Of a stretch of DNA of 64,000 bases, positions 1 through 64,000 are shown one piece after another. The first letter of the stretch is position 1; each line of letters opens with the position of its first letter. The notes beneath the pieces were generated by a model that saw nothing but the letters and a program-made list of their open reading frames with translations, was not told the DNA's origin and made no database searches. The DNA is from Acidobacteriota bacterium (GTDB lineage: Bacteria > Acidobacteriota > Terriglobia > Acidiferrales > UBA7541): assembly GCA_003223215.1 (NCBI GenBank), contig QHYH01000084.1, positions 124,001 through 188,000 on the forward strand, in the 5' to 3' direction. The position numbers and the translations under genes are program-made.

Positions 1-778
1 CCGCCGCCACGGTTGAGTCCACGCCCCCGCTTAGCGCGCAAATGGCGCACTTGTTTCCGACTTTCTCGCGGATCGCCGCCGTCGTTTCATCAATAAACGC
101 CGCCCCACTCCATTTTGGTTCCGCCTTGCACACGCGGAAAAGAAAGTTTCTCAGCAGTTCCGTTCCCCGCTCGGTGTGCTTCACTTCCGGGTGGAATTCC
201 ACTGCGTAGATCTTCCGCTCGGCGTCTTCGACGGCAGCGACGGCATTCTCGGTCCTGCCCACGGTCCGAAAACCTGCGGGCAACGCCCGCACGTGATCTC
301 CGTGGCTATTCCATACGCGCAGCCCTGTTGGTACACCGGCAAACAACGCCGAGTTCTCCGGCCCGCCCTGGCAAACCACCTGAAGTTGCGCACGCCCATA
401 TTCGCGGCGCTCCGCCTTCTCGACTTTGCCGCCGAGCGTGTGCGTGATCCATTGCATTCCGTAGCAAATTCCAAGGACGGGGATGCCCAGCGCCAACACT
501 TTCGGATCGCACTTCGGCGCATCTCGGTCGTAAACGGAACTCGGCCCGCCGGACAAGACGATTCCCGCCGGCTCGAGCTTTTGGATTTCTTCGGTCGGCG
601 CCGTACAAGGCAGGATCGCCGAGAAAACCTGCTGCTCGCGGATGCGGCGCGCAATCAACTGTGTGTATTGTCCGCCGAAGTCCAGCACCACCACTCCGCC
701 GAGTTCCGCTTTCATCCTGCCTCCCTGCTCTTGCGCCCCGGTGAGCTCTGCCGCCAGCTTAGCCGCACTCTCCGTCAT
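1..778 (-). CDS. guaA: GMP synthase (glutamine-hydrolysing), partial, N-terminal part
   Basis: Converts XMP to GMP with glutamine and ATP in purine synthesis. The gene runs off the left edge, so only the first 259 or so codons are present. The class I glutamine amidotransferase domain is visible: VVVLDFGGQYTQ near the start, the nucleophile Cys in GICYGMQW, and the catalytic His-Glu in EFHPEVKHT. The PP-loop of the ATP-pyrophosphatase domain, SGGVDSTVAA, lies at the window edge. The ATG at 778 has AGGGAGG just upstream and lies 11 bases after the leuS stop; a Met at 714 is an alternative start close to the family's usual N-terminus. Cytoplasmic, and probably cotranscribed with nfo and leuS. 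Confidence 0.95.
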   Translation of the reverse strand, partial: MTESAAKLAAELTGAQEQGGRMKAELGGVVVLDFGGQYTQLIARRIREQQVFSAILPCTAPTEEIQKLEPAGIVLSGGPSSVYDRDAPKCDPKVLALGIPVLGICYGMQWITHTLGGKVEKAERREYGRAQLQVVCQGGPENSALFAGVPTGLRVWNSHGDHVRALPAGFRTVGRTENAVAAVEDAERKIYAVEFHPEVKHTERGTELLRNFLFRVCKAEPKWSGAAFIDETTAAIREKVGNKCAICALSGGVDSTVAA

Positions 779-789
779 GCGCCCTCCCT

Positions 790-3333
790 TCACCCCAAGA
801 CAAGATTGAGCAATTTGTCCGGCACATAAATCTGCTTCACGATGCGCTTTCCGTTCACATGCTGCGCGACAGCAGGGAGCTCCAGCGCCAGGCGAACCAC
901 ATCGGCCTCGGCGGACCCGACCGCAACCTTCATCCTGGCCCGCAGGCGCCCATTCACCTGGACAGGAATTTCGACTTGCTCCTCGCGCGCGAGTTCCTGA
1001 TTGAACGCAGGCCAGCTTACTTTCCAGAGTCCTTCGCCGTGGCCCAGCATCTCCCAAAGTTCTTCGGCGAGGTGCGGCGTCATGGGCGCCAGCATCAGCG
1101 TCAGCAGCTCCAGCACTTCCTTCCGCACTTCCGGGCGCACGCCTTGTTCGAGCGGCTCTTGCTCGTAAATGTCGTTGGTCAACTTCATAACGAGCGCGAT
1201 GGCTGAATTGAAGTGCCACCTGGTTTCGAAGTCGCTCGTCACGCGCCGCAGCGTCTGGTGCGCTTTGCGCAGCAGCGTTTTTTCTTTGTCCGAAGCCGAC
1301 ACGGCGTCCGCTTTCCCGCCCTTCACCGCTCGCACGCTCCCGGCATGCCGCTTGATGAGCCGGTAGACGCGGTTCAGGAAACGCCAGGAACCTTCGATGC
1401 TCTCCTCGCTCCACTCCAAGTCCTTTTCCGGCGGCGCCGCGAACAGCGTGTACAGCCGCCCCGTGTCTGCCCCATACTTCTGTGCCATCTCCTCGGCGCC
1501 GACCACGTTGCCGAGTGACTTGGACATCGCCACGCCGCCTTTTTGCACCATTCCCTGCGTGAACAGCCGCGCCACCGGCTCGCTGTGCTTGATCAAACCG
1601 AGATCTCGCATCACCTTGCACCAAAACCTCGAGTACAGCAGGTGCAGAATGGCGTGAGTGATTCCTCCAATGTACTGGTCAATCGGAAACCAGTAGCCGA
1701 CTTTTTCAGAATCGTAAGGCGCCTTGTCGTTGTGGGGATCGCAGTAACGATAGAAATACCAGGACGAATCGACGAACGTGTCCATGGTGTCGGTCTCGCG
1801 GCGCGCCGGCCCGCCACATTTCGGGCAGGTGGTGTTTACAAATTCCGGCGTCGACGCCAGCGGCGATTCGCCTTCGCCGGTGAGCTTGGGATTTGGCGGC
1901 AGCAGCACCGGCAAATCCTTGTCGGGGACGGCTACCATGCCGTCTTTGGCGCAGTAAACGACCGGGATAGGTGTCCCCCAATAGCGCTGGCGGGAGATGC
2001 CCCAATCCCTTAGCCGGTAAATGGTCTCGCCGCGCCCGAATCCCTTTTGCTCGGCTAACACGGTCATTTTTGCGATTGCTTCTTCCGGCGAGAGCCCGTT
2101 GAACGGCCCGGAGTTCACCAGCTTGCCTTCGGTATGCTCGTCGAAGGCCGTTCCTAGCTTTTCTGCCGAGAGTTCTTCGCCCTCGAGCGGCTGGACGACG
2201 ACGCGCACGGGCAGATTGTATTTCCGGCAGAATTCCAGATCGCGCTGATCGTGCGCGGGCACGGCCATAATCGCGCCCGTACCGTACTCCATCAGCACAA
2301 AGTTCCCGACCCAGATCGGAATCTTTTCCTCGTTAAAGGGGTTCAGCGCGTAGCGCCCGGTAAAGAAGCCTTCCTTTTCCATCGTCGCCAGGTCTTCCGT
2401 TTTTACAGAGGTCTGACGCATTTTGGCCAGCTTGGGTGCGGCCTCGGAGCGCGTTGGCGAGCCTTCCAGCAGCTTGGTCGCCAGCGGATGCGTCGGCGCA
2501 AGAATGATGGCGCTCGCGCCGTAAATCGTGTCGATGCGCGTGGTGAAGATTTCAACGGGCCCGGCGCCCGCCGCGCCAGCCACGGCAAATTTCACTTTGG
2601 CGCCCGGCGATTTGCCGATCCAGTTTTTTTGCATCAGGGTGACGCGCTCCGGCCATCCGCCTTCGAGTTGCTTCAAATCGTCCAACAATTGATCGGCATA
2701 TGCGGTCGTCTTCAGAAACCACTGTTCGATCTCGCGCATTTCCACGCGCGTATCTTCATGCCGCCAGCAGTAGCCGCCGTTCACAACCTGCTCGTTGGCC
2801 AGCACGGTGCAGCACTTCGGGCACCAGTTCACCAGGCTCTTCTTGCGGTAGGCCAGCCGGCGCTCCAGCATGCGCAAGAAAAACCACTGGTTCCAGCGAT
2901 AATACTCCGGCTCGCAGGTGGAAATCTCGCGCCGCCAGTCGTAGCTGAAGCCAAAGCGCCGCAGCACTTTCTCGAACTGCGTAATGTTGTTGTTGGTCCA
3001 GATGCGCGGGTGCGTCTTATTCTTGATGGCAGCATTTTCCGCGGGCAGGCCGAAGGCGTCCCAGCCCATCGGGTGGAGCACGTTGAATCCGCGCATGCGC
3101 TTCACCCGAGCCACGACGTCGCCAATCGCGTAGTTGCGCATGTGGCCCATGTGCATCGTCCCGCTCGGGTACGGCAGCATCTCCAGCACGTAGTATTTGG
3201 GTTTGGAAGGATCGGCTTCCGATTCGAACACGCGCGCTTCCGCCCAGCGACGCTGCCACTTGGCCTCTATTTTTTGCGGGTCGTAGCCGCCGGCCGTGGC
3301 CCCGCCCGCGCCTGTTGTGCCCTGCTCCGCCAC
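790..3333 (-). CDS. leuS: Leucyl-tRNA synthetase
   Basis: Class Ia aminoacyl-tRNA synthetase charging tRNA-Leu in the cytoplasm. The N-terminal Rossmann half starts at [10 protein letters not shown] and carries the HIGH-type motif in [14 protein letters not shown]. The inserted editing domain follows ([15 protein letters not shown]). The KMSKS-type motif is VAMSKSLGN, and an anticodon-binding C-terminus ends the protein; 847 aa is normal. The reading frame stays open upstream to 3537, but that would overlap nfo by about 200 bases. I choose the GTG at 3333 because GGAGGAGAGG lies 9 bases upstream and nfo stops 5 bases before it. It is followed closely by guaA. Confidence 0.95.
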
Positions 3334-3338
3334 TTCGC

Positions 3339-4499
3339 TTACCCTCTCCTCCGCGCCATCTTGGCCGTCCGCAATCTCTTTGACGTTCCCGCTTTCTTGC
3401 TTCTTGCGGCTAACCTCTTCGTTGCCCGCCGCTTTGTTGATCTCCGTGTTGCAATCTTTCTCGCGAGCGCCGGCGTCAGCATGGAAAACCCTTTTTCCGC
3501 CTCCGGTGCCTGCTCTTTTAGCCCCGCCAGCTCCCACAGCATCGCTACGTTTCGCCGGTCGTCACCGGGATGGTCGATCGGTGTTTCCGCCAGAAACGCC
3601 CGACCCGCCTGCCCTTCGCCCGCTGCAGGGTTCAATTGCGGATGCTGCAAAACCCTTCGAAAGGCCTCTCTTCCGATTTTCCCTTTTCCAATGTGCTGGT
3701 GGCGATCGACCCGACCGCCTAACGCAACCTTGGAGTCATTCGCGTGGAAAACCGGAACATTGTCCAGCCCGACGGTCCTCTCCACTTGCTCGATGGTTGA
3801 AGCTAGCCCGCTCTCGCTCTTGACGTCGTAGCCTGCCGCAAACAGATGCGCCGTATCCAGGCAGGCCCCCGCGGGCAGATCGCGCAGCAGCCTGGCAACA
3901 ATCTCGCCTACTTCTTCCAGCCGCGAGCCGATCGCCGTTCCCATTCCCGCGGTATTCTCAATGAGAATCTTCAGCGTGCCCACCGGCACGCGTTTGCTGG
4001 CTTGCTTCACGGATTCGACAATGGTCGAGATCGCCTGTGTTGCGCTCCCCTCGCCGCGCGCGCCGGGGTGCACCACAAGGAAATCCGCTCCCAGCGCCAC
4101 GGCGCGTACCATCTCGTCGTGGAAAGCCTGAATCGAGCGCGTCCGAAGCATGGGCTGCGCCGCGGCCAAATTGACCAGGTAATTCGCATGAATCACCAGC
4201 GGGCCCAGCCGAAGCCCTTCCCTTCTCGCGCGAAATGCCGCCGCATCTTGCTCGGGTATCCGCGCCGGCCCACCCTGCCACATGCGCGGGCTCGCGGAAA
4301 AAATCTGCAACGCGTTGCAACCGAGTTTTCGCGCGGACTCCAAAGCATTCAGATAGCTCCAGGCTATGGAGGTATGTATACCGATGCGAATTTTCCCGTC
4401 CATCCAGGCGGGCGGCAGGGGTTCGGGCTCAGGTTCCGGGCGGTATTCGTCTTCGGGGTCGAAGTCGGTGGGTACAGCGATGCGTTGTTCTTCGGGCAT
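3339..4499 (-). CDS. nfo: Deoxyribonuclease IV (AP endonuclease IV family)
   Basis: Zn-dependent AP endonuclease of base excision repair, or a close relative with the same TIM-barrel fold. The barrel begins at [10 protein letters not shown]. Metal-site motifs in order are [39 protein letters not shown] and [12 protein letters not shown], matching the family signatures. It is about 386 aa against about 280 for typical members. The surplus is an acidic, Pro/Glu-rich N-terminus (EPEPEPLPP) and a Lys/Arg-rich C-terminal tail of about 40 residues that may contact DNA. The start is uncertain: ATG 4499 is used, while ATG 4403 sits right at the domain. leuS begins five bases after its stop. Confidence 0.9.
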
Positions 4500-4760
4500 G
4501 CCTGTCGGGATTTCTGCTCCGCTTAAACTCCTTATTCTAGCACACGCCCCGAGCGCCCGGACGTTAGGCACCGCGGCGCTCGAATCGACACCCGCAGCGT
4601 GCGAGGGTTATGACTTCTCGCGAAGAAGTTGGCTAGCGCCATACCGAGAGGATCTCTGCGCGGGCGTGAGCAAGTTAGACGGGAAGGACAGGCTCGCGAC
4701 CGATGCATTTCTGCAACTCAAGGCAGCTGCAAAGCAGAGTCGGGGCCGTAGAAGCTGCTT

Positions 4761-5075
4761 TCAGCGTTCCCTGCCGAACATGGAAAACGGCATGGTACGG
4801 GGTTCGTCCTCTTTGAAGCTGCCAGTCGGCGCGGCCATGGTCTGGTCCATCGGACGGCTCGCGAGACGATCCAAGGCGTCCGCGATTCGCGATAACTCGT
4901 ATACCATCTGGTCGCTCACTGCCGACCGATGCAAGACAACCGCCCGGCGGCGCCAGGATTGCAAGATCACCCAGGTCGTCACCGCAACGGCCGCAAAGAC
5001 CAGCGCCAAAAACTGCGCATGCTCGGTAATGGTGATGCTACGGCCAAAGAAATGAAACGGATAATCCGAGAGCAC
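4761..5075 (-). CDS. Small single-span membrane protein, unknown function
   Basis: A 104-aa protein that I do not recognise. It has one strong hydrophobic segment at about residues 22-42 ([16 protein letters not shown]), then an Arg cluster (WRRRA) and a charged, helical C-terminal part ([15 protein letters not shown]) that would be cytoplasmic by the positive-inside rule. It ends in a polar tail. It stands alone, divergent from the DAHP synthase gene at 5241 and upstream of nfo. About 260 bases separate it from nfo, and I see no recognisable feature there. The membrane segment and positive-inside layout make it more likely real than a chance ORF. Confidence 0.6.
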
Positions 5076-5240
5076 CTGATCCTCCCGGCTGGGCTTCTCT
5101 TATATCGTAGGACCCCATTCTGGCTTGTCAAGCCCGGGAACCCAATCGAGCAAGCTCCTTCTTGCGCCTGCCCGATTTGCGGGTTTCCTCCGCGTTGCCG
5201 TAGACTTGAGCCCTACCGGGGCCGCTGGAGGAACCGCTTC

Positions 5241-6269
5241 ATGCTGGTCGTCATGCAATCTCACGCCACCGAGCAGCAAGTTCGCGCCGTCTGCCAGCGC
5301 ATCGAAAGCCTCGGCCTCAAAGCCCACCCCATCCCCGGCTCCCTGCGAACCGCCATTGGTATTACCGGAAACAAAGGCGAGATCGATCTGGGCGTTCTCG
5401 AATCGCTGCCCGGCGTTGTGGAGTGCATCCCCGTCAGCAAGCCGTACAAGCTGGTCAGCCGCGACGCGAAGGAAGAAGACACCATCCTGCGCATTCCCAC
5501 GCCCTCGGGCGACGTCATCGTTGGCGGACGGCATGTGGCCCTGGTTGCGGGGCCGTGCGCCGTGGAAACCGAGGAGCAGTGTCTTGCGATTGCCGAGCGC
5601 GTCAAAAAGTCGGGCGCGCGGCTGTTTCGCGGCGGCGCTTACAAACCTCGTACTTCCCCGTACAGCTTTCAGGGACTCGGCGAAAGCGGCCTCAAGATTC
5701 TCTCGAAAGTGCGCGCCAAGCATGGTTTCGGCATCGTCACCGAAGCTATCGACAACGAATCGCTCGAGCTCGTCGAAGAATACTCCGACGTCATCCAGAT
5801 TGGCGCGCGCAACATGCAGAATTTCTCGCTCCTCAAGCGCGCCGGCCGCGCCAAGAAGCCCGTTCTTCTCAAGCGCGGCATGTCCGCCACCCTCGATGAA
5901 TTTCTCATGGCCGCGGAGTACCTCCTCTCCGAGGGCAACTACAACGTGATGCTGTGCGAGCGCGGCGTTCGGACCTTTTCGGACTTTTCTCGCAACACTT
6001 TGGACCTCGCGGTCGTCCCTGCGGTCAAAAAGCGCAGCCACCTGCCCATTTTCGTCGACCCCAGCCATGGCACCGGGAAGCGTCACAAGGTTTTGCCGCT
6101 CTCCCGTGCGGCCGTCGCCGTTGGCGCCGACGGATTGCTCATCGAAGTTCATCACGAACCGGAAAAAGCTCTCTCCGACGGCATCCAATCGATTCTCCCG
6201 GAAGAGTTTGCCGACCTCGCGGACGAAATGCGACAAATCGCCGCCGTCCTCCACCGCACCATAAACTGA
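5241..6269 (+). CDS. aroF: 3-deoxy-7-phosphoheptulonate (DAHP) synthase, ferredoxin-like-domain type
   Basis: First step of the shikimate pathway: phosphoenolpyruvate plus erythrose 4-phosphate to DAHP. Residues 1-75 form a small ferredoxin-like/ACT-like regulatory domain, as in the Thermotoga-type enzyme. The TIM barrel follows with [51 protein letters not shown] and FVDPSHGTG, all typical of the family. Length is 342 aa. The frame is open back to 4929, but the ATG at 5241 has GGAGGA 8 bases upstream and starts the domain exactly. No other aromatic pathway gene is adjacent. Confidence 0.95.
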
Positions 6270-6271
6270 CC

Positions 6272-6406
6272 ATGCCGAGCGAGAAAGCCAAACCACGGGA
6301 CCTGATGGAGGCCGCCCTCGACGGCTATTACTCTGTTTGCGCCCATATCGTCGAAACGCATGCGGCAAAACCCAAAGATCCGCGGTTGCGACTGGTCTAC
6401 CCTTGA
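6272..6406 (+). CDS. Possible small protein, 44 aa
   Basis: A short frame starting 2 bases after the DAHP synthase stop. The product is polar with a mixed helix-like centre (LMEAALDGYYSVCAHIV). There is no clear Shine-Dalgarno of its own, so it would rely on translational coupling. I recognise no family. It may be chance, and is reported because of the tight spacing and sensible amino-acid composition. Confidence 0.3.
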   Translation: MPSEKAKPRDLMEAALDGYYSVCAHIVETHAAKPKDPRLRLVYP

Positions 6407-6433
6407 CCTCTAGTAAGGGTACTCACCTGCGAG

Positions 6434-6754
6434 GTGATGGACCTCGGAAATACTACCGAAACGCAGGTGACGGTGGAATCGGTGGGTTCGAATGGCGTGA
6501 AACGCGTAGTCGAAGCGCTGGTCCGCCTGACGACAACCGACCGAGCGGTCGAACGCATCCTTACGATTCACACCAGGCTATTTGCTCGGTACCAACACAG
6601 GATTCCGGCGTTTAAGTTTTTGCAGACGTTCATCATAGACGAGATCCGAGGCATTGCCGAAGCGGGCTGCCGCAAAGGCGAACTCTTTATGACCATCGTG
6701 GACGAAACGGGCGTCTACCGTTCTCCGTTGGCTGAGGTCAAAACCTTCCTATGA
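6434..6754 (+). CDS. Hypothetical protein, 106 aa
   Basis: Unrecognised soluble protein. A GTG at 6434 is directly followed by an ATG at 6437; either may be the start. The N-terminus is beta-rich and polar (ETQVTVESVGSNGVKRVV) and the centre looks helical (AVERILTIHTRLFARYQHR). The C-terminus (GELFMTIVDETGVYRSPL) looks like strands. There is no signal peptide or membrane segment. It lies between the DAHP synthase gene and a PilZ-type gene in the same direction. Coding is supported by composition, not by homology. Confidence 0.5.
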   Translation: MMDLGNTTETQVTVESVGSNGVKRVVEALVRLTTTDRAVERILTIHTRLFARYQHRIPAFKFLQTFIIDEIRGIAEAGCRKGELFMTIVDETGVYRSPLAEVKTFL

Positions 6755-6841
6755 CGCTGCTTGGTCCGAAAAGGAACGCCTGTAGGCAATTCACAGGAGG
6801 ATCTTTCCGGGTTTCTCTTCGATTGGCACCCCATCCCGGTC

Positions 6842-7261
6842 ATGCTAACGCTGAGGGGCAAGTTCCCGTTCGAGCGCGCTCGGGTTAAGCCCACGCGCCC
6901 TGTAGCCAAAGGCTCCAGCAGAAACGGGCGTATTCCTGAAGTCCTCGACCACCTTGGCAACGAAATGGAAAAACGGCTGCCGATCGCAATGATTGTGAAC
7001 TTGGCCCGGGCGCAAAACCGTAACGGAACCGAGTTGACCTACACGGATAATGTGAGCCCTCACGGCGCATGTATCGTCTGCAATCATCCCTGGCAACCGG
7101 GGGAACTCGCGGAAATCACTTCGATGTTCGATCAGATCGCCATGCGGGGAAAGGTGGTGCACTGCCGGAAACGGGGCGACGATCAGTACACCATCGGATT
7201 GAGCTTCCCGTTCGAGGTGGTGTGGTCGATTTACCTGCGAACTGAGGGCCGCCTGCAATAG
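6842..7261 (+). CDS. PilZ-like domain protein
   Basis: Small cytoplasmic protein whose C-terminal ~95 residues look like a PilZ domain: a strand at RLPIAMIVNLA, the motif NVSPHGACI matching the (D/N)xSxxG half of the c-di-GMP site, then ITSMFDQIAMRGKVVHC and QYTIGLSFP. The RxxxR half of the ligand site is not visible, so c-di-GMP binding is doubtful. The start is uncertain: the frame opens at a TTG (6761), ATG 6842 is used, and ATG 6965 sits at the domain. It faces a second PilZ protein (7598-8284) tail to tail. Confidence 0.65.
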   Translation: MLTLRGKFPFERARVKPTRPVAKGSSRNGRIPEVLDHLGNEMEKRLPIAMIVNLARAQNRNGTELTYTDNVSPHGACIVCNHPWQPGELAEITSMFDQIAMRGKVVHCRKRGDDQYTIGLSFPFEVVWSIYLRTEGRLQ

Positions 7262-7597
7262 GCCACGCCCTTGCGGCAAAAGGTCGGCCGATAGGACTCC
7301 GGGCATCGTTTTCAGGTTTCGGAGGTGACGAGCCTTTACCAGATGCGCCGTAAGGCTGCGTTTTTGAGAACGGGGATATAAGGCGCAGGTTTTGGTGTAT
7401 CGTTCTTTTGTCGCAAGACCTAGGGCCGGGCAGGCCCGATGTGTGAAGCCTCCGGAGATGCGGCGCAGTAAGGCCGATCGCTGAAACAGGAACCCGCCGA
7501 AAGTCCTCTGGTTGAAACCAAACAGGCTTCGTAGCAATCCTCGCCCATTTTTGAGGGCGGGGAGCATGCCAAGTTCCCCGGCGTTTTTCGCTAGGGG
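7262..7597. other. 336-base non-coding stretch between convergent PilZ genes
   Basis: No convincing gene on either strand. It contains several short hairpins: GGGCC/GGCCC near 7422-7436, GGTT/AACC near 7511-7520, and a terminator-like stem at 7560-7577. One run, AAGCCTCCGG (7446-7455), resembles part of the c-di-GMP-I riboswitch core, but the rest of that consensus is missing. Confidence 0.4.
7560..7586 (+). terminator. Possible weak intrinsic terminator after the PilZ gene
   Basis: On the plus strand GGGGA pairs with TCCCC around an 11-base loop containing GCATGC. GGCG and a run of five T follow. The stem is only 5 bp and the T run is offset by four bases, so this is tentative. Confidence 0.3.
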
Positions 7598-8284
7598 CTA
7601 GGGGCGGAGTTGCTCCCGAGAGGCAAGCCACGCTTCCAGTTGCTCATTTCCTTTTCCGCGCACTGTCTGCAGTATAATCCCCGCCATTCCCTCGGAGTTC
7701 ACCCAGGCCACCTGGCCTCTCGCGCTGATGCGCGCGCCGAGCGACAATTCGAAGGTAAAGTCGAGGACCGCACCTTGTTTGAGCGGCTTCACCGTGCGCA
7801 CGGCCATGCCGCCTCCGCTCAAATTCGTCATGCGGGCCTGCTGCTCCGCTTCTCCTGCCTTCAGGGTCACCGGAAGATTCACGGGATGCCGGAAGTACCG
7901 GCGCTGCTCGCGCAAAAGCAATTCTTTCGAGATGGTGATGTGCATGGCGACACCGTCTTCGGTCACCGGCTTACGCAGCAGGAAATTCGCCCCCAGGGCC
8001 AAGATTTGTGTGGATTCCTTGGCATTCACCAAGCACGCAAAAATCACCGCTTTGTTGTTGGATGCTCCCTTGCGCGTGGATTCAATCAGGCCCAGCGCCC
8101 CCGGCACTTCCATGTCCACAAACACGCCGTCGATCTTGCGCCGATTCAGACATTCACGAGCCTCGTGCGCACTTGGAACCAGCACAAACTTGGCGCCGAA
8201 TTTTTTCACGGCTTTGGAAACCGCCTGCATGGTGGCGTAGTCGCCGGACACGAGTACAAATTCGAGGGCTAACGGCTGGCTCAT
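7598..8284 (-). CDS. Receiver-like plus PilZ domain protein
   Basis: A 228-aa cytoplasmic two-domain protein. Residues 1-115 resemble a response-regulator receiver: FVLVSGDYATM, the Asp in GVFVDMEVPG and the Lys in LLRKPV are in place, but the acidic pair after strand 1 is missing, so phosphorylation is doubtful. Residues 125-228 are a PilZ domain with both halves of the c-di-GMP site, RRYFR (RxxxR) and NLSGGG (NxSxxG). It probably couples c-di-GMP to an unknown output; this architecture is frequent in Acidobacteriota. It stands alone, convergent with the smaller PilZ gene. Confidence 0.8.
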   Translation of the reverse strand: MSQPLALEFVLVSGDYATMQAVSKAVKKFGAKFVLVPSAHEARECLNRRKIDGVFVDMEVPGALGLIESTRKGASNNKAVIFACLVNAKESTQILALGANFLLRKPVTEDGVAMHITISKELLLREQRRYFRHPVNLPVTLKAGEAEQQARMTNLSGGGMAVRTVKPLKQGAVLDFTFELSLGARISARGQVAWVNSEGMAGIILQTVRGKGNEQLEAWLASREQLRP

Positions 8285-8539
8285 GGCAGCGGGGATTCTC
8301 CGTGTTGTGCGAAGGTGTGTACGCTAGGTTCGCCAGTGTGGCTTCGTTCTATCGGTCATTATAATGAAAATTGTTCTTCTGTCGAGATGGTTGTGCCTGC
8401 GCTAGGTTGCTGCGATTAAACTGAAGTTTTGCAGCTCACACGACGGCCATGCTTGCGCACTCTACCGCAAGCGTTGGGACGGAAGGCTTGGCTCTCCCGT
8501 CCTTGGCTCTTCCTCGCGAATCCTTCTTCCCGGGGCGGG

Positions 8540-9212
8540 CTACTTTCCGGCCGTTTTTCGCAATTGGAAGCGATCTCGAGCGTCGTGGCCAATGAGGCGC
8601 AACGCCTGTTCTGCGGCAATGAGGCGTGCGCCTCGTGACTCGAGTTCGCCCAGGATTTCCCTGCCTTTTTTCTCGTCGAGCGATTGAATAGCGTCTCGAA
8701 TGATGCTGACACCGTAGCCGCGGCGAAGCAGGCCATCGGCGGCGAGGTGCACGCAATATTCAGTGACGACGCCGAACACCAGAAAATCGGGGTTGGAGCC
8801 CCCGCTGGATTTCTGCGAGGCAGCTAGCCGTGAAAGAAGCGGGTCCGTATTGGAATTGTCAAAGACGTCGAGCGTGTTTTTTTTTCAGGAGAACCTGCTG
8901 ATACGAGGGGAGATCGTCGGGAAAAACAAAATTCTCCCGATTGGGGATGACGAGCTGGCGGGCGGCGGGTGCTTCGGGAACCAACTCTGCTCCCGCTGTG
9001 CCCTTCACGCAATGAACAGGCCACTCACGAAACTCGGGATCATCCGGCTGGTGAGCATCGGCAGAGGAGATCAGGAGAACTCGGGACTGGCGCACCTGTT
9101 CGACAAGTCGGTTGAGGTTTGCCATGATTTTTTCGGCGCCAGGGACGTAAAGCTTGCCGCCCGGCAGCATGAAGTCCGCTTGCGCGTCCACTTCCCACAA
9201 AACGAGTCCCAT
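8540..9212 (-). CDS. Nicotinamidase/isochorismatase-family cysteine hydrolase, frameshifted at an A9 run
   Basis: Likely deamidates nicotinamide to nicotinate; it lies immediately downstream of nicotinate phosphoribosyltransferase, which fits NAD salvage. The first frame (9212 to 8859) carries the catalytic Asp (DAQADFMLPGG), a metal-site stretch SADAHQP and the Lys region VLLKK, then ends. The rest continues in another frame from about 8880 to 8540 with KNTLDVF, then VFGVVTEYCVHLA holding the nucleophile Cys. The junction is nine consecutive A on the coding strand (8877-8885 on the plus strand). Eight A would restore one frame. It may be a sequencing error, a mutation or transcriptional slippage. 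The substrate is inferred from family and neighbour. Confidence 0.8.
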
Positions 9213-9244
9213 TTAAACCGGGCTAAATCAAGACCAGTCTGGTT

Positions 9245-9266
9245 TAGACTAGCCTCAACTAGACTA
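9245..9266. repeat. Direct repeat TAGACTA in the pncB to nicotinamidase gap
   Basis: TAGACTA occurs at 9245-9251 and again at 9260-9266, a spacing of 15 bases. The imperfect palindrome ACCAGTCTGGT lies beside it at 9233-9243. The 63-base gap lies just upstream of the nicotinamidase start. It could be an operator for an NAD-responsive regulator, but no known box is matched. Confidence 0.35.
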
Positions 9267-9275
9267 CCTCCTTCT

Positions 9276-10658
9276 TCATGCGATGCGCGCGGTCTTGGCC
9301 ACGGTTTGCCGCACCTGATCGTGCAGCTCCTCGAGCTGTTTGCTGTAGCGAACGGGAAACGGTGGCTCCGCCGCGCGAAGCGCCAAGACCGGCTCCGGCA
9401 GGCCGGAGCGATCAGCCAGGAAGCGCTTGCGTGCTCTCTCGATTCCGGCCAGAGGATCTTTTTCCGGAGCCTCGAGCCGCCTGCCGCCGCGCATCACGAG
9501 GACCAGCAGCGGCGCGCCCCCCTGGAAAGACTCTCCATCAAGGCCAATGACATCCCTCGAAAATTTTCCTTCTCCCTCTACAAACCGGAAAACTTGCTTC
9601 CGTCCCGGGTAGGTTATCTTTTCCTGGCTGAACTTGGCGGCGTTTCGAACGGTGTCGCCGAGGTCGACTTCGACCAATTTGTAAATTACGCCGAGGTTCG
9701 GCGAGTCCGCCGAAGTAGATAGCGCCGTACCCACGCCAAAGGCGTCGATACTCGCGCCGCTTTGCACCAGCGTTTCAATGCGGTCTTCGTCGAGCTCTCC
9801 CGACGCGAAAATCTGCGCGTCGTGCCACCCGGCCTGATCGAGCCGCCTGCGAACCCACAAGCTGTCCGTCAGCACGTCGCCGCTGTCAAGGCGTACGCCG
9901 CCGGGCTTGCGGCCCAGGGCGATGATTTTCTCGACGGCGGCGCGCACGTCGTAGGTATCGACCAGGAGCGTGGAGTTCTCTGGAAAGACACTCAGGAAAT
10001 CCCGGAAGGCTTCGGCCTCGTCCTCATGCGCCATGATCCAGGAATGCGCCTGCGTGCCATAAACAGGAATCCCGAAGCGGCGGCCCGCGTACGTGTTCGA
10101 GGTGCCTTCGCAACCGCCAACGAAGGCAGCGCGGGCGGCGAGGACTCCGGCTTCCACGCCGTGCGCGCGACGCGAGCCGAATTCCACGACAGGGCGTCCG
10201 GAGGCAGCGTTGGTGACGCGGGCTGCTTTGCTGGCGATAAGCGTTTGAAAATGAAGAATGCTGAGGAGGCTGGTTTCGACAAGCTGCGCCTCTGCGATGG
10301 GGGCGGTCACGCGCAAAAGCGGTTCACCGGGGAAAAAGATGGTTCCCTCGGGAAGGGCGCAAACCTCGCCGGTAAATTCAAATCGGGAGAGATAGTCAAA
10401 AAAATCCGACTGGACGTGGCGGAAAAAAGGCAGACCGCGAAGATAGGAAATATCCTCAGAGGAAAAGCGAACGTTTTCCAGAAAGTCGAGGGCTTGCTCC
10501 AGCCCCGCGGCCACCAGGTAATTGCGGCGTCGCGGAAGCGTGCGCACGAAAAGTTCGAAGGTGGCGCGGGCGTTGAAGCGGTTCTGAACGTAGCCCGCCG
10601 CCATGGTGAGCTCGTAGAGGTCGGTGAGCAGCCCCGAAAATGGTCCGCGAGGAAGCAT
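9276..10658 (-). CDS. pncB: Nicotinate phosphoribosyltransferase
   Basis: Joins nicotinate and PRPP to nicotinate mononucleotide, the Preiss-Handler entry to NAD. Motifs: LLTDLYELTMAAGY at the N-terminus, VEFGSRRAHG with the substrate-binding Arg region, YGTQAHSWIMAH with the conserved His, GGVRLDSGD, and FGVGTALSTS before the C-terminal part. Length is 460 aa. The frame opens at a GTG (10715), but the ATG at 10658 starts four residues before the conserved region. Its Shine-Dalgarno is weak. The nicotinamidase gene follows after 63 bases and supplies its substrate. Confidence 0.93.
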   Translation of the reverse strand: MLPRGPFSGLLTDLYELTMAAGYVQNRFNARATFELFVRTLPRRRNYLVAAGLEQALDFLENVRFSSEDISYLRGLPFFRHVQSDFFDYLSRFEFTGEVCALPEGTIFFPGEPLLRVTAPIAEAQLVETSLLSILHFQTLIASKAARVTNAASGRPVVEFGSRRAHGVEAGVLAARAAFVGGCEGTSNTYAGRRFGIPVYGTQAHSWIMAHEDEAEAFRDFLSVFPENSTLLVDTYDVRAAVEKIIALGRKPGGVRLDSGDVLTDSLWVRRRLDQAGWHDAQIFASGELDEDRIETLVQSGASIDAFGVGTALSTSADSPNLGVIYKLVEVDLGDTVRNAAKFSQEKITYPGRKQVFRFVEGEGKFSRDVIGLDGESFQGGAPLLVLVMRGGRRLEAPEKDPLAGIERARKRFLADRSGLPEPVLALRAAEPPFPVRYSKQLEELHDQVRQTVAKTARIA

Positions 10659-11050
10659 GTCCCAGAAACAGATTATGCCAGTAGGTTTGAAACGGCAAAG
10701 GGAGACGGCAGTCACGCTACGGTCGATTCATTGAAACCAAAAGGCGACGTTTTGATGACTATGTCGTGCCTAGAGAGCGGTTAGTGACACATGATCGAAG
10801 GCGGCAATGGCCGGAGCCGTGCGTGCTCATTCCTGGCGCCAAGTTCGCGTCACGTCCTTTATGCGGGCCAGATTTGCGGCCTTCATCCATACGACGAACA
10901 AGAAAGGCGGAACGGGACAATCGAGAGAATGCAAGTTTTCGGAGGCCCAGGGAAGGCGTCGATCCGGAGTCGCGTGAAAGTTTGCGTGGGGACTCCCGTA
11001 CCCATCCCTAGCCAGGGGGACAGTCCGCGTGGGAGAATTTCGAGTCCAAC
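10659..11050. other. 392-base intergenic region between divergent genes
   Basis: Separates pncB (minus) from the beta-propeller gene (plus). Short open frames exist in it, but none has a recognisable product or ribosome binding site. A CATAAT element lies just upstream of the pncB start on the minus strand. I see no strong repeat or hairpin. Confidence 0.4.
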
Positions 11051-12196
11051 ATGAGCCGACCGAGAAACCTTCGTGTTTATTTCCTGTCCGTCGTAGTAGC
11101 CATCGGCGCACTGATTGTGCTGCTGCGCGAGCATCGGCCGTCCTTTCTGCGCCCGGACCTGCATTTGTGTGCCTATGTCACGACTCGGGACGGCGCGGTG
11201 ACGGTTGTGGACCTGGTCAAGCTCAAAGCGGTGGCGCACATTCCTGTGGGGCCGGGTCTGTCGGGAATGCGCGAGCATCCCACGCGGCCTGAAATCCTGG
11301 GCATTAGCGCTCTGGGGGGCTTCGCATGGATTTTCGATGCGCGCGCATATCAGGTGAGCGCCCGCATTCCGGTAGGACCGCTTCCCTACGCTCTGGATCT
11401 TTCGCCCGACGGAAATCGCATTTACACGACCACGTCCGGGAACGACACGGTGTTGGCTATCGACATCCGCTCGCGGACGATGGTGGCGCGCGGACGCACG
11501 GGAAGAGAGCCCGTGCTGGCGCGCGTCTCGCCGGACGGAAAGACCGTGGTGGTGGTGAACCGGCGAGACGGTACCCTGGGCGTTCATGACGCAGCCACGC
11601 TAGCGTTGCGCAGCACAGTTTCCGTGCTGCCGCAACCGGACGAGGTGGCCATTCTGCCGGACAATTCGCTCGCGTTTGCGATGAGCCGCTCCGAGGCGCG
11701 ACTCTCCGTTGTGGATTTGCGGCGCAGCGTGCTGGTGGCAAATCTCGAGCTGGCAGGTAAGCCGACCGAGATGCTGCTCAAGCCCGATGGAGGAGAGCTC
11801 TATGTCATTTCACCGGAAGCTCACGGCCTGCAGGCCATCAATACCTGGACGCACGAAGTGGGCGACACCATGATACTTGGCTCAGCACCGACACGAGGAG
11901 CGCTTAGCGCCGACGGCAGCTTGCTCTACGTTTCGGACACGGCGGCGGATCGGGTCATTCCGGTGGATATCGCGAATCGGCGGATCATCCGCGATCCCGA
12001 AAAGGTACTCCCCATTCCCACAGGAGATGAGCCGGGAGCGTTGCGATTTGACCCCAATGAAACTTTGCTGCTGGTGGTGAGCCAAGGCTCTGGCGACCTG
12101 GCGGTGATTCGCGTGCGCACGAACTTCCTTGTGACCATGGTCCCGGTGGGAGCTAGGCCGCAAGACTTGGCCGTCAAGTTGTACGGCAACAAGTAG
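11051..12196 (+). CDS. YVTN/NHL-type beta-propeller protein with N-terminal membrane anchor
   Basis: A 381-aa protein with a signal-anchor helix at about residues 8-24 (VYFLSVVVAIGALIVLL). At least six propeller blades of the YVTN/cytochrome-D1-like type follow, seen as repeated patterns such as YALDLSPDGNRIYTTT, ARVSPDGKTVVVV and GALSADGSLLYVSDT. It probably sits on the periplasmic side of the inner membrane. No enzymatic residues can be named, so function is unknown; such proteins often bind partners or ligands. It is convergent with the GH57 gene, 17 bases apart. Confidence 0.8.
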   Translation: MSRPRNLRVYFLSVVVAIGALIVLLREHRPSFLRPDLHLCAYVTTRDGAVTVVDLVKLKAVAHIPVGPGLSGMREHPTRPEILGISALGGFAWIFDARAYQVSARIPVGPLPYALDLSPDGNRIYTTTSGNDTVLAIDIRSRTMVARGRTGREPVLARVSPDGKTVVVVNRRDGTLGVHDAATLALRSTVSVLPQPDEVAILPDNSLAFAMSRSEARLSVVDLRRSVLVANLELAGKPTEMLLKPDGGELYVISPEAHGLQAINTWTHEVGDTMILGSAPTRGALSADGSLLYVSDTAADRVIPVDIANRRIIRDPEKVLPIPTGDEPGALRFDPNETLLLVVSQGSGDLAVIRVRTNFLVTMVPVGARPQDLAVKLYGNK

Positions 12197-12213
12197 CTAA
12201 AGAAACGGAACAG

Positions 12214-14406
12214 CTACTCCGGCGGCCAGGCGAAATTGTCCTCGCCGAGCTGGATATCCAACAGGCCTTCGGCGGGAAGAACGTCCACCGGCAGCCCCCC
12301 GTGCCAGAGGGCCACTCCCAGCCTCAGTTTGCTTTGGCCCTTGAGGTCAAGTTGGTCGCGGTGGATGGCCGCTTCGAGAATGCGATCAAACGCAGCAACC
12401 GCGACGGACTCTAACCTCAGCAAGCACAGGCGCGCTTTTTCCACGGCGAACTCCTGAATACGGCCACGCTGGAGTTTCACCACGATGACGAGTTCTTCTG
12501 CTCCGCCAACGGTGATGCGAAATTCCGGGTCCTCGAGTTCGCTCATGGCCTCCGCGAAATGGTCGATGCGGATACAGAAACGGTCCTCTTCAAAGCCGTA
12601 GCGCATTTCATGCAGATAAAAAACGCGGCCATGCATCGAGCCACCACGACGCTCGGGAGAATACAGACCGGCGCCGAGCCATTCAAAATAGGAGCTTTCA
12701 CGGCCGTCCACCTTGACGCGCAGAAAGCCAGTGGGCGCAAGCTGAAACGCGTGTTCCGGGCGGCGCTTGATGGGTTTGGCCAGCTCTTCGGGCGCGACCT
12801 GGCCAAGCGCGAGGTAAATTTCGGTGAGGTGCTTGCGGTAGAGGGCATCAAATTCGGCGTCGTTTGCGGTGCTGTGTTCGGGACCGAACCACCAGCACCA
12901 GTCGCTGCCTTCCGCCGCCAGGAGCGATTCGTGCGCCTGTTTGAGCGCAGTTTCGGTCGGCGCGCCCGGTCTCCCCGTTTTGTACGCTTCGACTCCACGG
13001 GCGTAAACCTCGCGGGTGTCCCACAGCAGCTCCCAGGCCGTGACGTCCTCGCTATGACCGATCCAAACGTCAAAATTGGCGTTAATCCAGGAAGCGGGGA
13101 AAATTCCGGTGCTGCTGGGAATTTCCGCGGCTGCGGCGACGGCCTCGCCAGCCGTAAGCGCGCGGAAATCGGGATCAGATTCGATTCGCCGATAGAACTC
13201 GCGAAGGAATTCGCGGCCATTGCCCGGGTAGTACTCCCAGGCATTCTCCCCATCGAGAAATAGACACACGGTGAGCGGCTGGTTGCCTGACACTTTCTCA
13301 CCGAGCAGGCGCAGACGCGAATGGAGATCGGCGGCAGCGGCTTTCGCTTCCATGCGGCTGTAAACGAAGCCGATCAGGTCGGAAAGATGGTGGTCGCGGA
13401 ACAGCCCGGTGATGGATTTATCGCCCAGATGGATGCGCCAGGGCTTGAAAAGGCGATCCGCATTTGCGGGGATGCCGCCGGAGTCGCGGAAAAAGCCGAC
13501 GTTCAGAGTACGGCCAAGCACGCCTTCATCGGTGCCGAACCATTGGAATCCTTCTTCGGCGGCGATCGAGAGGGCTTGATCGGAAACGGAGCCCTCGGAC
13601 GGCCAGAGGCCCGGCGGCTTCAGGCCGAAGGTTTTCTCATGATATTGGCGCGCGAGCTGCAATTGTTCGCGAGCATCCTCGGGCCGGCGGAAAGCGCGGC
13701 GCGGCAGCGGCGTGGAAGGGTTGGCAACACGCGCGATGTCCGAGTCACACAGGAGCGGCAGAATGGGGTGGTAGAAAGGCGTCGTGCTGATCTCGATCTG
13801 GCCGCGCGAGGCTGCGTCGCGATACGCCGGCAAAATCAAACGCAGGAGTTCCAGCTGTTTTCCCCGCAAGGCGGACTTGTCATTCTCGGTGTAGTCTTTG
13901 CCCTTCGCTGCGAGGCGGCTGACGACTTCGTTCTTCTGAAACCAGGATTCTTCCATCCAAACGAGCTGCGAGAGAAGCTGGAGGTCCCGCCAGTCGCGAG
14001 CGGTGAAAGCGATAAGAGCCTGAGCGCCCCCGGCGGGGCGCGACCATTCATAAAGTTCGACAAGGCGCGGCCAACGTGACATCAGGTGCTCGTGGTTGAC
14101 CTGGAAGGCGCGCGAAAGGATCTCCGACTTGTCCTCGCGGGTCAGCTCATCGGCGCTTTTGAAAGCCAGGGAAAACCACGGCTCGTTGAACTTGCCGCTG
14201 GCGTACTCTTCGAGCTGCGCGCCGAGAGCAGGAACGATGTTAAACGTGGCATGGAAGTTGGTGAACTCGCGAAGCAGTTCGACCATGCCGTAGTAGTCCT
14301 TGAGGGCGTGCAGGCGCGTCCACGGGAGAACATAGCGGCCAGTTTCTGGGTCGCGGTATTGCGGCTGATGCATGTGCCACAGCACAACCAAATGGATGCG
14401 ATTCAT
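12214..14406 (-). CDS. Glycoside hydrolase family 57 protein (alpha-glucan acting)
   Basis: A 730-aa cytoplasmic enzyme of the GH57 type (alpha-amylase, 4-alpha-glucanotransferase or branching enzyme). The N-terminal barrel begins HLVVLWHMHQPQYRDP with the conserved His pair. The nucleophile Glu is in PPGLWPSEGSVSDQ and the second catalytic acid is probably the Asp of CLFLDGENAWEYYP. A C-terminal beta-rich domain follows from about residue 530. No signal peptide is seen. Exact activity cannot be read from sequence; glycogen metabolism is likely. It lies divergent from the lptFG gene and convergent with the propeller gene. Confidence 0.88.
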   Translation of the reverse strand: MNRIHLVVLWHMHQPQYRDPETGRYVLPWTRLHALKDYYGMVELLREFTNFHATFNIVPALGAQLEEYASGKFNEPWFSLAFKSADELTREDKSEILSRAFQVNHEHLMSRWPRLVELYEWSRPAGGAQALIAFTARDWRDLQLLSQLVWMEESWFQKNEVVSRLAAKGKDYTENDKSALRGKQLELLRLILPAYRDAASRGQIEISTTPFYHPILPLLCDSDIARVANPSTPLPRRAFRRPEDAREQLQLARQYHEKTFGLKPPGLWPSEGSVSDQALSIAAEEGFQWFGTDEGVLGRTLNVGFFRDSGGIPANADRLFKPWRIHLGDKSITGLFRDHHLSDLIGFVYSRMEAKAAAADLHSRLRLLGEKVSGNQPLTVCLFLDGENAWEYYPGNGREFLREFYRRIESDPDFRALTAGEAVAAAAEIPSSTGIFPASWINANFDVWIGHSEDVTAWELLWDTREVYARGVEAYKTGRPGAPTETALKQAHESLLAAEGSDWCWWFGPEHSTANDAEFDALYRKHLTEIYLALGQVAPEELAKPIKRRPEHAFQLAPTGFLRVKVDGRESSYFEWLGAGLYSPERRGGSMHGRVFYLHEMRYGFEEDRFCIRIDHFAEAMSELEDPEFRITVGGAEELVIVVKLQRGRIQEFAVEKARLCLLRLESVAVAAFDRILEAAIHRDQLDLKGQSKLRLGVALWHGGLPVDVLPAEGLLDIQLGEDNFAWPPE

Positions 14407-14597
14407 TCGGCGGGTGTCCCGAAGAGAGGCTCACGCAGATGGTTTGTAGCCACAGGCATACACAGAATCAAAGTATACAGGCAAGAAGAGCCTATCGCAG
14501 CGCCGCTCCTCAAAACTCGCAACACGGCAAGTCCCCCGGTTCGTGCGCCGTAGAACGATCCGCGGCTGACGGCGTGGTACACTCTAGCGTTCGCGTC

Positions 14598-16925
14598 ATG
14601 CGCATTCTGGATCGTTATATCGTCCGCGAGGTTTCCCGCCACGCATTCCTCGGACTGGTCGTCTTCACGTTTGTATTTCTCGTGCCCCGTCTGGTGCGGC
14701 TGATGGAGATTTATGTGCGCCACGTGGGTTCGGGCGCGCAGATCCTGGAACTGTTTCTGTGCATTTTCCCAGGCGTTTTCGTCTTTACCGTGCCAATGGC
14801 GACGCTGATTGGCGTGTTGCTGGGGCTGGGGCGGATGTCGGCCGACAGCGAAATCATTGCGCTGACCTCCCTCGGCATCGGGAGGCGGCGTATCCTTTTT
14901 CCGGTGGGAGTGCTCGCCCTGGTCGGGGCGTTACTCACGCTGGTCATGACTACGTGGGTGGGCCCTGGGGCGTTGCGGACGCTGCACACCGCCGAAGCGC
15001 AACTGATCAGCTCGCAAATCTCTTTTCAACTGCAGCCGCGCGTGTTTGACGAGCGGTTTCCGAAAAAGGTCTTGTATGTGAACGACGTGTCGGCAAGCGG
15101 AACGCAATGGCACGGAGTATTCGTCGCGGACACCGGAGGAGAGGGCGGCTCGCAAGTAACCCTGGCCGATAGCGCGATTGTGATTGCCGAGCCAAAGCAG
15201 GGCAAGCTGGAGTTGCACCTCAAGGGCGGCACGACGCATGAGTTCTCGCGCGAGGATCCCAATCATTACGCGGTGACGTCGTTTGGTCAGAGCGACTGGC
15301 CCATTCAGGTGAGCGGACTCGGTTCGGTACAACCCCGACATCGCAGCATCCCCGAACAATCGATGAAGGAACTGATGACCGAAAGGCGTTCGGGATCGCG
15401 GGAAGCCAGTGTGGAGCTCGAGACGCGGCTGGCGTTTCCCGTCGCCTGCCTGGTGTTTGCGCTAGTGGCGGTGCCACTGGGAGCGCAGCCGCGACGCGGC
15501 GGCCGAGCCGCGGGATCGCTGCTGGCCGTTGTGCTCATCGCCGCGTATTACCTGCTGCTGATCCTGGGTGCGGGATTGGCACGGGAGGGAAAGATTTCGC
15601 CGGCAGCGGGGATTTGGATGGCCAACGGAATCCTAACGGCCTTAGGGATAGCCCTGCTGCCGCGGATGGAACAGTTTCGCGGGGAGAGCCGCTGGTTGCG
15701 CCCGCTTGGATATCTCAGCCGGCGGATCCGCCTGGCGCGCCGGCGAAAGGCGCAGGCTCGGGCACGCGCCGCGGCAGCGCAAGCGGCCAATGGAGAGCGC
15801 GGCGCGCAGGAAATGCCCGCGCGATCGAGCGGAAGCTTTCCCCGGTTGATGGACCTCTACACCCTGCGAAAGTTCTTTTTTTATTTTGGGCTGTTGCTCG
15901 CGATATTCGTGTTTCTGTTCGAAGCGTTTACCTTTTTTGAGCTGCTAGACGACATCGGGCGGCGGCGCATCGCGTTCGTGACCGTCGCCGAGTACTTTGG
16001 CTATCTCACACCGTACCTGGTGTACAACCTGGCGCCGCTGGCGGGGCTGGTTGCGGTGCTCGTGACGCTCGGAATCATGAGCAAGAACAACGAGATTGTG
16101 GCGATCAAAGCCAGCGGAATAAGTCTGTTTCGTGTGGCCGTGCCGCTGCTGCTGGCGGGCCTCGCGGTGGCGGGCACGTTGTTAGTGCTCGACGATACCT
16201 ATCTGCCCTACGCCAACCAGCGCCAGGACGCTCTGCACAACCAGATTAAAGGGCGGCCGCCACAGACCTACGCGCATCCACAACGGTGGATGTTCGGGGA
16301 GGACTCGAAGATCTACAACTACGACCTGTTCGATCCGGAGCAAAACATGTTTGGCGGGTTGAGCGTGCTCGAGCTCGATCCCGCAGATTTCCATGTGCGA
16401 CGGCGGATTTTTGCCACGCGTGCCCGCTGGTCGGAAGCCCGGCAGGTCTGGGCGCTCGAAAGCGGGTGGATCCGGGATTTTCGAGACGGCTCGGTTACCA
16501 AATTCGAGCCTTTCGCGGCGGCGGCGCCGCCGGAATTGTCCGAACCGCCAAGCTACTTCAACCGCGAGGTGCGGCAGGCGTTTCAAATGCGCGTGGGCGA
16601 GTTAGGGAGCTATATCGATGGATTGCACCGGGCGGGCTTTGACGTGGCAACCCTGATGGTACAGTGGCACAAAAAAATCGCCTATCCCCTGATGGCGCCT
16701 GTGAGCATATTGCTGGCGATTCCCTTTGCGTTTCTGGTAGGCACACGTGGAGCTATCGGCGGAGTCGCGCTCGGGGTTGCCATCGGCGTGGCTTATTGGG
16801 CGATTGCGGCGCTGCTCGAAGCGATGGGCGGAGTAGGGCAACTGCCGCCGTTTTTGGCGGGATGGTCGCCGGATATTATTTTCTTTTTCTTGGGAATGTA
16901 TTTTTTCTTCAAAATGCCAACGTGA
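14598..16925 (+). CDS. LptF-LptG fusion, LPS export ABC permease
   Basis: One 775-aa chain contains two YjgP/YjgQ permeases. The first half (residues 1-360, LptF-like) starts MRILDRYIVREV, with membrane helices near 15-35, 52-78, 98-120, 277-297 and 305-350 and a periplasmic beta-jellyroll between. A basic Arg/Ala linker (about 362-415) leads to the second half (LptG-like) starting MDLYTLRKFFFYFG at residue 418, with the same layout and a terminal helix IIFFFLGMYFFF. In well-studied bacteria these are separate genes forming a heterodimer with LptB. No stop separates the halves. The start ATG 14598 is chosen by homology; the frame opens at 14439. Confidence 0.9.
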   Translation: MRILDRYIVREVSRHAFLGLVVFTFVFLVPRLVRLMEIYVRHVGSGAQILELFLCIFPGVFVFTVPMATLIGVLLGLGRMSADSEIIALTSLGIGRRRILFPVGVLALVGALLTLVMTTWVGPGALRTLHTAEAQLISSQISFQLQPRVFDERFPKKVLYVNDVSASGTQWHGVFVADTGGEGGSQVTLADSAIVIAEPKQGKLELHLKGGTTHEFSREDPNHYAVTSFGQSDWPIQVSGLGSVQPRHRSIPEQSMKELMTERRSGSREASVELETRLAFPVACLVFALVAVPLGAQPRRGGRAAGSLLAVVLIAAYYLLLILGAGLAREGKISPAAGIWMANGILTALGIALLPRMEQFRGESRWLRPLGYLSRRIRLARRRKAQARARAAAAQAANGERGAQEMPARSSGSFPRLMDLYTLRKFFFYFGLLLAIFVFLFEAFTFFELLDDIGRRRIAFVTVAEYFGYLTPYLVYNLAPLAGLVAVLVTLGIMSKNNEIVAIKASGISLFRVAVPLLLAGLAVAGTLLVLDDTYLPYANQRQDALHNQIKGRPPQTYAHPQRWMFGEDSKIYNYDLFDPEQNMFGGLSVLELDPADFHVRRRIFATRARWSEARQVWALESGWIRDFRDGSVTKFEPFAAAAPPELSEPPSYFNREVRQAFQMRVGELGSYIDGLHRAGFDVATLMVQWHKKIAYPLMAPVSILLAIPFAFLVGTRGAIGGVALGVAIGVAYWAIAALLEAMGGVGQLPPFLAGWSPDIIFFFLGMYFFFKMPT

Positions 16926-17023
16926 AGTCGGCCTTCCCGGCTCCCTTTCTTGCCGCTGTTTCACCTCAAAAACGAGAGGTCGAAGAACCGAGAGCGCGCC
17001 TGGACCCTTCGGAAATCAGCAGT

Positions 17024-19756
17024 TCAAGTGTTACTTGACGTAGCACTTTTCGCTTGTTTGGTCCTTTTTTGCTTCGCCTGCTTGAGTTCAACCATAACTT
17101 GAGCTGCGGCCAAACGCGCTATCGGCACGCGAAAAGGCGAAGCGCTGACATAGTCCATGCCCAGGGTGTGGCAGAATTTGACGCTCTCCGCGTCGCCGCC
17201 GTGCTCGCCGCAGATGCCTACTTTCAACTTGGGCCTGGTTTTTCTGCCCGCGTCAATGCCCCAGCGCATCAGCATGCCGACGCCTTTGGTGTCGAGCGAT
17301 TGGAAGGGATCCGTGCTGAATACCCCTGCTTTTTTCTCGTCCACATAATCGGGCAGGAAACGGCCGGCGTCGTCGCGCGACAGCCCCATGGTGGTTTGCG
17401 TGAGGTCGTTGGTGCCGAAGGAGAAGAACTCCGCAATTTCGGCGATTTCTCCCGCCAGCAGTGCCGCGCGCGGAAGCTCGATCATCGTACCAACCAGGTA
17501 GTTGAGCTTCATGCCCGACTTCAGGATGAGGTCGTCAGCGACCCGGCGCGTGGCTTGGTCAAGAATGGACAGCTCTTTCTTGTCCAAAGTAAGCGGGTGC
17601 ATGATTTCAGGTAAAACTTTAACTCCGCTCTTTTGGCATTCGAGGGCGGCTTCGATGATGGCGCGCACTTGCATTTCGAGGATTTCGGGATAGGTAATCG
17701 CAAGACGGCAGCCGCGGTGGCCCAACATGGGGTTGGCTTCATGGAGTTGTTCGACGCGCCGGGCCACCACATCGACGCTGATGCCGAGTTCCTTCGCCAG
17801 CTCCTCCTGCTTGGCGCGATCGTGGGGCACAAATTCGTGAAGCGGCGGGTCGATCAGGCGAATGGTGACGGGAAGGCCGTCCATGGCTTTGAAGATGCCG
17901 ATGAAATCACGGCGTTGGAAAGGCAAGAGCCGGTCGAGCGCTCTCACGCGGGCTTCCTTGTTGTCCGCGAGAATCATCTCCTGAATGGCACGCTGGCGCT
18001 CGTGGCTCTTCTCCGGGAACTCAAAATCGGTGAAGAACATGTGTTCGGTGCGGCAAAGCCCAATCCCCTCGGCACCGAATTCGCGCGCCTTGCGGGCGTC
18101 CTGGGGCGTATCGGCATTGGTGCGCACGCGGAGATGGCGCGCTTCGTCGGCCCACTTCATTAAGATCTCGTAGGATTTCGGGAGTTGCGGCACGACGAGC
18201 GGAAGCGCTTCCGTGTAAACAATGCCCTCGCTCCCGTCAAGCGTGATCCAATCGCCCTCCCGGACCACCTGGCCGTTGGTTGACATGGAAAGAGATTGGT
18301 AGTCGATCTCCAGCTTTTCCGCACCGACAACGCAACATTTGCCCCAGCCCCGCGCCACGACCGCCGCGTGGCTGGTTTTGCCGCCCGTGGCGGTCAGAAT
18401 GCCCGCGGCGACCGCCATGCCGCCGACGTCTTCCGGGCTGGTTTCGCGCCGGACGAGAATGACCTTCTCGCCGCGCTCGGCCCACTCTTCGGCTTTCGGA
18501 GCCGAGAAAACGACGCGCCCGGCGGCGGCTCCGGGGACGGCGTTGATGCCGGTGGCGAGAACTTTGGCGCAAAGCGTGTTCCTGTCGATCTTGCTATCGA
18601 TGACCGGATAAAAAAGACGCTCGATGTCCTCCGGCTTGATGCGCAGGAGAGCTTCCTCGCGAGTGATCAGTTTCTCGTTGGCCATGTCCACGCCCATTCG
18701 GAAAGCCGCCGCCGGGGTGCGTTTGCCCGTGCGTGTCTGAAGCATGTACAGCTGGCCCTCTTCGACGGTGAACTCCATGTCTTGCATGTCACGGTAGTGC
18801 TTTTCCAGTTTCACTCGCACCTGCTCAAGCTGCGCGTACACCTTGGGCATGGTCTTGGCCATTTGGTCGAGATGCATGGGAGTGCGGATGCCGGCGACGA
18901 CATCTTCACCCTGCGCGTTCACGAGATAGTCGCCGTAGAAGATCTTTTCTCCAGAGCTGGGGTCACGCGTAAAGCACACGCCCGTTCCGGAGTTTTCACC
19001 CGTGTTGCCAAACACCATTTGCACGACGTTAACGGCCGTGCCCAGCAGCCCGGTGATTTTTTCCACGCGGCGGTAGGTGACGGCCTTCTCCGCCATCCAG
19101 GAACCAAACACCGCGGCGATGGCTCCCCAGAGCTGCTCCATGGGGTCGTGCGGGAAGTCCTTGCCCGATTTTTCGCGGAAGTAGGTTTGGTATTCGGCGA
19201 CCAGCTCTTTCCAACCGCTCGCCGGAACCGCGGTGTCTTCTTTGATTCCGAGGCGCTGCTTCATCGCGCGAAGAGGGTGCTCCAGGTCTTCCTTGGACAA
19301 GCCCATGACCACGGTCGAGTACATCTGCACGAAGCGGCGATAGGCGTCATAAGCAAAGCGTTCGTTCTTGGTGACCGCGGCAAGGCCCGCGACCGAGCGG
19401 TCATTCAAGCCGAGGTTCAAAATGGTTTCCATCATGCCGGGCATGGAGCGGGCAGAGCCGGAGCGGACGCTGACGAGCAACGGATTCGTCGCGTCGCCGA
19501 GTTTCTTCTGGGTGACGCGTTCGAGCGTCGCCACGTTGTCGGCGACTTCTTTTTTTAGCCCCGCGGGAAATTGCTTGTCCTGCTTGTAGTAATAGTCGCA
19601 GGCTTCGGTCGAAATGGTGAAGCCCGCTGGCACGGGCAGGCTGATCTTGGTCATCTCGGCCAGTCCCGCGCCTTTTCCTCCCAGCACCTCGCGCCAGCTG
19701 CCGTCACCTTCTGCTTTACCTGCACCAAAAAAATACACCCACTTTTTCACGGTCAT
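17024..19756 (-). CDS. ppdK: Pyruvate, phosphate dikinase
   Basis: Interconverts pyruvate, ATP and phosphate with phosphoenolpyruvate, AMP and pyrophosphate. The 910-aa length is typical. The N-terminal ATP-grasp domain starts at KKWVYFFG and GGKGAGLAEMTK. The phosphohistidine domain is TGGKTSHAAVVARGWGK. The C-terminal PEP/pyruvate barrel has GLCRTEHMFF, FFSFGTNDLTQTTMG and the catalytic Cys in VGICGEHGGD. The ATG at 19756 is preceded by AGGAAGCGAGG. It follows glyS on the same strand after about 117 bases, so it may share the recO-glyQ-glyS transcript. Confidence 0.96.
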   Translation of the reverse strand: MTVKKWVYFFGAGKAEGDGSWREVLGGKGAGLAEMTKISLPVPAGFTISTEACDYYYKQDKQFPAGLKKEVADNVATLERVTQKKLGDATNPLLVSVRSGSARSMPGMMETILNLGLNDRSVAGLAAVTKNERFAYDAYRRFVQMYSTVVMGLSKEDLEHPLRAMKQRLGIKEDTAVPASGWKELVAEYQTYFREKSGKDFPHDPMEQLWGAIAAVFGSWMAEKAVTYRRVEKITGLLGTAVNVVQMVFGNTGENSGTGVCFTRDPSSGEKIFYGDYLVNAQGEDVVAGIRTPMHLDQMAKTMPKVYAQLEQVRVKLEKHYRDMQDMEFTVEEGQLYMLQTRTGKRTPAAAFRMGVDMANEKLITREEALLRIKPEDIERLFYPVIDSKIDRNTLCAKVLATGINAVPGAAAGRVVFSAPKAEEWAERGEKVILVRRETSPEDVGGMAVAAGILTATGGKTSHAAVVARGWGKCCVVGAEKLEIDYQSLSMSTNGQVVREGDWITLDGSEGIVYTEALPLVVPQLPKSYEILMKWADEARHLRVRTNADTPQDARKAREFGAEGIGLCRTEHMFFTDFEFPEKSHERQRAIQEMILADNKEARVRALDRLLPFQRRDFIGIFKAMDGLPVTIRLIDPPLHEFVPHDRAKQEELAKELGISVDVVARRVEQLHEANPMLGHRGCRLAITYPEILEMQVRAIIEAALECQKSGVKVLPEIMHPLTLDKKELSILDQATRRVADDLILKSGMKLNYLVGTMIELPRAALLAGEIAEIAEFFSFGTNDLTQTTMGLSRDDAGRFLPDYVDEKKAGVFSTDPFQSLDTKGVGMLMRWGIDAGRKTRPKLKVGICGEHGGDAESVKFCHTLGMDYVSASPFRVPIARLAAAQVMVELKQAKQKRTKQAKSATSSNT

Positions 19757-19873
19757 CCTCGCTTCCTATTGATGGACTGGGGCATGGATTGCCATAGCCG
19801 AGACTGGTTTGTGTGGCGCAACAAAACCGGGATGTCGGCGCGCCGACGGCTTCAGTTAAAGTAACACTTTAAG

Positions 19874-22019
19874 TCACCCGCGCTCTTCTCCGCCAACCTC
19901 CGAGAAATCTGCAATCGTCGTGAATTCGCCAAGTAACTGTGCAAGCAGCGCGAGTCGGTTCCTTCGCACTTCCTCCTTCTCCGCCATCACCATGACGCCT
20001 TCAAAGAATTTGTCCACCACCGGGCGTAGTCCGGCGATCACCTCGAGCGCCTCCTGGTACTTCCCTCCCCGTTTGAGGGACGCGACTTTCGACGCCGCAG
20101 CCGTGGCGCCGGAGTGGAGTTCGCGCTCGGCCGCGCTCTCAAAAAGGGCGGGGTTGACCTGGCCGTCCTGCCCCGGGGCAACCCCGGCTTTCTCAAGGAT
20201 CTTGCGAATGCGTTTGAAGGAGACCGCCAGGGGCTCGAAGTTCCTGGATTTGCGAATCGCCCGCAGAGCCAGTAGCCGCTTCTCGGTGTCCACGAGATCG
20301 TCGGCCCCGGCACGAAACACGGCGGAGACTTCGTCGTAGGCGAATTGCTCCTTTTCCCGGAAGACAAACCGCGCGCGGTCCAAAACGAAATCGAGGATCT
20401 TCGATTCTTGATCCGGGCTGACTCCGCGCTTTGGCTTGTGGCTCAAAAGAGCCTTCCCTGCTGCGCCGATGCTGAGCGACAGCGACACAGGCAGTTTCCT
20501 CTCCAAGATGATCTTGACGATGCCAAGCGCGGCGCGACGCAACGCGTAAGGATCACTCGATCCTGTGGGAACCACGCCTACGGCCAGGCAGCCGACCACG
20601 GAATCGAATTTGTCGGCGAGCGCCACCGCGCAGCCGGTTAGATTTCTCGGGATTGGATCGTCCAAGCCAACCGGGCGGTAATGGTCATAGACGGCATCGG
20701 CGACCTCGTCAGGCTCGCCCTGCGCACGCGCGTAAAGGCCGCCGACGACGCCCTGGAGTTCCGGGAATTCGCGAACCATTTCGGTCGCGAGATCGCACTT
20801 CGCCAACTCGGCGGAACGGTCGGCTTCCGCGACATGCGCCTGGTGCATCCCGAGGTTGAACCACTGCTCGGTAAGCCAGCGCGCGATATCCCGGACGCGC
20901 TCCACTTTGTCCCGGTAGCTGCCCAAGCGGGATTCGTACGTAACGCGCTCGAGCTTCGGGAGATAGTCGGCGAGCCGACATTTCTGGTCGGCCTCCCAAA
21001 AGAACCGGGCGTCGGCAAAGCGCGCCCGGAGGACGCGCTCGTGTCCTTCACGGATGATGCCCGTCGTATCCTTGCCGGAGTTGATGACGGCCAGGAATTG
21101 CGGCGCGAGTTCTCCGTTCTTCTTTTCGACAGCAAAATACTTTTGATGATCGCGCATCACGCTGATGAGGATTTCATCAGGTAAGTTCAGGAAAGCGGGA
21201 TCAAAGTCGCCCTGAATGACCGTCGGATACTCGTTAAGATAAGCGACCAGCCTCTCGAGGTCCCGATCTTCGTGCATGCGATAGGTTGCCGCGCTTGACA
21301 AAAGCCTCGAGCTCCCTCGCGATTTTTTCCCTGCGCCGCGCCGGGCGAATGATCACGCCGTTGGCGTGCAGCTTCTTTTCGTAATCGAGGAAATGGCGCA
21401 CGCGGATGGCGGACGACCCAAGGAAGCGGTGGCCACGCGTGGCATTACCAGCGGCGACGCCCGCTACCTCGAGGCGCAAGGGTTTGCCGTCCAGGACCGC
21501 CACGACCCACCGAATCGGGCGAATGAACCGCGGGCCTTCCAGGCCGGTCCAGGTCATGGAGCGCGGCCACGTCAAGTCGTGAACCGCTCGCGGAAGTACG
21601 GCGGTGAGCATCTGCTCGGTGGTACGGCCAACCTTGACCTGCTTGGTGGCCAAGTATTCGCCCTTCGCCGTTTGCACCAGATAGAGGGAGCTCACCTCGA
21701 CCCGCTGCTTGTCCGCAAAGCTCAGCGCTGCCCGTGTCGGCGCGCCGACCGCATCGTAGGCCACGGACTTCGGAGGGCCGGTCACTTCGAGCTCGACGTC
21801 GGCCTGCTTCACCGGAAGTCCCCGGACCCAAGCGGTCAGGCGCCGCGGAGCGCTGAAGGTCTCGACGGTGGTATCCGCGGAAAGGTTCTCGGCGGCCAGC
21901 AGCTTCTCCAAATTGAGGCGAAGATCCTCCTCGGCCTTCGGCAACATTCCCGCCGGGATCTCCTCGCACCCAATCTCAAACAGGAGTTCGATGGCACGGA
22001 GCTTCGCGGGAGACTTCAT
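19874..22019 (-). CDS. glyS: Glycyl-tRNA synthetase beta subunit, interrupted by a +1 frameshift
   Basis: The beta subunit of the alpha2beta2 glycyl-tRNA synthetase, needed for tRNA binding. The N-terminal piece (22019 to about 21283) runs from [16 protein letters not shown] through PRFIRPIRW to FVKRGNL. The remainder, starting [12 protein letters not shown], is in another frame and runs to 19874 with [12 protein letters not shown] and the usual C-terminal helical domain. One extra T on the coding strand near 21281-21283 explains the break; without it the join reads GNLRMHEDRD. The ATG overlaps the glyQ stop (ATGA). Since glyQ is intact and the enzyme essential, an error in the sequence is my first guess. 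Confidence 0.88.
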
Positions 22020-22960
22020 GCGTGTACCTCGTCGGCCCGCTCAGAACCCTTCCGTTGTTCGAGGTAGGACGCGGCCGTGCGGCAGGCCAGTGTACGGACG
22101 CGCGCCATCAGGGCAGCGCGCTCGGTCGTCGAGATCACCCCTCGCGCATCCATCAGGTTGAACAGGTGCGAACACTTGAGACAGTGATCATAGGCGGCAA
22201 GCAGCGGATAGCGCGATCGGCTCTGCCCTTCCGCCGCCTTGAACCCGTCGAGCAGCTCCCTGGCTTCCTTTTCATGCAGCTCGAATTCGGCGCGGATGGC
22301 TGCTGCATCACTTTTGTCAAAGCTGTACTCGGAGAGTTGCTGCTCTTCCAGGAGCCGAATATCGCCATACGTTTTGTCCCGAGACCAGCGCAAGGCATAC
22401 ACGCTCTCCACGTTTTGCAAGAACGCGCAGATGCGCTCGAGGCCGTAAGTGAGCTCCACCGAAATAGGATCGAGGTCCATCCCTCCACTTTGCTGAAAGT
22501 AAGTGAACTGCGTGATTTCCAAACCGTCGAGGAGCACCTGCCAGCCAATGCCCCACGCGCCGAGCGTGGGCGATTCCCAATTGTCTTCCTCGAAGCGGAT
22601 GTCGTGTTTCTTGAGCGCGATGCCCAGGGCCGCGAGGCTCTTTAAGTACACCTCCTGCACATCGGCGGGCGAAGGTTTGAGGATGACCTGAAATTGCGTG
22701 TGCTTGTAGAGGCGATTGGGATTTTCCCCATAGCGACCGTCGGCGGGCCGACGGCTGGGTTGCACGAACCCGACGCGGTACGGTTGCGGGCCCAAGACCC
22801 GCAGAAACGTTTCCGGGTGCATCGTGCCCGCCCCGACTTCCACATCGTAGGGCTGCTGCAGCACGCAGCCCTGCTTCACCCAGAATTTCGAGAGTTCGAG
22901 GATTAAGTCCTGAAACGTGAGCCCTTGCCCCTTGTCTTCAAGCTTTACTTTAACTTTCAA
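22016..22960 (-). CDS. glyQ: Glycyl-tRNA synthetase alpha subunit
   Basis: Catalytic subunit of the heterotetrameric enzyme. Typical motifs: [74 protein letters not shown] and [10 protein letters not shown]. Length is 314 aa. The frame is open to 23017, but that would overlap recO by 60 bases. The TTG at 22960 shares two bases with the recO stop (TTGA) and has GGAG five bases upstream, so I prefer it. glyS follows with an ATGA overlap: an operon recO-glyQ-glyS. Confidence 0.94.
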
Positions 22961-23697
22961 GTGGTCTCCAGCAACTCCGGCGTCATCAAGCGACGTTCTG
23001 CATTCAACTCGATCCACGCCAAGGCCGCCGCGCGCAATTCCCCGACGCGCGAACCGACCGCCGTGTCGTAGGCAATGCGGTCGAGTCGCTCACCGGCAAA
23101 CCTTTCTGCCACCGCCCTGGTCTCCGGATGCAACGGCTTCATGCCCGTGCGCCGGCACTTCCCGCAGAACAAGCCGGCATGATGCGCGTCATAGAAGGCC
23201 GCTGATCCACCAAAAACAGCCCGGCAGGCAGTACAACGGTCAAACCGCGGCAGCCAACCGCCCAGGCGCACTGTCCAGAACGCGAAATAGCTGAGCGGCA
23301 ACTCCCAGTGCCCTGTTCGCTCGATTTCGCGCGAGGCCAGGACCGCCAACCGGAACATGGCTTCGGAGACTTCGTGTTCGGGCAAAACCATTTCCGCAAT
23401 TTCGCTGATCACCGCCAGGCCGGTGCTCAAGCCGTAGTCACTTTGCGCCTTGTGCAGCGACTCCACCAGTTCCGCCTGCTGGATGCGTACCAACTCCCGG
23501 GTTTCCCGCTCGACGTACCAAATCCGGACGTGCGAGAGCATTTCGAGGGTCGAGCCAAAGCGGTTGTTCAGACGGCGCGCTCCCGCGGCTACACCACGAA
23601 GCCGGCCCGAGGTGCGGCCGAGAAAGCTCACCACGCGGTCCGCCTCGCCCAGCGGAAATGTTTTCAGGATGATGGCTTCCGTTTCCCGGGCAGGCAT
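22957..23697 (-). CDS. recO: DNA repair protein RecO
   Basis: Recombination mediator that helps load RecA with RecR. The N-terminal OB-fold starts [14 protein letters not shown] with [13 protein letters not shown]. The C-terminal helical part contains a zinc motif, [11 protein letters not shown] followed later by LFCGKCRR. Length is 246 aa from the ATG at 23697; the frame extends to 23754, but the family begins at this Met. It overlaps glyQ by four bases and is the first gene of the recO-glyQ-glyS set. A structured RNA with a terminator ends 114 bases upstream. Confidence 0.92.
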
Positions 23698-23810
23698 GGG
23701 CAGTCGGCGCGCCGACGCTGCGCCGGACAAGTGTGACACGTCCGAAGCACGCACACGCAGAACTCTTTACTTACCACACGCTCTTCGAAGACGCAATGCT
23801 TGCTTCATCC

Positions 23811-23834
23811 AAAAACCCGCCGCGCTTTCGCGGG
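23811..23834 (-). terminator. Intrinsic terminator upstream of recO
   Basis: Minus strand: CCGCG-AAAG-CGCGG hairpin extended by a G-C pair over one bulge, followed by TTTTT (plus-strand A run at 23811-23815). It lies 114 bases before the recO start. Confidence 0.55.
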
Positions 23835-24030
23835 ACAACCGCCCATGCGACGCGAACTCGAAACCCTCTTCTCCCTCTCTTGTCGTTGGCAAGACGGGCT
23901 CTCGCGGGCAGGCAACTCCCGCTGACCCCGGAAAAGAACCGCTTGCCCAACGGCCTGCATCCTCGCAGGCTCGCAAATGGCTCCCACCTCGCCTCACCCT
24001 GGCACCTAAAGCACGCAGATGGAACCCGTT
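23811..24030 (-). ncRNA. Candidate structured RNA or leader ending in a terminator, upstream of recO
   Basis: On the minus strand this non-coding stretch can fold extensively. Bases 24014-24022 and 23843-23849 form a closing stem (CCAT-CT-GCG with CGCATGG). CTTGCCAACG at 23884-23893 pairs with CGTTGGGCAAG at 23942-23952 (10 bp, one bulge). GCCTGC/GCAGGC at 23953-23970 is a perfect 6-bp hairpin with loop GAGGAT. GCGGG/CCCGC forms another inner hairpin. The end is an intrinsic terminator. It could be a free RNA (6S-like size) or an attenuating leader for recO-glyQ-glyS. No T-box core sequence is seen. Boundaries are approximate. Confidence 0.4.
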
Positions 24031-24145
24031 CGGCGGGGGGAGAATATTCTGTTAACCAAGCCCCTTCCACTACAAATATTATCGGACGCGAGGAGCACCC
24101 TTTTCATTTACTTCGCGGTTCGCTACTCTGCTCCGGGCCAATTTC

Positions 24146-24814
24146 ATGTTTATCCCGCTCAAGGACATCAATCCGTCGCGGACCTACCCGATCGTCAACA
24201 TCTCCCTGATCATTGCGAACATCGCCCTTTTCTTCTACCAACTGAGCCTGCAATTCACGCTCACGCCCCGGGCGTACGCGGAGTTCTTATCGAGCTATTC
24301 GACCGTGCCCGCCCGACTGCCTGCCTATTTGGCAGGGCATGGCACTTTCGAGATGGCGTTCTTGCCCATTCTGACGAGCATGTTCCTTCATTCCGGATTC
24401 CTGCACATTGCCGGGAACATGCTTTTCTTGTGGATCTTCGGGGATAACGTGGAGGACTTTTTGGGGCACATCCCGTATTTGTTCTTCTACCTGTTTTGCG
24501 GGATCGGTGCGGCCCTGGCCCACGCTTTTTTTAATCTTTATTCACGTGTCCCGGCGCTCGGAGCCAGCGGTGCAATCTCCGGCGTGATGGGCGCCTACAT
24601 TCTGCTCTATCCGCGGGCGCGCATCCTCACCCTGGTGTTTGTCTTTCTTCTGCCGATCCCGGCAGTGATAGTTCTCGGCGAATGGTTCCTCGTGCAGTTT
24701 CTCGCGGGGATCAACACGCTCGGCGGAGGACCTTCCGGGGGTGTTGCCGTGATGGCGCACGTTGGAGGGTTTCTCCTCGGGATGTTGATAACTGCCATGG
24801 TGCGATGGCGCTAG
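24146..24814 (+). CDS. Rhomboid family intramembrane serine protease
   Basis: A 222-aa integral membrane protein with about six helices. The catalytic Ser lies in LGASGAISGVMG and the catalytic His in VMAHVGGFLLG, so the dyad is intact. HSGFLHIAGNMLFLWIFG is the typical helix-2 region, followed by FFYLFCGIGAALAH. It cleaves transmembrane proteins in the inner membrane; the substrate is unknown. No clear Shine-Dalgarno is seen before ATG 24146. It is divergent from recO and convergent with the LeuB-like gene, with 41 bases between them. Confidence 0.92.
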   Translation: MFIPLKDINPSRTYPIVNISLIIANIALFFYQLSLQFTLTPRAYAEFLSSYSTVPARLPAYLAGHGTFEMAFLPILTSMFLHSGFLHIAGNMLFLWIFGDNVEDFLGHIPYLFFYLFCGIGAALAHAFFNLYSRVPALGASGAISGVMGAYILLYPRARILTLVFVFLLPIPAVIVLGEWFLVQFLAGINTLGGGPSGGVAVMAHVGGFLLGMLITAMVRWR

Positions 24815-24855
24815 ATGAGGCGCAGGAGGAAGCGGTTCGAGGCCACCTTCGAGCA

Positions 24856-25965
24856 CTACTTTAGCTGTTTCGCCAGATTGTTTTTCTCGACGAAATTCGC
24901 AAGCCAATCCCCCACGCCCGTAGTGGTTTTGTCTCCCCCGAGGTCGGCGGTGACGTAGTTCTCCCGAAGCGCTGCCTGGACCGCAACGCGCATCGCCGCC
25001 GCTTGCAGCCTAAAGCCAAGGAATTCCAGCATCATCGCCGAGCTAAGCACCGCCCCCAGTGGGTTGGCGATGCCCTGGCCCGCGATATTCGGCGCGGAGC
25101 CATGGACCGGCTCAAACAGAGAGGTCCTGCCCGGATGGATGTTCCCCGAAGGTGCCAGGCCCAGCCCGCCAGCAAGCTGTGCTCCCAGGTCGCTGAGGAT
25201 GTCGCCAAAGAGGTTGCAAGTGACAATGACGTCGAACTGCCGCGGATCCCGCACCATTTCCATCGCCAGCGTGTCGATAAAGAGATGGCGCGACTCGATG
25301 TCCGCATATTCCTGGCGGACTTCCTTGAAGACGCGTTGCCATAGACCATGCGCGAAGGTCATGGCGTTGGACTTGTCGCTCATGCACAGGCGTTGCCGAC
25401 GGTTTTGCCGGGCGTACTCGAACGCGTAGCGAATGATGCGCTCCACGCCCTTTCGGGAGTTGATGTCCTCCTGAACGGCAACTTCGTCGGGGGTGTCTTG
25501 CTTGAAGACCCCGCCAACACCGACATACAGGCCTTCGGTGTTCTCCCGGAAAACGATCAAGCGGATGTCTTTCTCGGTGCGGCCGCGAAGCGGCGTGAGT
25601 CGCTCGTGAAGCAGCTCCACGGGCCGCGCGTTGACGTAGAGGTCCAGCTTGAATCGCAGGCCAAGCAGAATATCGGCTGCGTGCTGATTGGAGGGGACGC
25701 GCGGGTCGCCCAAGGCCCCAAAAAGAATGGCGTCAAATTCGTCGCGCAATAATTCCACCGCACCGCTTGGCAGCGTGACGCCCTCGCGCAAGTACTTTTC
25801 GGCACCCCAGTCAAATTCCACGAACTCGAGCTCGCGGTCGGCGGACCTCGAGACCGCCTGCAAAACTTTCACTGCCTGTGGCGTGACCTCGGCCCCTATG
25901 CCATCGCCGGGGATGACCGCGATGCGGGCTTTCTGGCCGCCACTTCGCATCGGGATGCCGGGCAA
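24856..25965 (-). CDS. Beta-decarboxylating dehydrogenase, isopropylmalate/isocitrate family (LeuB-like)
   Basis: NAD(P)-dependent oxidative decarboxylase of 369 aa. Motifs: AVIPGDGIGAEVTP at the N-terminus, LRFKLDLYVNARPV, CMSDKSNAM with the catalytic Lys, IDTLAMEMVRDP, TCNLFGDILSDLGAQL with the metal-binding Asp, and PVHGSAPNIAGQG. The substrate-specificity loop reads FRENTEGLYVG, where classical LeuB has RELTGGIYFG. Isocitrate, homoisocitrate or tartrate are therefore possible besides isopropylmalate. No leuA/C/D is nearby. The TTG at 25965 has GGAGG seven bases upstream; ATG 25950 is the alternative. Confidence 0.85.
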   Translation of the reverse strand: MPGIPMRSGGQKARIAVIPGDGIGAEVTPQAVKVLQAVSRSADRELEFVEFDWGAEKYLREGVTLPSGAVELLRDEFDAILFGALGDPRVPSNQHAADILLGLRFKLDLYVNARPVELLHERLTPLRGRTEKDIRLIVFRENTEGLYVGVGGVFKQDTPDEVAVQEDINSRKGVERIIRYAFEYARQNRRQRLCMSDKSNAMTFAHGLWQRVFKEVRQEYADIESRHLFIDTLAMEMVRDPRQFDVIVTCNLFGDILSDLGAQLAGGLGLAPSGNIHPGRTSLFEPVHGSAPNIAGQGIANPLGAVLSSAMMLEFLGFRLQAAAMRVAVQAALRENYVTADLGGDKTTTGVGDWLANFVEKNNLAKQLK

Positions 25966-26038
25966 GGTCCTGCCTCCTCGACGGCTGCCGCGAGCCGTCT
26001 TAGGAAATCCTGGTAATGCCGCACGCGCTATTGTTCCA

Positions 26039-28429
26039 CTAAAGCGCCAAGCCCGCCAGCTTAGCGAACTCCTCGCATCTAATGCCGGCAGCCACAACTT
26101 TCGGTCTCACCGTCAGGGTGTTTAGACGGCGGATGAGCCGGATCTGACGATGGCCGTGTTCCACGCGTCCTTGCAGCGGTGCTTCGCAAGGGTCGAGAAC
26201 AGGAATCGATGGCTGCGGCTCATTCCTACAAAGGCCCCTGGCGGCGTCAGCCTCGCTCCTCGCGGTTTTTCTCTCGGGCGCGCCACCGGCCAACGCAAAG
26301 CGAGAAACCGACTCGGACGAACATTTCGGGCTTGGGCTGATGCGCTTCGCCGGCGGGGCTCCTCGGTGAGTCATCGGGAGGGAATGATTCCGACCGGGAG
26401 GGCCACAGCCCCGGGAGCATGGACGGCGCTTGATTCGAGCGCTTTGCCCTTCCTGCGGCAAGCGGAAACACGTTTCTAGCGCTTGACTCCCAATCGGTTG
26501 CGTTACTGCCTTCAGCTTGGCAAATTCCGCTCGCGCAAGCTTGAGGATGGGGAGGTCTGGGTCCGCCGTCTTCCAGAGGTCGAAGAAGCGCTGGTAGGAG
26601 TTGCGCGCGGCATTTGCCGAACCTGCGATGGCCTGAGCACGGGCCTGCCCCAACCAAGCCAAGGCCCCGGACCAGCAATTCCCGACGACTCCCCGGTTGT
26701 CAGCGAGCTTGTGAAATTCCGCCAGGGCAAGCTCGCCCCGTTTCATCGTCAAGTAAGCTTCACCCCGCAGATACACCGGAACCATGCAGGAAGAACTCAA
26801 ATTGCCGATGAGTTGTCCGCGCTCATAAGGCCTGGCGGCTTCCAGCAAGTCCACCGCTTGAGCGGGTTTTTGGTTGAGCAAACTAGCTTGTGCGCGGATG
26901 GTGGGCAGCCAAGCCGATTGCACCAGGGTGTTCGACACATGCGCCGCCGCCAGATCATCAACCAAGGATTGTGCCCTGCGCAAATCACCGGTGCGAGCAA
27001 AAACAAGACTGGCGAGAGTCTGAGCATCGCGGCTGTTCGGGGCGATGTCCAGCACCTTGTCCGCCTCGGCTCGGGCCTCTTCGATCTTGCCGTAAATCGC
27101 TTCGCGAAAGGCGGAGATTCCCTGCCAGATGGCCGCAGGCTCGGCCAGATTCGCAGCTTGGGCCGCTTGGACCGCGTGCCGGGAGAGTTCTCGCGCCTTT
27201 TGCAGATGGCCAGCGTAGGCTTCCGTGTCTGCTTGCAAGGCAAGCATCGCGTCCTCGGCGCCGGCTTTGCCAACCGACCATTCCACTTCCTGTCGCATGG
27301 CGTTCGAGTCGCCTCGCAGAAAAGCAAGTGCATAAAGGCTGGTGTGCATCGCGGGATCATCCAGCTTTCGAGAAAATCCGAGGTTGATGATGTAGCGGGC
27401 TTCCTCGAGATGTAGCAGCGCAATGTCAGCCGTAGCAACGTTTTCATACCATGCCACGCTGCTCGGATCGAGCAGGAGCGCTTGCCGGGCATAACTCGCG
27501 GCCTGCTCGTAATCGCCAAGCAGGAAGTATTCCGAGGCGAGGTTGCCTTTGGCGATGTCGTCCCGCGGATAGAGCTGCACCCATTGCTTGTAGCCTTGAA
27601 TGGCCTTCTGCACATCTCCGGTGCCCAGATCGTAATAAAGCGTGGTGATGTGTAGGCGGTCGCGCACCGTTTGGCGGTCTGCGAGCTCGAACGCCTGGCG
27701 AATGCTATCTGCGGCTAGCGCGTTTTGGTTCAGGTTGTAATAGCTAACAGCAAGTTGGGAGCGGGCCAGAGCAAACCTGGGATCGAGTTCAATGGCTTTT
27801 TTGAAAGCAGGAACGGCCAGGAGAGCACCCTGCTCTCGGCTTATCCGGCGGCCTGCGGCAAAGAATTGAATGGCTTCCAGCGAGGAGCTGGCGGCGCGCT
27901 CGAGGGGCAAATTGAACCTTTTCAGCGAATCCGCATTTTCGCCGAGTTCCCCTCGAAGTTCGGCCGCCGCTTCGCCGAGCGCGTGCACCACTTCCTGTTT
28001 TCCCTTTGCCGCCGTCTTTACCGTGGCCATCTCTTTGGAAGGTGTGCATTGAAAGGTGCTTAGCCTCAGAACGTAGGTTTGGCCATCTTTGGCGATGGTC
28101 CCGGTCAGGAAGGCGCTAGCGTCTAGGTGTGCGCAGAGTCTGGGTGCAAGGTCGCGGGTGATGGGAGTGCTCGCCTCGACCGATTGGGAACGCAGTGTTT
28201 CGGCTATTTTCTCGGCCGAGATCAGATTCAACAGGGGCGACTGGGCCAAACTGATCGACAAGGCCTCTCGGAGAGCGCCGTCGAACGCCGCCTCGCCGGT
28301 GGAATTCGCAAAGTCACCAATGAGCAGCGTGTCCTTATCGGTCAGCTTGACGCTCTCGCCGGGATACCAAAGAGCTCCGGCCACAGCCAAGAGGAGAAGT
28401 AGTCCGGCCAGGAAAAGCTTGGTCTTCAT
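26039..28429 (-). CDS. Secreted TPR protein resembling the sensor half of acidobacterial Ser/Thr kinases
   Basis: A 796-aa protein with signal peptide or anchor (LFLAGLLLLLAVAGALW). A domain starting DTLLIGDFANSTGEAAFDGAL, then ITRDLAPRLCAHLDASAFLTG, is familiar from the extracytoplasmic part of Ser/Thr kinase-TPR proteins. About ten TPR-like helices follow (residues 190-660). No kinase domain is present here or next to it. The family-like part ends near residue 665 (ARAEFAKLKA). The last ~130 residues are Pro/Arg/Ser-rich with no fold-like pattern, so the original stop may be lost or a late frameshift present. It is probably periplasmic. leuB-like follows after 73 bases. Confidence 0.8.
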   Translation of the reverse strand: MKTKLFLAGLLLLLAVAGALWYPGESVKLTDKDTLLIGDFANSTGEAAFDGALREALSISLAQSPLLNLISAEKIAETLRSQSVEASTPITRDLAPRLCAHLDASAFLTGTIAKDGQTYVLRLSTFQCTPSKEMATVKTAAKGKQEVVHALGEAAAELRGELGENADSLKRFNLPLERAASSSLEAIQFFAAGRRISREQGALLAVPAFKKAIELDPRFALARSQLAVSYYNLNQNALAADSIRQAFELADRQTVRDRLHITTLYYDLGTGDVQKAIQGYKQWVQLYPRDDIAKGNLASEYFLLGDYEQAASYARQALLLDPSSVAWYENVATADIALLHLEEARYIINLGFSRKLDDPAMHTSLYALAFLRGDSNAMRQEVEWSVGKAGAEDAMLALQADTEAYAGHLQKARELSRHAVQAAQAANLAEPAAIWQGISAFREAIYGKIEEARAEADKVLDIAPNSRDAQTLASLVFARTGDLRRAQSLVDDLAAAHVSNTLVQSAWLPTIRAQASLLNQKPAQAVDLLEAARPYERGQLIGNLSSSCMVPVYLRGEAYLTMKRGELALAEFHKLADNRGVVGNCWSGALAWLGQARAQAIAGSANAARNSYQRFFDLWKTADPDLPILKLARAEFAKLKAVTQPIGSQALETCFRLPQEGQSARIKRRPCSRGCGPPGRNHSLPMTHRGAPPAKRISPSPKCSSESVSRFALAGGAPERKTARSEADAARGLCRNEPQPSIPVLDPCEAPLQGRVEHGHRQIRLIRRLNTLTVRPKVVAAGIRCEEFAKLAGLAL

Positions 28430-28590
28430 GAAAGCCTTTCGGAGTGGCGATCTACTGGCACCGGAACGGGCTCGTGTCCGGAGTCGGATCCTCAGAGCAA
28501 AGGCGCAGGAAATGCCAGGAGGCCCACGCCGACATGGAGAGATGGTAGGGGGTCTGATGGATAAGCGTCAACGACACTGCGAGCGGAAGT

Positions 28591-29565
28591 TTACGGAACG
28601 GTATTAGCATTCACGACAGGCGCGCGGCTGGACTCAATCCAATAAACGCCGCCAAGCGCCATCAACCCGCCTAGCAGCTGGCTCCACGAGCCCCTTTCTC
28701 CGAGCCACAAAATGCCGAGGATCGTTGCCAGGACCGGCAGCAGGTAGGTGAACGCAGCCAGTTGCGACGCTTCGAGATAACGAAGCAGCCAGAAATAAAA
28801 CACATAGGCCAGCGCCGAACTGAAGACGGCCATGTACGCCACGGCGGCCCAAGCGCGCCAGGGTTGGTGCCAAAGCCGGGCCGAGGAAAGCGCCCAAATC
28901 TCGTGAATCGCCGCCGGGAGCACTATGAGCGCGCCGGCAAAGTGATTGAAGGTCGTCATGGTCAGGGTGTCGTATTTCTCCGCGACGCGCTTCCCGAGCA
29001 CCACATAAATGGCAAAGCCGAGCGAGCCCGCCATGGTGATGGCATCGCCCTCGATCGACAGAGAGTGCACGGATATCCCATTCTCGGAGGCGAGCACGGC
29101 AACGCCCGCGAGCGCGATCAGCATGCCGACAACCTTGTGTGCCCTGGCGCGTTCGAGGCGCAAAAGGACCGCCAAGAGGAGGATGTAGATAGGCCCGAGA
29201 CCCACAATCACGGCGGAGTGGCTGACTGGCGTAAAATACAGGCCAATCGTGAAGCACATCTGGTTGATCGTCACGCCAAAGAAGCCAAGGTAAAGGAAAG
29301 TCCAGAAGTCGCCGAGGGCGAACCCTCGGCGGCGAAGATCGGCTGCTTCGGCAAAGGCACTTAACCGCAGGCAACAGAAATAAACCGGAACCATGACCGC
29401 GCCCGCCAGGACGACGCGGAAGGAAGCCATCGCCAGCGGCGGCAGATGGCGAAGCCCGATTTTGGCAGCGATGAAATTGACCGCCCAAACCACCACCAGA
29501 ATAGCAATGGCGGCAGCGATCGCCGGGCGCCCGGGCGCGCGCCCCGCGGAGGAAGCGATCTTCAC
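28591..29565 (-). CDS. EamA/DMT family permease
   Basis: A 324-aa membrane protein with ten predicted helices in two EamA repeats. The first starts IAILVVVWAVNFIAAKIGLR and ends around LIALAGVAVLASE. The second runs from ITMAGSLGFAIYVVLGKR to LLGGLMALGGVYWIE. The family exports amino acids, nucleotide sugars or other metabolites; substrate cannot be read here. The start lies four bases after the stop of the enolase-superfamily gene, so the two are almost certainly cotranscribed with the GNAT and mazG genes. Amino-acid or N-acyl amino-acid transport would fit that company. Confidence 0.88.
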   Translation of the reverse strand: MKIASSAGRAPGRPAIAAAIAILVVVWAVNFIAAKIGLRHLPPLAMASFRVVLAGAVMVPVYFCCLRLSAFAEAADLRRRGFALGDFWTFLYLGFFGVTINQMCFTIGLYFTPVSHSAVIVGLGPIYILLLAVLLRLERARAHKVVGMLIALAGVAVLASENGISVHSLSIEGDAITMAGSLGFAIYVVLGKRVAEKYDTLTMTTFNHFAGALIVLPAAIHEIWALSSARLWHQPWRAWAAVAYMAVFSSALAYVFYFWLLRYLEASQLAAFTYLLPVLATILGILWLGERGSWSQLLGGLMALGGVYWIESSRAPVVNANTVP

Positions 29566-29569
29566 GGAG

Positions 29570-30679
29570 TCAAACCAGTCGTTCTTTCCGTACGGTCAGT
29601 TTTTCGATCAGATCGAGCCGCGGCTCGAATCCGATGCCGGGTCTCGTGGGAACGCGAATGGTCCCTTGCGGTGAGACCGTGACTTCCGGGGCGATGATGT
29701 CTTCCGCCCAGTAACGCTTGCTGGCGGTCACGTCGCCGGGAAGGGAAAAATTCGGCAGCGTAGCGAGCGCCACATTGTGCGCGCGCCCGATGCCGGATTC
29801 GAGCATGCCTCCGCACCACACCGGGATGCCATGCCGCTGGCAGAGGTCATGAATGTGACGCGCCATGGTGAAGCCCCCGACACGGCCGAGCTTGATGTTA
29901 ATGATTTTGCAGGCGCCAAGTTCCACTGCCGCACGGGCTTGCTCTTCGGTGTGGACGCATTCATCAAGGCAAATCGGCGTTTCCAATCTCCTCTGAAGTT
30001 CGATGTGGCTGTAGAGATCATCCCACCCGAGCGGTTGCTCCAACATCATCAGGTAAAAACCATCGAGCTGCTTCAAGAGCGGGAGGTCGTCGAGCGTGTA
30101 CGCGGAATTGGCATCCACCATCAGCTTGATTCGTGGAAATTCCTGTCGCAGTCGTGCGACGGGCTCCAGATCTTTTCCCGGCCTGATCTTGATCTTGATG
30201 CGCTGGTAGCCGGCCGCGAGTTCCTTCTTCACGGTCGCGACCAATTCCTCGACCGAATCCTTGATGCCGATCGAAACGCCGGATGCGATCTCCTCGCGCG
30301 TACCGCCTATGAGCTTCGCCAGCGGAACGCCCTTCTGCTTTGCCTCCGCATCCCACGCGGCGGCTTCCAGGCACGCCTTGGCCATGTTGTGCCCGCGCAC
30401 GCGTGTCAGGAGATTCCATACTTCGCAGGCCGAGTCGAACTTCCTGCCCTTGACCATCGGCCAGAGGAAATCCCGCAAGACCGGCCAAGCCGTGTCCGCG
30501 TATTCCGGGCTGTAGAACGGCGCCTCGGCCGCCACGCATTCGCCCCAGCCGGTCACGCCATCCACGTGCGCTTCCAGCAGCACAATGCGGCGAACCACGA
30601 GGCGGTCCATACTGGTTTCAAACGGGACCACTAGTTTCATGGATATTTCGCGAAGCGTGATTCCTTGAATTTGCATCAT
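29570..30679 (-). CDS. Enolase superfamily: N-succinylamino acid racemase / o-succinylbenzoate synthase
   Basis: A 369-aa (beta/alpha)7-beta barrel enzyme. The KxK base motif is RIKIKIRPG, metal ligands lie in LMVDANSAY, MLEQPLG and CLDECVHTE, and the second catalytic Lys in IINIKLGRVGG. The N-terminal capping domain has VTGWGECVAAEAPFYS. These features fit the NSAR/OSBS subgroup. No menaquinone genes are near, while a GNAT acetyltransferase precedes it, which favours amino-acid racemisation over menaquinone synthesis. The frame opens at 30955, but ATG 30679 avoids overlapping the GNAT gene and starts the domain. Confidence 0.88.
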   Translation of the reverse strand: MMQIQGITLREISMKLVVPFETSMDRLVVRRIVLLEAHVDGVTGWGECVAAEAPFYSPEYADTAWPVLRDFLWPMVKGRKFDSACEVWNLLTRVRGHNMAKACLEAAAWDAEAKQKGVPLAKLIGGTREEIASGVSIGIKDSVEELVATVKKELAAGYQRIKIKIRPGKDLEPVARLRQEFPRIKLMVDANSAYTLDDLPLLKQLDGFYLMMLEQPLGWDDLYSHIELQRRLETPICLDECVHTEEQARAAVELGACKIINIKLGRVGGFTMARHIHDLCQRHGIPVWCGGMLESGIGRAHNVALATLPNFSLPGDVTASKRYWAEDIIAPEVTVSPQGTIRVPTRPGIGFEPRLDLIEKLTVRKERLV

Positions 30680-30699
30680 TGGTGCCGGTGGAACCTTTC

Positions 30700-31440
30700 T
30701 TAGAAGTCGCTCCAGGGAGCCAGACAATACGCACGATGGCCGGGTGCAGTTCTCAACGCCACCGCTGCATAACCTTTCGCAAACCATCTGGTGAATTCTT
30801 CCCGCACTCTTGCCTGCACTTTCTTGACTTCCGGCGCATTTTCCTGTTGCCAGTGTTCCAGTTCGGGCGGCAAGGCAATCACCGCAGGCGCTTCGACGGG
30901 CTCTTTGGCTAGGTTTTGAATGGCGGCGACCGCGCGCGAGGAATCCAGGCGCCACTCGACGAGCAACCGGTCGGTCGCGAGTCCGCGATGCAGCGGGCTG
31001 GTGGTTGTCCCATAAAGGTTCGCCAGGTATCGCCTGGAAATCGCTCCCAACCGGTTCAAATTGAAGTGGGCATTGCGAAGTTCCAGGGGATCAAAGGTCC
31101 ATTGAACGAGCCGGATTCCCCGGCCGAGAGCTTCTTCACGCTGGAAGAGCTTCAGCAGGCGGCCCACGCCGCGATCGCGATAATCGCTTGCCACGCCGGT
31201 CATGTGGGAATGGAGATACGGCACGCCCTCCCGCAAGCCGGCGATCGCCAGCGTGTAGCCGACCATGCGGCCGTTTGCAAATGCACCCAGCACTTGCCCG
31301 CCCGTATGTGCGGCCACCACGAACATGGTGACCGGCTCCACCTCCAGATCCGCCTCGCCCCAGATCTGGCGTTGGAGTTCCACGCAACCGTGGAATTCCT
31401 CGAGCGTCTCGCATTTGCGCACCAGGATGTCCCCGCTCAT
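30700..31440 (-). CDS. GNAT family N-acyltransferase (COG3375-like)
   Basis: A 246-aa cytoplasmic protein with a GNAT core in residues 1-150: VRKCETLEEFHGCVELQRQI, GRMVGYTLAIAG, and the acetyl-CoA loop region GVASDYRDRGVGRLLKL. The C-terminal 90 residues are typical of the COG3375 group. In Geobacillus kaustophilus a GNAT succinyltransferase acts with an N-succinylamino acid racemase; the adjacent enolase-superfamily gene suggests the same pairing. Its ATG overlaps the mazG stop (ATGA) and the enolase-superfamily gene follows after 20 bases. Confidence 0.85.
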   Translation of the reverse strand: MSGDILVRKCETLEEFHGCVELQRQIWGEADLEVEPVTMFVVAAHTGGQVLGAFANGRMVGYTLAIAGLREGVPYLHSHMTGVASDYRDRGVGRLLKLFQREEALGRGIRLVQWTFDPLELRNAHFNLNRLGAISRRYLANLYGTTTSPLHRGLATDRLLVEWRLDSSRAVAAIQNLAKEPVEAPAVIALPPELEHWQQENAPEVKKVQARVREEFTRWFAKGYAAVALRTAPGHRAYCLAPWSDF

Positions 31441-32393
31441 TTGCGCGCCTGGGCCTTAGCCAATTCGCGCCTCCACGCCTTCCCTTCCGCATCTTTCGTC
31501 GCGTCCCACAGGGTTTCCATCTCTTCCCGGGAAAGGTTCTTGAACTCCCGGCCGGACTCGCGGGCACGTGCCTCCATCGCGCGAACCCGCCGCGAGAACT
31601 TCCGATTGGCCTTCTTGAGCGCAATCTCCGGATCGACGTCGAGGAATCGCGCCAGGTTTACCGCCGCGAACAGCAGGTCGCCCATTTCTTCTTCGATTTG
31701 CCGCTGGCCCCCACCTTTTAACGCTGTCTCGAGCTCGGCCGTTTCTTCCTGCATTTTGGCGACGACCCCGGCGGAGTCCTCCCAGTCAAAACCGATTCGC
31801 GAAGCCTTGCGCGTAAGCTGAAATCCCTCAAGCGTTGCCGGCAGCGCCCGGGAAACTCCGTCAAGCAAGGACGCTGGCTCTCCCTGGCTATCCTTCTTAC
31901 CAGGCTCTTTGCTGGTTCGCCGCTCTTCCGCTTTGATCTGCTCCCAGTTTCGCAATACTTCAGCCGAGTTTCGCGCGCGGGCCTCGCCGAAAACATGCGG
32001 GTGGCGGCGAATCATCTTGTTATGAATCGCGCGTATCACGTCGGCCACCGTGAAGCGGCCCTGTTCCTGCGCAATTTGCGAATGAAAGACGATCTGCAAG
32101 AGCAGGTCACCCATCTCCTCGGCAAACTTGGCGTCGTTTCCCTTGTCGAGTGCTTCCAGCACCTCGTAAGCCTCTTCGAGCAGGTAGGTTCGCAAGCTTT
32201 GGTGCGTTTGCTCGCGGTCCCAGGGACAGCCCTCCGGGGCGCGCAGGCGCGCTTGCACGGCGACGAGTTTTTCAAACCATTCGCCGGGAGTCAATTGTTT
32301 CATCTTTGTGCAACGCGTCTTCGGCGCGCCCTTCTTGGCGCTTTTGCTCTTTTGTTTCCGGGGTGCTGGCATCGGTTTCTTGGCTTCCCGCAA
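31437..32393 (-). CDS. mazG: Nucleoside triphosphate pyrophosphohydrolase MazG
   Basis: Hydrolyses (d)NTPs to NMP and pyrophosphate, a housecleaning role. Two MazG domains are visible: residues ~40-150 with CPWDREQTHQSLRTYLLEEA and EEMGDLLLQIVFHSQIA, and ~185-270 with QEETAELETAL and EEEMGDLLFAAVNLARFL. The acidic metal-binding clusters are intact in both. The N-terminus before MKQLTPGEWF is Lys-rich, and Met 31 (32303) could be the true start. First gene of the cluster mazG-GNAT-enolase superfamily-EamA. Confidence 0.93.
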   Translation of the reverse strand: MREAKKPMPAPRKQKSKSAKKGAPKTRCTKMKQLTPGEWFEKLVAVQARLRAPEGCPWDREQTHQSLRTYLLEEAYEVLEALDKGNDAKFAEEMGDLLLQIVFHSQIAQEQGRFTVADVIRAIHNKMIRRHPHVFGEARARNSAEVLRNWEQIKAEERRTSKEPGKKDSQGEPASLLDGVSRALPATLEGFQLTRKASRIGFDWEDSAGVVAKMQEETAELETALKGGGQRQIEEEMGDLLFAAVNLARFLDVDPEIALKKANRKFSRRVRAMEARARESGREFKNLSREEMETLWDATKDAEGKAWRRELAKAQARK

Positions 32394-32453
32394 AGTGAAT
32401 CAAATGTTCCACTTTAAGGGGCAACGCAGAGTTTTACAAGGCGTTCCGGCGAC

Positions 32454-32483
32454 TTGTGCCGGTCACCCATGTTAAACTGATAA
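32454..32483 (+). promoter_or_regulatory. Possible promoter for the DUF1844 gene
   Basis: TTGTGC at 32454-32459 and TGATAA at 32478-32483 are spaced by 18 bases, upstream of the start at 32509. This is a moderate match to the sigma70 consensus only. Confidence 0.35.
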
Positions 32484-32508
32484 GCGAATTTCTCACTGAG
32501 GAAAACAC

Positions 32509-32973
32509 TTGTCTGACCACAAGCAGGATGATACGTTCCGCGTCATTGACCGACGTCCCTTCACCTCAGAGGGCGAGCTGCGCAAGGATGTCGTTGAGGA
32601 GCAAGAACGGGAGGCCAAGGTAGCACGCGCGCCCGCCGAACAGGCAAAAGCACCGGCCAATGCGCCTCCCGCCGAAGCGCCCAAGCCCGTGGCCGCATTC
32701 GAAAACCTGGTGCGCATGCTCGGCCAGAACGCGGCGATGGTCCTGGGCGCGTACAGCGACCCGCGAACCGGGCAGCCGGTGATCGACCCTGATGCAGCTC
32801 GCGAGCTGATCGACATGCTCGACGCCTTGCACGAAAAGACCAAGGGGAATCTCGCGCCGGAGGAAGACAGTCTACTTCTGGACCTGCTCGGCAAGCTCAA
32901 GATGACGTACGTGGAGATCAACCAGGCGGTGGCGGCTCAGGCGGCGACACAGGCCAAAGCCAAAACGCGCTGA
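32509..32973 (+). CDS. DUF1844 domain protein
   Basis: A 154-aa soluble protein. The N-terminal half is charged and Ala/Pro-rich, and the C-terminal half (about residues 63-140) is the DUF1844 domain: FENLVRMLGQNAAMVLGAY, a central VIDPDAARELIDMLDALHEKT and DSLLLDLLGKLKMTYVEINQ, all helical. Function is unknown, and it is common in Acidobacteriota and deltaproteobacteria. The start is TTG 32509 with GAGG seven bases before it. It precedes the MBL-RibF gene by 52 bases on the same strand. Confidence 0.88.
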   Translation: MSDHKQDDTFRVIDRRPFTSEGELRKDVVEEQEREAKVARAPAEQAKAPANAPPAEAPKPVAAFENLVRMLGQNAAMVLGAYSDPRTGQPVIDPDAARELIDMLDALHEKTKGNLAPEEDSLLLDLLGKLKMTYVEINQAVAAQAATQAKAKTR

Positions 32974-33025
32974 GCACGCACCAGGCGGCTCCGCCTCGTG
33001 CGGCGGTTTCTCCAGCTCTTTCAAG

Positions 33026-34873
33026 ATGGCAAGCGCTCCGCTGAAAATAACCGTGCTCGGCTCCGGCACTTCCATGGGCGTGCCTACGCTTGGCTGCCCC
33101 TGTCGTGTTTGCAGCTCGGCCGATCTGCACGACAAGCGGCTCCGCCCCTCCCTTTTGCTGTCGCGGAACGGTCACAATGTGGTCATCGACACCACCCCCG
33201 ACTTTCGCCAGCAGGCTATGCGCGCCGGGCTCGAGCGCCTCGACGCCATCCTGCTCACCCACGGCCATGCCGACCATGTTCTCGGCTTCGACGACATTCG
33301 TCCCTACAACATTCGCCAGCGCGCGTCCCTGCCGGTATACAGCAACGAAGACACGTTTCAAATCATCCGGCGCATTTTCGCTTATGTTTTCGACGACAAG
33401 CCGACGTTGAGTACCGTGCCGAGCGTCACCCTGAATGTCATCGGCAACCGTCCATTCGAATTACTCGGTATTCCCTTTACGCCTGTCCCCCTGTTGCACG
33501 GCGATATGAAAGTGCTTGGTTTTCGCTTTGCAGGCGCCGCTTATCTGACCGACTTCAGCACCATTCCGGATTCTTCGATGCCCCTGCTTGAAGGTCTCGA
33601 CGAACTGGTTCTCGACGCATTGCGTGACGTCCCCCACCCCATGCACCAGACCGTCGAACAAGCCCTGGCGCTGATCCAGAAACTGAAACCCCGGCGCGCG
33701 TGGTTCACACATATCGCGCACGACCTGCCTCACGAGGAAACCAACGAACGCCTGGTGAAACTCGGCTTCCCTCATGTGCAATTGGCTTACGACGGCCTGC
33801 AATTCGAAGTGCGCGTGGATCGCACGGACGACTCCTTCGACGAACCCAAAGACTCTTTTGAACGGCCCGCAACGGTTGAAGGAGGAGGAACGGCTCGCTT
33901 CTCCACGTTCACTTCCGCGGAAGCGTGGGCGACCAGGTTTCGAAAGTCTGGTGACAGCAGCGTGCTGGCGATTGGCAGTTTCGACGGCATTCATCTTGGA
34001 CATCAAGCCATCCTGCGGTCTGTGGCGGCGAGCGCTTGCGCACTGGGCGCTGTACCCACGGCGTTGACCTTCGATCCTTCTCCGCGAAAAGTTCTTCGCC
34101 CAGAGACGGCTTCGCCGCAAATCTCGACCATCGCGCAGCGCCTGGCGGGGTTCAACGCGCTCGGACTGGAGGCCGCCGTCGTGCTTCCGTTCACCCTGGA
34201 ATTGTCGCGCCTCGCTCCGGATGAGTTCGTCGAGCGAATCCTCCTGCGCAACTTGCGTATCAAGGCACTTTTTGTGGGGGAAAACTTTCGCTTCGGGCAC
34301 AAGCAGGCAGGCGATGTGGATTTGCTCAGGAGGCTGGCCGCGGAGAACGCATTCGAGGTCGTGGTCCTTCCCTCGGTGATTTGCCGCGGGGAGGTAGTCT
34401 CGAGCACGCTCATTCGCAAGGAAATTGCCGGGGGCGATGTGGCGCGCGCCGCTCGGCTGCTCGGACGCCAATTCGTCCTCGCCGGAGAGGTGGTTTCCGG
34501 CACGGGAGCCGGCCATCGCTTCACCTTTCCGACCTTGAACCTTGCCGCCGAACAGGAATTGCTCCCCCGGCGCGGTGTTTATATTACGCGGACCTGCTTG
34601 GACGGCGAGCAGCGCAGCCGCCGCTCGGTCACCAACATCGGGATGCGCCCCACGTTTAATGCAACCTCGCTCAGCGTCGAGACGCACCTTCTGGATGCGC
34701 AACTCTTTTCTCCACCAAAGCGAATCGAAGTGAGGTTTTGGGAACGCCTTCGCGACGAGAAGAAGTTCAATGGACCGGAAGAACTGCGCGCGCAAATCGC
34801 CCGCGACATCGCCCGCGCCAACAAATTCTTTTCGCGCCTCCGCCGCTTCCGCTCCATTCGCCAGCCGGTCTGA
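33026..34873 (+). CDS. ribF: Fusion of a PhnP-like metallo-beta-lactamase hydrolase with RibF (riboflavin kinase/FAD synthetase)
   Basis: A 615-aa single frame. Residues 1-258 form an MBL-fold phosphodiesterase close to PhnP: GSGTSMGVPTLGCPCRVC with a CxCxxC zinc site, DTTPDFRQQ, LTHGHADHVLGFDD (HxHxDH), VPLLHGDM and WFTHIAHDLPH. A linker of about 45 residues follows. From about residue 305 it is RibF: the nucleotidyltransferase motif AIGSFDGIHLGHQ, FVGENFRFGH and SSTLIRKEI, then the flavokinase domain with GHRFTFPTLNL and VTNIGMRPTFN. RibF makes FMN and FAD. The hydrolase substrate is unknown. No internal stop or obvious second start separates the parts. Confidence 0.9.
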   Translation: MASAPLKITVLGSGTSMGVPTLGCPCRVCSSADLHDKRLRPSLLLSRNGHNVVIDTTPDFRQQAMRAGLERLDAILLTHGHADHVLGFDDIRPYNIRQRASLPVYSNEDTFQIIRRIFAYVFDDKPTLSTVPSVTLNVIGNRPFELLGIPFTPVPLLHGDMKVLGFRFAGAAYLTDFSTIPDSSMPLLEGLDELVLDALRDVPHPMHQTVEQALALIQKLKPRRAWFTHIAHDLPHEETNERLVKLGFPHVQLAYDGLQFEVRVDRTDDSFDEPKDSFERPATVEGGGTARFSTFTSAEAWATRFRKSGDSSVLAIGSFDGIHLGHQAILRSVAASACALGAVPTALTFDPSPRKVLRPETASPQISTIAQRLAGFNALGLEAAVVLPFTLELSRLAPDEFVERILLRNLRIKALFVGENFRFGHKQAGDVDLLRRLAAENAFEVVVLPSVICRGEVVSSTLIRKEIAGGDVARAARLLGRQFVLAGEVVSGTGAGHRFTFPTLNLAAEQELLPRRGVYITRTCLDGEQRSRRSVTNIGMRPTFNATSLSVETHLLDAQLFSPPKRIEVRFWERLRDEKKFNGPEELRAQIARDIARANKFFSRLRRFRSIRQPV

Positions 34874-34875
34874 AT

Positions 34876-35370
34876 TTACCTTTGGAGCTCGCGCAGGCAC
34901 TCCGCGCAGTAGCCGCCAACTTCGGTGCGCGAAACCGTTACCTTCATGTTGAAGTCCCGCGCGATTTGGTTTTTCAGTTGTTCGTAGAGGCGGCTTTCGA
35001 ATTCGCGGACCTTGCCGCACCGCAGGCAGGCCACGTGAATGTGGTCCCGCGGACCGTGCGTCTCGTAATAGTGGCGGTCTCCGCGCAGGTGCAGCAGATC
35101 CAACTCATCGATCAAGCCTTCTTTTTTCAACAAGTCGATGGTTCGGTAGACGGTGACGATGTGCACGCCCGCGTCAATTTTCTGCGCCCTCTCGAGAATC
35201 TGGTCTACGTCGAGATGTTGCTCGGCGTCGTCCATCACTTGCAGGATTACGCGGCGCTGCCGGGTCATGCGAATGCGGCGCGCCGCTACCGCTTGCTGAA
35301 GTTTTCCGGTGGTCTCTGCGGTATTGAGGCGCTCACCGGTGGAAACCCGGTGGGCCGGCGAAGCTGGCAT
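34876..35370 (-). CDS. Fur family transcriptional regulator
   Basis: A 164-aa DNA-binding repressor. The winged helix spans about residues 25-105 (RMTRQRRVILQVM, HIVTVYRTIDLLKKEGLI). The dimerisation part holds metal sites: GPRDHIHVACLRCGKV and a C-terminal CAECL, giving the CxxC pairs of a structural zinc site. Which metal or peroxide it senses (Fur, Zur, PerR) cannot be decided. It lies 31 bases downstream of rseP on the same strand and ends two bases from the convergent MBL-RibF gene. Confidence 0.9.
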   Translation of the reverse strand: MPASPAHRVSTGERLNTAETTGKLQQAVAARRIRMTRQRRVILQVMDDAEQHLDVDQILERAQKIDAGVHIVTVYRTIDLLKKEGLIDELDLLHLRGDRHYYETHGPRDHIHVACLRCGKVREFESRLYEQLKNQIARDFNMKVTVSRTEVGGYCAECLRELQR

Positions 35371-35401
35371 GATTCATCCCCAGTGACGCGGAAGCTTCAG
35401 A

Positions 35402-36739
35402 CTAGGAATGAAAGGGAAGCAACCGCATCACGTCATTGTACATAACGTAAGCGAACAGCACCAAGAGGAACACCAAGCCCACTTGCACGAAGCGTTCCTT
35501 GAAGCTCATGCTGAAGTCGCGGCGGCGAATCCCTTCCATCGCGAGCAGCAGGATGTTACCCCCGTCAAGGATGGGAATCGGGAGCAGGTTGAGGATACCA
35601 AGGTTCAGGCTTAGCGCAGCCATCAGTGTGACGACGGCAAATGTGCCCTCCTGCACGGCCTGTCCCGCTTCGCTAGCAATCCCGATAACGCTCTGGAGCT
35701 GCTTCGCCGCCACTTTGCCGGTAATGAGCTTCCCCACGATGTCTACGACCTGCCAGGTCCCGCCGACGGTGAAATTCGTCGCGGTAGTCACTGCTTGTGG
35801 GAACCCAACCTTGCGGAAAGAGTATTCCTGTCCCGGCCGGATGCCGATAATCCACGCCGGTTCCCCTTTGTCATTCTTGTCGGAAACCGGGGTCACCGTG
35901 AAAGACAGCGTCTGATTCTTGCGCCGCACGGTCGTCTCGATGGGCTTGCCAGCCGGCTCCTGGATGGCCGTCACCATTTCCTGCCAGTTGTGGATAGGTT
36001 TGCCGTTGATGGACAAAATGACGTCATCCCGCCGAAGGCCGGCGCGGTACGCAGGCCTGTCTCGATCGGCCATACCGACAATGGGCCGATTCGGGGGATA
36101 GCCAAAAAGCATCTCCGGCACCTGCATGCCGGAGTCGGTCACCTCAACCGAGCGGATTTCGCCTTTGTGCTCAAAGCGGATTTGAAACTTCTGTCCGGCA
36201 AGGCCCTTGCCAAATTTGGAGTCACGGATATTCCACCAAGTCGGAGAGGACACGCCGTTCAGCCAGACGATGCGGTCGCCGGGCTCGACACCCGCCTTGG
36301 TTAGCGGCGAATCTTTCGGCAAGCTGAGAATCACCAGCGGCTGGTCCATGTACTTCGGATAAGGATTACCCTTGATGACGAAATAGCCCGTCAGCAAGAA
36401 CAGCGGAAAAATCAGATTGACCACCGGCCCGGCCAAGGAGATCAACGCGCGCTGCCAGCGCTTCTTGCTCATCAATTCATCGGGAGCGCCGGTAGGCTTT
36501 TGCTCCCCAGCATCAACGTCGCTCAGATCTTGACCCGCCATCCGGACGTAGCCGCCGAGTGGAATCGCGCTTACACGATAGTCCGTAGCGCCACGCTTCC
36601 AGCCAAAAAGCCGCGGCCCAAACCCGATGGAAAACACGTCCACGCGCACTCCAAACAAGCGCGCCACGATAAAATGTCCCCATTCGTGCACCAGGATCAG
36701 GATGCCCAGAACGAGGACGAAACCAATTGCGATGTTCAT
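35402..36739 (-). CDS. rseP: RIP metalloprotease RseP (site-2 protease)
   Basis: Intramembrane zinc protease, cleaving anti-sigma factors or signal-peptide remnants in the inner membrane. The active-site HEWGH motif lies in the first helix (GILILVHEWGHFIVARL). Two PDZ-like domains sit at about residues 125-205 (SPLTKAGVEPGDRIVWLNG) and 210-290 (RPAYRAGLRRDDVILSING). The third ligand region is NLGILNLLPIPILDGGN. Length is 445 aa from ATG 36739; the open frame to 36811 would overlap dxr. It belongs to the uppS-cdsA-dxr-rseP set. Confidence 0.95.
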   Translation of the reverse strand: MNIAIGFVLVLGILILVHEWGHFIVARLFGVRVDVFSIGFGPRLFGWKRGATDYRVSAIPLGGYVRMAGQDLSDVDAGEQKPTGAPDELMSKKRWQRALISLAGPVVNLIFPLFLLTGYFVIKGNPYPKYMDQPLVILSLPKDSPLTKAGVEPGDRIVWLNGVSSPTWWNIRDSKFGKGLAGQKFQIRFEHKGEIRSVEVTDSGMQVPEMLFGYPPNRPIVGMADRDRPAYRAGLRRDDVILSINGKPIHNWQEMVTAIQEPAGKPIETTVRRKNQTLSFTVTPVSDKNDKGEPAWIIGIRPGQEYSFRKVGFPQAVTTATNFTVGGTWQVVDIVGKLITGKVAAKQLQSVIGIASEAGQAVQEGTFAVVTLMAALSLNLGILNLLPIPILDGGNILLLAMEGIRRRDFSMSFKERFVQVGLVFLLVLFAYVMYNDVMRLLPFHS

Positions 36740-36785
36740 GCTTTGGACGAAGCCTCTTCTTTCACTTTCACACGGGAGTTCGCCA

Positions 36786-37985
36786 TTACGCGCTGCGGAC
36801 TTGCGCGGCAACGCCTCCCGCTACTTTGGCAATTTCTTCCTGGGCCATTCGACGGGCCTCGGCGTCCGCCGTAAGCACATCTTCCATCCTCTCCAGACGC
36901 CCGCCTGCGGTGCGCGACAGCACGCGCTCGATCACTTCAGGAATGCCCAGGAACGGGAGCCTTTGCTCGAGAAATGCGGAAACCGCGATTTCGTCGGCGG
37001 CATTCAATGCACATGGATACGCCCCGCCTTTTCTCATGGCTTCCCCCGCTAGCCGCAGGCAGGGGAACCTCCGCATCGACGCCTTCCTGAAATCCAAGCG
37101 CTTTAACTTGGTCCAATCGAGGGCCACCTGGTTGGATGCGACCCTCTCTGGATAGGTTAACGCATACTGGATGGGCATGCGCATGTCCGTCGGTCCGAGT
37201 TGCGCCAAAACGGAACCATCCACGAACTCCACCATGGAATGGATCGTCGATTGTGGATGAATCAGGACTTCAATGTGCTCCCCGCGAACGCCAAATAGCC
37301 AGTGCGCCTCGATGACCTCGAACCCCTTGTTCATCATCGTTGCCGAATCGATGGTGATGCGGTTCCCCATCCGCCAGTTGGGATGCGCCAGGGCCTGCTG
37401 CAGGGTGACGCTCTCGAGTTGCGCGAGGGGCGTCTCTCGGAACGGCCCTCCGGAAGCCGTCAGCACCAGGCGCCGCACTTCTCCGCGCGATCCGCCGCGC
37501 AAACACTGATGCAACGCGTTGTGCTCGCTATCCACCGGAAGAAGTTCGCGCCCCGCTTTCTTGGCTGCGGCCATCACCAGCTCGCCCGCCGCAACCAGCA
37601 CTTCCTTGTTGGAGAGCGCAACCGTCTTTCCCAGCTTCACCGCCTCGTAGGTCGCTTCCAACCCCACCACGCCCACTGCCGCAGAGACCACCACATCCGC
37701 TTTCGAATGCGTGGCGACGGCCAGCATACCCTCCCGGCCATGGTGAATCTCAGGCTTGCGCGCGAGGCCTTTTTCTCCGAGCCTTTGCGCAAGATCGTCG
37801 GCGCGCCGTGCGTCGGCCACGGACACCACTTCCGGCTGAAGCCGTGCAATCTGCCCCGTCAATTCTTCGAGGTTCGCCCCGGCAGCCAGCGCGACCACGC
37901 CGAATCTTCCCGGCAGCGACTCCACCACCGCAAGGCATTGCCGCCCAATCGAACCCGTCGAGCCCAGGATAGCAAGCTGCTTCAC
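36786..37985 (-). CDS. dxr: 1-deoxy-D-xylulose 5-phosphate reductoisomerase
   Basis: Makes 2-C-methyl-D-erythritol 4-phosphate in the MEP isoprenoid pathway, which feeds UppS. The NADPH motif is LGSTGSIGRQ. Metal and substrate motifs are VALSNKEVLV, PVDSEHNALHQCL, LTASGGPFRE, HPNWRMGNRITIDSATMMN and GFEVIEAHWLFG. Length is 399 aa. The GTG at 37985, with GGAA repeats upstream, begins two residues before LAILGSTG; the open frame to 38405 would overlap cdsA. The position between cdsA and rseP is the classic envelope cluster. Confidence 0.95.
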   Translation of the reverse strand: MKQLAILGSTGSIGRQCLAVVESLPGRFGVVALAAGANLEELTGQIARLQPEVVSVADARRADDLAQRLGEKGLARKPEIHHGREGMLAVATHSKADVVVSAAVGVVGLEATYEAVKLGKTVALSNKEVLVAAGELVMAAAKKAGRELLPVDSEHNALHQCLRGGSRGEVRRLVLTASGGPFRETPLAQLESVTLQQALAHPNWRMGNRITIDSATMMNKGFEVIEAHWLFGVRGEHIEVLIHPQSTIHSMVEFVDGSVLAQLGPTDMRMPIQYALTYPERVASNQVALDWTKLKRLDFRKASMRRFPCLRLAGEAMRKGGAYPCALNAADEIAVSAFLEQRLPFLGIPEVIERVLSRTAGGRLERMEDVLTADAEARRMAQEEIAKVAGGVAAQVRSA

Positions 37986-38032
37986 GAGGTTTCCGCTTCC
38001 CTTTGGCGCGAATTGAAGAGTTTTGCCGTCGG

Positions 38033-38908
38033 TTAAGATCGCGGCGAGTAGATCAGGATCCAATAATACCAGACAACCGGAATCGCCAGGATAAGGGCAT
38101 CGACCCGGTCGAGCACACCGCCATGACCGGGAAGCAGGCTTCCCGAGTCCTTCATTCCCGCACTGCGCTTGTAGCCAGACTCCAACAGGTCTCCCACTTG
38201 TCCCGCAATGTTTCCTAGAGCGGCCATTCCCATCAGGTGAAAGGGAGGCACGCTTACCCAGGGCATAAACGCCAGCGCTGCAACGAGCGAGCCGAGAAAC
38301 CCCGAAACGGTTCCTTCCCAGGTTTTCTTGGGACTCAGCTGAGGCGCCAGGGGATGCTTGCCGACCGCCCTTCCCACAAAATAGGCCACCGTATCGCTCG
38401 CCCAAACGATTGCCAAGGCAAACAACAGCAACAGGGGTCCCTGCGCCCCGGCGCCGTGTAGACGAATGGCAAACGAGAGTGGGAAGGCGACCAAGAGGAG
38501 TCCGCTCGCGCTGATACCCGCTGCCGGCAGCACCTCGACGAGAGGGCGTCGAGTTCCGACAGTGAGTACGGCAACCCCGAGAACAAACAGAAAAAACACC
38601 GCATCCAGGGTCGCTGCCCCGCCTGCAAACCAGCCGCCGCTTTCCTGCGCGATAAGGCCTCCCGCCAGGTTATACGACGGCGCCGACGACGCTCGCCACT
38701 GCGCATAGACAAGAACCAGCGCGCAGGTCCCCGTCCAGAAGCGGTAGGCGCGGTGTCCGATGGCCTCCCCGAGCGCAAAGTATTCAAATAGTCCAAGCAG
38801 CGTGACCAGGGCGATCGACAGCGCCACGATTGCGGTAGAGCCCCAAAGCACGAGTCCCACCACGAGCGGAACCAACACCACCGTGGTCGCCACGCGTTTC
38901 CAAGTCAT
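38033..38908 (-). CDS. cdsA: Phosphatidate cytidylyltransferase
   Basis: Makes CDP-diacylglycerol from phosphatidate and CTP in the inner membrane. It is a 291-aa, multi-helix protein (starts MTWKRVATTVVLVPLVVG). The signature region near the C-terminus reads SPKKTWEGTVSGFLG, then DLLESGYKRSAGMKDSGSLL and PGHGGVLDRVDAL, all conserved. ATG 38908 is chosen; the open frame to 39388 overlaps uppS. It is followed by dxr after 47 bases. Confidence 0.95.
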   Translation of the reverse strand: MTWKRVATTVVLVPLVVGLVLWGSTAIVALSIALVTLLGLFEYFALGEAIGHRAYRFWTGTCALVLVYAQWRASSAPSYNLAGGLIAQESGGWFAGGAATLDAVFFLFVLGVAVLTVGTRRPLVEVLPAAGISASGLLLVAFPLSFAIRLHGAGAQGPLLLLFALAIVWASDTVAYFVGRAVGKHPLAPQLSPKKTWEGTVSGFLGSLVAALAFMPWVSVPPFHLMGMAALGNIAGQVGDLLESGYKRSAGMKDSGSLLPGHGGVLDRVDALILAIPVVWYYWILIYSPRS

Positions 38909-39018
38909 GAAAGAGGATTCCCCTCGAGAATGCGCAGGCCCCATCTCATCACAATGACTGAAAAAAATCACGTTGCCGAGGCGTGCGGAGTGCGGGAAAA
39001 AATGCAGGATAGCAAAAA

Positions 39019-39864
39019 TCAGTTGCCCGCTACCCGGGCGGGTTTCTCGTTTGCGGGCTGGCCTTCTCGAATTCCTCCGTAGCGGCGCTCGCGCTTTTGA
39101 AACTCGACCAGCGCTTCCAGCAGCCGCGCGCGGTTGAAATCCGGCCACAGCGTGTCGGTTACGAAAATCTCCGCATAGGCGATTTGCCAGAGCAGAAAAT
39201 TGCTCACGCGCAACTCCCCGCTCGTTCGAATCAACAGGTCGGGGTCTGGCAGGCCCTCCGTGTACAAATGCTGCGCGATCTGTTCCGCCGTAATTCGCGA
39301 TGACGCGCCATGCCCGTTGTGTTCGCGGAGAATGGCGTTCATTGCGTCCACGATTTCCGCGCGCCCGCCATAATTCAGCGCCACGCAAAGCACCATGCCC
39401 TTGTTCCCTGCTGTCTTCTCCATCGCCTCGCGCGCGTCGTTTTGCACCGCAGCCGGCAACTCCTCGATGCGGCCGAGGAAACGCATGCGAATTTCGTTCC
39501 TTTGGAGCAGGGGCATCTCTTTTTTCAGGTATTCCCGCAAGAGCTGCATCAGGAAGTCAATTTCCGTTTGCGGCCGCCGCCAATTCTCCACCGAAAACGC
39601 ATACAGTGTCAGCGCTTCAATCTTCAATCGCGCGCAGGTTTCGATGGTCGTGCGCGCCGACTGCGTTCCCGAACGATGCCCGGCGATTCTGGGCAGGTGC
39701 CGCTTCTGGGCCCAGCGGCCGTTGCCGTCCATGATCACGGCTACGTGCCTCGGCATACGCGACAAGTCCAGCCTTTCGAGAAGCTGGGCTTCTTCCGCAG
39801 TTACCGGCCCCAGCGACTCGAGCGTCGGTCTGGCGAGCGTTGGATGGATTTTGGTTTGCGACAC
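39019..39864 (-). CDS. uppS: Undecaprenyl diphosphate synthase (cis-prenyltransferase)
   Basis: Extends farnesyl diphosphate with isopentenyl units to the C55 carrier for peptidoglycan and LPS precursors. Motifs: HVAVIMDGNGRWAQKR with the catalytic Asp, HRSGTQSARTT, LYAFSVENWRRP, VALNYGGRAEI and DLLIRTSGELRVSNFLLWQ. The 281-aa length includes a ~35-residue N-terminal extension before RMPRHVAV. First gene of uppS-cdsA-dxr-rseP. Confidence 0.95.
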   Translation of the reverse strand: MSQTKIHPTLARPTLESLGPVTAEEAQLLERLDLSRMPRHVAVIMDGNGRWAQKRHLPRIAGHRSGTQSARTTIETCARLKIEALTLYAFSVENWRRPQTEIDFLMQLLREYLKKEMPLLQRNEIRMRFLGRIEELPAAVQNDAREAMEKTAGNKGMVLCVALNYGGRAEIVDAMNAILREHNGHGASSRITAEQIAQHLYTEGLPDPDLLIRTSGELRVSNFLLWQIAYAEIFVTDTLWPDFNRARLLEALVEFQKRERRYGGIREGQPANEKPARVAGN

Positions 39865-39916
39865 AAGCCTGCCTGCAGACGGTTTTTCTCAAAAATCCCT
39901 TTACGCCGCAAAGTTA

Positions 39917-39951
39917 ACACACGCCGTTGGTGTGGCGCAACGGCTGCGTGT
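39917..39951 (-). terminator. Terminator-like hairpin after the NRAMP gene
   Basis: Minus strand: ACACGC-A-GCCGTTG pairs with CAACGGC-GTGTGT across an 8-base loop, 13 pairs with one bulged A and one G-T pair. TTAACTTT follows. It lies 45 bases downstream of the transporter stop, so it probably ends the operon. The T run is broken by AAC. Confidence 0.5.
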
Positions 39952-39995
39952 CCTAGGTAACATCTGGACTGGTATCAGGTGGTTGGCGGCCGCGG

Positions 39996-41297
39996 CTAAA
40001 ACAGCCCCGTATAGGTGAGAATCAGGGTCAGCACGATCATCCCAATCGCGGTCACCCACGCCACGATGTTGTAGGTCATCGTGTTGACGTACTCGCCCAT
40101 CAAGTCCCGCCGGTTCACCAGCAATAAGATAAAAATGACCACCACCGGCAGCCAAATTCCGTTGCCCACCTGTGAAAAAATCAGAATCTTCCACAGCGGG
40201 GCACGCGGCAAAAGCACGACCCCAGCCCCCACCACGATCAACACCGTGTACAACCAGTAGAAGATCGGCGCTTCGGCAAATTTGTGGTCAAGCCCGGCCT
40301 CGAATCCGAGTCCTTCACAAATGACGTGAGCTGTGGAAAGCGGCAGAATCGACGCCGCAAACAACGAAGCATTCAACAGGCCAAACGCAAACAGCGTGCC
40401 CGCCCATTTTCCCGCCAGGGGAATCAGCGCCTGAGCCGCCATCGCCGCGTCGTTGATGTTGCGGTGGCCGGAGGCATACAGAGTAGCCGCCGTACAAACG
40501 ATAATGAAGAATACGATCACCATGCAGCTGACGCTGCCGAAAATGACATCCGCGCGTGCCTGCGGGTACTGCCTCGGCCCAACCTTCTTCTCCACAAAAC
40601 CCGCCTGAAGATAGAAAAACTGCCACGGCGCAATCGTCGTCCCGATCAGCCCCGTCAACATAACCAGATACCCCGAATCCAAGTGCACGTTTGGAATCAC
40701 CGTGTGCTTTGCGGCAATCAGCCAATCGGGCTTGGCCAGAACGGCGGAAAATACATAGGACAAATACAATACGCAGGCAAAAAGAAAGATGACTTCCACC
40801 TGCCGGTACGTTCCCTGAATGACCAGAATCCAAACGAGTATCGCCGCGAGCGGAACCGCGACGTATTTGCTCACATGAAAAATTTGCATGGCCGCCGCGA
40901 CGCCGGCGAATTCCGCAACCACGTTGGCCAAATCCACAAAAAAACCCGTGATCATCACGAAGAACGTCGGGCGGAATCCGAATTCTTCGCGAATAAGGTC
41001 GGAGAGGCCCTTTCCTGTCACCACCCCCATGCGCGCGCACATCTCTTCGGTAACGTACAGCGCGATGGTCATCGGAATGAGCGCCCACAGGAGGGCATAG
41101 CCGTACTGGGCGCCGGCTTGGGTGTAAACGGTGATCCCTCCGGCATCGTTGTCCACATTGGAGGTGATCAGTCCCGGCCCGATCACCGCCAGCAACAGTA
41201 ACAGCCGCCGCCGCAGGCTGCGCAATCGCTTCTGCAGGCTGGCGCCGTGATTCTGCAGATTTTCTACGCCCGATCTCAACAATACCGCCCAGTTCAC
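39996..41297 (-). CDS. NRAMP (SLC11)-family divalent metal transporter, motif-divergent
   Basis: A 433-aa inner-membrane protein with about eleven helices. The overall NRAMP pattern is clear (LLAVIGPGLITSNVDNDAGG in helix 1; MCARMGVVTGKGLSDLIREE after helix 2). The classical metal-binding motifs are changed: helix 1 DPGN becomes DNDAGG, and the helix 6 MPH region reads TTIAPWQFFYLQ. Motif-divergent SLC11 clades include Mg2+ transporters (NRMT), so Mg2+ or Mn2+ are both possible. It starts 20 bases after a protein with MgtE_N and CBS domains, which points to a common metal-transport role. Confidence 0.85.
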   Translation of the reverse strand: MNWAVLLRSGVENLQNHGASLQKRLRSLRRRLLLLLAVIGPGLITSNVDNDAGGITVYTQAGAQYGYALLWALIPMTIALYVTEEMCARMGVVTGKGLSDLIREEFGFRPTFFVMITGFFVDLANVVAEFAGVAAAMQIFHVSKYVAVPLAAILVWILVIQGTYRQVEVIFLFACVLYLSYVFSAVLAKPDWLIAAKHTVIPNVHLDSGYLVMLTGLIGTTIAPWQFFYLQAGFVEKKVGPRQYPQARADVIFGSVSCMVIVFFIIVCTAATLYASGHRNINDAAMAAQALIPLAGKWAGTLFAFGLLNASLFAASILPLSTAHVICEGLGFEAGLDHKFAEAPIFYWLYTVLIVVGAGVVLLPRAPLWKILIFSQVGNGIWLPVVVIFILLLVNRRDLMGEYVNTMTYNIVAWVTAIGMIVLTLILTYTGLF

Positions 41298-41317
41298 TTC
41301 GCCTCGCTGCCCTTCCT

Positions 41318-42559
41318 CTAGCGCTTCAGCAGATGGGAGACCACGTCGTCCACGGCAATCGCCCCGATCGGTCGGTTGTCCTTATCCACTACCGTCAGCG
41401 TCCGTAAATTGTACTTGTCAAAGAGCTGGAACACCTCCTTCGCATCGGCTTCCGGCGCCAGGCTGACCAGAGGCTCCATCTTCAGCCCCGCCAAGGGCTC
41501 GTCTGGCGCTGCCAGAAGGATCCGCACCACGGGAACCACACCGGAATACTGGGCCTTGTGATCCAGCAAGACCACAGCGTCCAATTGGTCGAAGCTCTGG
41601 TCCTGCTTGCGCATCCATTCGAGCACCTCTTCCCGTGTCGCGGACTCGCTTACAAACACAAACTTCGTGTTCATCATGCCGCCCGCGGTTGCCCGGTCGA
41701 ACTCCAACAATTCGCGAACCTCCTTCGCCTCGTGCCCGGGCATCTCCTCGAGCAATTCCTCCGAAGTTTCCTTGGACAAGTCCGCAAGCACGTCGGCGGC
41801 GGCGTCGGGTGCCATTTCCTCCAGTATGTCCGCGGCCTTTTCCGGATCGAGATCCTCGACGATCTGCGTGGTCAGCCGTGCGTCCAATTCGCCCAAGACC
41901 GCTGCGGCAGTCTGTTCGTCCAGGGAGGCAATGATGCTCTGGCGTTCCGAAGCCGAAAGTTCTTCCATGATGTCCGCCAGATCAGCGGGATGCAGGTCTT
42001 CGAGTTTTTCGTGGGTGATGCGCAGCTTCACGCGCCGCAGGGGATCCGGTTCAATTAGGTTGACAAACTCCCAGCGGATGGAGCGCTGGGGCAACTGGCT
42101 TTGCAGCTTGCGCACCACCTTGGAGGGAACCACGCCTTGCAGCAGCCGCCGGATCGCCCCCGGAAGCCCCACGTCTACCTGCGTCAGGCGTAACTCCACA
42201 TTGCCGTTCGAACGTTGTTCCGCCAGGTCGAGGTCGTTCACGCGCACAACTTTTCGTCCGCGCGTGTCGATGATTTGCTGGTCCAGCAGGTCTTTCTGCA
42301 CCGCCAGCCACGACTCGTTCGGCTGATAAATCTCGAGTGCCTTTTCTCCTACGTTCAGCCTTATCTTTCCATCGGACACCGAAGCCACTTGATTGTGCTT
42401 GGCCACCAAAGGCTGAAAGTGGCCGCGCGACAGCAAAAAGTGCGAGATGCGATTGGGGGCCTCCGCAGGCTCGATGAAGAATTCGCGGACGCGCCCCACA
42501 TAGTTCCCTTGGACGTCATAAGTCTTGACGCCCATCAATTCCGTGGCGTAAAGCTCCAT
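41318..42559 (-). CDS. PRC-barrel / MgtE_N / CBS protein without membrane domain
   Basis: A 413-aa soluble protein. Residues 1-75 and roughly 88-145 look like two PRC-barrel-type beta domains (VKTYDVQGNYVGRVREFFI; IIDTRGRKVVRVNDLDL). Residues ~190-290 are an MgtE intracellular N domain, with repeated helices such as LHPADLADIMEELSASE and LDPEKAADILEEMAPDAA. Residues ~290-413 are a CBS pair (GGMMNTKFVFVSESATREEV; NLRTLTVVDKDNRPIGAIAVDDV). In MgtE these domains gate the Mg2+ channel; here the channel part is absent and an NRAMP gene follows. AGGAGGTGA precedes ATG 42559. Likely a metal-sensing regulator of the transporter. Confidence 0.88.
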   Translation of the reverse strand: MELYATELMGVKTYDVQGNYVGRVREFFIEPAEAPNRISHFLLSRGHFQPLVAKHNQVASVSDGKIRLNVGEKALEIYQPNESWLAVQKDLLDQQIIDTRGRKVVRVNDLDLAEQRSNGNVELRLTQVDVGLPGAIRRLLQGVVPSKVVRKLQSQLPQRSIRWEFVNLIEPDPLRRVKLRITHEKLEDLHPADLADIMEELSASERQSIIASLDEQTAAAVLGELDARLTTQIVEDLDPEKAADILEEMAPDAAADVLADLSKETSEELLEEMPGHEAKEVRELLEFDRATAGGMMNTKFVFVSESATREEVLEWMRKQDQSFDQLDAVVLLDHKAQYSGVVPVVRILLAAPDEPLAGLKMEPLVSLAPEADAKEVFQLFDKYNLRTLTVVDKDNRPIGAIAVDDVVSHLLKR

Positions 42560-42628
42560 GGATTTTCACCTCCTGCCTTCGCTCCGGGCCAGGCGGCGGG
42601 TTGGCCTCGGGAAGCCCCGGCCGGCAAC

Positions 42629-42663
42629 AAAAAACCCGCTCACCGAAGAACCTCGGCGGCGGG
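42629..42663 (-). terminator. Intrinsic terminator in the leader of the MgtE_N/CBS-NRAMP operon
   Basis: Minus strand: CCCGC pairs with GCGGG, with an inner CCGA/TCGG stem and loop GGTTCT, followed directly by TTTTTT (plus-strand A run 42629-42634). It lies 70 bases upstream of the start codon at 42559 and 28 bases after the leader ORF stop, so it is placed to act as an attenuator. The upstream CYTH gene ends 325 bases earlier, too far to need it. Confidence 0.65.
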
Positions 42664-42691
42664 CAAGTGTCTGACAGGATTGGACTTACCT

Positions 42692-42844
42692 TTAGCCGCC
42701 GCTGAACCCTCCCCAACCCACCGGTTGTGCCTTTGCCTGGGCCGTGCGCGACTCAATCGGGATTGGCAACCCTTGAATCCGTTCTCGGGCACACAGCTTC
42801 CAGAAGCTTTTAGGGCCAGGCTCGAGTTCGTTGCTCGTGCTCAT
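42692..42844 (-). CDS. Candidate 50-aa leader peptide
   Basis: ORF inside the ~320-nt leader, from ATG 42844 to TAA 42692. Early codons specify NELEPGPK and later ones GLPIPIE, acidic and proline residues as in the MgtL leader of enterobacterial mgtA, where such codons destabilise ribosomes at low Mg2+. Its last codons (FSGG) contain GCGGCGGC (42695-42702), which can pair with the 5' arm of the terminator at 42654-42662. Full translation would mask that pairing and favour termination. No good Shine-Dalgarno is seen before the ATG, which is a weakness. It could also be an unrelated small protein. Confidence 0.4.
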   Translation of the reverse strand: MSTSNELEPGPKSFWKLCARERIQGLPIPIESRTAQAKAQPVGWGGFSGG

Positions 42845-42895
42845 CGAAAGGGTCCACGTAATCGTTCGTGACCGCTTTGGCGGTCTCCCATTGCA

Positions 42896-42924
42896 TTGAT
42901 AAGCTGCGCTTATCGCAATGTCAA
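42896..42924 (-). promoter_or_regulatory. Sigma70-type promoter with embedded inverted-repeat operator
   Basis: Minus strand: -35 TTGACA (42919-42924), a 17-base spacer and -10 TATCAA (42896-42901), near consensus. Inside it GATAAGC (42898-42904) and GCTTATC (42908-42914) are a perfect 7-bp inverted repeat around TGC, with TTGC/GCAA flanks at 42891-42894 and 42915-42918. A dimeric regulator bound here would cover the -10 element. Transcription would start near 42888, about 330 bases before the MgtE_N/CBS start. Confidence 0.65.
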
Positions 42925-42987
42925 GCGCAGAATGAAGTTTCATCAAATTTTTTTCCAATCCAGCTACTCCGGCAGGCGAGAACCAGA

Positions 42988-43629
42988 CTAGGTAAAAAGC
43001 ATGTGCACGGGCTCGACACCCTTGCGGCGGCACTCTTCCAGGTACAAAGTGAGGTAGCTCTTCAAGACATAGTCGCCTTTCGAATAGCCCAGCTCCGTGG
43101 CGGCTCGGTCAATCGCGCCGCCCGGCCCTTCCAGTTCCACATAGGTCCCGATCGGCGTCTCATCCAGCTCAATCAGCAGCCCCCGCGCCCAGGCCTTCGA
43201 AGCCGGAAGTCGGAAGGTGGTTCGGTACTTCTCATAGCGGAACCAACCGGCCAGCCCCAGCCCTTCAAAAATCGTCGCGAGCGTTGCGGCATCTGCGACT
43301 TCCATCTCGATCTCATCCCGCAGTTTGTGAGGGCCATCCGCAAACCCCTTTCCGTCCGAAGCTGCCGGCTTCGCGACGGGCCTCTTGAAGGTCAGCAGCA
43401 CGCGCGGCCGCTGCTTTCTTGGCTTTCCGCCGCCTTCGAGTGTCTCGGTGCGAATCCGGAGCAATTGGGCATGTTTCGCCAACCCTCCCTGCGGGGTGTC
43501 GAAAATGACGTTTTCCTCATGTACTCTGCCTGCTCCCGAGAGGGCGGGCTGCGCCCCGAGCTTCTTCAAAAGCCTCCGGAAGGCCTTTCGATCCTCGATC
43601 TTTAGCTTGATTTCTCTCTCGTGCGCCAC
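42988..43629 (-). CDS. CYTH domain protein (class IV adenylate cyclase / triphosphatase-like)
   Basis: A 213-aa soluble protein with the ExExK signature at the N-terminus (EREIKLKIE). Other tunnel strands show charged residues typical of the family: LLRIRTE, VLLTFKRP, RDEIEMEV, YRTTFRL and LLIELDETPIGTYVELEG. The family acts on triphosphate compounds (thiamine triphosphate, inorganic triphosphate, ATP) with Mg2+. Which substrate is used cannot be told. It is divergent from the oligopeptidase gene and upstream of the metal-transport operon, from which a separate promoter divides it. Confidence 0.9.
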   Translation of the reverse strand: MAHEREIKLKIEDRKAFRRLLKKLGAQPALSGAGRVHEENVIFDTPQGGLAKHAQLLRIRTETLEGGGKPRKQRPRVLLTFKRPVAKPAASDGKGFADGPHKLRDEIEMEVADAATLATIFEGLGLAGWFRYEKYRTTFRLPASKAWARGLLIELDETPIGTYVELEGPGGAIDRAATELGYSKGDYVLKSYLTLYLEECRRKGVEPVHMLFT

Positions 43630-43755
43630 GCTATTTTCCAGGCAACGACTCGCCCGTTACTTTCGTAGGTTGTCGACATCGGCTAGTATAACGAAGGAAT
43701 CGAATCCTTCTGCCGGGAGCATCGCAACCCCGATATTCCACGACCGCCTTACGAC

Positions 43756-45954
43756 GTGGATGGGCAAAAGAGCCCTGTGAACCCAGACCCCAAGAAAACC
43801 TCGGAAGTGATTTCAGAAGATCGCGCCCCGGGTGCGGCTCCCACGCCGCCCCTGGCACGGCGTGAACCCGTCGAGCACATCCTTCACGGCGACCGCCGCG
43901 TCGACCCTTATGACTGGCTCCGGGCCAAAGGCTCACCGGAAGTCCTTGCTTTTCTCGAGGCCGAGAACGCCTACAGCGACGCCGTTCTGAAGCCCACTCA
44001 GGAATTCCAGGAAAAGCTCTATCAAGAGATGCGCGGGCGCATCCTCGAGACCGACCTTTCCGTCCCCTATCGCTTGCGCGGGTATCTCTACTTCACCAAA
44101 ACGGTCGAAGGCAAGCAGTATCCTTACCATTACCGGCGCCGCGACCCTCTACACGCAACGGTACCCGGCGGAGTCCGCGAAGGCGAACCCGTTCGCGAAG
44201 AACTTCTCCTCGACTTGAATCAGCTCGCCGAGGGACACTCCTTTCTCGGACTCGATGCCTTCGAGATCAGCGATGACAGCCATTGGCTGGCGTTTTCAAC
44301 CGATACGACCGGATTCCGCCAATATACGCTTTACTTGAAGGACCTTCGGACAGGCGAAACGCTTCCCGGGCGCTTCGAGCGAGTCACTACTGTCGCCTGG
44401 GCTGCCGATAATCAGACCCTGTTCTATACCGTCGAAGACGAACTCACCAAGCGCTCATATCGCCTGTATCGACATATCCTCGGCTCAAGCGATCCCGATA
44501 CGCTCCTCTACGAGGAAAGCGACGAGAGCTTCCACGTTAAAATCGCACGAACACGGAGCGGCGGCTACCTTTTGGCGACCTCGGCCAGTCACACCGCCAG
44601 CGAAGTCCGCTTCCTCCGCGCTGCCGATCCGCTCGCGCAATTCCAATTCATCGCGCCTCGCGAGGACAATCACGAGTACTACGCCGACCACCATCCCGGG
44701 CCTCTACCCGGCTTTGGCGAAGGGCTTTTCTTCCTTCGCACAAATTCGGGCGGCCGCACGTTTCGCCTCGTCGCTGCCCCTGTCAGGCAATCGGCTCCCG
44801 AATACTGGCGCGAGTTGATTCCCTGCCGTCCCGAGGTGATGCTGGCCTCCGCCGAAGCCTTCCAAGATCACCTTGTTTTACTCGAGCGCGAAGGGGGCCT
44901 TCCCCGCCTGCGCATCGTGGATTTACGCGCGGATAACGAAAACGCTTTGGCCTCCTCGCACCGGATCGAATTCACGGAACCCGCCTACAATGCTTCGCTC
45001 GGGGACAATCCTGAATTCGACGTTTCCCACGTGCGCTTCCACTACGATTCCTTTGTCACGCCTCGTTCCGTATTCGACTACGACGTCCGCACCCGCGAGC
45101 GGGTCCTTCGCAAGCAGCAACCCGTCCTCGGCGGCTACGACGCTTCGCAGTACCTCAGCGGGCGCCTCGACGCCACCGCCTTAGACGGCACGCGCATCCC
45201 GATCTCCCTCGTCTACCGCCGCGACACGCCTCTCGATGGCGCGGCGCCGCTGCTCCTTTACGGGTATGGCAGCTACGGCATTTCCGTGCCCGTGAACTTT
45301 AATGCGAATCGCCTAAGCCTCCTGGATCGTGGTGTGATCTATGCCGTTGCACACGTTCGGGGCGGCGGCGAACTCGGCAAGCCCTGGCATGACGCCGGCC
45401 GCATGAAGCAAAAACAAAACACCTTTACCGACTTCATCGCCGCTGCTGAGCATCTCATCGCCGAGCGCTACACTTCCTCGCAAAAACTCGCCATCCAGGG
45501 CGGCAGCGCCGGGGGCCTGCTCATGGGCGCGGTTACGAATCAGCGCCCCGACCTGTTCCGTGTGGTGCTCAGCCAGGTGCCCTTCGTCGATGTCTTGAAC
45601 ACCATGCTAGACGCGGGGCTGCCCCTTACCGTCGGCGAATACGAAGAATGGGGCAATCCGCAAATCTCAGAAGAGTACTTCCGCATCAAACAATACTGTC
45701 CGTACACGAATCTCGAACGCAAGGCCTACCCCGCGATGCTTCTAAAAACCGCGCTCAATGACAGCCAAGTGATGTACTGGGAGCCCGCGAAATACGTGGC
45801 CAAGCTTCGTTCGTTGAAAACCGACTCGCATCCTTTGCTGTTCAAAATCAACATGGGCGCGGGCCACGGCGGAGCTTCCGGCCGCTACGACTACCTGCGC
45901 GAAATCGCTTTGGATTACGCATTTCTGCTCACGCAGTTGGGCATTCGCGACTGA
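43756..45954 (+). CDS. ptrB: Prolyl oligopeptidase family (S9A) serine peptidase, oligopeptidase B-like
   Basis: A 732-aa peptidase, probably cytoplasmic, cleaving short peptides after basic residues if it is a true oligopeptidase B. A seven-bladed propeller (about 80-440) follows an N-terminal segment (HGDRRVDPYDWLR). The alpha/beta-hydrolase domain has the nucleophile in QGGSAGGLLMG, AHVRGGGELGKPWHDAG before it, and the catalytic His in NMGAGHGGASGRYD. The start is unsure: GTG 43756 is the first, GTG 43777 another. The N-terminal ~35 residues are Pro-rich and weakly conserved. Confidence 0.9.
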   Translation: MDGQKSPVNPDPKKTSEVISEDRAPGAAPTPPLARREPVEHILHGDRRVDPYDWLRAKGSPEVLAFLEAENAYSDAVLKPTQEFQEKLYQEMRGRILETDLSVPYRLRGYLYFTKTVEGKQYPYHYRRRDPLHATVPGGVREGEPVREELLLDLNQLAEGHSFLGLDAFEISDDSHWLAFSTDTTGFRQYTLYLKDLRTGETLPGRFERVTTVAWAADNQTLFYTVEDELTKRSYRLYRHILGSSDPDTLLYEESDESFHVKIARTRSGGYLLATSASHTASEVRFLRAADPLAQFQFIAPREDNHEYYADHHPGPLPGFGEGLFFLRTNSGGRTFRLVAAPVRQSAPEYWRELIPCRPEVMLASAEAFQDHLVLLEREGGLPRLRIVDLRADNENALASSHRIEFTEPAYNASLGDNPEFDVSHVRFHYDSFVTPRSVFDYDVRTRERVLRKQQPVLGGYDASQYLSGRLDATALDGTRIPISLVYRRDTPLDGAAPLLLYGYGSYGISVPVNFNANRLSLLDRGVIYAVAHVRGGGELGKPWHDAGRMKQKQNTFTDFIAAAEHLIAERYTSSQKLAIQGGSAGGLLMGAVTNQRPDLFRVVLSQVPFVDVLNTMLDAGLPLTVGEYEEWGNPQISEEYFRIKQYCPYTNLERKAYPAMLLKTALNDSQVMYWEPAKYVAKLRSLKTDSHPLLFKINMGAGHGGASGRYDYLREIALDYAFLLTQLGIRD

Positions 45955-46067
45955 ATTCTCGGCAGGCCTTGCTTGAAAACGAGGAAATCTTTTCCGCACT
46001 CTCTGTCACAGTTGAGCACTTGCGTTTTTATGCCGATACGCCATCATTAGGGACTCTGTACGGAAGC

Positions 46068-46088
46068 CTGAGAACTGACACCTGACAA
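46068..46088 (+). repeat. Three heptamers CTGANNN directly before mutS
   Basis: CTGAGAA, CTGACAC and CTGACAA follow each other in exact 7-base register and end seven bases before the mutS ATG. The same arrangement precedes scpA. Confidence 0.6.
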
Positions 46089-46095
46089 CTCCCGA

Positions 46096-48801
46096 ATGAC
46101 CGAGCCGGCCACACCCCTGATGCAGCAGTATCACTCCATCAAGGCGCGCTACCCCCATGCGCTGCTGCTGTTCCGCCTGGGCGATTTCTATGAGCTATTT
46201 TACGAAGACGCCATGATCGCTTCGCGCGAACTCCAAATCACCCTCACCTCCCGCAATCGGGAAAAAGGCCAGCCCATCCCCATGTGCGGCGTTCCCTATC
46301 ACGCCGCAGAAGGCTATCTCGCCCGATTGATTCGCGCCGGCTTCAAGATCGCCATTTGCGACCAGATGGAACAGCCGGGCCCCGGCAAAAAACTCGTGCG
46401 CCGCGAGGTCGTGCGCGTCATCACCCCAGGCACTGCAACCGATCTTGGCGTCCTCGATATTCGCGAAAACAATTTCCTTGCCGCCGTTGCGCCTCACCCG
46501 TCTGGCTCACCGCTGGGCCTCGCGTTCGTGGATCTCTCCACCGGCGAATTTCAAGCCACGGAATTTTCCGGGCCGCGCGCGGAGGAAGCTCTGCGCGACG
46601 AACTCCAGCTTTTGCGCCCGCGCGAAACCCTGCTCCCGCGTCCCCCGCAGCTGTTCGAAACCGCGAAAACCTCGCTCCTCGAAGGCACCGGCGGCATCGA
46701 GTCCCGCCTCGAAGACTGGACCTTCCAGCGCGACTACGGCGAACGCATTCTTCGCGAACAGTTCGGGGTGGCCGAACTCACCGGCTTCGGCCTCGACGCT
46801 CATCCGCAGGCCCTTTCCGCTGCCGGAGCCGTCATTCATTACCTGCGCGAAAACGCCGCCCGCGGCGACCGCTCCGGCGAAGCCTGCGAAAGAGCAGACG
46901 CTCCTGGCGTGGGGGCCCTCGGCCATCTCGATCGCGTCCGTTATTACGAACACCACGACACGCTTGTTCTCGATCCCGTCTCCGTGCGCAATCTCGAACT
47001 GCTCACGCCAATTTTTTCGGAGGAAACCGGTCGGTCCTCAGGACCAGCCACGCTCATCGCCGCGTTGGACGTTACCGTCACCGGCATGGGGGCGCGCCTG
47101 CTGCGCACCTGGCTTCTCCGGCCGCTTCTCGATCGCGATGCGATCGAAGCCCGCCTCGCCGCCGTCACTCAGCTCGTGCAGCAAACCGTCGTTCGCGGTG
47201 AAATCCGCAAGGAGCTCCGGGGAATTCTGGATCTCGAACGGCTCACAAGCCGCATCACATTGGGTCTTGCGACCCCGCGCGAACTCGTCGCCCTTCGCAA
47301 ATCTCTTGGTCAGCTCCCGGTGTTGAAGAATTTTGTCACGCCTCCGCCTGTCGGCGGCAGCGAACTCCTCCGCCGCCTCCACGAAGAAATCGACGAGCTC
47401 TCTGACGTCCGCGAACGCCTCGAACGCGCCATCTCGGACGAGCCTCCCGCCCTCGCCACCGAACCAGGCATCATTCGCGGCTGCTATCACGCCGAACTCG
47501 ACGAGTTGCGCGACCTCAGCCAGCACAGCAAGCAAATCATCGCCGCCATGGAAGAGCGCGAGCGCAAACGCACGGGCATCGCGTCGCTCAAAATCCGCTT
47601 CAACCAGGTTTTCGGCTACTACATCGAAATTTCGAAGCCCAATCTGCATCTCGCTCCCGCGGACTACGAGCGCAAGCAAACACTCGTCAACGCCGAGCGC
47701 TTCACTTCCCCCGAACTCAAGGAATACGAGCGCAAAATCCTCGCTGCCGACGAGCGCATTCTGGAAATCGAGCGCCAGCTCTTTATCGATATTCGCTCCT
47801 TCGTCGCCGCCACCGCCGCGCGCCTGCGGCACACGGCTTCCGCCGTCGCTCAGCTCGACGTTCTCGCGGCCTTCGCCAAGCTTGCTGCCGACCGCGGCTA
47901 CACCTGCCCGGAATTCAATTCCATCGGCGAACTGCTCATCGTCGGCGGCCGCCATCCCGTGATCGAAGAACTTCTCCACCAGCGCGGCGAACGCTTTGTT
48001 CCGAACGATCTCTGCCTGGAGCCCGGCCGCCAGCAACTCCTTCTCATCACCGGCCCGAACATGGGCGGCAAATCGACGTATCTGCGCCAGGCTGCCCTGA
48101 TTATTCTCATGGCCCAGGTGGGTTGCTTTGTTCCCGCGCGCCAGGCCAAACTTCCCATCACCGACCGCATCTTCACGCGCATCGGCGCAAGTGACAGTCT
48201 TGCGCGCGGCCGCTCCACTTTCCTTGTCGAGATGAGCGAAGTCGCCGCCATCCTCAATTACGCCACCCCCTCGAGCCTCGTCCTGCTCGACGAAGTCGGC
48301 CGGGGCACGGCGACCTTCGACGGCCTTTCCATCGCCTGGGCCGTCGTCGAGCACCTCCAGAAACACACTCGCGCGCGCACGCTGTTCGCCACGCACTATC
48401 ACGAACTCACCGAACTCGCCGATCTTCTTCCGGGCGTGAAAAACGTCCACGTATCGGTAAAAGAAACGCCCAGCGAAATCATTTTTCTCCGCCGCGTCGA
48501 GCCCGGAAGCGCCGACAAAAGCTACGGCATCGAAGTCGCTCGCCTCGCCGGCCTCCCACGCTCGGTCATCGAGCGCGCTCGCGAAGTCCTGAAGCGCCAC
48601 GAGCAAAGCGAGCGCGAGCTCAGCGAAACGCTCTCTCCAGGCGCCGCCGGCGAAGCCCCCGGCAGCAACGGCCACCAACAAATCCTTTTCACCGCGCTTG
48701 ACCGGGCCGTGCTCGACAAGCTGCGCGACGCCGACCTCGACCAGTTGAAACCTCTCGAGGCCCTCAACCTCCTCGCCGAGCTCAAGAAGCAAATTTCATG
48801 A
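46096..48801 (+). CDS. mutS: DNA mismatch repair protein MutS
   Basis: Recognises mismatches and small loops and, with MutL, starts repair. A 901-aa MutS1-type protein. The mismatch-reading Phe-x-Glu motif is in LFRLGDFYELF, followed by MCGVPYHAAEGYLARLI. The clamp and lever region includes FNQVFGYYIEISK. The ATPase has Walker A TGPNMGGKSTYLRQ, RGRSTFLVEMSE, Walker B LVLLDEVGRGT and the ATHYHELTEL helix. The C-terminus ends in the usual short helical dimerisation region. There is no clear Shine-Dalgarno; heptamer repeats sit before the ATG. Its stop overlaps the ATG of a small frameshifted ORF. Confidence 0.97.
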   Translation: MTEPATPLMQQYHSIKARYPHALLLFRLGDFYELFYEDAMIASRELQITLTSRNREKGQPIPMCGVPYHAAEGYLARLIRAGFKIAICDQMEQPGPGKKLVRREVVRVITPGTATDLGVLDIRENNFLAAVAPHPSGSPLGLAFVDLSTGEFQATEFSGPRAEEALRDELQLLRPRETLLPRPPQLFETAKTSLLEGTGGIESRLEDWTFQRDYGERILREQFGVAELTGFGLDAHPQALSAAGAVIHYLRENAARGDRSGEACERADAPGVGALGHLDRVRYYEHHDTLVLDPVSVRNLELLTPIFSEETGRSSGPATLIAALDVTVTGMGARLLRTWLLRPLLDRDAIEARLAAVTQLVQQTVVRGEIRKELRGILDLERLTSRITLGLATPRELVALRKSLGQLPVLKNFVTPPPVGGSELLRRLHEEIDELSDVRERLERAISDEPPALATEPGIIRGCYHAELDELRDLSQHSKQIIAAMEERERKRTGIASLKIRFNQVFGYYIEISKPNLHLAPADYERKQTLVNAERFTSPELKEYERKILAADERILEIERQLFIDIRSFVAATAARLRHTASAVAQLDVLAAFAKLAADRGYTCPEFNSIGELLIVGGRHPVIEELLHQRGERFVPNDLCLEPGRQQLLLITGPNMGGKSTYLRQAALIILMAQVGCFVPARQAKLPITDRIFTRIGASDSLARGRSTFLVEMSEVAAILNYATPSSLVLLDEVGRGTATFDGLSIAWAVVEHLQKHTRARTLFATHYHELTELADLLPGVKNVHVSVKETPSEIIFLRRVEPGSADKSYGIEVARLAGLPRSVIERAREVLKRHEQSERELSETLSPGAAGEAPGSNGHQQILFTALDRAVLDKLRDADLDQLKPLEALNLLAELKKQIS

Positions 48802-48921
48802 GCAAACCGCGGCAGCACGAACAAGTTTCGATCAGAGGTCGTTCCGAACCGGAAGAGTGGGTGGGGCTATTTCGAAGATGAGGACCAACACTGGATTTTG
48901 CAGCGAACGGGGAAGCGCTAA
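48798..48921 (+). pseudogene. Small ORF of about 40 codons after mutS, broken by one extra G
   Basis: ATG 48798 overlaps the mutS stop (ATGA). The frame reads MSKPRQHEQVSIRG and onwards to EEWVG, then hits a stop. Removing one G from GGGG (48863-48866) gives EEWVGYFEDEDQHWILQRT and ends at TAA 48919-48921, a plausible small acidic protein. No family is recognised. The GGGG run makes a sequencing indel likely; otherwise this is a decayed or spurious ORF. Confidence 0.4.
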
Positions 48922-48938
48922 TCTCTGATAATGCTGAC

Positions 48939-50213
48939 ATGCTCGTCCTCGGCCTCATGTCCGGCACCTCCGCTGACGGAATCGATGTCGCCCTCGCTCG
49001 CATCTCCGGCGCGCCTCCGAACCTAAACGCGAAGTTGCTCGGTCAGACTTCGTTCACCTTTCCTCGCCCGCTGCGCAAAGAAATCCTTCGCGTCGCCGAG
49101 CAGCAACCGATAGGTGCTGGAGACCTGAGTCGGCTCAACTTTCGCCTGGGAAGAATTTTTGCCGAAGCCGCTCTCGCCGCCTGCGGCCGCTTAGGCGTCC
49201 CACCGCAGCGCGTCTCCCTCATCGGCTCTCACGGCCAAACGATCTTTCACCAGGGGGTCGCCTCCAGGTATTTCGGGGCATGGACCGCCTCCACTCTCCA
49301 GATTGGCGACGGCTCGGTCATCGCCGCACGCACCGGCATCACCACTGTTTCCGATTTTCGCCCCGCTGACATGGCCCTCGGCGGCCAGGGTGCCCCGCTA
49401 GTTCCCTACGTCGACTATCTTCTTTATCGCCATCCAGAACTTGGTCGCGTCTCGCTCAATCTCGGCGGCATCGCCAACATCACGGTAATCCCCGCCAATG
49501 CGAAACCTTCGCAGGTTTTTGCCTTCGACACCGGCCCCGCCAACATGCTGATCGACGCCCTGGTCCAACATTTCACCCATGGCCGCGAGCGTTTCGACAG
49601 AGACGCTCGCCTCGCGCGAAGGGGCCGAATCAACCCGCCCCTGCTAAAGGTTCTTCTCCAGGATCCCTACCTTAAACGCAAACCGCCCAAATCCACGGGG
49701 CGGGAATACTTCGGTGCGGCCTATGTCAAGAAGCTTCTCGTTCTCGGGCGACGTTACCGGGCTAGACCGAACGACCTCATTCACACCGCCACTGCGTTCA
49801 CGGCGGCTTCCGTCGGCGACGCTCTCCATCGTTTCGTCCTGCCCAATCACCGGATCCACGAGCTCATCGTCTCCGGCGGCGGCGCGCATAACCCCCTGCT
49901 CTTCGAACAGCTTTCGGCCTTTACCGTCGTTCCACCGCGTGCCGTAAATTTCACGGCACTTCCGAAGAAAGCTTTTGCCGAAATGACGCTCGCCACACCT
50001 GCCCAGGGTTTCCCACATCAAAAAAAGCAAGCTTCATTTATGTCCGTCCTTGCTTCCTCGCGCTTCGGCGTGCCCGAGGACGCGAAAGAAGCCTTCGCCT
50101 TCGCTCTCCTCGCTTATGAAACCTTTAACCAGCGCCCGGCAAATCTGCCTTCTGCCACCGGCGCGAGCGGTCCGGCCATCCTCGGCAAAATCTCCTATGC
50201 CCCTCCCCGCTGA
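48939..50213 (+). CDS. anmK: Anhydro-N-acetylmuramic acid kinase
   Basis: Phosphorylates and opens 1,6-anhydro-MurNAc to MurNAc-6-phosphate in cell-wall recycling. It is an ASKHA-fold kinase. Motifs: VLGLMSGTSADGIDVALARI at the N-terminus, LIGSHGQTIFHQG with a catalytic Asp/His region, VSDFRPADMALGGQGAPLVP, LNLGGIANITVI, FDTGPANMLID and VSGGGAHNP. Length is 424 aa. The C-terminus carries extra residues before AKEAFAFALLAYE. murQ is not in this window. Confidence 0.94.
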   Translation: MLVLGLMSGTSADGIDVALARISGAPPNLNAKLLGQTSFTFPRPLRKEILRVAEQQPIGAGDLSRLNFRLGRIFAEAALAACGRLGVPPQRVSLIGSHGQTIFHQGVASRYFGAWTASTLQIGDGSVIAARTGITTVSDFRPADMALGGQGAPLVPYVDYLLYRHPELGRVSLNLGGIANITVIPANAKPSQVFAFDTGPANMLIDALVQHFTHGRERFDRDARLARRGRINPPLLKVLLQDPYLKRKPPKSTGREYFGAAYVKKLLVLGRRYRARPNDLIHTATAFTAASVGDALHRFVLPNHRIHELIVSGGGAHNPLLFEQLSAFTVVPPRAVNFTALPKKAFAEMTLATPAQGFPHQKKQASFMSVLASSRFGVPEDAKEAFAFALLAYETFNQRPANLPSATGASGPAILGKISYAPPR

Positions 50214-50216
50214 AGG

Positions 50217-50651
50217 GTCACCATTCTCGGAGCTGGACTGTCAAAAGCCAGTCTCCTTTTCATCCGCAATCCCACGAACAAATCGCCCAAGCGCGGCGCG
50301 TTCCGTCTGCTCACGTCCAGCGAGACTCCCGACGCCTCCACCGTCGTCTTCCACCTCAGCGAGCGCTTCCCGCCCGACGGAGCCAATCGCGGACACTACC
50401 ACAATCCGCGCATCGACGCGCTCACCGATCAGATTCGCGTGGAAATGGACCAGGAAAAACGGAAAGCCTTGTCGAGCGAAGTCCAAAAAATCCTTGCCGA
50501 GGATCTCCCCTACCTGCCGCTATGGTTCAACGACGTTGTCTCTGTCCACCGACGTTCTCTCGGCCCCTTCGATCCTTCCTCCCGCGGTGACTATGCATTC
50601 CTTACGGCATTGCATCCCAACATAGCCGGCTTCCATCGCGCAACGCGTTGA
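50217..50651 (+). pseudogene. Remnant of an ABC peptide-binding protein (SBP family 5) with internal deletion
   Basis: In frame after the anmK stop there is an uninterrupted stretch without its own start. NPTNKSPKRGAFRLL and SSETPDASTVVFHLSE resemble the N-terminal third of oligopeptide-binding proteins. It then jumps to RFPPDGANRGHYHNPRIDAL, VEMDQEKRKALSSEVQKI and EDLPYLPLWFNDVVSVHRR, typical of the C-terminal end. About 350 central residues, the start and the signal peptide are missing. Both flanks contain a VFH-like segment, so deletion by recombination is plausible. No permease genes are near. Confidence 0.7.
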
Positions 50652-50666
50652 AAAGATACCGCCCTT

Positions 50667-50700
50667 GGTCATCCCAAGCCGAACGAGGGATGCGCTTCTG
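50667..50700 (+). repeat. REP-like element, GTCATCCC-AGC type, copy 1
   Basis: GGTCATCCCAAGCC then GAACGAGGGATGCGCTT, intergenic. It shares the core TCATyCC(g/a)AGC...GAGGrAT with copies at 59406 and 60394. Confidence 0.5.
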
Positions 50701-50777
50701 TGTTCTCACCGGCTGACTCCGCGCCCTCCGGGTCTCTGCGTCATCTGTTCTAGAATCGCCATCCCCGATCACCATCT

Positions 50778-51422
50778 CTATCCCCTCTCCTTCATCGCCC
50801 TCTCGATCTCCTCGACCGCAATCGCGCCTTCCCTTCCAATCCTCCACGCGTCTCCATTCAACTCCACGATCGTCGACGGCAGCGTCGCGCCGGTCTCGCC
50901 GGCATCCAATACCAGCGGCACGCGCGAACCCAGCTGCTTCATCACCTGCGCCGCGCTGGCGCACGAAGAAAATCCCGAAATGTTCGCGCTCGTTCCTGTC
51001 ACCGGCCCCTCGAACTCTTCAATCAGGCACCGCACCACCTCGCTCCGTGGCCAGCGCAAAGCCACCCGCCCCGTTCCTGCCGTCACTTTCAACGGAATCT
51101 TGTGCGCGGCATTCACCACCAGCGTCAGCGCGCCCGGCCAGAACTTGTGCGCCAGCCGCATGAAGCTTCCCGGGGTTCCGCGCGACAGCGCCACCGCCTG
51201 CTCGATCGAATTCACCAGAATCGGCAGGGCTCGCGCTTCGGGCCGCCCTTTCACGTGGTAAATCTCATCCACCGCCGCCAAATTGAACGGGTCCGTTGCC
51301 AGTCCGTAAAAAGTGTCCGTGGGTATCGCGATCACACTTCCGCGCGAGAGAAAACCCGCCGCGTATCGCAGCACTTCCCTTTCCGGGTTAATGGGATTGA
51401 CGCGCAGCAGTTCAGCCGGCAA
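50778..51422 (-). CDS. tsaC: L-threonylcarbamoyladenylate synthase (Sua5/YrdC/TsaC family)
   Basis: Makes threonylcarbamoyl-AMP for the t6A modification of tRNA. The YrdC domain is complete: GSVIAIPTDTFYGLATDP, IYHVKGRPEARALPILV, KFWPGALTLVV, VALRWPRSEVV and PVTGTSANISG. Length is 214 aa from TTG 51422, which has AAAGG eight bases upstream. The frame is open to 51605, but the extra residues are Arg-rich and unlike the family. The start is therefore tentative. Confidence 0.9.
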   Translation of the reverse strand: MPAELLRVNPINPEREVLRYAAGFLSRGSVIAIPTDTFYGLATDPFNLAAVDEIYHVKGRPEARALPILVNSIEQAVALSRGTPGSFMRLAHKFWPGALTLVVNAAHKIPLKVTAGTGRVALRWPRSEVVRCLIEEFEGPVTGTSANISGFSSCASAAQVMKQLGSRVPLVLDAGETGATLPSTIVELNGDAWRIGREGAIAVEEIERAMKERG

Positions 51423-51844
51423 TTTTTTGGCCTTTGGCGAAGTCGTACCGCCACCCGTAGCGCCGCCCGCTTTCCCTCGGCGACAACGAAGCTTCAGGGC
51501 GGCGTGTTCGCAGCGCTCCTTACGCGCTGCCCGTATTGGGCCGACGCTACCATACCCCCTCCGGCCCGCGCAACACCGCGGCCCTCCTTGGCGGCCATTT
51601 CGCAAAGCCGGGTGTGGCGGCCGATGAGTTGGCTGATCTGATTGGATTTTGGCATGCTTTCGCTGGTTGTCTTTGTTCTAGACCTCCTTTGGCTTTTCAG
51701 CTAAAGGAATCTCGGAGCTAATTCGCGGTGGATTCTTGCCGGTCTTGTGAGGCAACCGGCGAACGGACCTTGTGCCTGTGTGCCGCAGGAAGCGTCCGAC
51801 ATTCGAGTAAGGCCAGCAACAACACTCTTCAAGGAGGCCACACC
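51423..51844. other. 422-base intergenic region between divergent tsaC and DinB genes
   Basis: Short frames exist on both strands, including one at 51536-51721 on the plus strand, but none has a recognisable product or ribosome binding site. AAGGAGG just before 51845 belongs to the DinB gene. No strong hairpin is noticed. Confidence 0.35.
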
Positions 51845-52363
51845 ATGCAGTCCCGTTCCGTTTGGACTCTCGCTGTTCTGATTTCCCTTTCTCTTTTTCC
51901 GGCTGTCGCGGCTCCGGACGCGTCCAATGCCGCTGGAGAATACGCCAAGCACTTTGCCGCTCTTAGTGGTCTTTCGGTCGCCGTGGCCAAGGCCATGCCG
52001 GCGGACCAGTACGGCTTCCGCCCCCATCCCGAATCCATGGACTTCGGCCAACTGATGTCCCACATCGCGACCACCAACTATCAATTCTGCGCTGGTCTGA
52101 AGGATTCCGTTCCTCCCGCCTTGCCTTCGCCGACCGACAAAGACGCCGTGGTCAAATTCCTCAGCGACTCTTTCGAGTACTGTTCCTCGGTGATCTCGAA
52201 TCTCACCGGCGCCCAACTCGACGCCGTGCACGACTCCCCGGACGGTCGTCTTCCCGGCCGCGAAGTCCTCCTCGCCATGTACGTCCATGTCGCACATCAT
52301 CGCGGCCAAGCCGAAATCTACCTCCGCGACAAAGGCATTCGGCCCCCCTCCTATCGCATCTGA
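51845..52363 (+). CDS. Secreted DinB-like four-helix protein
   Basis: A 172-aa protein with a signal peptide (VWTLAVLISLSLFPAVAA). The rest is a DinB/YfiT-type four-helix bundle: EYAKHFAALSGLSVAVAKAM, then SMDFGQLMSHIATTNYQF with the first metal-ligand His, and YVHVAHHRGQAEIYLR with the two C-terminal His. The putative metal site is intact. Secreted DinB proteins are common in Acidobacteriota; function is unknown, though related proteins use thiols such as bacillithiol. ATG 51845 has AAGGAGG upstream. Confidence 0.85.
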   Translation: MQSRSVWTLAVLISLSLFPAVAAPDASNAAGEYAKHFAALSGLSVAVAKAMPADQYGFRPHPESMDFGQLMSHIATTNYQFCAGLKDSVPPALPSPTDKDAVVKFLSDSFEYCSSVISNLTGAQLDAVHDSPDGRLPGREVLLAMYVHVAHHRGQAEIYLRDKGIRPPSYRI

Positions 52364-52501
52364 CTTATCACTCCCGCGGTATCGACCCACGACGAGGCGA
52401 CCCGTTCCTGACTTGAGTCGCCAACCGGCTTCCCCTGAGATGCGATAGTGTGCAAGACTTGCTAATTGTTTTCATTCAGAGCTGCATGCGATTGCATCGC
52501 T

Positions 52502-53485
52502 ATGAAGCCAGACGCAATGCCCAGCAGACCCCGGCATAACGTTCGTGCCGCTGGGGAGTCCGCGCCCCTCACCAGCCGCGACAATCGCTGGCTGAAGGAG
52601 TTTCGCATGGCCCTCAGCGGCGGCCTGCCCACGGAAAACGGCTTTGTCGGTGTCGAAGGCGTCCGTCTCGTCGAAGAGGCGCTGCGCTCCGGCTGTCCCA
52701 TCCAAGCCGTGCTCTTCAGCGAAGCCGGCCAGCGGCATCACGAACGCCTCGCGCCCCTCATCGATCGCCCTGAGATGGCCTTCCCCATCCTGCGCACCAC
52801 CGACCGCCTCTTCGAGGGCCTTGCCGACACCGAGCACCCGCAAGGCGTCGCAGCGCTGGTGAAACCACGCGAGACTTCCTTCGACGATCTCGTCCGCACT
52901 CCTGAATCTGCTTGCGCGCCACTTCTTGTCGTTCTGGCCGGCGTACAAGACCCCGGCAATGTCGGCACCATCCTCCGAACGGCCGCCGCTTTCGGCGTGA
53001 CTGGCGGTGCCACTGCCGCCTCCGGCGTCAGCGGCACCGCCAGCCCCTATTCGCCGAAGGCGCTCCGCGCCTCTGCCGGTGCGGCCCTCCATCTCCCCAT
53101 CCTCGCCGGAATGTCTCTCGCCATTCTTCTGACGCAATGCAAAGTGGCTGGCATCCACACCCTCGCCTCGAGCGTGCACGACAAGCCCGGAGCTTTTCCC
53201 CCCATGAGCGGCGTTTCTCCGGGTTTTGACCATGCCAAGACGAACGAGCCATCTGCTACCAACGCCCCTTTTCTCGCCCCCTGGGAAGTCGACTGGTGCC
53301 AGCCCATCGCTCTTCTTGTTGGCAACGAAGGCGCCGGCCTCCCCGAAGAAGTCGAGCGCTCCGCCGACGTCCGCATCCACATTCCGATGGCCAGCGGCGT
53401 TGAGTCCCTCAACGCCGCTGCTGCCGCTGCGGTCGTCTTCTACGAAGCCGCCCGCCAGCGCAACTCCACCTTGCGGCAGTTGTAG
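52502..53485 (+). CDS. SpoU/TrmH-family RNA 2'-O-methyltransferase
   Basis: A 327-aa SAM-dependent enzyme with the trefoil-knot SPOUT fold, probably modifying rRNA (RlmB-like) or tRNA. An N-terminal L7Ae-like substrate-binding domain (GFVGVEGVRLVEEAL) precedes the catalytic part with LAGVQDPGNVGTILRTAAAF (motif 1), ALLVGNEGAGLPEEV (motif 2) and IPMASGVESLNAAAAAAV (motif 3). A ~45-residue insert with Pro/Ala lies before motif 2. ATG 52502 is used; a TTG at 52466 is possible. Its stop codon lies inside a REP-like hairpin. Confidence 0.9.
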   Translation: MKPDAMPSRPRHNVRAAGESAPLTSRDNRWLKEFRMALSGGLPTENGFVGVEGVRLVEEALRSGCPIQAVLFSEAGQRHHERLAPLIDRPEMAFPILRTTDRLFEGLADTEHPQGVAALVKPRETSFDDLVRTPESACAPLLVVLAGVQDPGNVGTILRTAAAFGVTGGATAASGVSGTASPYSPKALRASAGAALHLPILAGMSLAILLTQCKVAGIHTLASSVHDKPGAFPPMSGVSPGFDHAKTNEPSATNAPFLAPWEVDWCQPIALLVGNEGAGLPEEVERSADVRIHIPMASGVESLNAAAAAAVVFYEAARQRNSTLRQL

Positions 53486-53505
53486 GGGCGCAGCACGCTG
53501 CGCCC
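53481..53505. repeat. REP-like hairpin, TGTAGGGG type, copy 1
   Basis: TGTAGGGGCGCAG starts over the methyltransferase stop. GGGCGCAGC and GCTGCGCCC (53486-53505) are a perfect 9-bp inverted repeat around AC. No T run follows. The same TGTAGGGG head occurs at 57368 and 62513. Confidence 0.55.
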
Positions 53506-53629
53506 GCGCGTCTCGAAAGCCGCACTTGAAACCATCTTTCTTTTCTTTACCAACAGGGAGCTGCCAGCCCCCGCCGCACAATTGTCCCCTTTCACCTTTC
53601 CCACCAAACGATTTAGACTCAAAGAGTCC

Positions 53630-55003
53630 ATGAGCCTGTTCTCCAAACTCCCCGCCTCTCCCGCGGATTCCGACGTCCCGGCTGCCAACCAGCCGCTCGC
53701 CGAGCGCATGCGCCCGCGCACCCTCGACGAATTCATCGGCCAGGAAAAACTTCTCGGCCCTGGAAAGCCGCTGCGCACGCAGATCGAAAGCGACAACATC
53801 GGCTCGATGCTGTTCTGGGGACCTCCCGGCTGCGGCAAAACCACGCTTGCGCGCCTCATTGCTCGCGTCACGCACGCCGAGTTCGTCTCCTTCAGCGCCG
53901 TCCTCGCCGGCATCAAGGAAATCAAGGAGGTCATGGCCGCCGCCGAATACAAATCGCCCTCCGGCCACCGCACCATTGTCTTCGTCGACGAAGTTCACCG
54001 CTTCAACAAAGCTCAGCAGGACGCCTTCCTTCCTCACGTCGAAGCCGGCCATATCACTTTCATTGGCGCTACCACCGAAAATCCCTCCTTTGAAGTCATC
54101 TCGCCTCTTCTGTCCCGCACCAAGGTGTACATCCTCGAACCTCTCACCACTCCTCAAATCGTCGAGCTGCTTCGCCGCGCCCTCGCCGACAAAGCGCGCG
54201 GCCTGCTGGCCGTGCCAGGCCGCGGCAACGAACCTACCGAAGTGTCTGACGACATTCTTTTTCGCATCGCCTCCTTCGCAAACGGCGACGCTCGCGCCGC
54301 CTACAACACACTGGAGCTCGCCGCCAAGAGCGCTCAGGCCAAGAAAGGCTCCGCTCGGGTCATCACCCGCGAACTCCTCGAAGACGTTCTCCAGCGCAAA
54401 CTCCTCCGCTACGACAAAGCCGGGGAAGAGCATTTCAATCTCATCTCCGCGCTCCACAAATCCGTGCGCAACTCCGATCCTGACGCCGCCCTCTATTGGC
54501 TCGCGCGCATGATCGAATCCGGCGAAGATCCGCTCTACCTCGCGCGCCGCATGGTGCGCATGGCCAGCGAAGACATCGGGCTTGCCGACACCAACGCCCT
54601 GGCCATGACGCTCGCGGCCAAAGACGCCTTCGATTTCCTCGGTGCGCCCGAAGGCCACCTCGCCCTCGCCGAAGCCGCCGTCTACCTTTCGCTCGCACCC
54701 AAATCCAACGCCGTCTACGCCGCCTACGGCGAAGTCCTCGACGACGTCCACAAAACCGAGGCCGATCCCGTGCCGCTCCATATGCGCAATGCCCCCACTG
54801 GCCTTATGAAAAATCTCGGCTACGGCGACGGCTACAAATACGCCCACGACTTCGCGGAAAAAGTCACCGACATGCTCTGCCTCCCGGACAATCTCGCGAG
54901 CCGCACCTACTACCATCCCACCGACCAGGGCTTCGAGCAGCGTCTCCGCCTTCGCCTGGACGAAATCCGTAAGCTAAAATCCAAGCCGGTACCTAAATCC
55001 TGA
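53630..55003 (+). CDS. rarA: Replication-associated recombination protein A (MgsA/RarA AAA+ ATPase)
   Basis: Clamp-loader-like AAA+ ATPase acting at stalled replication forks. Motifs: AERMRPRTLDEFIGQEKLLG, Walker A FWGPPGCGKTTLAR, Walker B TIVFVDEVHRFNKAQQDAFL, sensor 1 FIGATTENPSFEV and the arginine-finger region SRTKVYILEPL. The C-terminal tetramerisation domain has ALYWLARMIESGEDPLYLAR and MRNAPTGLMKNLGYG. Length is 457 aa. ATG 53630 is chosen by homology. Confidence 0.96.
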   Translation: MSLFSKLPASPADSDVPAANQPLAERMRPRTLDEFIGQEKLLGPGKPLRTQIESDNIGSMLFWGPPGCGKTTLARLIARVTHAEFVSFSAVLAGIKEIKEVMAAAEYKSPSGHRTIVFVDEVHRFNKAQQDAFLPHVEAGHITFIGATTENPSFEVISPLLSRTKVYILEPLTTPQIVELLRRALADKARGLLAVPGRGNEPTEVSDDILFRIASFANGDARAAYNTLELAAKSAQAKKGSARVITRELLEDVLQRKLLRYDKAGEEHFNLISALHKSVRNSDPDAALYWLARMIESGEDPLYLARRMVRMASEDIGLADTNALAMTLAAKDAFDFLGAPEGHLALAEAAVYLSLAPKSNAVYAAYGEVLDDVHKTEADPVPLHMRNAPTGLMKNLGYGDGYKYAHDFAEKVTDMLCLPDNLASRTYYHPTDQGFEQRLRLRLDEIRKLKSKPVPKS

Positions 55004-55012
55004 GGTGATCCG

Positions 55013-55924
55013 ATGCGCCGCGCTCCGATAATCCTGATTTTGTCTCTGGTTGCTTTGCACTACTCCGCGTCCCTGTGCGGCCAGGATCAGCCTGTCCGGC
55101 CAGCTATCACCGGTATCACTCACGTCCGCCTCTGGTCCGCCGACCCGCGCGCGGCGGTCGATTTCTATAGCAAAGTTCTTGGCCTCACCTCTCGCGACGC
55201 CGGTTGCGCGGGCATGGTGCGCCCGTGTTACATCCTGAGCGAGCACCAACAAATTGCGTTGGAAAAAGGGGCCTCCGGCTCTCAGGCAAATCTTCTCGCT
55301 GAAGTCGCCTTTGCGACTGCTGACGCGATGGGAATGCACCGTTATCTCCAGGCTCACAGCATCCGGGCCGAGCCGGTTACCAGAGATTTCAACGGCACCG
55401 TTCACTTTTCTTTTCAGGATCCCGAAGGTCTTCCGATCACCTTCGTGCAACCTCCCGCTCACCGCCAGTTCACGACTTCCGCCAGTCAAATTAGCGCTCG
55501 CCTGATTCACGCTGGCTTCGTCGTTCGCGATCGCGCCGCCGAAGACAAATTCTACAAAGACATCCTCGGCTTCCATGTCTACTGGCACGGTGGCATGAAG
55601 GACGAGGAAAGCAACTGGGTCGACATGCAAGTCCCTGACGGCACCGACTGGCTTGAATACATGCTCAACGTCCCCGCCAACGCCGACAAGCACACTCTTG
55701 GGGTGATGAACCACATCGCTCTCGGGGTTCCCGACGTTCACGCCGCCGAGCGGCAGCTCCGGACAAACGGCTGGAACGGCACCGAACAACCAAAGATCGG
55801 CCGTGACGGCAAATGGCAGCTCAATCTCTACGATCCCGACGGAACCCGCGTCGAACTCATGGAATTCACTCCCTCCCAAAAACCCTGCTGCTCCGACTAC
55901 AGCGGCCCCCATCCCAAACCATGA
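55013..55924 (+). CDS. Secreted VOC (glyoxalase/dioxygenase fold) protein, two domains
   Basis: A 303-aa protein with a signal peptide (IILILSLVALHYSASLCG). Two vicinal-oxygen-chelate modules follow: residues ~33-150 (ITHVRLWSADPRAAVDFYSK and QDPEGLPITFVQ) and ~165-290 (HAGFVVRDRAAEDKFYKDIL, MNHIALGVPDV and DPDGTRVELMEF). His and Glu metal-ligand positions are present in the second half. The substrate is unknown. It begins 9 bases after rarA, and its stop overlaps the next ATG (ATGA), so these three are likely cotranscribed. Confidence 0.85.
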   Translation: MRRAPIILILSLVALHYSASLCGQDQPVRPAITGITHVRLWSADPRAAVDFYSKVLGLTSRDAGCAGMVRPCYILSEHQQIALEKGASGSQANLLAEVAFATADAMGMHRYLQAHSIRAEPVTRDFNGTVHFSFQDPEGLPITFVQPPAHRQFTTSASQISARLIHAGFVVRDRAAEDKFYKDILGFHVYWHGGMKDEESNWVDMQVPDGTDWLEYMLNVPANADKHTLGVMNHIALGVPDVHAAERQLRTNGWNGTEQPKIGRDGKWQLNLYDPDGTRVELMEFTPSQKPCCSDYSGPHPKP

Positions 55925-57183
55925 TCTTCTCTCTCTTGTTTTGCGAATGTCGCCGCTGGTTTACCCCGAGCGCTTTTCGCGAGCCGTCGCTGGTTTACGC
56001 CGGGCGCTTTCTAAGAGGGTCCACCCGTTTACCCTGTTCTTTTTCCGCGACGGGCCACCTCTGTCTCCGCGTACTCTCATCTCTCTGCGTCCTTTGTGTG
56101 AATTCTTTTTTCTTTCTTTCCTCTTCCCGGGCCCAAACCCTCGACAATCCTCTTCATTCCATCGACGACGAAATCACCGCCTTCTCCTTCGGTCCCAACG
56201 ACGCCATCGCTTTTTCCGCCTATCACAAGCTCAAAACCAAGCTTTACGACCTCGAGCACGACGACATCTGGATTGACGAGCCACACGGCAAGCGACGCCA
56301 TCTTCTCGAAGGCCAAAAATATACGCGCGACAATCAGCTGTTCAGCTACCTCGTGGACGCCATTCGCTGGTCGCCTAACGGCCGCTATCTCCTTGTCCAG
56401 CTCATGACCACCACCGTGCAAGACGAGAGCGGCAACGCCACCAACTCCGTCCAAACGCTTCTCTTCGACGACTCCGGCCACGGACTTCGCATCGACAAAG
56501 GCGACAACTTCATCCTCGCTTCCTCCAATGCCACCTTTCTCCCCGACAACAACACCATCGCCTATCTCTCCCAAGCCGTGCCGGCTCTCTCGCTCTTCTC
56601 CATCAAAACCACGCGCCTCTCCTCCGGCACAGTTCCTTCTCCCTACGAAGGACGCACCTTTCGCGACGCCGCCTGGATTCCCGGGATGAATTTCGCTGTC
56701 GCCGTCGAGCAGGACCACGCCATGTCCGGCCCGCCCCGTTTGCAATATCTCGACATCCTCAACGACTCCGCCAAGGAGCTCGCCACGCTCGAAGGCTACG
56801 AAGGCGGCCTCACTGTTTCTCCCGACCGCACCAAAACCGCCTATTTCATCGACCGCGAAGTCCTCGAGATCCGCAGCCTTTCGAATCCCCACCAACTCGC
56901 GCGCGTGCGCGTCGGCCTTGGCGTCTATCGTTGGACTTCCGACGATTCGCGCATTTTCCTCAAGCGGGCCCCCGAGAAAAAATCCGGCGACCTCGTCTGG
57001 TTCCCCGTTCCCCCGCTCGCCGCCGTCTCGCCCAACAAAGATATCCCGGTCTCGCAGCCAACGCCCGTTCCCGTTCTTCACGGCCTCAGCTTCCGCGAAT
57101 TCTCCATCTCTCCCGACGGCCGGCTCCTCGGCGTTGTCGTCCCCGGCAAGCGCAACCTGCTGGTTTTTCCTCTCCCACACTGA
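55921..57183 (+). CDS. Secreted WD40-like beta-propeller protein, unknown function
   Basis: About 420 aa. The N-terminal ~70 residues contain a hydrophobic stretch ending in SSLCVLCVNSFFFLSSSRAQ, likely a signal peptide with a long N-region, or a later start. The rest shows propeller-type repeats: AIRWSPNGRYLLVQLM, ATFLPDNNTIAYLSQ, GGLTVSPDRTKTAYF and EFSISPDGRLLGVVVPG. No catalytic motif is recognised. The ATG overlaps the VOC gene stop. It is probably exported to the periplasm. Confidence 0.75.
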   Translation: MIFSLLFCECRRWFTPSAFREPSLVYAGRFLRGSTRLPCSFSATGHLCLRVLSSLCVLCVNSFFFLSSSRAQTLDNPLHSIDDEITAFSFGPNDAIAFSAYHKLKTKLYDLEHDDIWIDEPHGKRRHLLEGQKYTRDNQLFSYLVDAIRWSPNGRYLLVQLMTTTVQDESGNATNSVQTLLFDDSGHGLRIDKGDNFILASSNATFLPDNNTIAYLSQAVPALSLFSIKTTRLSSGTVPSPYEGRTFRDAAWIPGMNFAVAVEQDHAMSGPPRLQYLDILNDSAKELATLEGYEGGLTVSPDRTKTAYFIDREVLEIRSLSNPHQLARVRVGLGVYRWTSDDSRIFLKRAPEKKSGDLVWFPVPPLAAVSPNKDIPVSQPTPVPVLHGLSFREFSISPDGRLLGVVVPGKRNLLVFPLPH

Positions 57184-57367
57184 AGGCCCCGCCAATCCGC
57201 CTCGCACCATTGCCTTATTCTGGGCGCAGCCTGCTTCGATTCGTGCGACTCCGGCAACTTTTTCTCTTCTGCGTCTCGGTGGCCCCCTGCGATAGCCTTT
57301 TTTCTCCGCCAATGATCATGGCCCACAAACAAAACGCCCGCGCATCTGTTCCGCGCGGGACGGTCTT

Positions 57368-57395
57368 TGTAGGGGCGCGCTCCAGCCTGTCCCCT
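57368..57395 (+). repeat. REP-like element, TGTAGGGG type, copy 2
   Basis: TGTAGGGGCGCGCT, with AGGGG (57371-57375) able to pair with CCCCT (57391-57395). Intergenic, between convergent genes. Confidence 0.45.
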
Positions 57396-57422
57396 CTTCC
57401 GGTTTTTCCCTGCTCTTAATCC

Positions 57423-57872
57423 CTATCCCCTCATCCCGCGCCTCCTATGCTCAATCAAAATGCAGGCATCCTCGACCACCGCCAATCCCGCCGCTCTGGC
57501 CCTCTCTGCCGCCTCTTCGTTCTCGATTCCCAACTGCATCCACACCACCTTCGCTCCCACGCGAATCGCGCTCTCTACCACCGGCGGCACCTCTTCCGCT
57601 CGCCGGAAAACATTCACGACATCTACGTCCTCCGGCACGTCCTCCAGCCGCGCATAACTTTTCTCCCCCAGCACTTCCGTCTCATGGGGATTAACCGGAA
57701 TAATTCGATACCCCGCGCGTTGCATGTACTCCGACACTTCGTGGCTCGGCCGCATCGGGTTCGACGACAATCCAACCACCGCAATCGTCTTGTACTTGCG
57801 CAAAATGCCCGCAATAGGATCGCCGCCGCTCTGCGCCCCAAACTCCGACCCTTCCGGAACCAGCACTCTCAT
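57423..57872 (-). CDS. CoA-binding domain protein (YccU-like)
   Basis: A 149-aa Rossmann-fold protein of the CoA_binding_2 family. KTIAVVGLSSNPMRPSHEV holds the nucleotide-binding loop. GYRIIPVNPHETEVLGE, DVVNVFRRAEEV, AKVVWMQLGIENEEA and VVEDACILIEHRR follow, all typical. Its molecular role is unknown, and binding of CoA or a related nucleotide is inferred from the family. Monocistronic by spacing. Confidence 0.88.
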   Translation of the reverse strand: MRVLVPEGSEFGAQSGGDPIAGILRKYKTIAVVGLSSNPMRPSHEVSEYMQRAGYRIIPVNPHETEVLGEKSYARLEDVPEDVDVVNVFRRAEEVPPVVESAIRVGAKVVWMQLGIENEEAAERARAAGLAVVEDACILIEHRRRGMRG

Positions 57873-58064
57873 CGCGTCGTTGCTTCCCTCTCTCCTGTCC
57901 TCTGTGCTCTAACGTTTCCGCGGTCGGCGTTAATTCCTTTTCCACAAAAAACGACTCCGCCCCCTAAATGAAACGCCCGCGCCAGTCCTTCGCGCAGGCT
58001 GATGTTCCCCGGGTTTTTCACCAGTCACGAATCACCCGGTCCGTTTAACGCGTTTTTCCTTCCT

Positions 58065-59195
58065 TCATCGCGCCGTCAACTCAGGCTTCCCTTTGTGCTT
58101 CGCCAGCACTCGGCCAAGCGCCGCAAACAACTTGCCATTTTCTTCCGCAGTCCCCACGGAAATGCGCATGGCCTCCGGAAAGCCCATCCACGCCAGCGGC
58201 CGAACGATCACGCCTTCCCGCAACAATTCGTCGCTGATGGCCTTCGCCTCCGGTCCCGTTTCCACAAACACGAAATTTGTCTCACTCTTCACCGGCTTCA
58301 ATCCGAGCTTCGCCACTTCCTCGGTGATCCTCTTCCTCTCCACGCGATTGGCCTCGATACATCGCTTCACGTGCTCATGATCATCGAGCGCCGCGAGCGC
58401 CGCCGCTTGCGCCACTCCCGACACGTTGAACGGCGTGCGCAGCTTGTTCATCGCCGACACGAGCGCCGCCGCACCGATCCCGTATCCAACTCTGATCCCG
58501 GCCATGCCGTAAACTTTCGAAAAGGTCCGCAAGATCAGCAAATTCTTGCGCAGCCGGAAAAGCTCCACCGATTGCGGCATGCCCGCTCTTTCCGCGTAGT
58601 GGATATACGCCTCATCCAGCACTACCAGCGTGTCGCTTCCCACATGACTCAAAAACCGCTCGAACTCCTCCGCCCCAAACGCCGTTCCCGTCGGATTGTT
58701 CGGGTTGGCCAGATAAACGATACGCGTCGAATCCGTAATCGCACGCGCCATTTCCGGCAGATCGTAGGCGAACGCGCACATGGGCACGTGCTCAAGCGAC
58801 CCGCCATTTGCCCGAATCGCCGTGGAAAACGGCGGGTAGGTTCCTTTCGAAGTTAGCCCGATCGCCCCCGGGCCGAGCAACACACGTGCCGCCACGTCAA
58901 TCAGTTCGCTCGATCCCAGCCCGATAAAAACTTCATCCGGCGAAACTTCGTGCATCGCCGCAATTTTTTCCCGCAGCCGCAGCGTCCCGCCATCCGGATA
59001 ACGGTTCGAATCAGCCAGCACTTTGCGAGCTGCTTCCATCGCCATCGGCGACGGCCCGAGCGGATTTTCGTTCGAAGCGAGTTTGATTGCGTGAATGTTC
59101 AGTTCGCGTTCGACTTCCTCGATGGGTTTGCCGGGAACGTAAACGGGCAGCCCGCGCAGATACTCCGGTATCAGCTCTTCAATCGTTTTGCTCAT
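58065..59195 (-). CDS. hisC: Histidinol-phosphate aminotransferase
   Basis: PLP-dependent class I/II aminotransferase of histidine synthesis, and often also active on aromatic amino acids. A 376-aa protein. Motifs: IKLASNENPLGPSP, RYPDGGTLRLREKI, GLGSSELIDVAAR, IVYLANPNNPTGTAF, VVLDEAYIHYAE and the PLP Lys in LRTFSKVYGMAGIRVGYG. No other his genes are in the window; an arogenate or phenylalanine role is possible. Confidence 0.93.
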   Translation of the reverse strand: MSKTIEELIPEYLRGLPVYVPGKPIEEVERELNIHAIKLASNENPLGPSPMAMEAARKVLADSNRYPDGGTLRLREKIAAMHEVSPDEVFIGLGSSELIDVAARVLLGPGAIGLTSKGTYPPFSTAIRANGGSLEHVPMCAFAYDLPEMARAITDSTRIVYLANPNNPTGTAFGAEEFERFLSHVGSDTLVVLDEAYIHYAERAGMPQSVELFRLRKNLLILRTFSKVYGMAGIRVGYGIGAAALVSAMNKLRTPFNVSGVAQAAALAALDDHEHVKRCIEANRVERKRITEEVAKLGLKPVKSETNFVFVETGPEAKAISDELLREGVIVRPLAWMGFPEAMRISVGTAEENGKLFAALGRVLAKHKGKPELTAR

Positions 59196-59405
59196 CTCGC
59201 CCCTGGGTATCCCTCGTCGCTTCCGGCATCCGGCTCATCGCTGTTCGGCGGCCTTACGTGCCGAGGCGGCTTTCGCCCGCCTCAACCATTCTCGCACTTT
59301 CTGCGCAGCACCTGCGAGTCAGGAACGACTCGCTGTGCTTGTGCATTATCCTCTCCTGGTTTCGCCACCTCCCGGTCTATGCGTCCGCGGCCGAGCCTTC
59401 AACAT

Positions 59406-59434
59406 GGTCATCCCGAGCCAAGGGAACTGCTTTC
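59406..59434 (+). repeat. REP-like element, GTCATCCCGAGC type, copy 2
   Basis: GGTCATCCCGAGCC then AAGGGAACTGCTTTCC, in the 278-base non-coding gap between hisC and the first RluB-type gene. No gene is seen in that gap. Confidence 0.5.
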
Positions 59435-59473
59435 CCCTGGTGGTTCCCAGGCGAGTCTCTGCGTTTCGTTTTC

Positions 59474-60253
59474 TTATTCTTCACCGGCTGCTTTCTTCAA
59501 CTCCTCCACTTCCCTCTTCGTCAACTCCCGAAACTTCCCCGGCTCCACGTCCAACACCAACGGCCCCAATTGCACTCGCTTGATTTTCTCCACGTGATGC
59601 CCCACTTGCTCGAACATCCTTCGAATCTGCCGGTTTCTTCCTTCCATCAGAGTCACCTCATACCAGGGGTTGGCTCGCACGCCGCCCGCCACTCGCCACT
59701 CGCCTCTTCCTTTGGCGCCGTCTTCCACCAACCGTATTTTTGCCGGCGACGTTTTCACCCGTCTCCCGTCCTCCAGCTCAATCGTGACACCCGCTAGCAG
59801 CCGTGCAATCGCCTTCTCCCCCGGCTTTCCACTGACCTTTACGCGATACATCTTCGGCACATGCGATCCGGCGTTCATCAGCTTCTGCGCCAGCGCACCG
59901 TCGTTCGTCATTAGGAGCAATCCCTCGCTCGCATAATCCAGTCGCCCCACCGGATACACGCGCTCCGTGCCCCCCGGCAACAAATCCATCACCGTCGGCC
60001 GGCCCTCGGGATCGCTCACCGTCGTCACATATCCTTTGGGCTTGTTCAACAGGAAATACCGCAGCCGCTCCGGCCTCTTCAACGGCTTCCCATCCACGCA
60101 AATCTCGTCCCGCTCCGGATCCGCCTTCGTTCCCTGCTCGGTCACCACCTTGCCGTTCAGCGTCACGCGTCCTGCCGCGATGATCTGTTCCGCCTTGCGC
60201 CGCGACGCAATCCCGCTTGCCGCCATAATCTTCTGCAATCTTTCCGAAGCCAT
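59474..60253 (-). CDS. rluB: RNA pseudouridine synthase, RsuA/RluB family (intact)
   Basis: Isomerises uridine in 23S or 16S rRNA. An N-terminal S4 domain (RLQKIMAASGIASRRKAEQI) is followed by the synthase domain with LNKPKGYVTTVSDPEGRPT, the catalytic Asp in YPVGRLDYASEGLLLMTND, and VTLMEGRNRQIRRMFEQVGH. Length is 259 aa, with a Lys/Glu-rich tail. A paralogue lies directly upstream (60487-61227). Confidence 0.92.
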   Translation of the reverse strand: MASERLQKIMAASGIASRRKAEQIIAAGRVTLNGKVVTEQGTKADPERDEICVDGKPLKRPERLRYFLLNKPKGYVTTVSDPEGRPTVMDLLPGGTERVYPVGRLDYASEGLLLMTNDGALAQKLMNAGSHVPKMYRVKVSGKPGEKAIARLLAGVTIELEDGRRVKTSPAKIRLVEDGAKGRGEWRVAGGVRANPWYEVTLMEGRNRQIRRMFEQVGHHVEKIKRVQLGPLVLDVEPGKFRELTKREVEELKKAAGEE

Positions 60254-60393
60254 GATTTGAATCGACTCTTTGGAGTGCGGCTGCCGCTTTTATTAATGGC
60301 TCGCGACTATTTATCGTGCGAGGCTCAAGCACCTACGCCTGGATCTGATGCCATTCCCCGAGGCTCCCGCTCCGGCAAAGCTCGCATGAACGC

Positions 60394-60430
60394 TCATTCC
60401 GAGCCCGCGGATTTTGCCGCCGAGGAATCC
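60394..60430 (+). repeat. REP-like element, CATTCCGAGC type, copy 3
   Basis: TCATTCCGAGCC, a 15-base middle, then GAGGAATCC; the CATTCC and GGAATc ends are inverted. It lies in the 233-base gap between the two pseudouridine synthase genes. Confidence 0.45.
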
Positions 60431-60486
60431 TGGCGCGAGGGAACCCACCCCGATGGGATGTGCTGCATCTTTCTCGCCTCTCTTGC

Positions 60487-61227
60487 TCATTTGTTTCCCT
60501 TGCTTCCTTTCCCTCCGCGCAGCGCCTTCTGCAATTTCTCCACTTCGCTCTCCCGCAACATCTCGTACCTTCCCTCCTGCACTCCTTCCACTGTCAGCGG
60601 CCCCAATCCTACCCGCTTCATCTTCTCCACCGGATGCTGCTCCCGAAACAACGCGTTCCGCATTTCGTCTTTCTTCGTATCCCGCATGCGCACTTCATAC
60701 CAGTAATTCGCGGCCCTCCTCCGCGCCGCATCCGGCTGCCGTACCGTCTTCATCCTCACGCCAATCTCCTTCCCTAGTCGCTCCAATTCCTCGAGCGTCA
60801 GCATCCCTTTCACTTTCACCAAATACACTTGCTCCAGCTCGCCCCAGCGCTTCAGCATCTCCGCGGCCAGGTCACCGTCGTTGGTCAAAAACACCAGTCC
60901 CGACGCCGTGTACTCCAAGTTCCCGACCGGGTACACGCGCGCCGGAAACCCCCGCAAACAGTTTTTCAGGGTCTTCCGCCGTTCCGGGTCGGCCATCGCT
61001 GACACAATCCCGGGCGGTTTGTTCAGCACCAGGTACACGCGCCGCTCTGCTCCTTTCACCACGCGCCCCGCGGCTTCAATCCGGTCCGTGGCCGCGTCCG
61101 CCTTCGTTCCGAGCTCGGTCACGACGCGACCGTTTACGCGCACTTGGCCGCTCAGGATCAATTGCTCCGCGTGCCTTCGCGAAGCAATCCCCGCCCGCGC
61201 AATGATTTTCTGCAACCTCTCCTGCAT
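60487..61227 (-). CDS. RsuA/RluB-family protein with altered catalytic motif (Asp to Glu)
   Basis: A 246-aa paralogue of the downstream RluB. The S4 domain (RLQKIIARAGIASRRHAEQL) and fold motifs (LNKPPGIVSAMADPERR; GLVFLTNDGDLAAEML; VRMRDTKKDEMRNALF) are kept. The position of the invariant catalytic Asp (GRLD) reads VYPVGNLEYTASG, so Arg-Leu-Asp became Asn-Leu-Glu. The RQIRRMF-like region is also divergent. It may be inactive and act as an RNA-binding factor, or have changed activity. It lies in the scpB-rluB position of the acidobacterial trpS-scpA-scpB-rluB block. Confidence 0.85.
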   Translation of the reverse strand: MQERLQKIIARAGIASRRHAEQLILSGQVRVNGRVVTELGTKADAATDRIEAAGRVVKGAERRVYLVLNKPPGIVSAMADPERRKTLKNCLRGFPARVYPVGNLEYTASGLVFLTNDGDLAAEMLKRWGELEQVYLVKVKGMLTLEELERLGKEIGVRMKTVRQPDAARRRAANYWYEVRMRDTKKDEMRNALFREQHPVEKMKRVGLGPLTVEGVQEGRYEMLRESEVEKLQKALRGGKGSKGNK

Positions 61228-61776
61228 CGCTTATCGTCTCTTCTGTACCCCTGGACCGAGGTTTGGTTTATTAAGGACCCCTATTTGCGGGTCCCGCTTG
61301 CCGCATCCATGGTAATGCGGGCCATTCATTCCATAGCTTCGATAGCGGAATGATTTGATGCTACGCGGCAGGAATCACACACAGTAGCGTTCTACCGTGG
61401 GCTGGTTCGCTCCTTCTGCGGGTCGTCAGTCCGGGGCGCTCGCCCGTTCCAATATCCCGGGAACGGATCCAGAGAAAGGGCCAGCAGCGCCAATGACCGA
61501 CCGGGCCGGCGAACACACGCTTCCGCTCGCCCGAGCTTTGCTCGTACTCGTCCGTTCTTTTTTCTCCCGCTGCGCCGCTTTCTCTTCAAGAACTGAAATC
61601 AAAAACTGGTCATTCGGTGCGGGGAACCGCCGTGTTTACGGCGCGTCGCTGCGGGATCTCGCTTCGATTGCCTCTTGCTGGCGACGCTGCCGTGCCCTCT
61701 GTTTTCCCTGCTGCGTGCTCTTTGACTCCATTTTGACGTTCGATCGCGTATTTCGCGTTCCGCATTTTCCAGCTCT
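61228..61776. other. 549-base non-coding region between scpB and the second RluB-type gene
   Basis: Open frames on both strands are Arg/Ser-rich and look like GC-rich shadows. One hairpin GGACCC/GGGTCC (61275-61294) with an 8-base loop lies 48 bases upstream of the RluB-type start and may belong to its leader. A 7-bp inverted repeat TCATTCC/GGAATGA lies near 61325-61352. I see nothing else. Confidence 0.35.
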
Positions 61777-62487
61777 TCACTCTGTCGCCGCGGCGGCCTT
61801 CTTCGAACTCTCGCTCTCCCCTTCCGGCATTCCCTCATTGCTCGCCACCGCTTCGTCCTGGCCTTCCTTGCCGGCCGCTTCTTTCCCCGCGCCAATGCTC
61901 GCCTCGTTTGTCAGGCTTTCATCCACGGGCACCAACCCTTCATCGCTTCCCAGCGCCTCCCGTGCCAGCGCCTCAAACTCTTTCAGGCTCGGCAACTCTT
62001 CCAAATCGCTCAACCCAAACCGCATCAAGAACTCTTTCGACGTCTTATACAGGATTGGCCGCCCAATCACTTCCTTGCGCCCCGCCGTGGAGATCAAATG
62101 CTTGTCGAGCAGCGTGCTGATCACCCCCGCTGTATTCACTCCGCGAATCTCCGAAATTTCCGGCGCCGTCACCGGCTGCTTGTACGCGATCACCGCCAGC
62201 GTCTCGAGCGCCGGCATCGACAACCTTAGCGGTGGCCGCAAGCTCTTGATAAACCGCCGCACCGCATCATGCTGCTGCGGCTTTGTGTACATCTTGTACC
62301 CGCCCGCCACCGCGCGGACTTCGACGCCCCGCTCTTCCGCCGCGTAACTCGCCACCAACTCGTCCAGCGAGGCCTCGACCGCCAATTTTTGTTCCCCCAG
62401 CGCTTTTGTCAATTGTTCGACGGTTGCAGGCTCATCCGCCGCATAAATAATCGCTTCCAGGGCCGCTTTTCGTTCTTCATTCGTCAT
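61777..62487 (-). CDS. scpB: Segregation and condensation protein B
   Basis: Winged-helix kleisin-associated subunit that works with ScpA and SMC in chromosome condensation. A 236-aa protein. Motifs: ALEAIIYAADEPATVEQL, YKMYTKPQQHDAVRRFI, LRLSMPALETLAVIAYKQPV, EISEIRGVNTAGVISTLLDK and GRPILYKTSKEFLMRFGL. A Ser/Glu/Ala-rich tail of ~45 residues ends the protein. It lies 247 bases after scpA. Confidence 0.95.
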   Translation of the reverse strand: MTNEERKAALEAIIYAADEPATVEQLTKALGEQKLAVEASLDELVASYAAEERGVEVRAVAGGYKMYTKPQQHDAVRRFIKSLRPPLRLSMPALETLAVIAYKQPVTAPEISEIRGVNTAGVISTLLDKHLISTAGRKEVIGRPILYKTSKEFLMRFGLSDLEELPSLKEFEALAREALGSDEGLVPVDESLTNEASIGAGKEAAGKEGQDEAVASNEGMPEGESESSKKAAAATE

Positions 62488-62512
62488 TCACGCCTCACGC
62501 TGCTCCCAGCAA

Positions 62513-62540
62513 TGTAGGGGGGCGCTTTGGCGCGTCCCTC
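62513..62540 (+). repeat. REP-like hairpin, TGTAGGGG type, copy 3
   Basis: TGTAGGGG then GGCGC-TTTG-GCGCG and TCCCTCC, a hairpin in the scpA-scpB gap. Its 15-mer GCGCTTTGGCGCGTC (62522-62536) recurs inverted at about 63835-63849 between scpA and trpS. Confidence 0.5.
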
Positions 62541-62734
62541 CTTTTGGTCCTCGACCCAAAATCGTCTACTCGTTTCTGATTTCCCCGCCTCTTCCTGCCT
62601 TTGCCCCCAGCCCCGCTGCCGCTTCCTCCCTGCTCTCCAGCGGAACCCCGCGTCTTCCTTTCCTGCGTTATCCTCTGCTTTTTCTTTCCGGACCCGCGCC
62701 ACTCGTTTAGCCCGAGCGAACCGCTCGCGGGTTC

Positions 62735-63694
62735 CTAACTGTATTCCTCATCCACCATGCGAATCGCTCCGTTCTCATCAAACACCACGTCGAAGGCCCT
62801 GCCCTTCCTTACCACAATCTCTCCAAACATCCTCTCTTGCACCAGGGCCACCGCCTGCAGCTTCACCATTTCCAACACCGCCAGAAACGCCACGATCATC
62901 GCGTGCCGCGATGGGCACGCCTCAAAAAATTGAATCAGGTTCACGCTGTTTTCCACACTGGCAATAATCCGCCCACGCAATTGCGCGATCATCTGCGCCA
63001 CCGTGAACTGCTCGTGCTGCAGCTCGATTCGAACGACTTCCTTGCGACGCTCCAGCACTTGCTGAAAAACCTTCACCAAATCCACCAGCGAAACCACCAA
63101 CTCGCCTTCCGTCCTTGGGTCCTGGTACAGCGACTTGTCCGGCTTTGACCACACGTTCTCTTCAATCTGCTGTTTCTGGTACAACAGTTGCGCGGCGTTT
63201 TTGAATTTTTCGTGTTCCACGAGCCGTTGCACCAACTCCGTGCGCGGGTCCGCGGCTTGCTCTTCCGGAGTCGCCAGCGGGTCCGACGGCAGCAGCATTT
63301 TGCTCTTGATATAAATCAGCGTCGCCGCCATGTAAATAAATTCCGCAGAAACATCCACGTCCAATTCTTCCAATTTGTGTAAATAATCCAAATATTGCGC
63401 GGTGATTTCCGAGATGCGAATGTCGTGAATGCTCATTTTTTGCTGCTTGATCAAATCCAGCAGCAAATCGAGCGGGCCCTCGTACATCGGGATGTGAATC
63501 TTGTAGCCGCCAGCGGTTGACGTGGATTGCTCACCGGTGCTTGTGGCGTCGCCTGCGCCCTGCCCGCGCGCCACTCGCCACTCCTCACTCGCCGCTTCTT
63601 TTCCCTCCGCGGGCTCTGCCGCCTTCTTCTCCGCGGAATTCTGCACTCCCTCTCCCGCGCTTTTTCCCGTCAACTTATGCTCGGGCGTCGCCAT
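62735..63694 (-). CDS. scpA: Segregation and condensation protein A (kleisin)
   Basis: Kleisin subunit bridging SMC heads. A 319-aa protein. The N-terminal ~60 residues are Ala/Glu/Lys-rich and variable. The kleisin starts YKIHIPMYEGPLDLLLDLIK, then SIHDIRISEITAQYLDYL and IYMAATLIYIKSKMLLP. The C-terminal winged helix contains FFEACPSRHAMIVAFLAVLEM and FGEIVVRK. ATG 63694 is directly preceded by three CTGANNN heptamers and lacks an obvious Shine-Dalgarno. Confidence 0.95.
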   Translation of the reverse strand: MATPEHKLTGKSAGEGVQNSAEKKAAEPAEGKEAASEEWRVARGQGAGDATSTGEQSTSTAGGYKIHIPMYEGPLDLLLDLIKQQKMSIHDIRISEITAQYLDYLHKLEELDVDVSAEFIYMAATLIYIKSKMLLPSDPLATPEEQAADPRTELVQRLVEHEKFKNAAQLLYQKQQIEENVWSKPDKSLYQDPRTEGELVVSLVDLVKVFQQVLERRKEVVRIELQHEQFTVAQMIAQLRGRIIASVENSVNLIQFFEACPSRHAMIVAFLAVLEMVKLQAVALVQERMFGEIVVRKGRAFDVVFDENGAIRMVDEEYS

Positions 63695-63715
63695 TGTTCA
63701 GCTCTCAGTCGTCAG
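63695..63715 (-). repeat. Three heptamers CTGANNN directly before scpA
   Basis: Minus strand: CTGACGA, CTGAGAG, CTGAACA, abutting the scpA ATG without a gap. Same unit and register as before mutS (46068-46088). Confidence 0.6.
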
Positions 63716-63892
63716 GATTCCGTCAAAACCGAAGGGGGATTGCGAGATTACCCTCTTTCGCTGCGTCCGCGGTTGCTTTGACCTGTGCGTCATCCGGTTC
63801 TTTTGTCTCGCCACGCGTCATTTGCCACTCTGATGACGCGCCAAAGCGCTCTCCTCGAACTCAGGCCTTCGCGCTTTCGACTGCCCCGGCAA

Positions 63893-64000
63893 TTATCCTT
63901 GCTTTTTTTTCCCCGAGCCAAAGATGGCCTCGCGGACACGCCCCATCGTAGCTTGCGCTACTTTTCGCGCCCGCTTGGAACCTTCGTCGATCACCTCGAG
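63893..64000 (-). CDS. trpS: Tryptophanyl-tRNA synthetase, C-terminal end (partial)
   Basis: Only the last ~35 codons are in the window. The peptide ends LEVIDEGSKRARKVAQATM, then GRVREAIFGSG and a Lys tail. This matches the C-terminal helix of TrpS, and trpS commonly precedes scpA in Acidobacteriota. The identification rests on a short stretch plus gene order. Confidence 0.65.
   Translation of the reverse strand, partial: LEVIDEGSKRARKVAQATMGRVREAIFGSGKKKQG

Follow-up and report, generated by a model that had tools for sequence, protein, structure and literature searches.

Amino-acid attenuators of the trp and his type consist of a leader ORF, an antiterminator and an intrinsic terminator. 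The enterobacterial mgtL leader acts through a Rho-dependent terminator and on mgtA, which encodes a P-type ATPase for Mg2+ import. The EPDP sequence of MgtL is described as the site of ribosome drop-off at low Mg2+ (PMC11282234), and the Pro codons 3, 5 and 7 of the mgtA leader, all of them CC[C/U], are proposed to need m1G37 from the Mg2+-dependent TrmD (PMC6335274). Further, early acidic residues are reported to destabilize the ribosome, an effect that both high Mg2+ and a filled exit tunnel suppress (PMC9718836). Operons with an mgtE fragment and nrmT, the same gene pair as the one studied here, have been described with an M-box or no riboswitch, and a leader peptide goes unmentioned in the parts of the source that we draw on (PMC4072509). 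According to the portion of a 2010 survey used here, almost none of the predicted attenuators were assigned in the phylum Acidobacteriota (PMC2965389). In the open-licence literature we found no report of an acidobacterial mgtL-like leader, nor of Nramp and MgtE together with a leader peptide or NrmT attenuation.

Here we study a stretch of 64,000 nucleotides (the window) from the 8.8 Mb genome of an Acidobacteriota bacterium; the features of the locus are listed in Table 1. Judged by comparison with relatives, the leader element is real and conserved, and it recurs in orthologous operons of Ca. Acidiferrales (Acidobacteriota). The window leader is more than chance, because the ORF, the motif, the stop position, the hairpin and the pairing are all found again in these relatives, and in this respect what a sequence-only reading observed earlier is confirmed. 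What the sequence comparison gives is a conserved ORF with an early [E/D]-P, a stop near a terminator hairpin and an alternative antiterminator hairpin. We consider it probable, at roughly 0.6, that transcription of a Mg2+-type transport operon is attenuated here in a translation-coupled manner, the Mg2+ response being the part that we infer.

Table 1. Features of the leader and of the operon behind it in the window.
Feature	Position	Strand	Description
Promoter	42896..42924	-	TTGACA 42924-42919, 17-nt spacer, TATCAA 42901-42896; read by eye
5' hairpin	42870..42885	-	GACCGC-CAAA-GCGGTC; read in the window, by eye missing from several relatives
Leader ORF	42692..42844	-	50 codons, MSTSNELEPGP...VGWGGFSGG; ATG 42844, TAA 42694-42692
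Motif E8-P9-G10-P11	42812..42823	-	codons 8-11, GAG CCT GGC CCT; proposed Mg2+-sensitive site
Antiterminator outer helix, 5' arm	42695..42701	-	CGGCGGC; last ORF codons
Antiterminator inner helix, 5' arm	42684..42690	-	GGTAAGT; directly past the stop codon
Antiterminator inner helix, 3' arm	42662..42668	-	ACTTGCC; overlaps the terminator base
Antiterminator outer helix, 3' arm	42654..42660	-	GCCGCCG; inside the terminator 5' arm
Intrinsic terminator	42629..42664	-	13-bp stem, one bulge, T6 tail
Gene A	41318..42559	-	PRC-like + MgtE_N + CBS, without the MgtE membrane part
Gene B	39996..41297	-	Nramp-family transporter closest to EleNRMT; NDAGG and TTIAPW motifs

The best reading, by analogy, is that the window leader works like mgtL, yet is not mgtL. 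Both have a short leader ORF, an early acidic/Pro motif, CC[C/U] Pro codons and a Mg2+ transporter, a probable one in the window, downstream. In both, full translation would lead to termination and early loss or stalling to expression, as described for mgtL in the parts of the sources used here (PMC11282234, PMC6335274) and as proposed for the window leader. However, the gene, the terminator, which is of the intrinsic type in the window, and the peptide are different. Leaders of the window type have 26-70 codons (71 leaders), stand before an MgtE_N + NRMT-like operon instead of mgtA and belong to another phylum, and the Pro codons of the window leader are 9 and 11 instead of 3, 5 and 7. An added Rho site at such leaders is possible. 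With amino-acid attenuators the leader shares the ORF, the antiterminator and the intrinsic terminator. It differs from them in that the peptides have, by eye, no shared run of one regulatory codon, with Pro once or twice in the motif, and in that completion of the ORF would be what is sensed.

The window promoter had been called near-consensus, which is generous: its elements are present, but the -10 TATCAA matches the consensus at 4 of 6 positions and a consensus promoter scan does not report it. In the relatives a TTGA[CT] is found 25-160 nt upstream of the leader ORF in 70/71 leaders. A palindrome, GATAAGC-GCA-GCTTATC (42914-42898), overlaps the promoter spacer and the -10; it was rejected as an operator, as by eye it is not retained in relatives. 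A palindromic repeat of the type TTGACCGC...GCGGTCA lies upstream-adjacent to gene A in L018 and L019, and the similar 5' hairpin of the window may, like it, be a mobile palindromic repeat.

Gene A is found in 80 of the 89 genomes of the window's family (f1), and upstream DNA was read at 79 of these 80 loci, 31 in the window's genus and 48 in others. Two genomes of the genus with a partial gene A (G005, G025) were left out of the reading. The joint analysis of leader ORFs comprises 71 leaders, with four more (L089, L090, L093, L103) added afterwards. At L035, L037 and L050 there is no such leader ORF, L050 having a 13-codon ORF without the motif, and L040 stands outside the counts, as it ends close to a contig edge. 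The ORF in the window has exactly the start, length and stop that had been claimed for it.

The NELEPGP stretch pointed out earlier proved to be the conserved part of the peptide. An [E/D]-P occurs within residues 2-19 in 62/71 leaders, against 9.1 expected when each peptide is shuffled. Of these 62 leaders, 45 have the acidic residue exactly at position 8, a count that the picking of start codons can favour, as this was done by hand with relatives as guide where several were in frame. At the same time residues 2-7 diverge widely (MSTSNELEPGP, MERSSNSEPGS, MSYSLDQEPLP, MSESEELEPFP, MSPQTEQEPLP). Five of the 17 leaders with the motif off position 8 have an ATG, GTG or TTG placed so that a start there would restore this position. 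In the four leaders added later the motif is present in three, with the acidic residue at position 8 in two. The nine leaders without [E/D]-P are L008, which is of the same genus as the window and has K-P instead, two of the four from genus g12, both from g6, the sole ones from g2 and g8, and two of the 16 from g4.

Both the acidic codon of the motif (GAG 30, GAA 26, GAC 3, GAT 3) and the stop codon of the leader (TAA 32, TAG 30 and TGA 9 in 71 leaders) vary, indicating that the constraint is at the coding level. The pN/pS of the motif is 0.18 in g3, 0.26 in g5, 0.49 in g4, 0.90 in g1 and 1.79 in g7, all with wide intervals.

The weak point of the attenuator reading is that there is no normally spaced Shine-Dalgarno before the leader ORF. 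This had already been seen in the window, correctly, and in the whole set such a site is found in 5/71 leaders, with 4.1 expected. In 45/71 leaders, against 6.1 expected, a GGAG-like word is found at 10-18 nt from the ORF start; the window ORF is without even this word. Gene A itself is preceded by a Shine-Dalgarno-like word in 59/71.

Around the intrinsic terminator of the window, 47 nt have a folding energy of -22.3 kcal/mol, compared to -12.5 +/- 2.4 for shuffled sequences, with none of 200 shuffles as good. The terminator escaped a simple scan for such elements, probably on account of its bulge. In all 71 leaders a terminator-like hairpin follows 15-33 nt after the stop codon, a range that is partly set by the search, which considered T tracts 30-110 nt past the stop only and accepted weak ones; the distance is 27 nt in 24/31 of the genus. 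In some g5 leaders the T tracts are poor. In the genus leaders 88.5% of the terminator cells are paired, compared to at most 53% in slid controls.

The proposed antiterminator is formed by CGGCGGC(UAAA)GGUAAGU pairing with ACUUGCC(C)GCCGCCG. The sequence-only reading had placed GCGGCGGC at 42702-42695, where it is indeed found, its core pairing with GCCGCCG, but had overlooked the helix of GGUAAGU with ACUUGCC. As this second helix adds to the first, the predicted antiterminator is a hairpin of 13-14 bp. In the window its energy is -17.5 kcal/mol, and 156/200 shuffles fold equally well. In 28 leaders of the genus 96.4% of its cells are paired, against 22-61% when slid, and for the inner helix the fraction is 99.5%. 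The outer helix is held in a 4-bp register at 90.9%; for the 7-bp helix described earlier, in its exact register, 74% of the genus cells are paired.

Covariation was sought in both stems. The antiterminator shows none in the genus, with one-sided changes only and 450/500 shuffles reaching its score. The terminator scores 0.078 versus 0.044 for shuffles, of which 1/500 reaches it, but two of six slid controls surpass it (0.106 at -1 column, 0.087 at -3 columns). RNAalifold, run on alignment A1, from which L023, L024 and L029 were excluded for their diverged 3' parts, returned the terminator, one small local hairpin and no antiterminator.

In other genera the sequences differ, while the geometry recurs: the end of the ORF pairs with the inner terminator arm and the RNA past the stop with the base of the arm. 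In a test on 50 leaders, prior to the last 21 being added, the mean pairing of the stop region with the terminator 5' arm beats dinucleotide-shuffled sequences in 10 of 11 genera (mean z -1.13). It fails in g6 (z +0.32) and is weak in g5 (-0.08) and g12 (-0.35). For individual leaders the pairing is within the best 5% of their own shuffles in 15/50, with the window's own at 10.5%. A lack of conservation had been named beforehand as what would refute the reading, but the ORF, the E-P motif, the stop-terminator spacing and the mean antiterminator pairing are kept across genera.

Another pairing, between the E-P codons and the 3' part of the ORF (GAACCU:GGGUUC), was dropped. In 28 genus leaders 154/168 of its cells are paired, against 149.7 +/- 1.4 when shuffled (9/2000 as high). 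It was abandoned because the duplex energies fail to beat shuffles, with a mean z of -0.25 in g1, -0.53 in g7 and above 0 in six other genera.

A ribosome standing at the stop codon would shield about -15 to +12 nt, both antiterminator 5' arms included, and leave the terminator free. At sufficient Mg2+ the ribosome would reach the stop and block the antiterminator, so that the terminator would form and the operon be off. At low Mg2+ it would stall or drop off at E8-P9 and leave the stop region bare. This region would then pair with the terminator 5' arm, and RNA polymerase would proceed into genes A and B, turning the operon on. The early E-P would be the site of a Mg2+-sensitive destabilization of the ribosome, to which CC[U/C] Pro codons in need of m1G37-tRNA may add. 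The early position of the motif would fit with a destabilization that a filled exit tunnel suppresses. Both Mg2+ as the signal and drop-off, instead of stalling, as the fate of the ribosome are inferred.

For the Pro that follows the acidic residue, the 62 leaders use CCU 43 times, CCC 11 times, CCG 7 times and CCA once. CC[U/C] is thus used in 54/62, while in 61 gene A copies it makes up 41% and CCU 9.6%. The Fisher p-value is 3e-27, a figure that is overstated, since related sequences are counted separately. This bias would also be seen if the same attenuator used the codon as its sensor: at low Mg2+ TrmD would undermethylate tRNA-Pro (m1G37), CCU and CCC would be read slowly and the ribosome would stall before the end of the ORF. 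The mgtA leader ORF uses the same codon class at positions 3, 5 and 7 according to the part of the source used (PMC6335274), and in g1 the motif is conserved also at synonymous sites. However, a sensor of this kind leaves the acidic residue and its position 8 unexplained, 8/62 leaders have CCG or CCA, and although CCU predominates in g1, g4 and g3, CCC does so in g5, g7 and g13. We regard the codon as sensor as unlikely.

Gene A matches the cytosolic part of MgtE (2yvy, 93 bits) and, with 125 bits, stays short of the 233-bit cut-off for a full-length MgtE. For gene B the best solved relative is 7qia, with 330 bits versus 122 for the best MntH and with the NDAGG and TTIAPW stretches in common. 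We take 7qia to be EleNRMT; the record itself is titled 'divalent metal cation transporter'. Against the MntH model gene B is far below the cut-off (148 of 430 bits). The TM6 motif [IV]APW follows gene A in 72/73 loci with enough sequence, the exception being L186, which by eye has M-box words, and NDAGG is present in 67/73. By its altered TM1/TM6 metal motif and its closeness to EleNRMT gene B is NRMT-like, and the operon probably encodes a magnesium transporter.

The metal may still differ from Mg2+, as a distant relative of gene B from another acidobacterium, A. capsulatum, prefers Mn2+. In the part of the study used here it gives full rescue of Mn2+ transport and only partial rescue of Mg2+ transport, and growth of a Mg2+-transport mutant is rescued only in low millimolar Mg2+ (PMC4072509). 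The signal could then be Mn2+ or, alternatively, general translation capacity (Pro-tRNA, EF-P). For the latter, loss of EF-P is reported to raise mgtA mRNA via the interspersed Pro codons of mgtL (PMC6460261), and any slowing within the ORF would give the same outcome. Mn2+ is at odds with the bit scores above, obtained in a comparison set without the A. capsulatum protein. Further, the MgtE sensor domain, the NRMT-like gene B and an M-box on the orthologous gene all count for a Mg2+-type operon. In our view a signal other than Mg2+ is rather improbable.

With the gathering threshold of Rfam no family was found for the leader in the window or in L002, L029, L053 and L055, and at E up to 5 the stretch 42400-43000 of the window gave chance-level matches only. 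The M-box (ykoK, RF00380) has no match in the window, nor in the 61 f1 genomes among 101 searched with strict filters; any M-box was found in only four of the 101 relatives, all of family f6. Outside the window's family, however, 10 loci have, according to cmscan, an M-box immediately upstream of the orthologous gene A (L067, L060/L173, L174, L175, L178, L185, L187, L188, L189, L197), where it occupies the same place as the window leader and is, by eye, followed by a terminator. Seven of these loci are assigned to f6, and L175, L178 and L189 are without family assignment. The scans used two sets of 18 loci each, the second of which included M-box loci already known from the genome search. At L180 and L182 the M-box lies ~1.8 kb further upstream of gene A, and an Acido-Lenti-1 RNA (L180:271-316, 37.8 bits, gathering 37) is seen upstream of the M-box in the former. 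Among 16 sampled f6 loci, M-box words are present in five, plus L220 by eye, and none were seen in the other 10.

In families f7 and f11 the inspected upstream stretches of 24 loci contain no comparable leader. In f8 gene A is found in 5/7 genomes, and at all five loci (L201-L205) GGGGGC or GGAGGC is followed, after 4-5 nt, by an AUG-stop (UAG 4, UGA 1), ~175-306 nt upstream of the aligned start of gene A. The f8 terminator is preceded by GCCUCC, which is able to pair with the Shine-Dalgarno of this element; these duplexes outdo shuffles by no more than 1.4 sd, and the one in L204 does not outdo them. The element is possibly a start-stop attenuator. Tentatively, one operon may carry exchangeable Mg2+ sensors on the same kind of terminator: the M-box, the E8-P9 leader peptide in the window's family, and in f8 the AUG-stop with 70S stability as the sensor; we lean somewhat against this idea. 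By eye, a 12-codon acidic/Pro leader (MEAERKMKAEGP in L183, MEAEQKTTAEGP in L184) is seen ~200-280 nt before gene A, ending in UAG or UAA and followed by a terminator.

A model of the leader (R1) gives one strong match (E below 1e-9) per genome in 30 genomes of the genus, before gene A, and phage records contain no match. In addition, there are 19 weak matches elsewhere, of which seven were inspected: five are Cys-rich leaders, one is a Thr/Ile leader and L194 shows nothing clear. In each of the former (L190, L191, L192, L195, L196) a leader ORF with many Cys codons precedes a terminator. By eye, the genes behind four of these five resemble those for sulfite reductase (L190, L195), a sulfate-binding protein (L192) and a rhodanese (L196). 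Such leaders in Acidiferrales are probably cysteine attenuators. The leader ORF at L193 (~805-975), MISRSQNPSPAKWAHILIMRTTTDTPSGAAGS, has Thr/Ile/Met codons before a terminator and is a possible Thr/Ile attenuator.

The middle of the leader peptide is near neutral, with a pN/pS of 0.70-1.15 in the five genera tested. The LPIPIE motif, which had been thought relevant, is located here and is not conserved. Of the earlier proposal of Mg2+-type attenuation via an intrinsic terminator, this motif and the exact helix register fall away, while leader conservation, the M-box in relatives and the NRMT-like gene B support the rest. The end of the peptide, on the other hand, is constrained at the amino acid level in two genera (pN/pS of the last 8 codons 0.31 in g4 and 0.46 in g7), as it would be if the C-terminus were the sensor and slow release or arrest at the stop set the time for which the antiterminator is blocked. 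However, the values are 0.74 in g1, 0.79 in g3 and 1.72 in g5. Further, the C-termini vary between genera, with VGWGGFxGG in much of the window genus and REARPGLx in much of g4, and since they share nucleotides with the arm pairing with the terminator, RNA constraint may account for them; a sensor at the C-terminus is quite improbable.

That the terminator just ends transcription of the CYTH gene, which lies on the same strand and ends ~145 nt upstream of the leader ORF start, and that the ORF, which is inside a longer open frame, arose by chance, is very hard to reconcile with a motif and with start-motif and stop-terminator distances that recur in 71 leaders around a near-neutral middle, or with frames +1 and +2 being open in 2/71 and 10/71 leaders (18.2 of 71 are expected to be open in frame 0 in a base-shuffled control).

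On the sequence evidence, the window leader would seem to be a counterpart, of independent origin, to the mgtL system of gut bacteria. If this is true, Mg2+ sensing via the behaviour of the ribosome on a short leader would have arisen outside enterobacteria, and a leader peptide would stand in for the Mg2+ riboswitch that an orthologous gene has. With an acidic residue at position 8 amid divergent sequences, one could test directly whether ribosome destabilization follows a chain-length rule, and the CCU bias would allow the amino-acid model of mgtL to be separated from the tRNA-methylation model.
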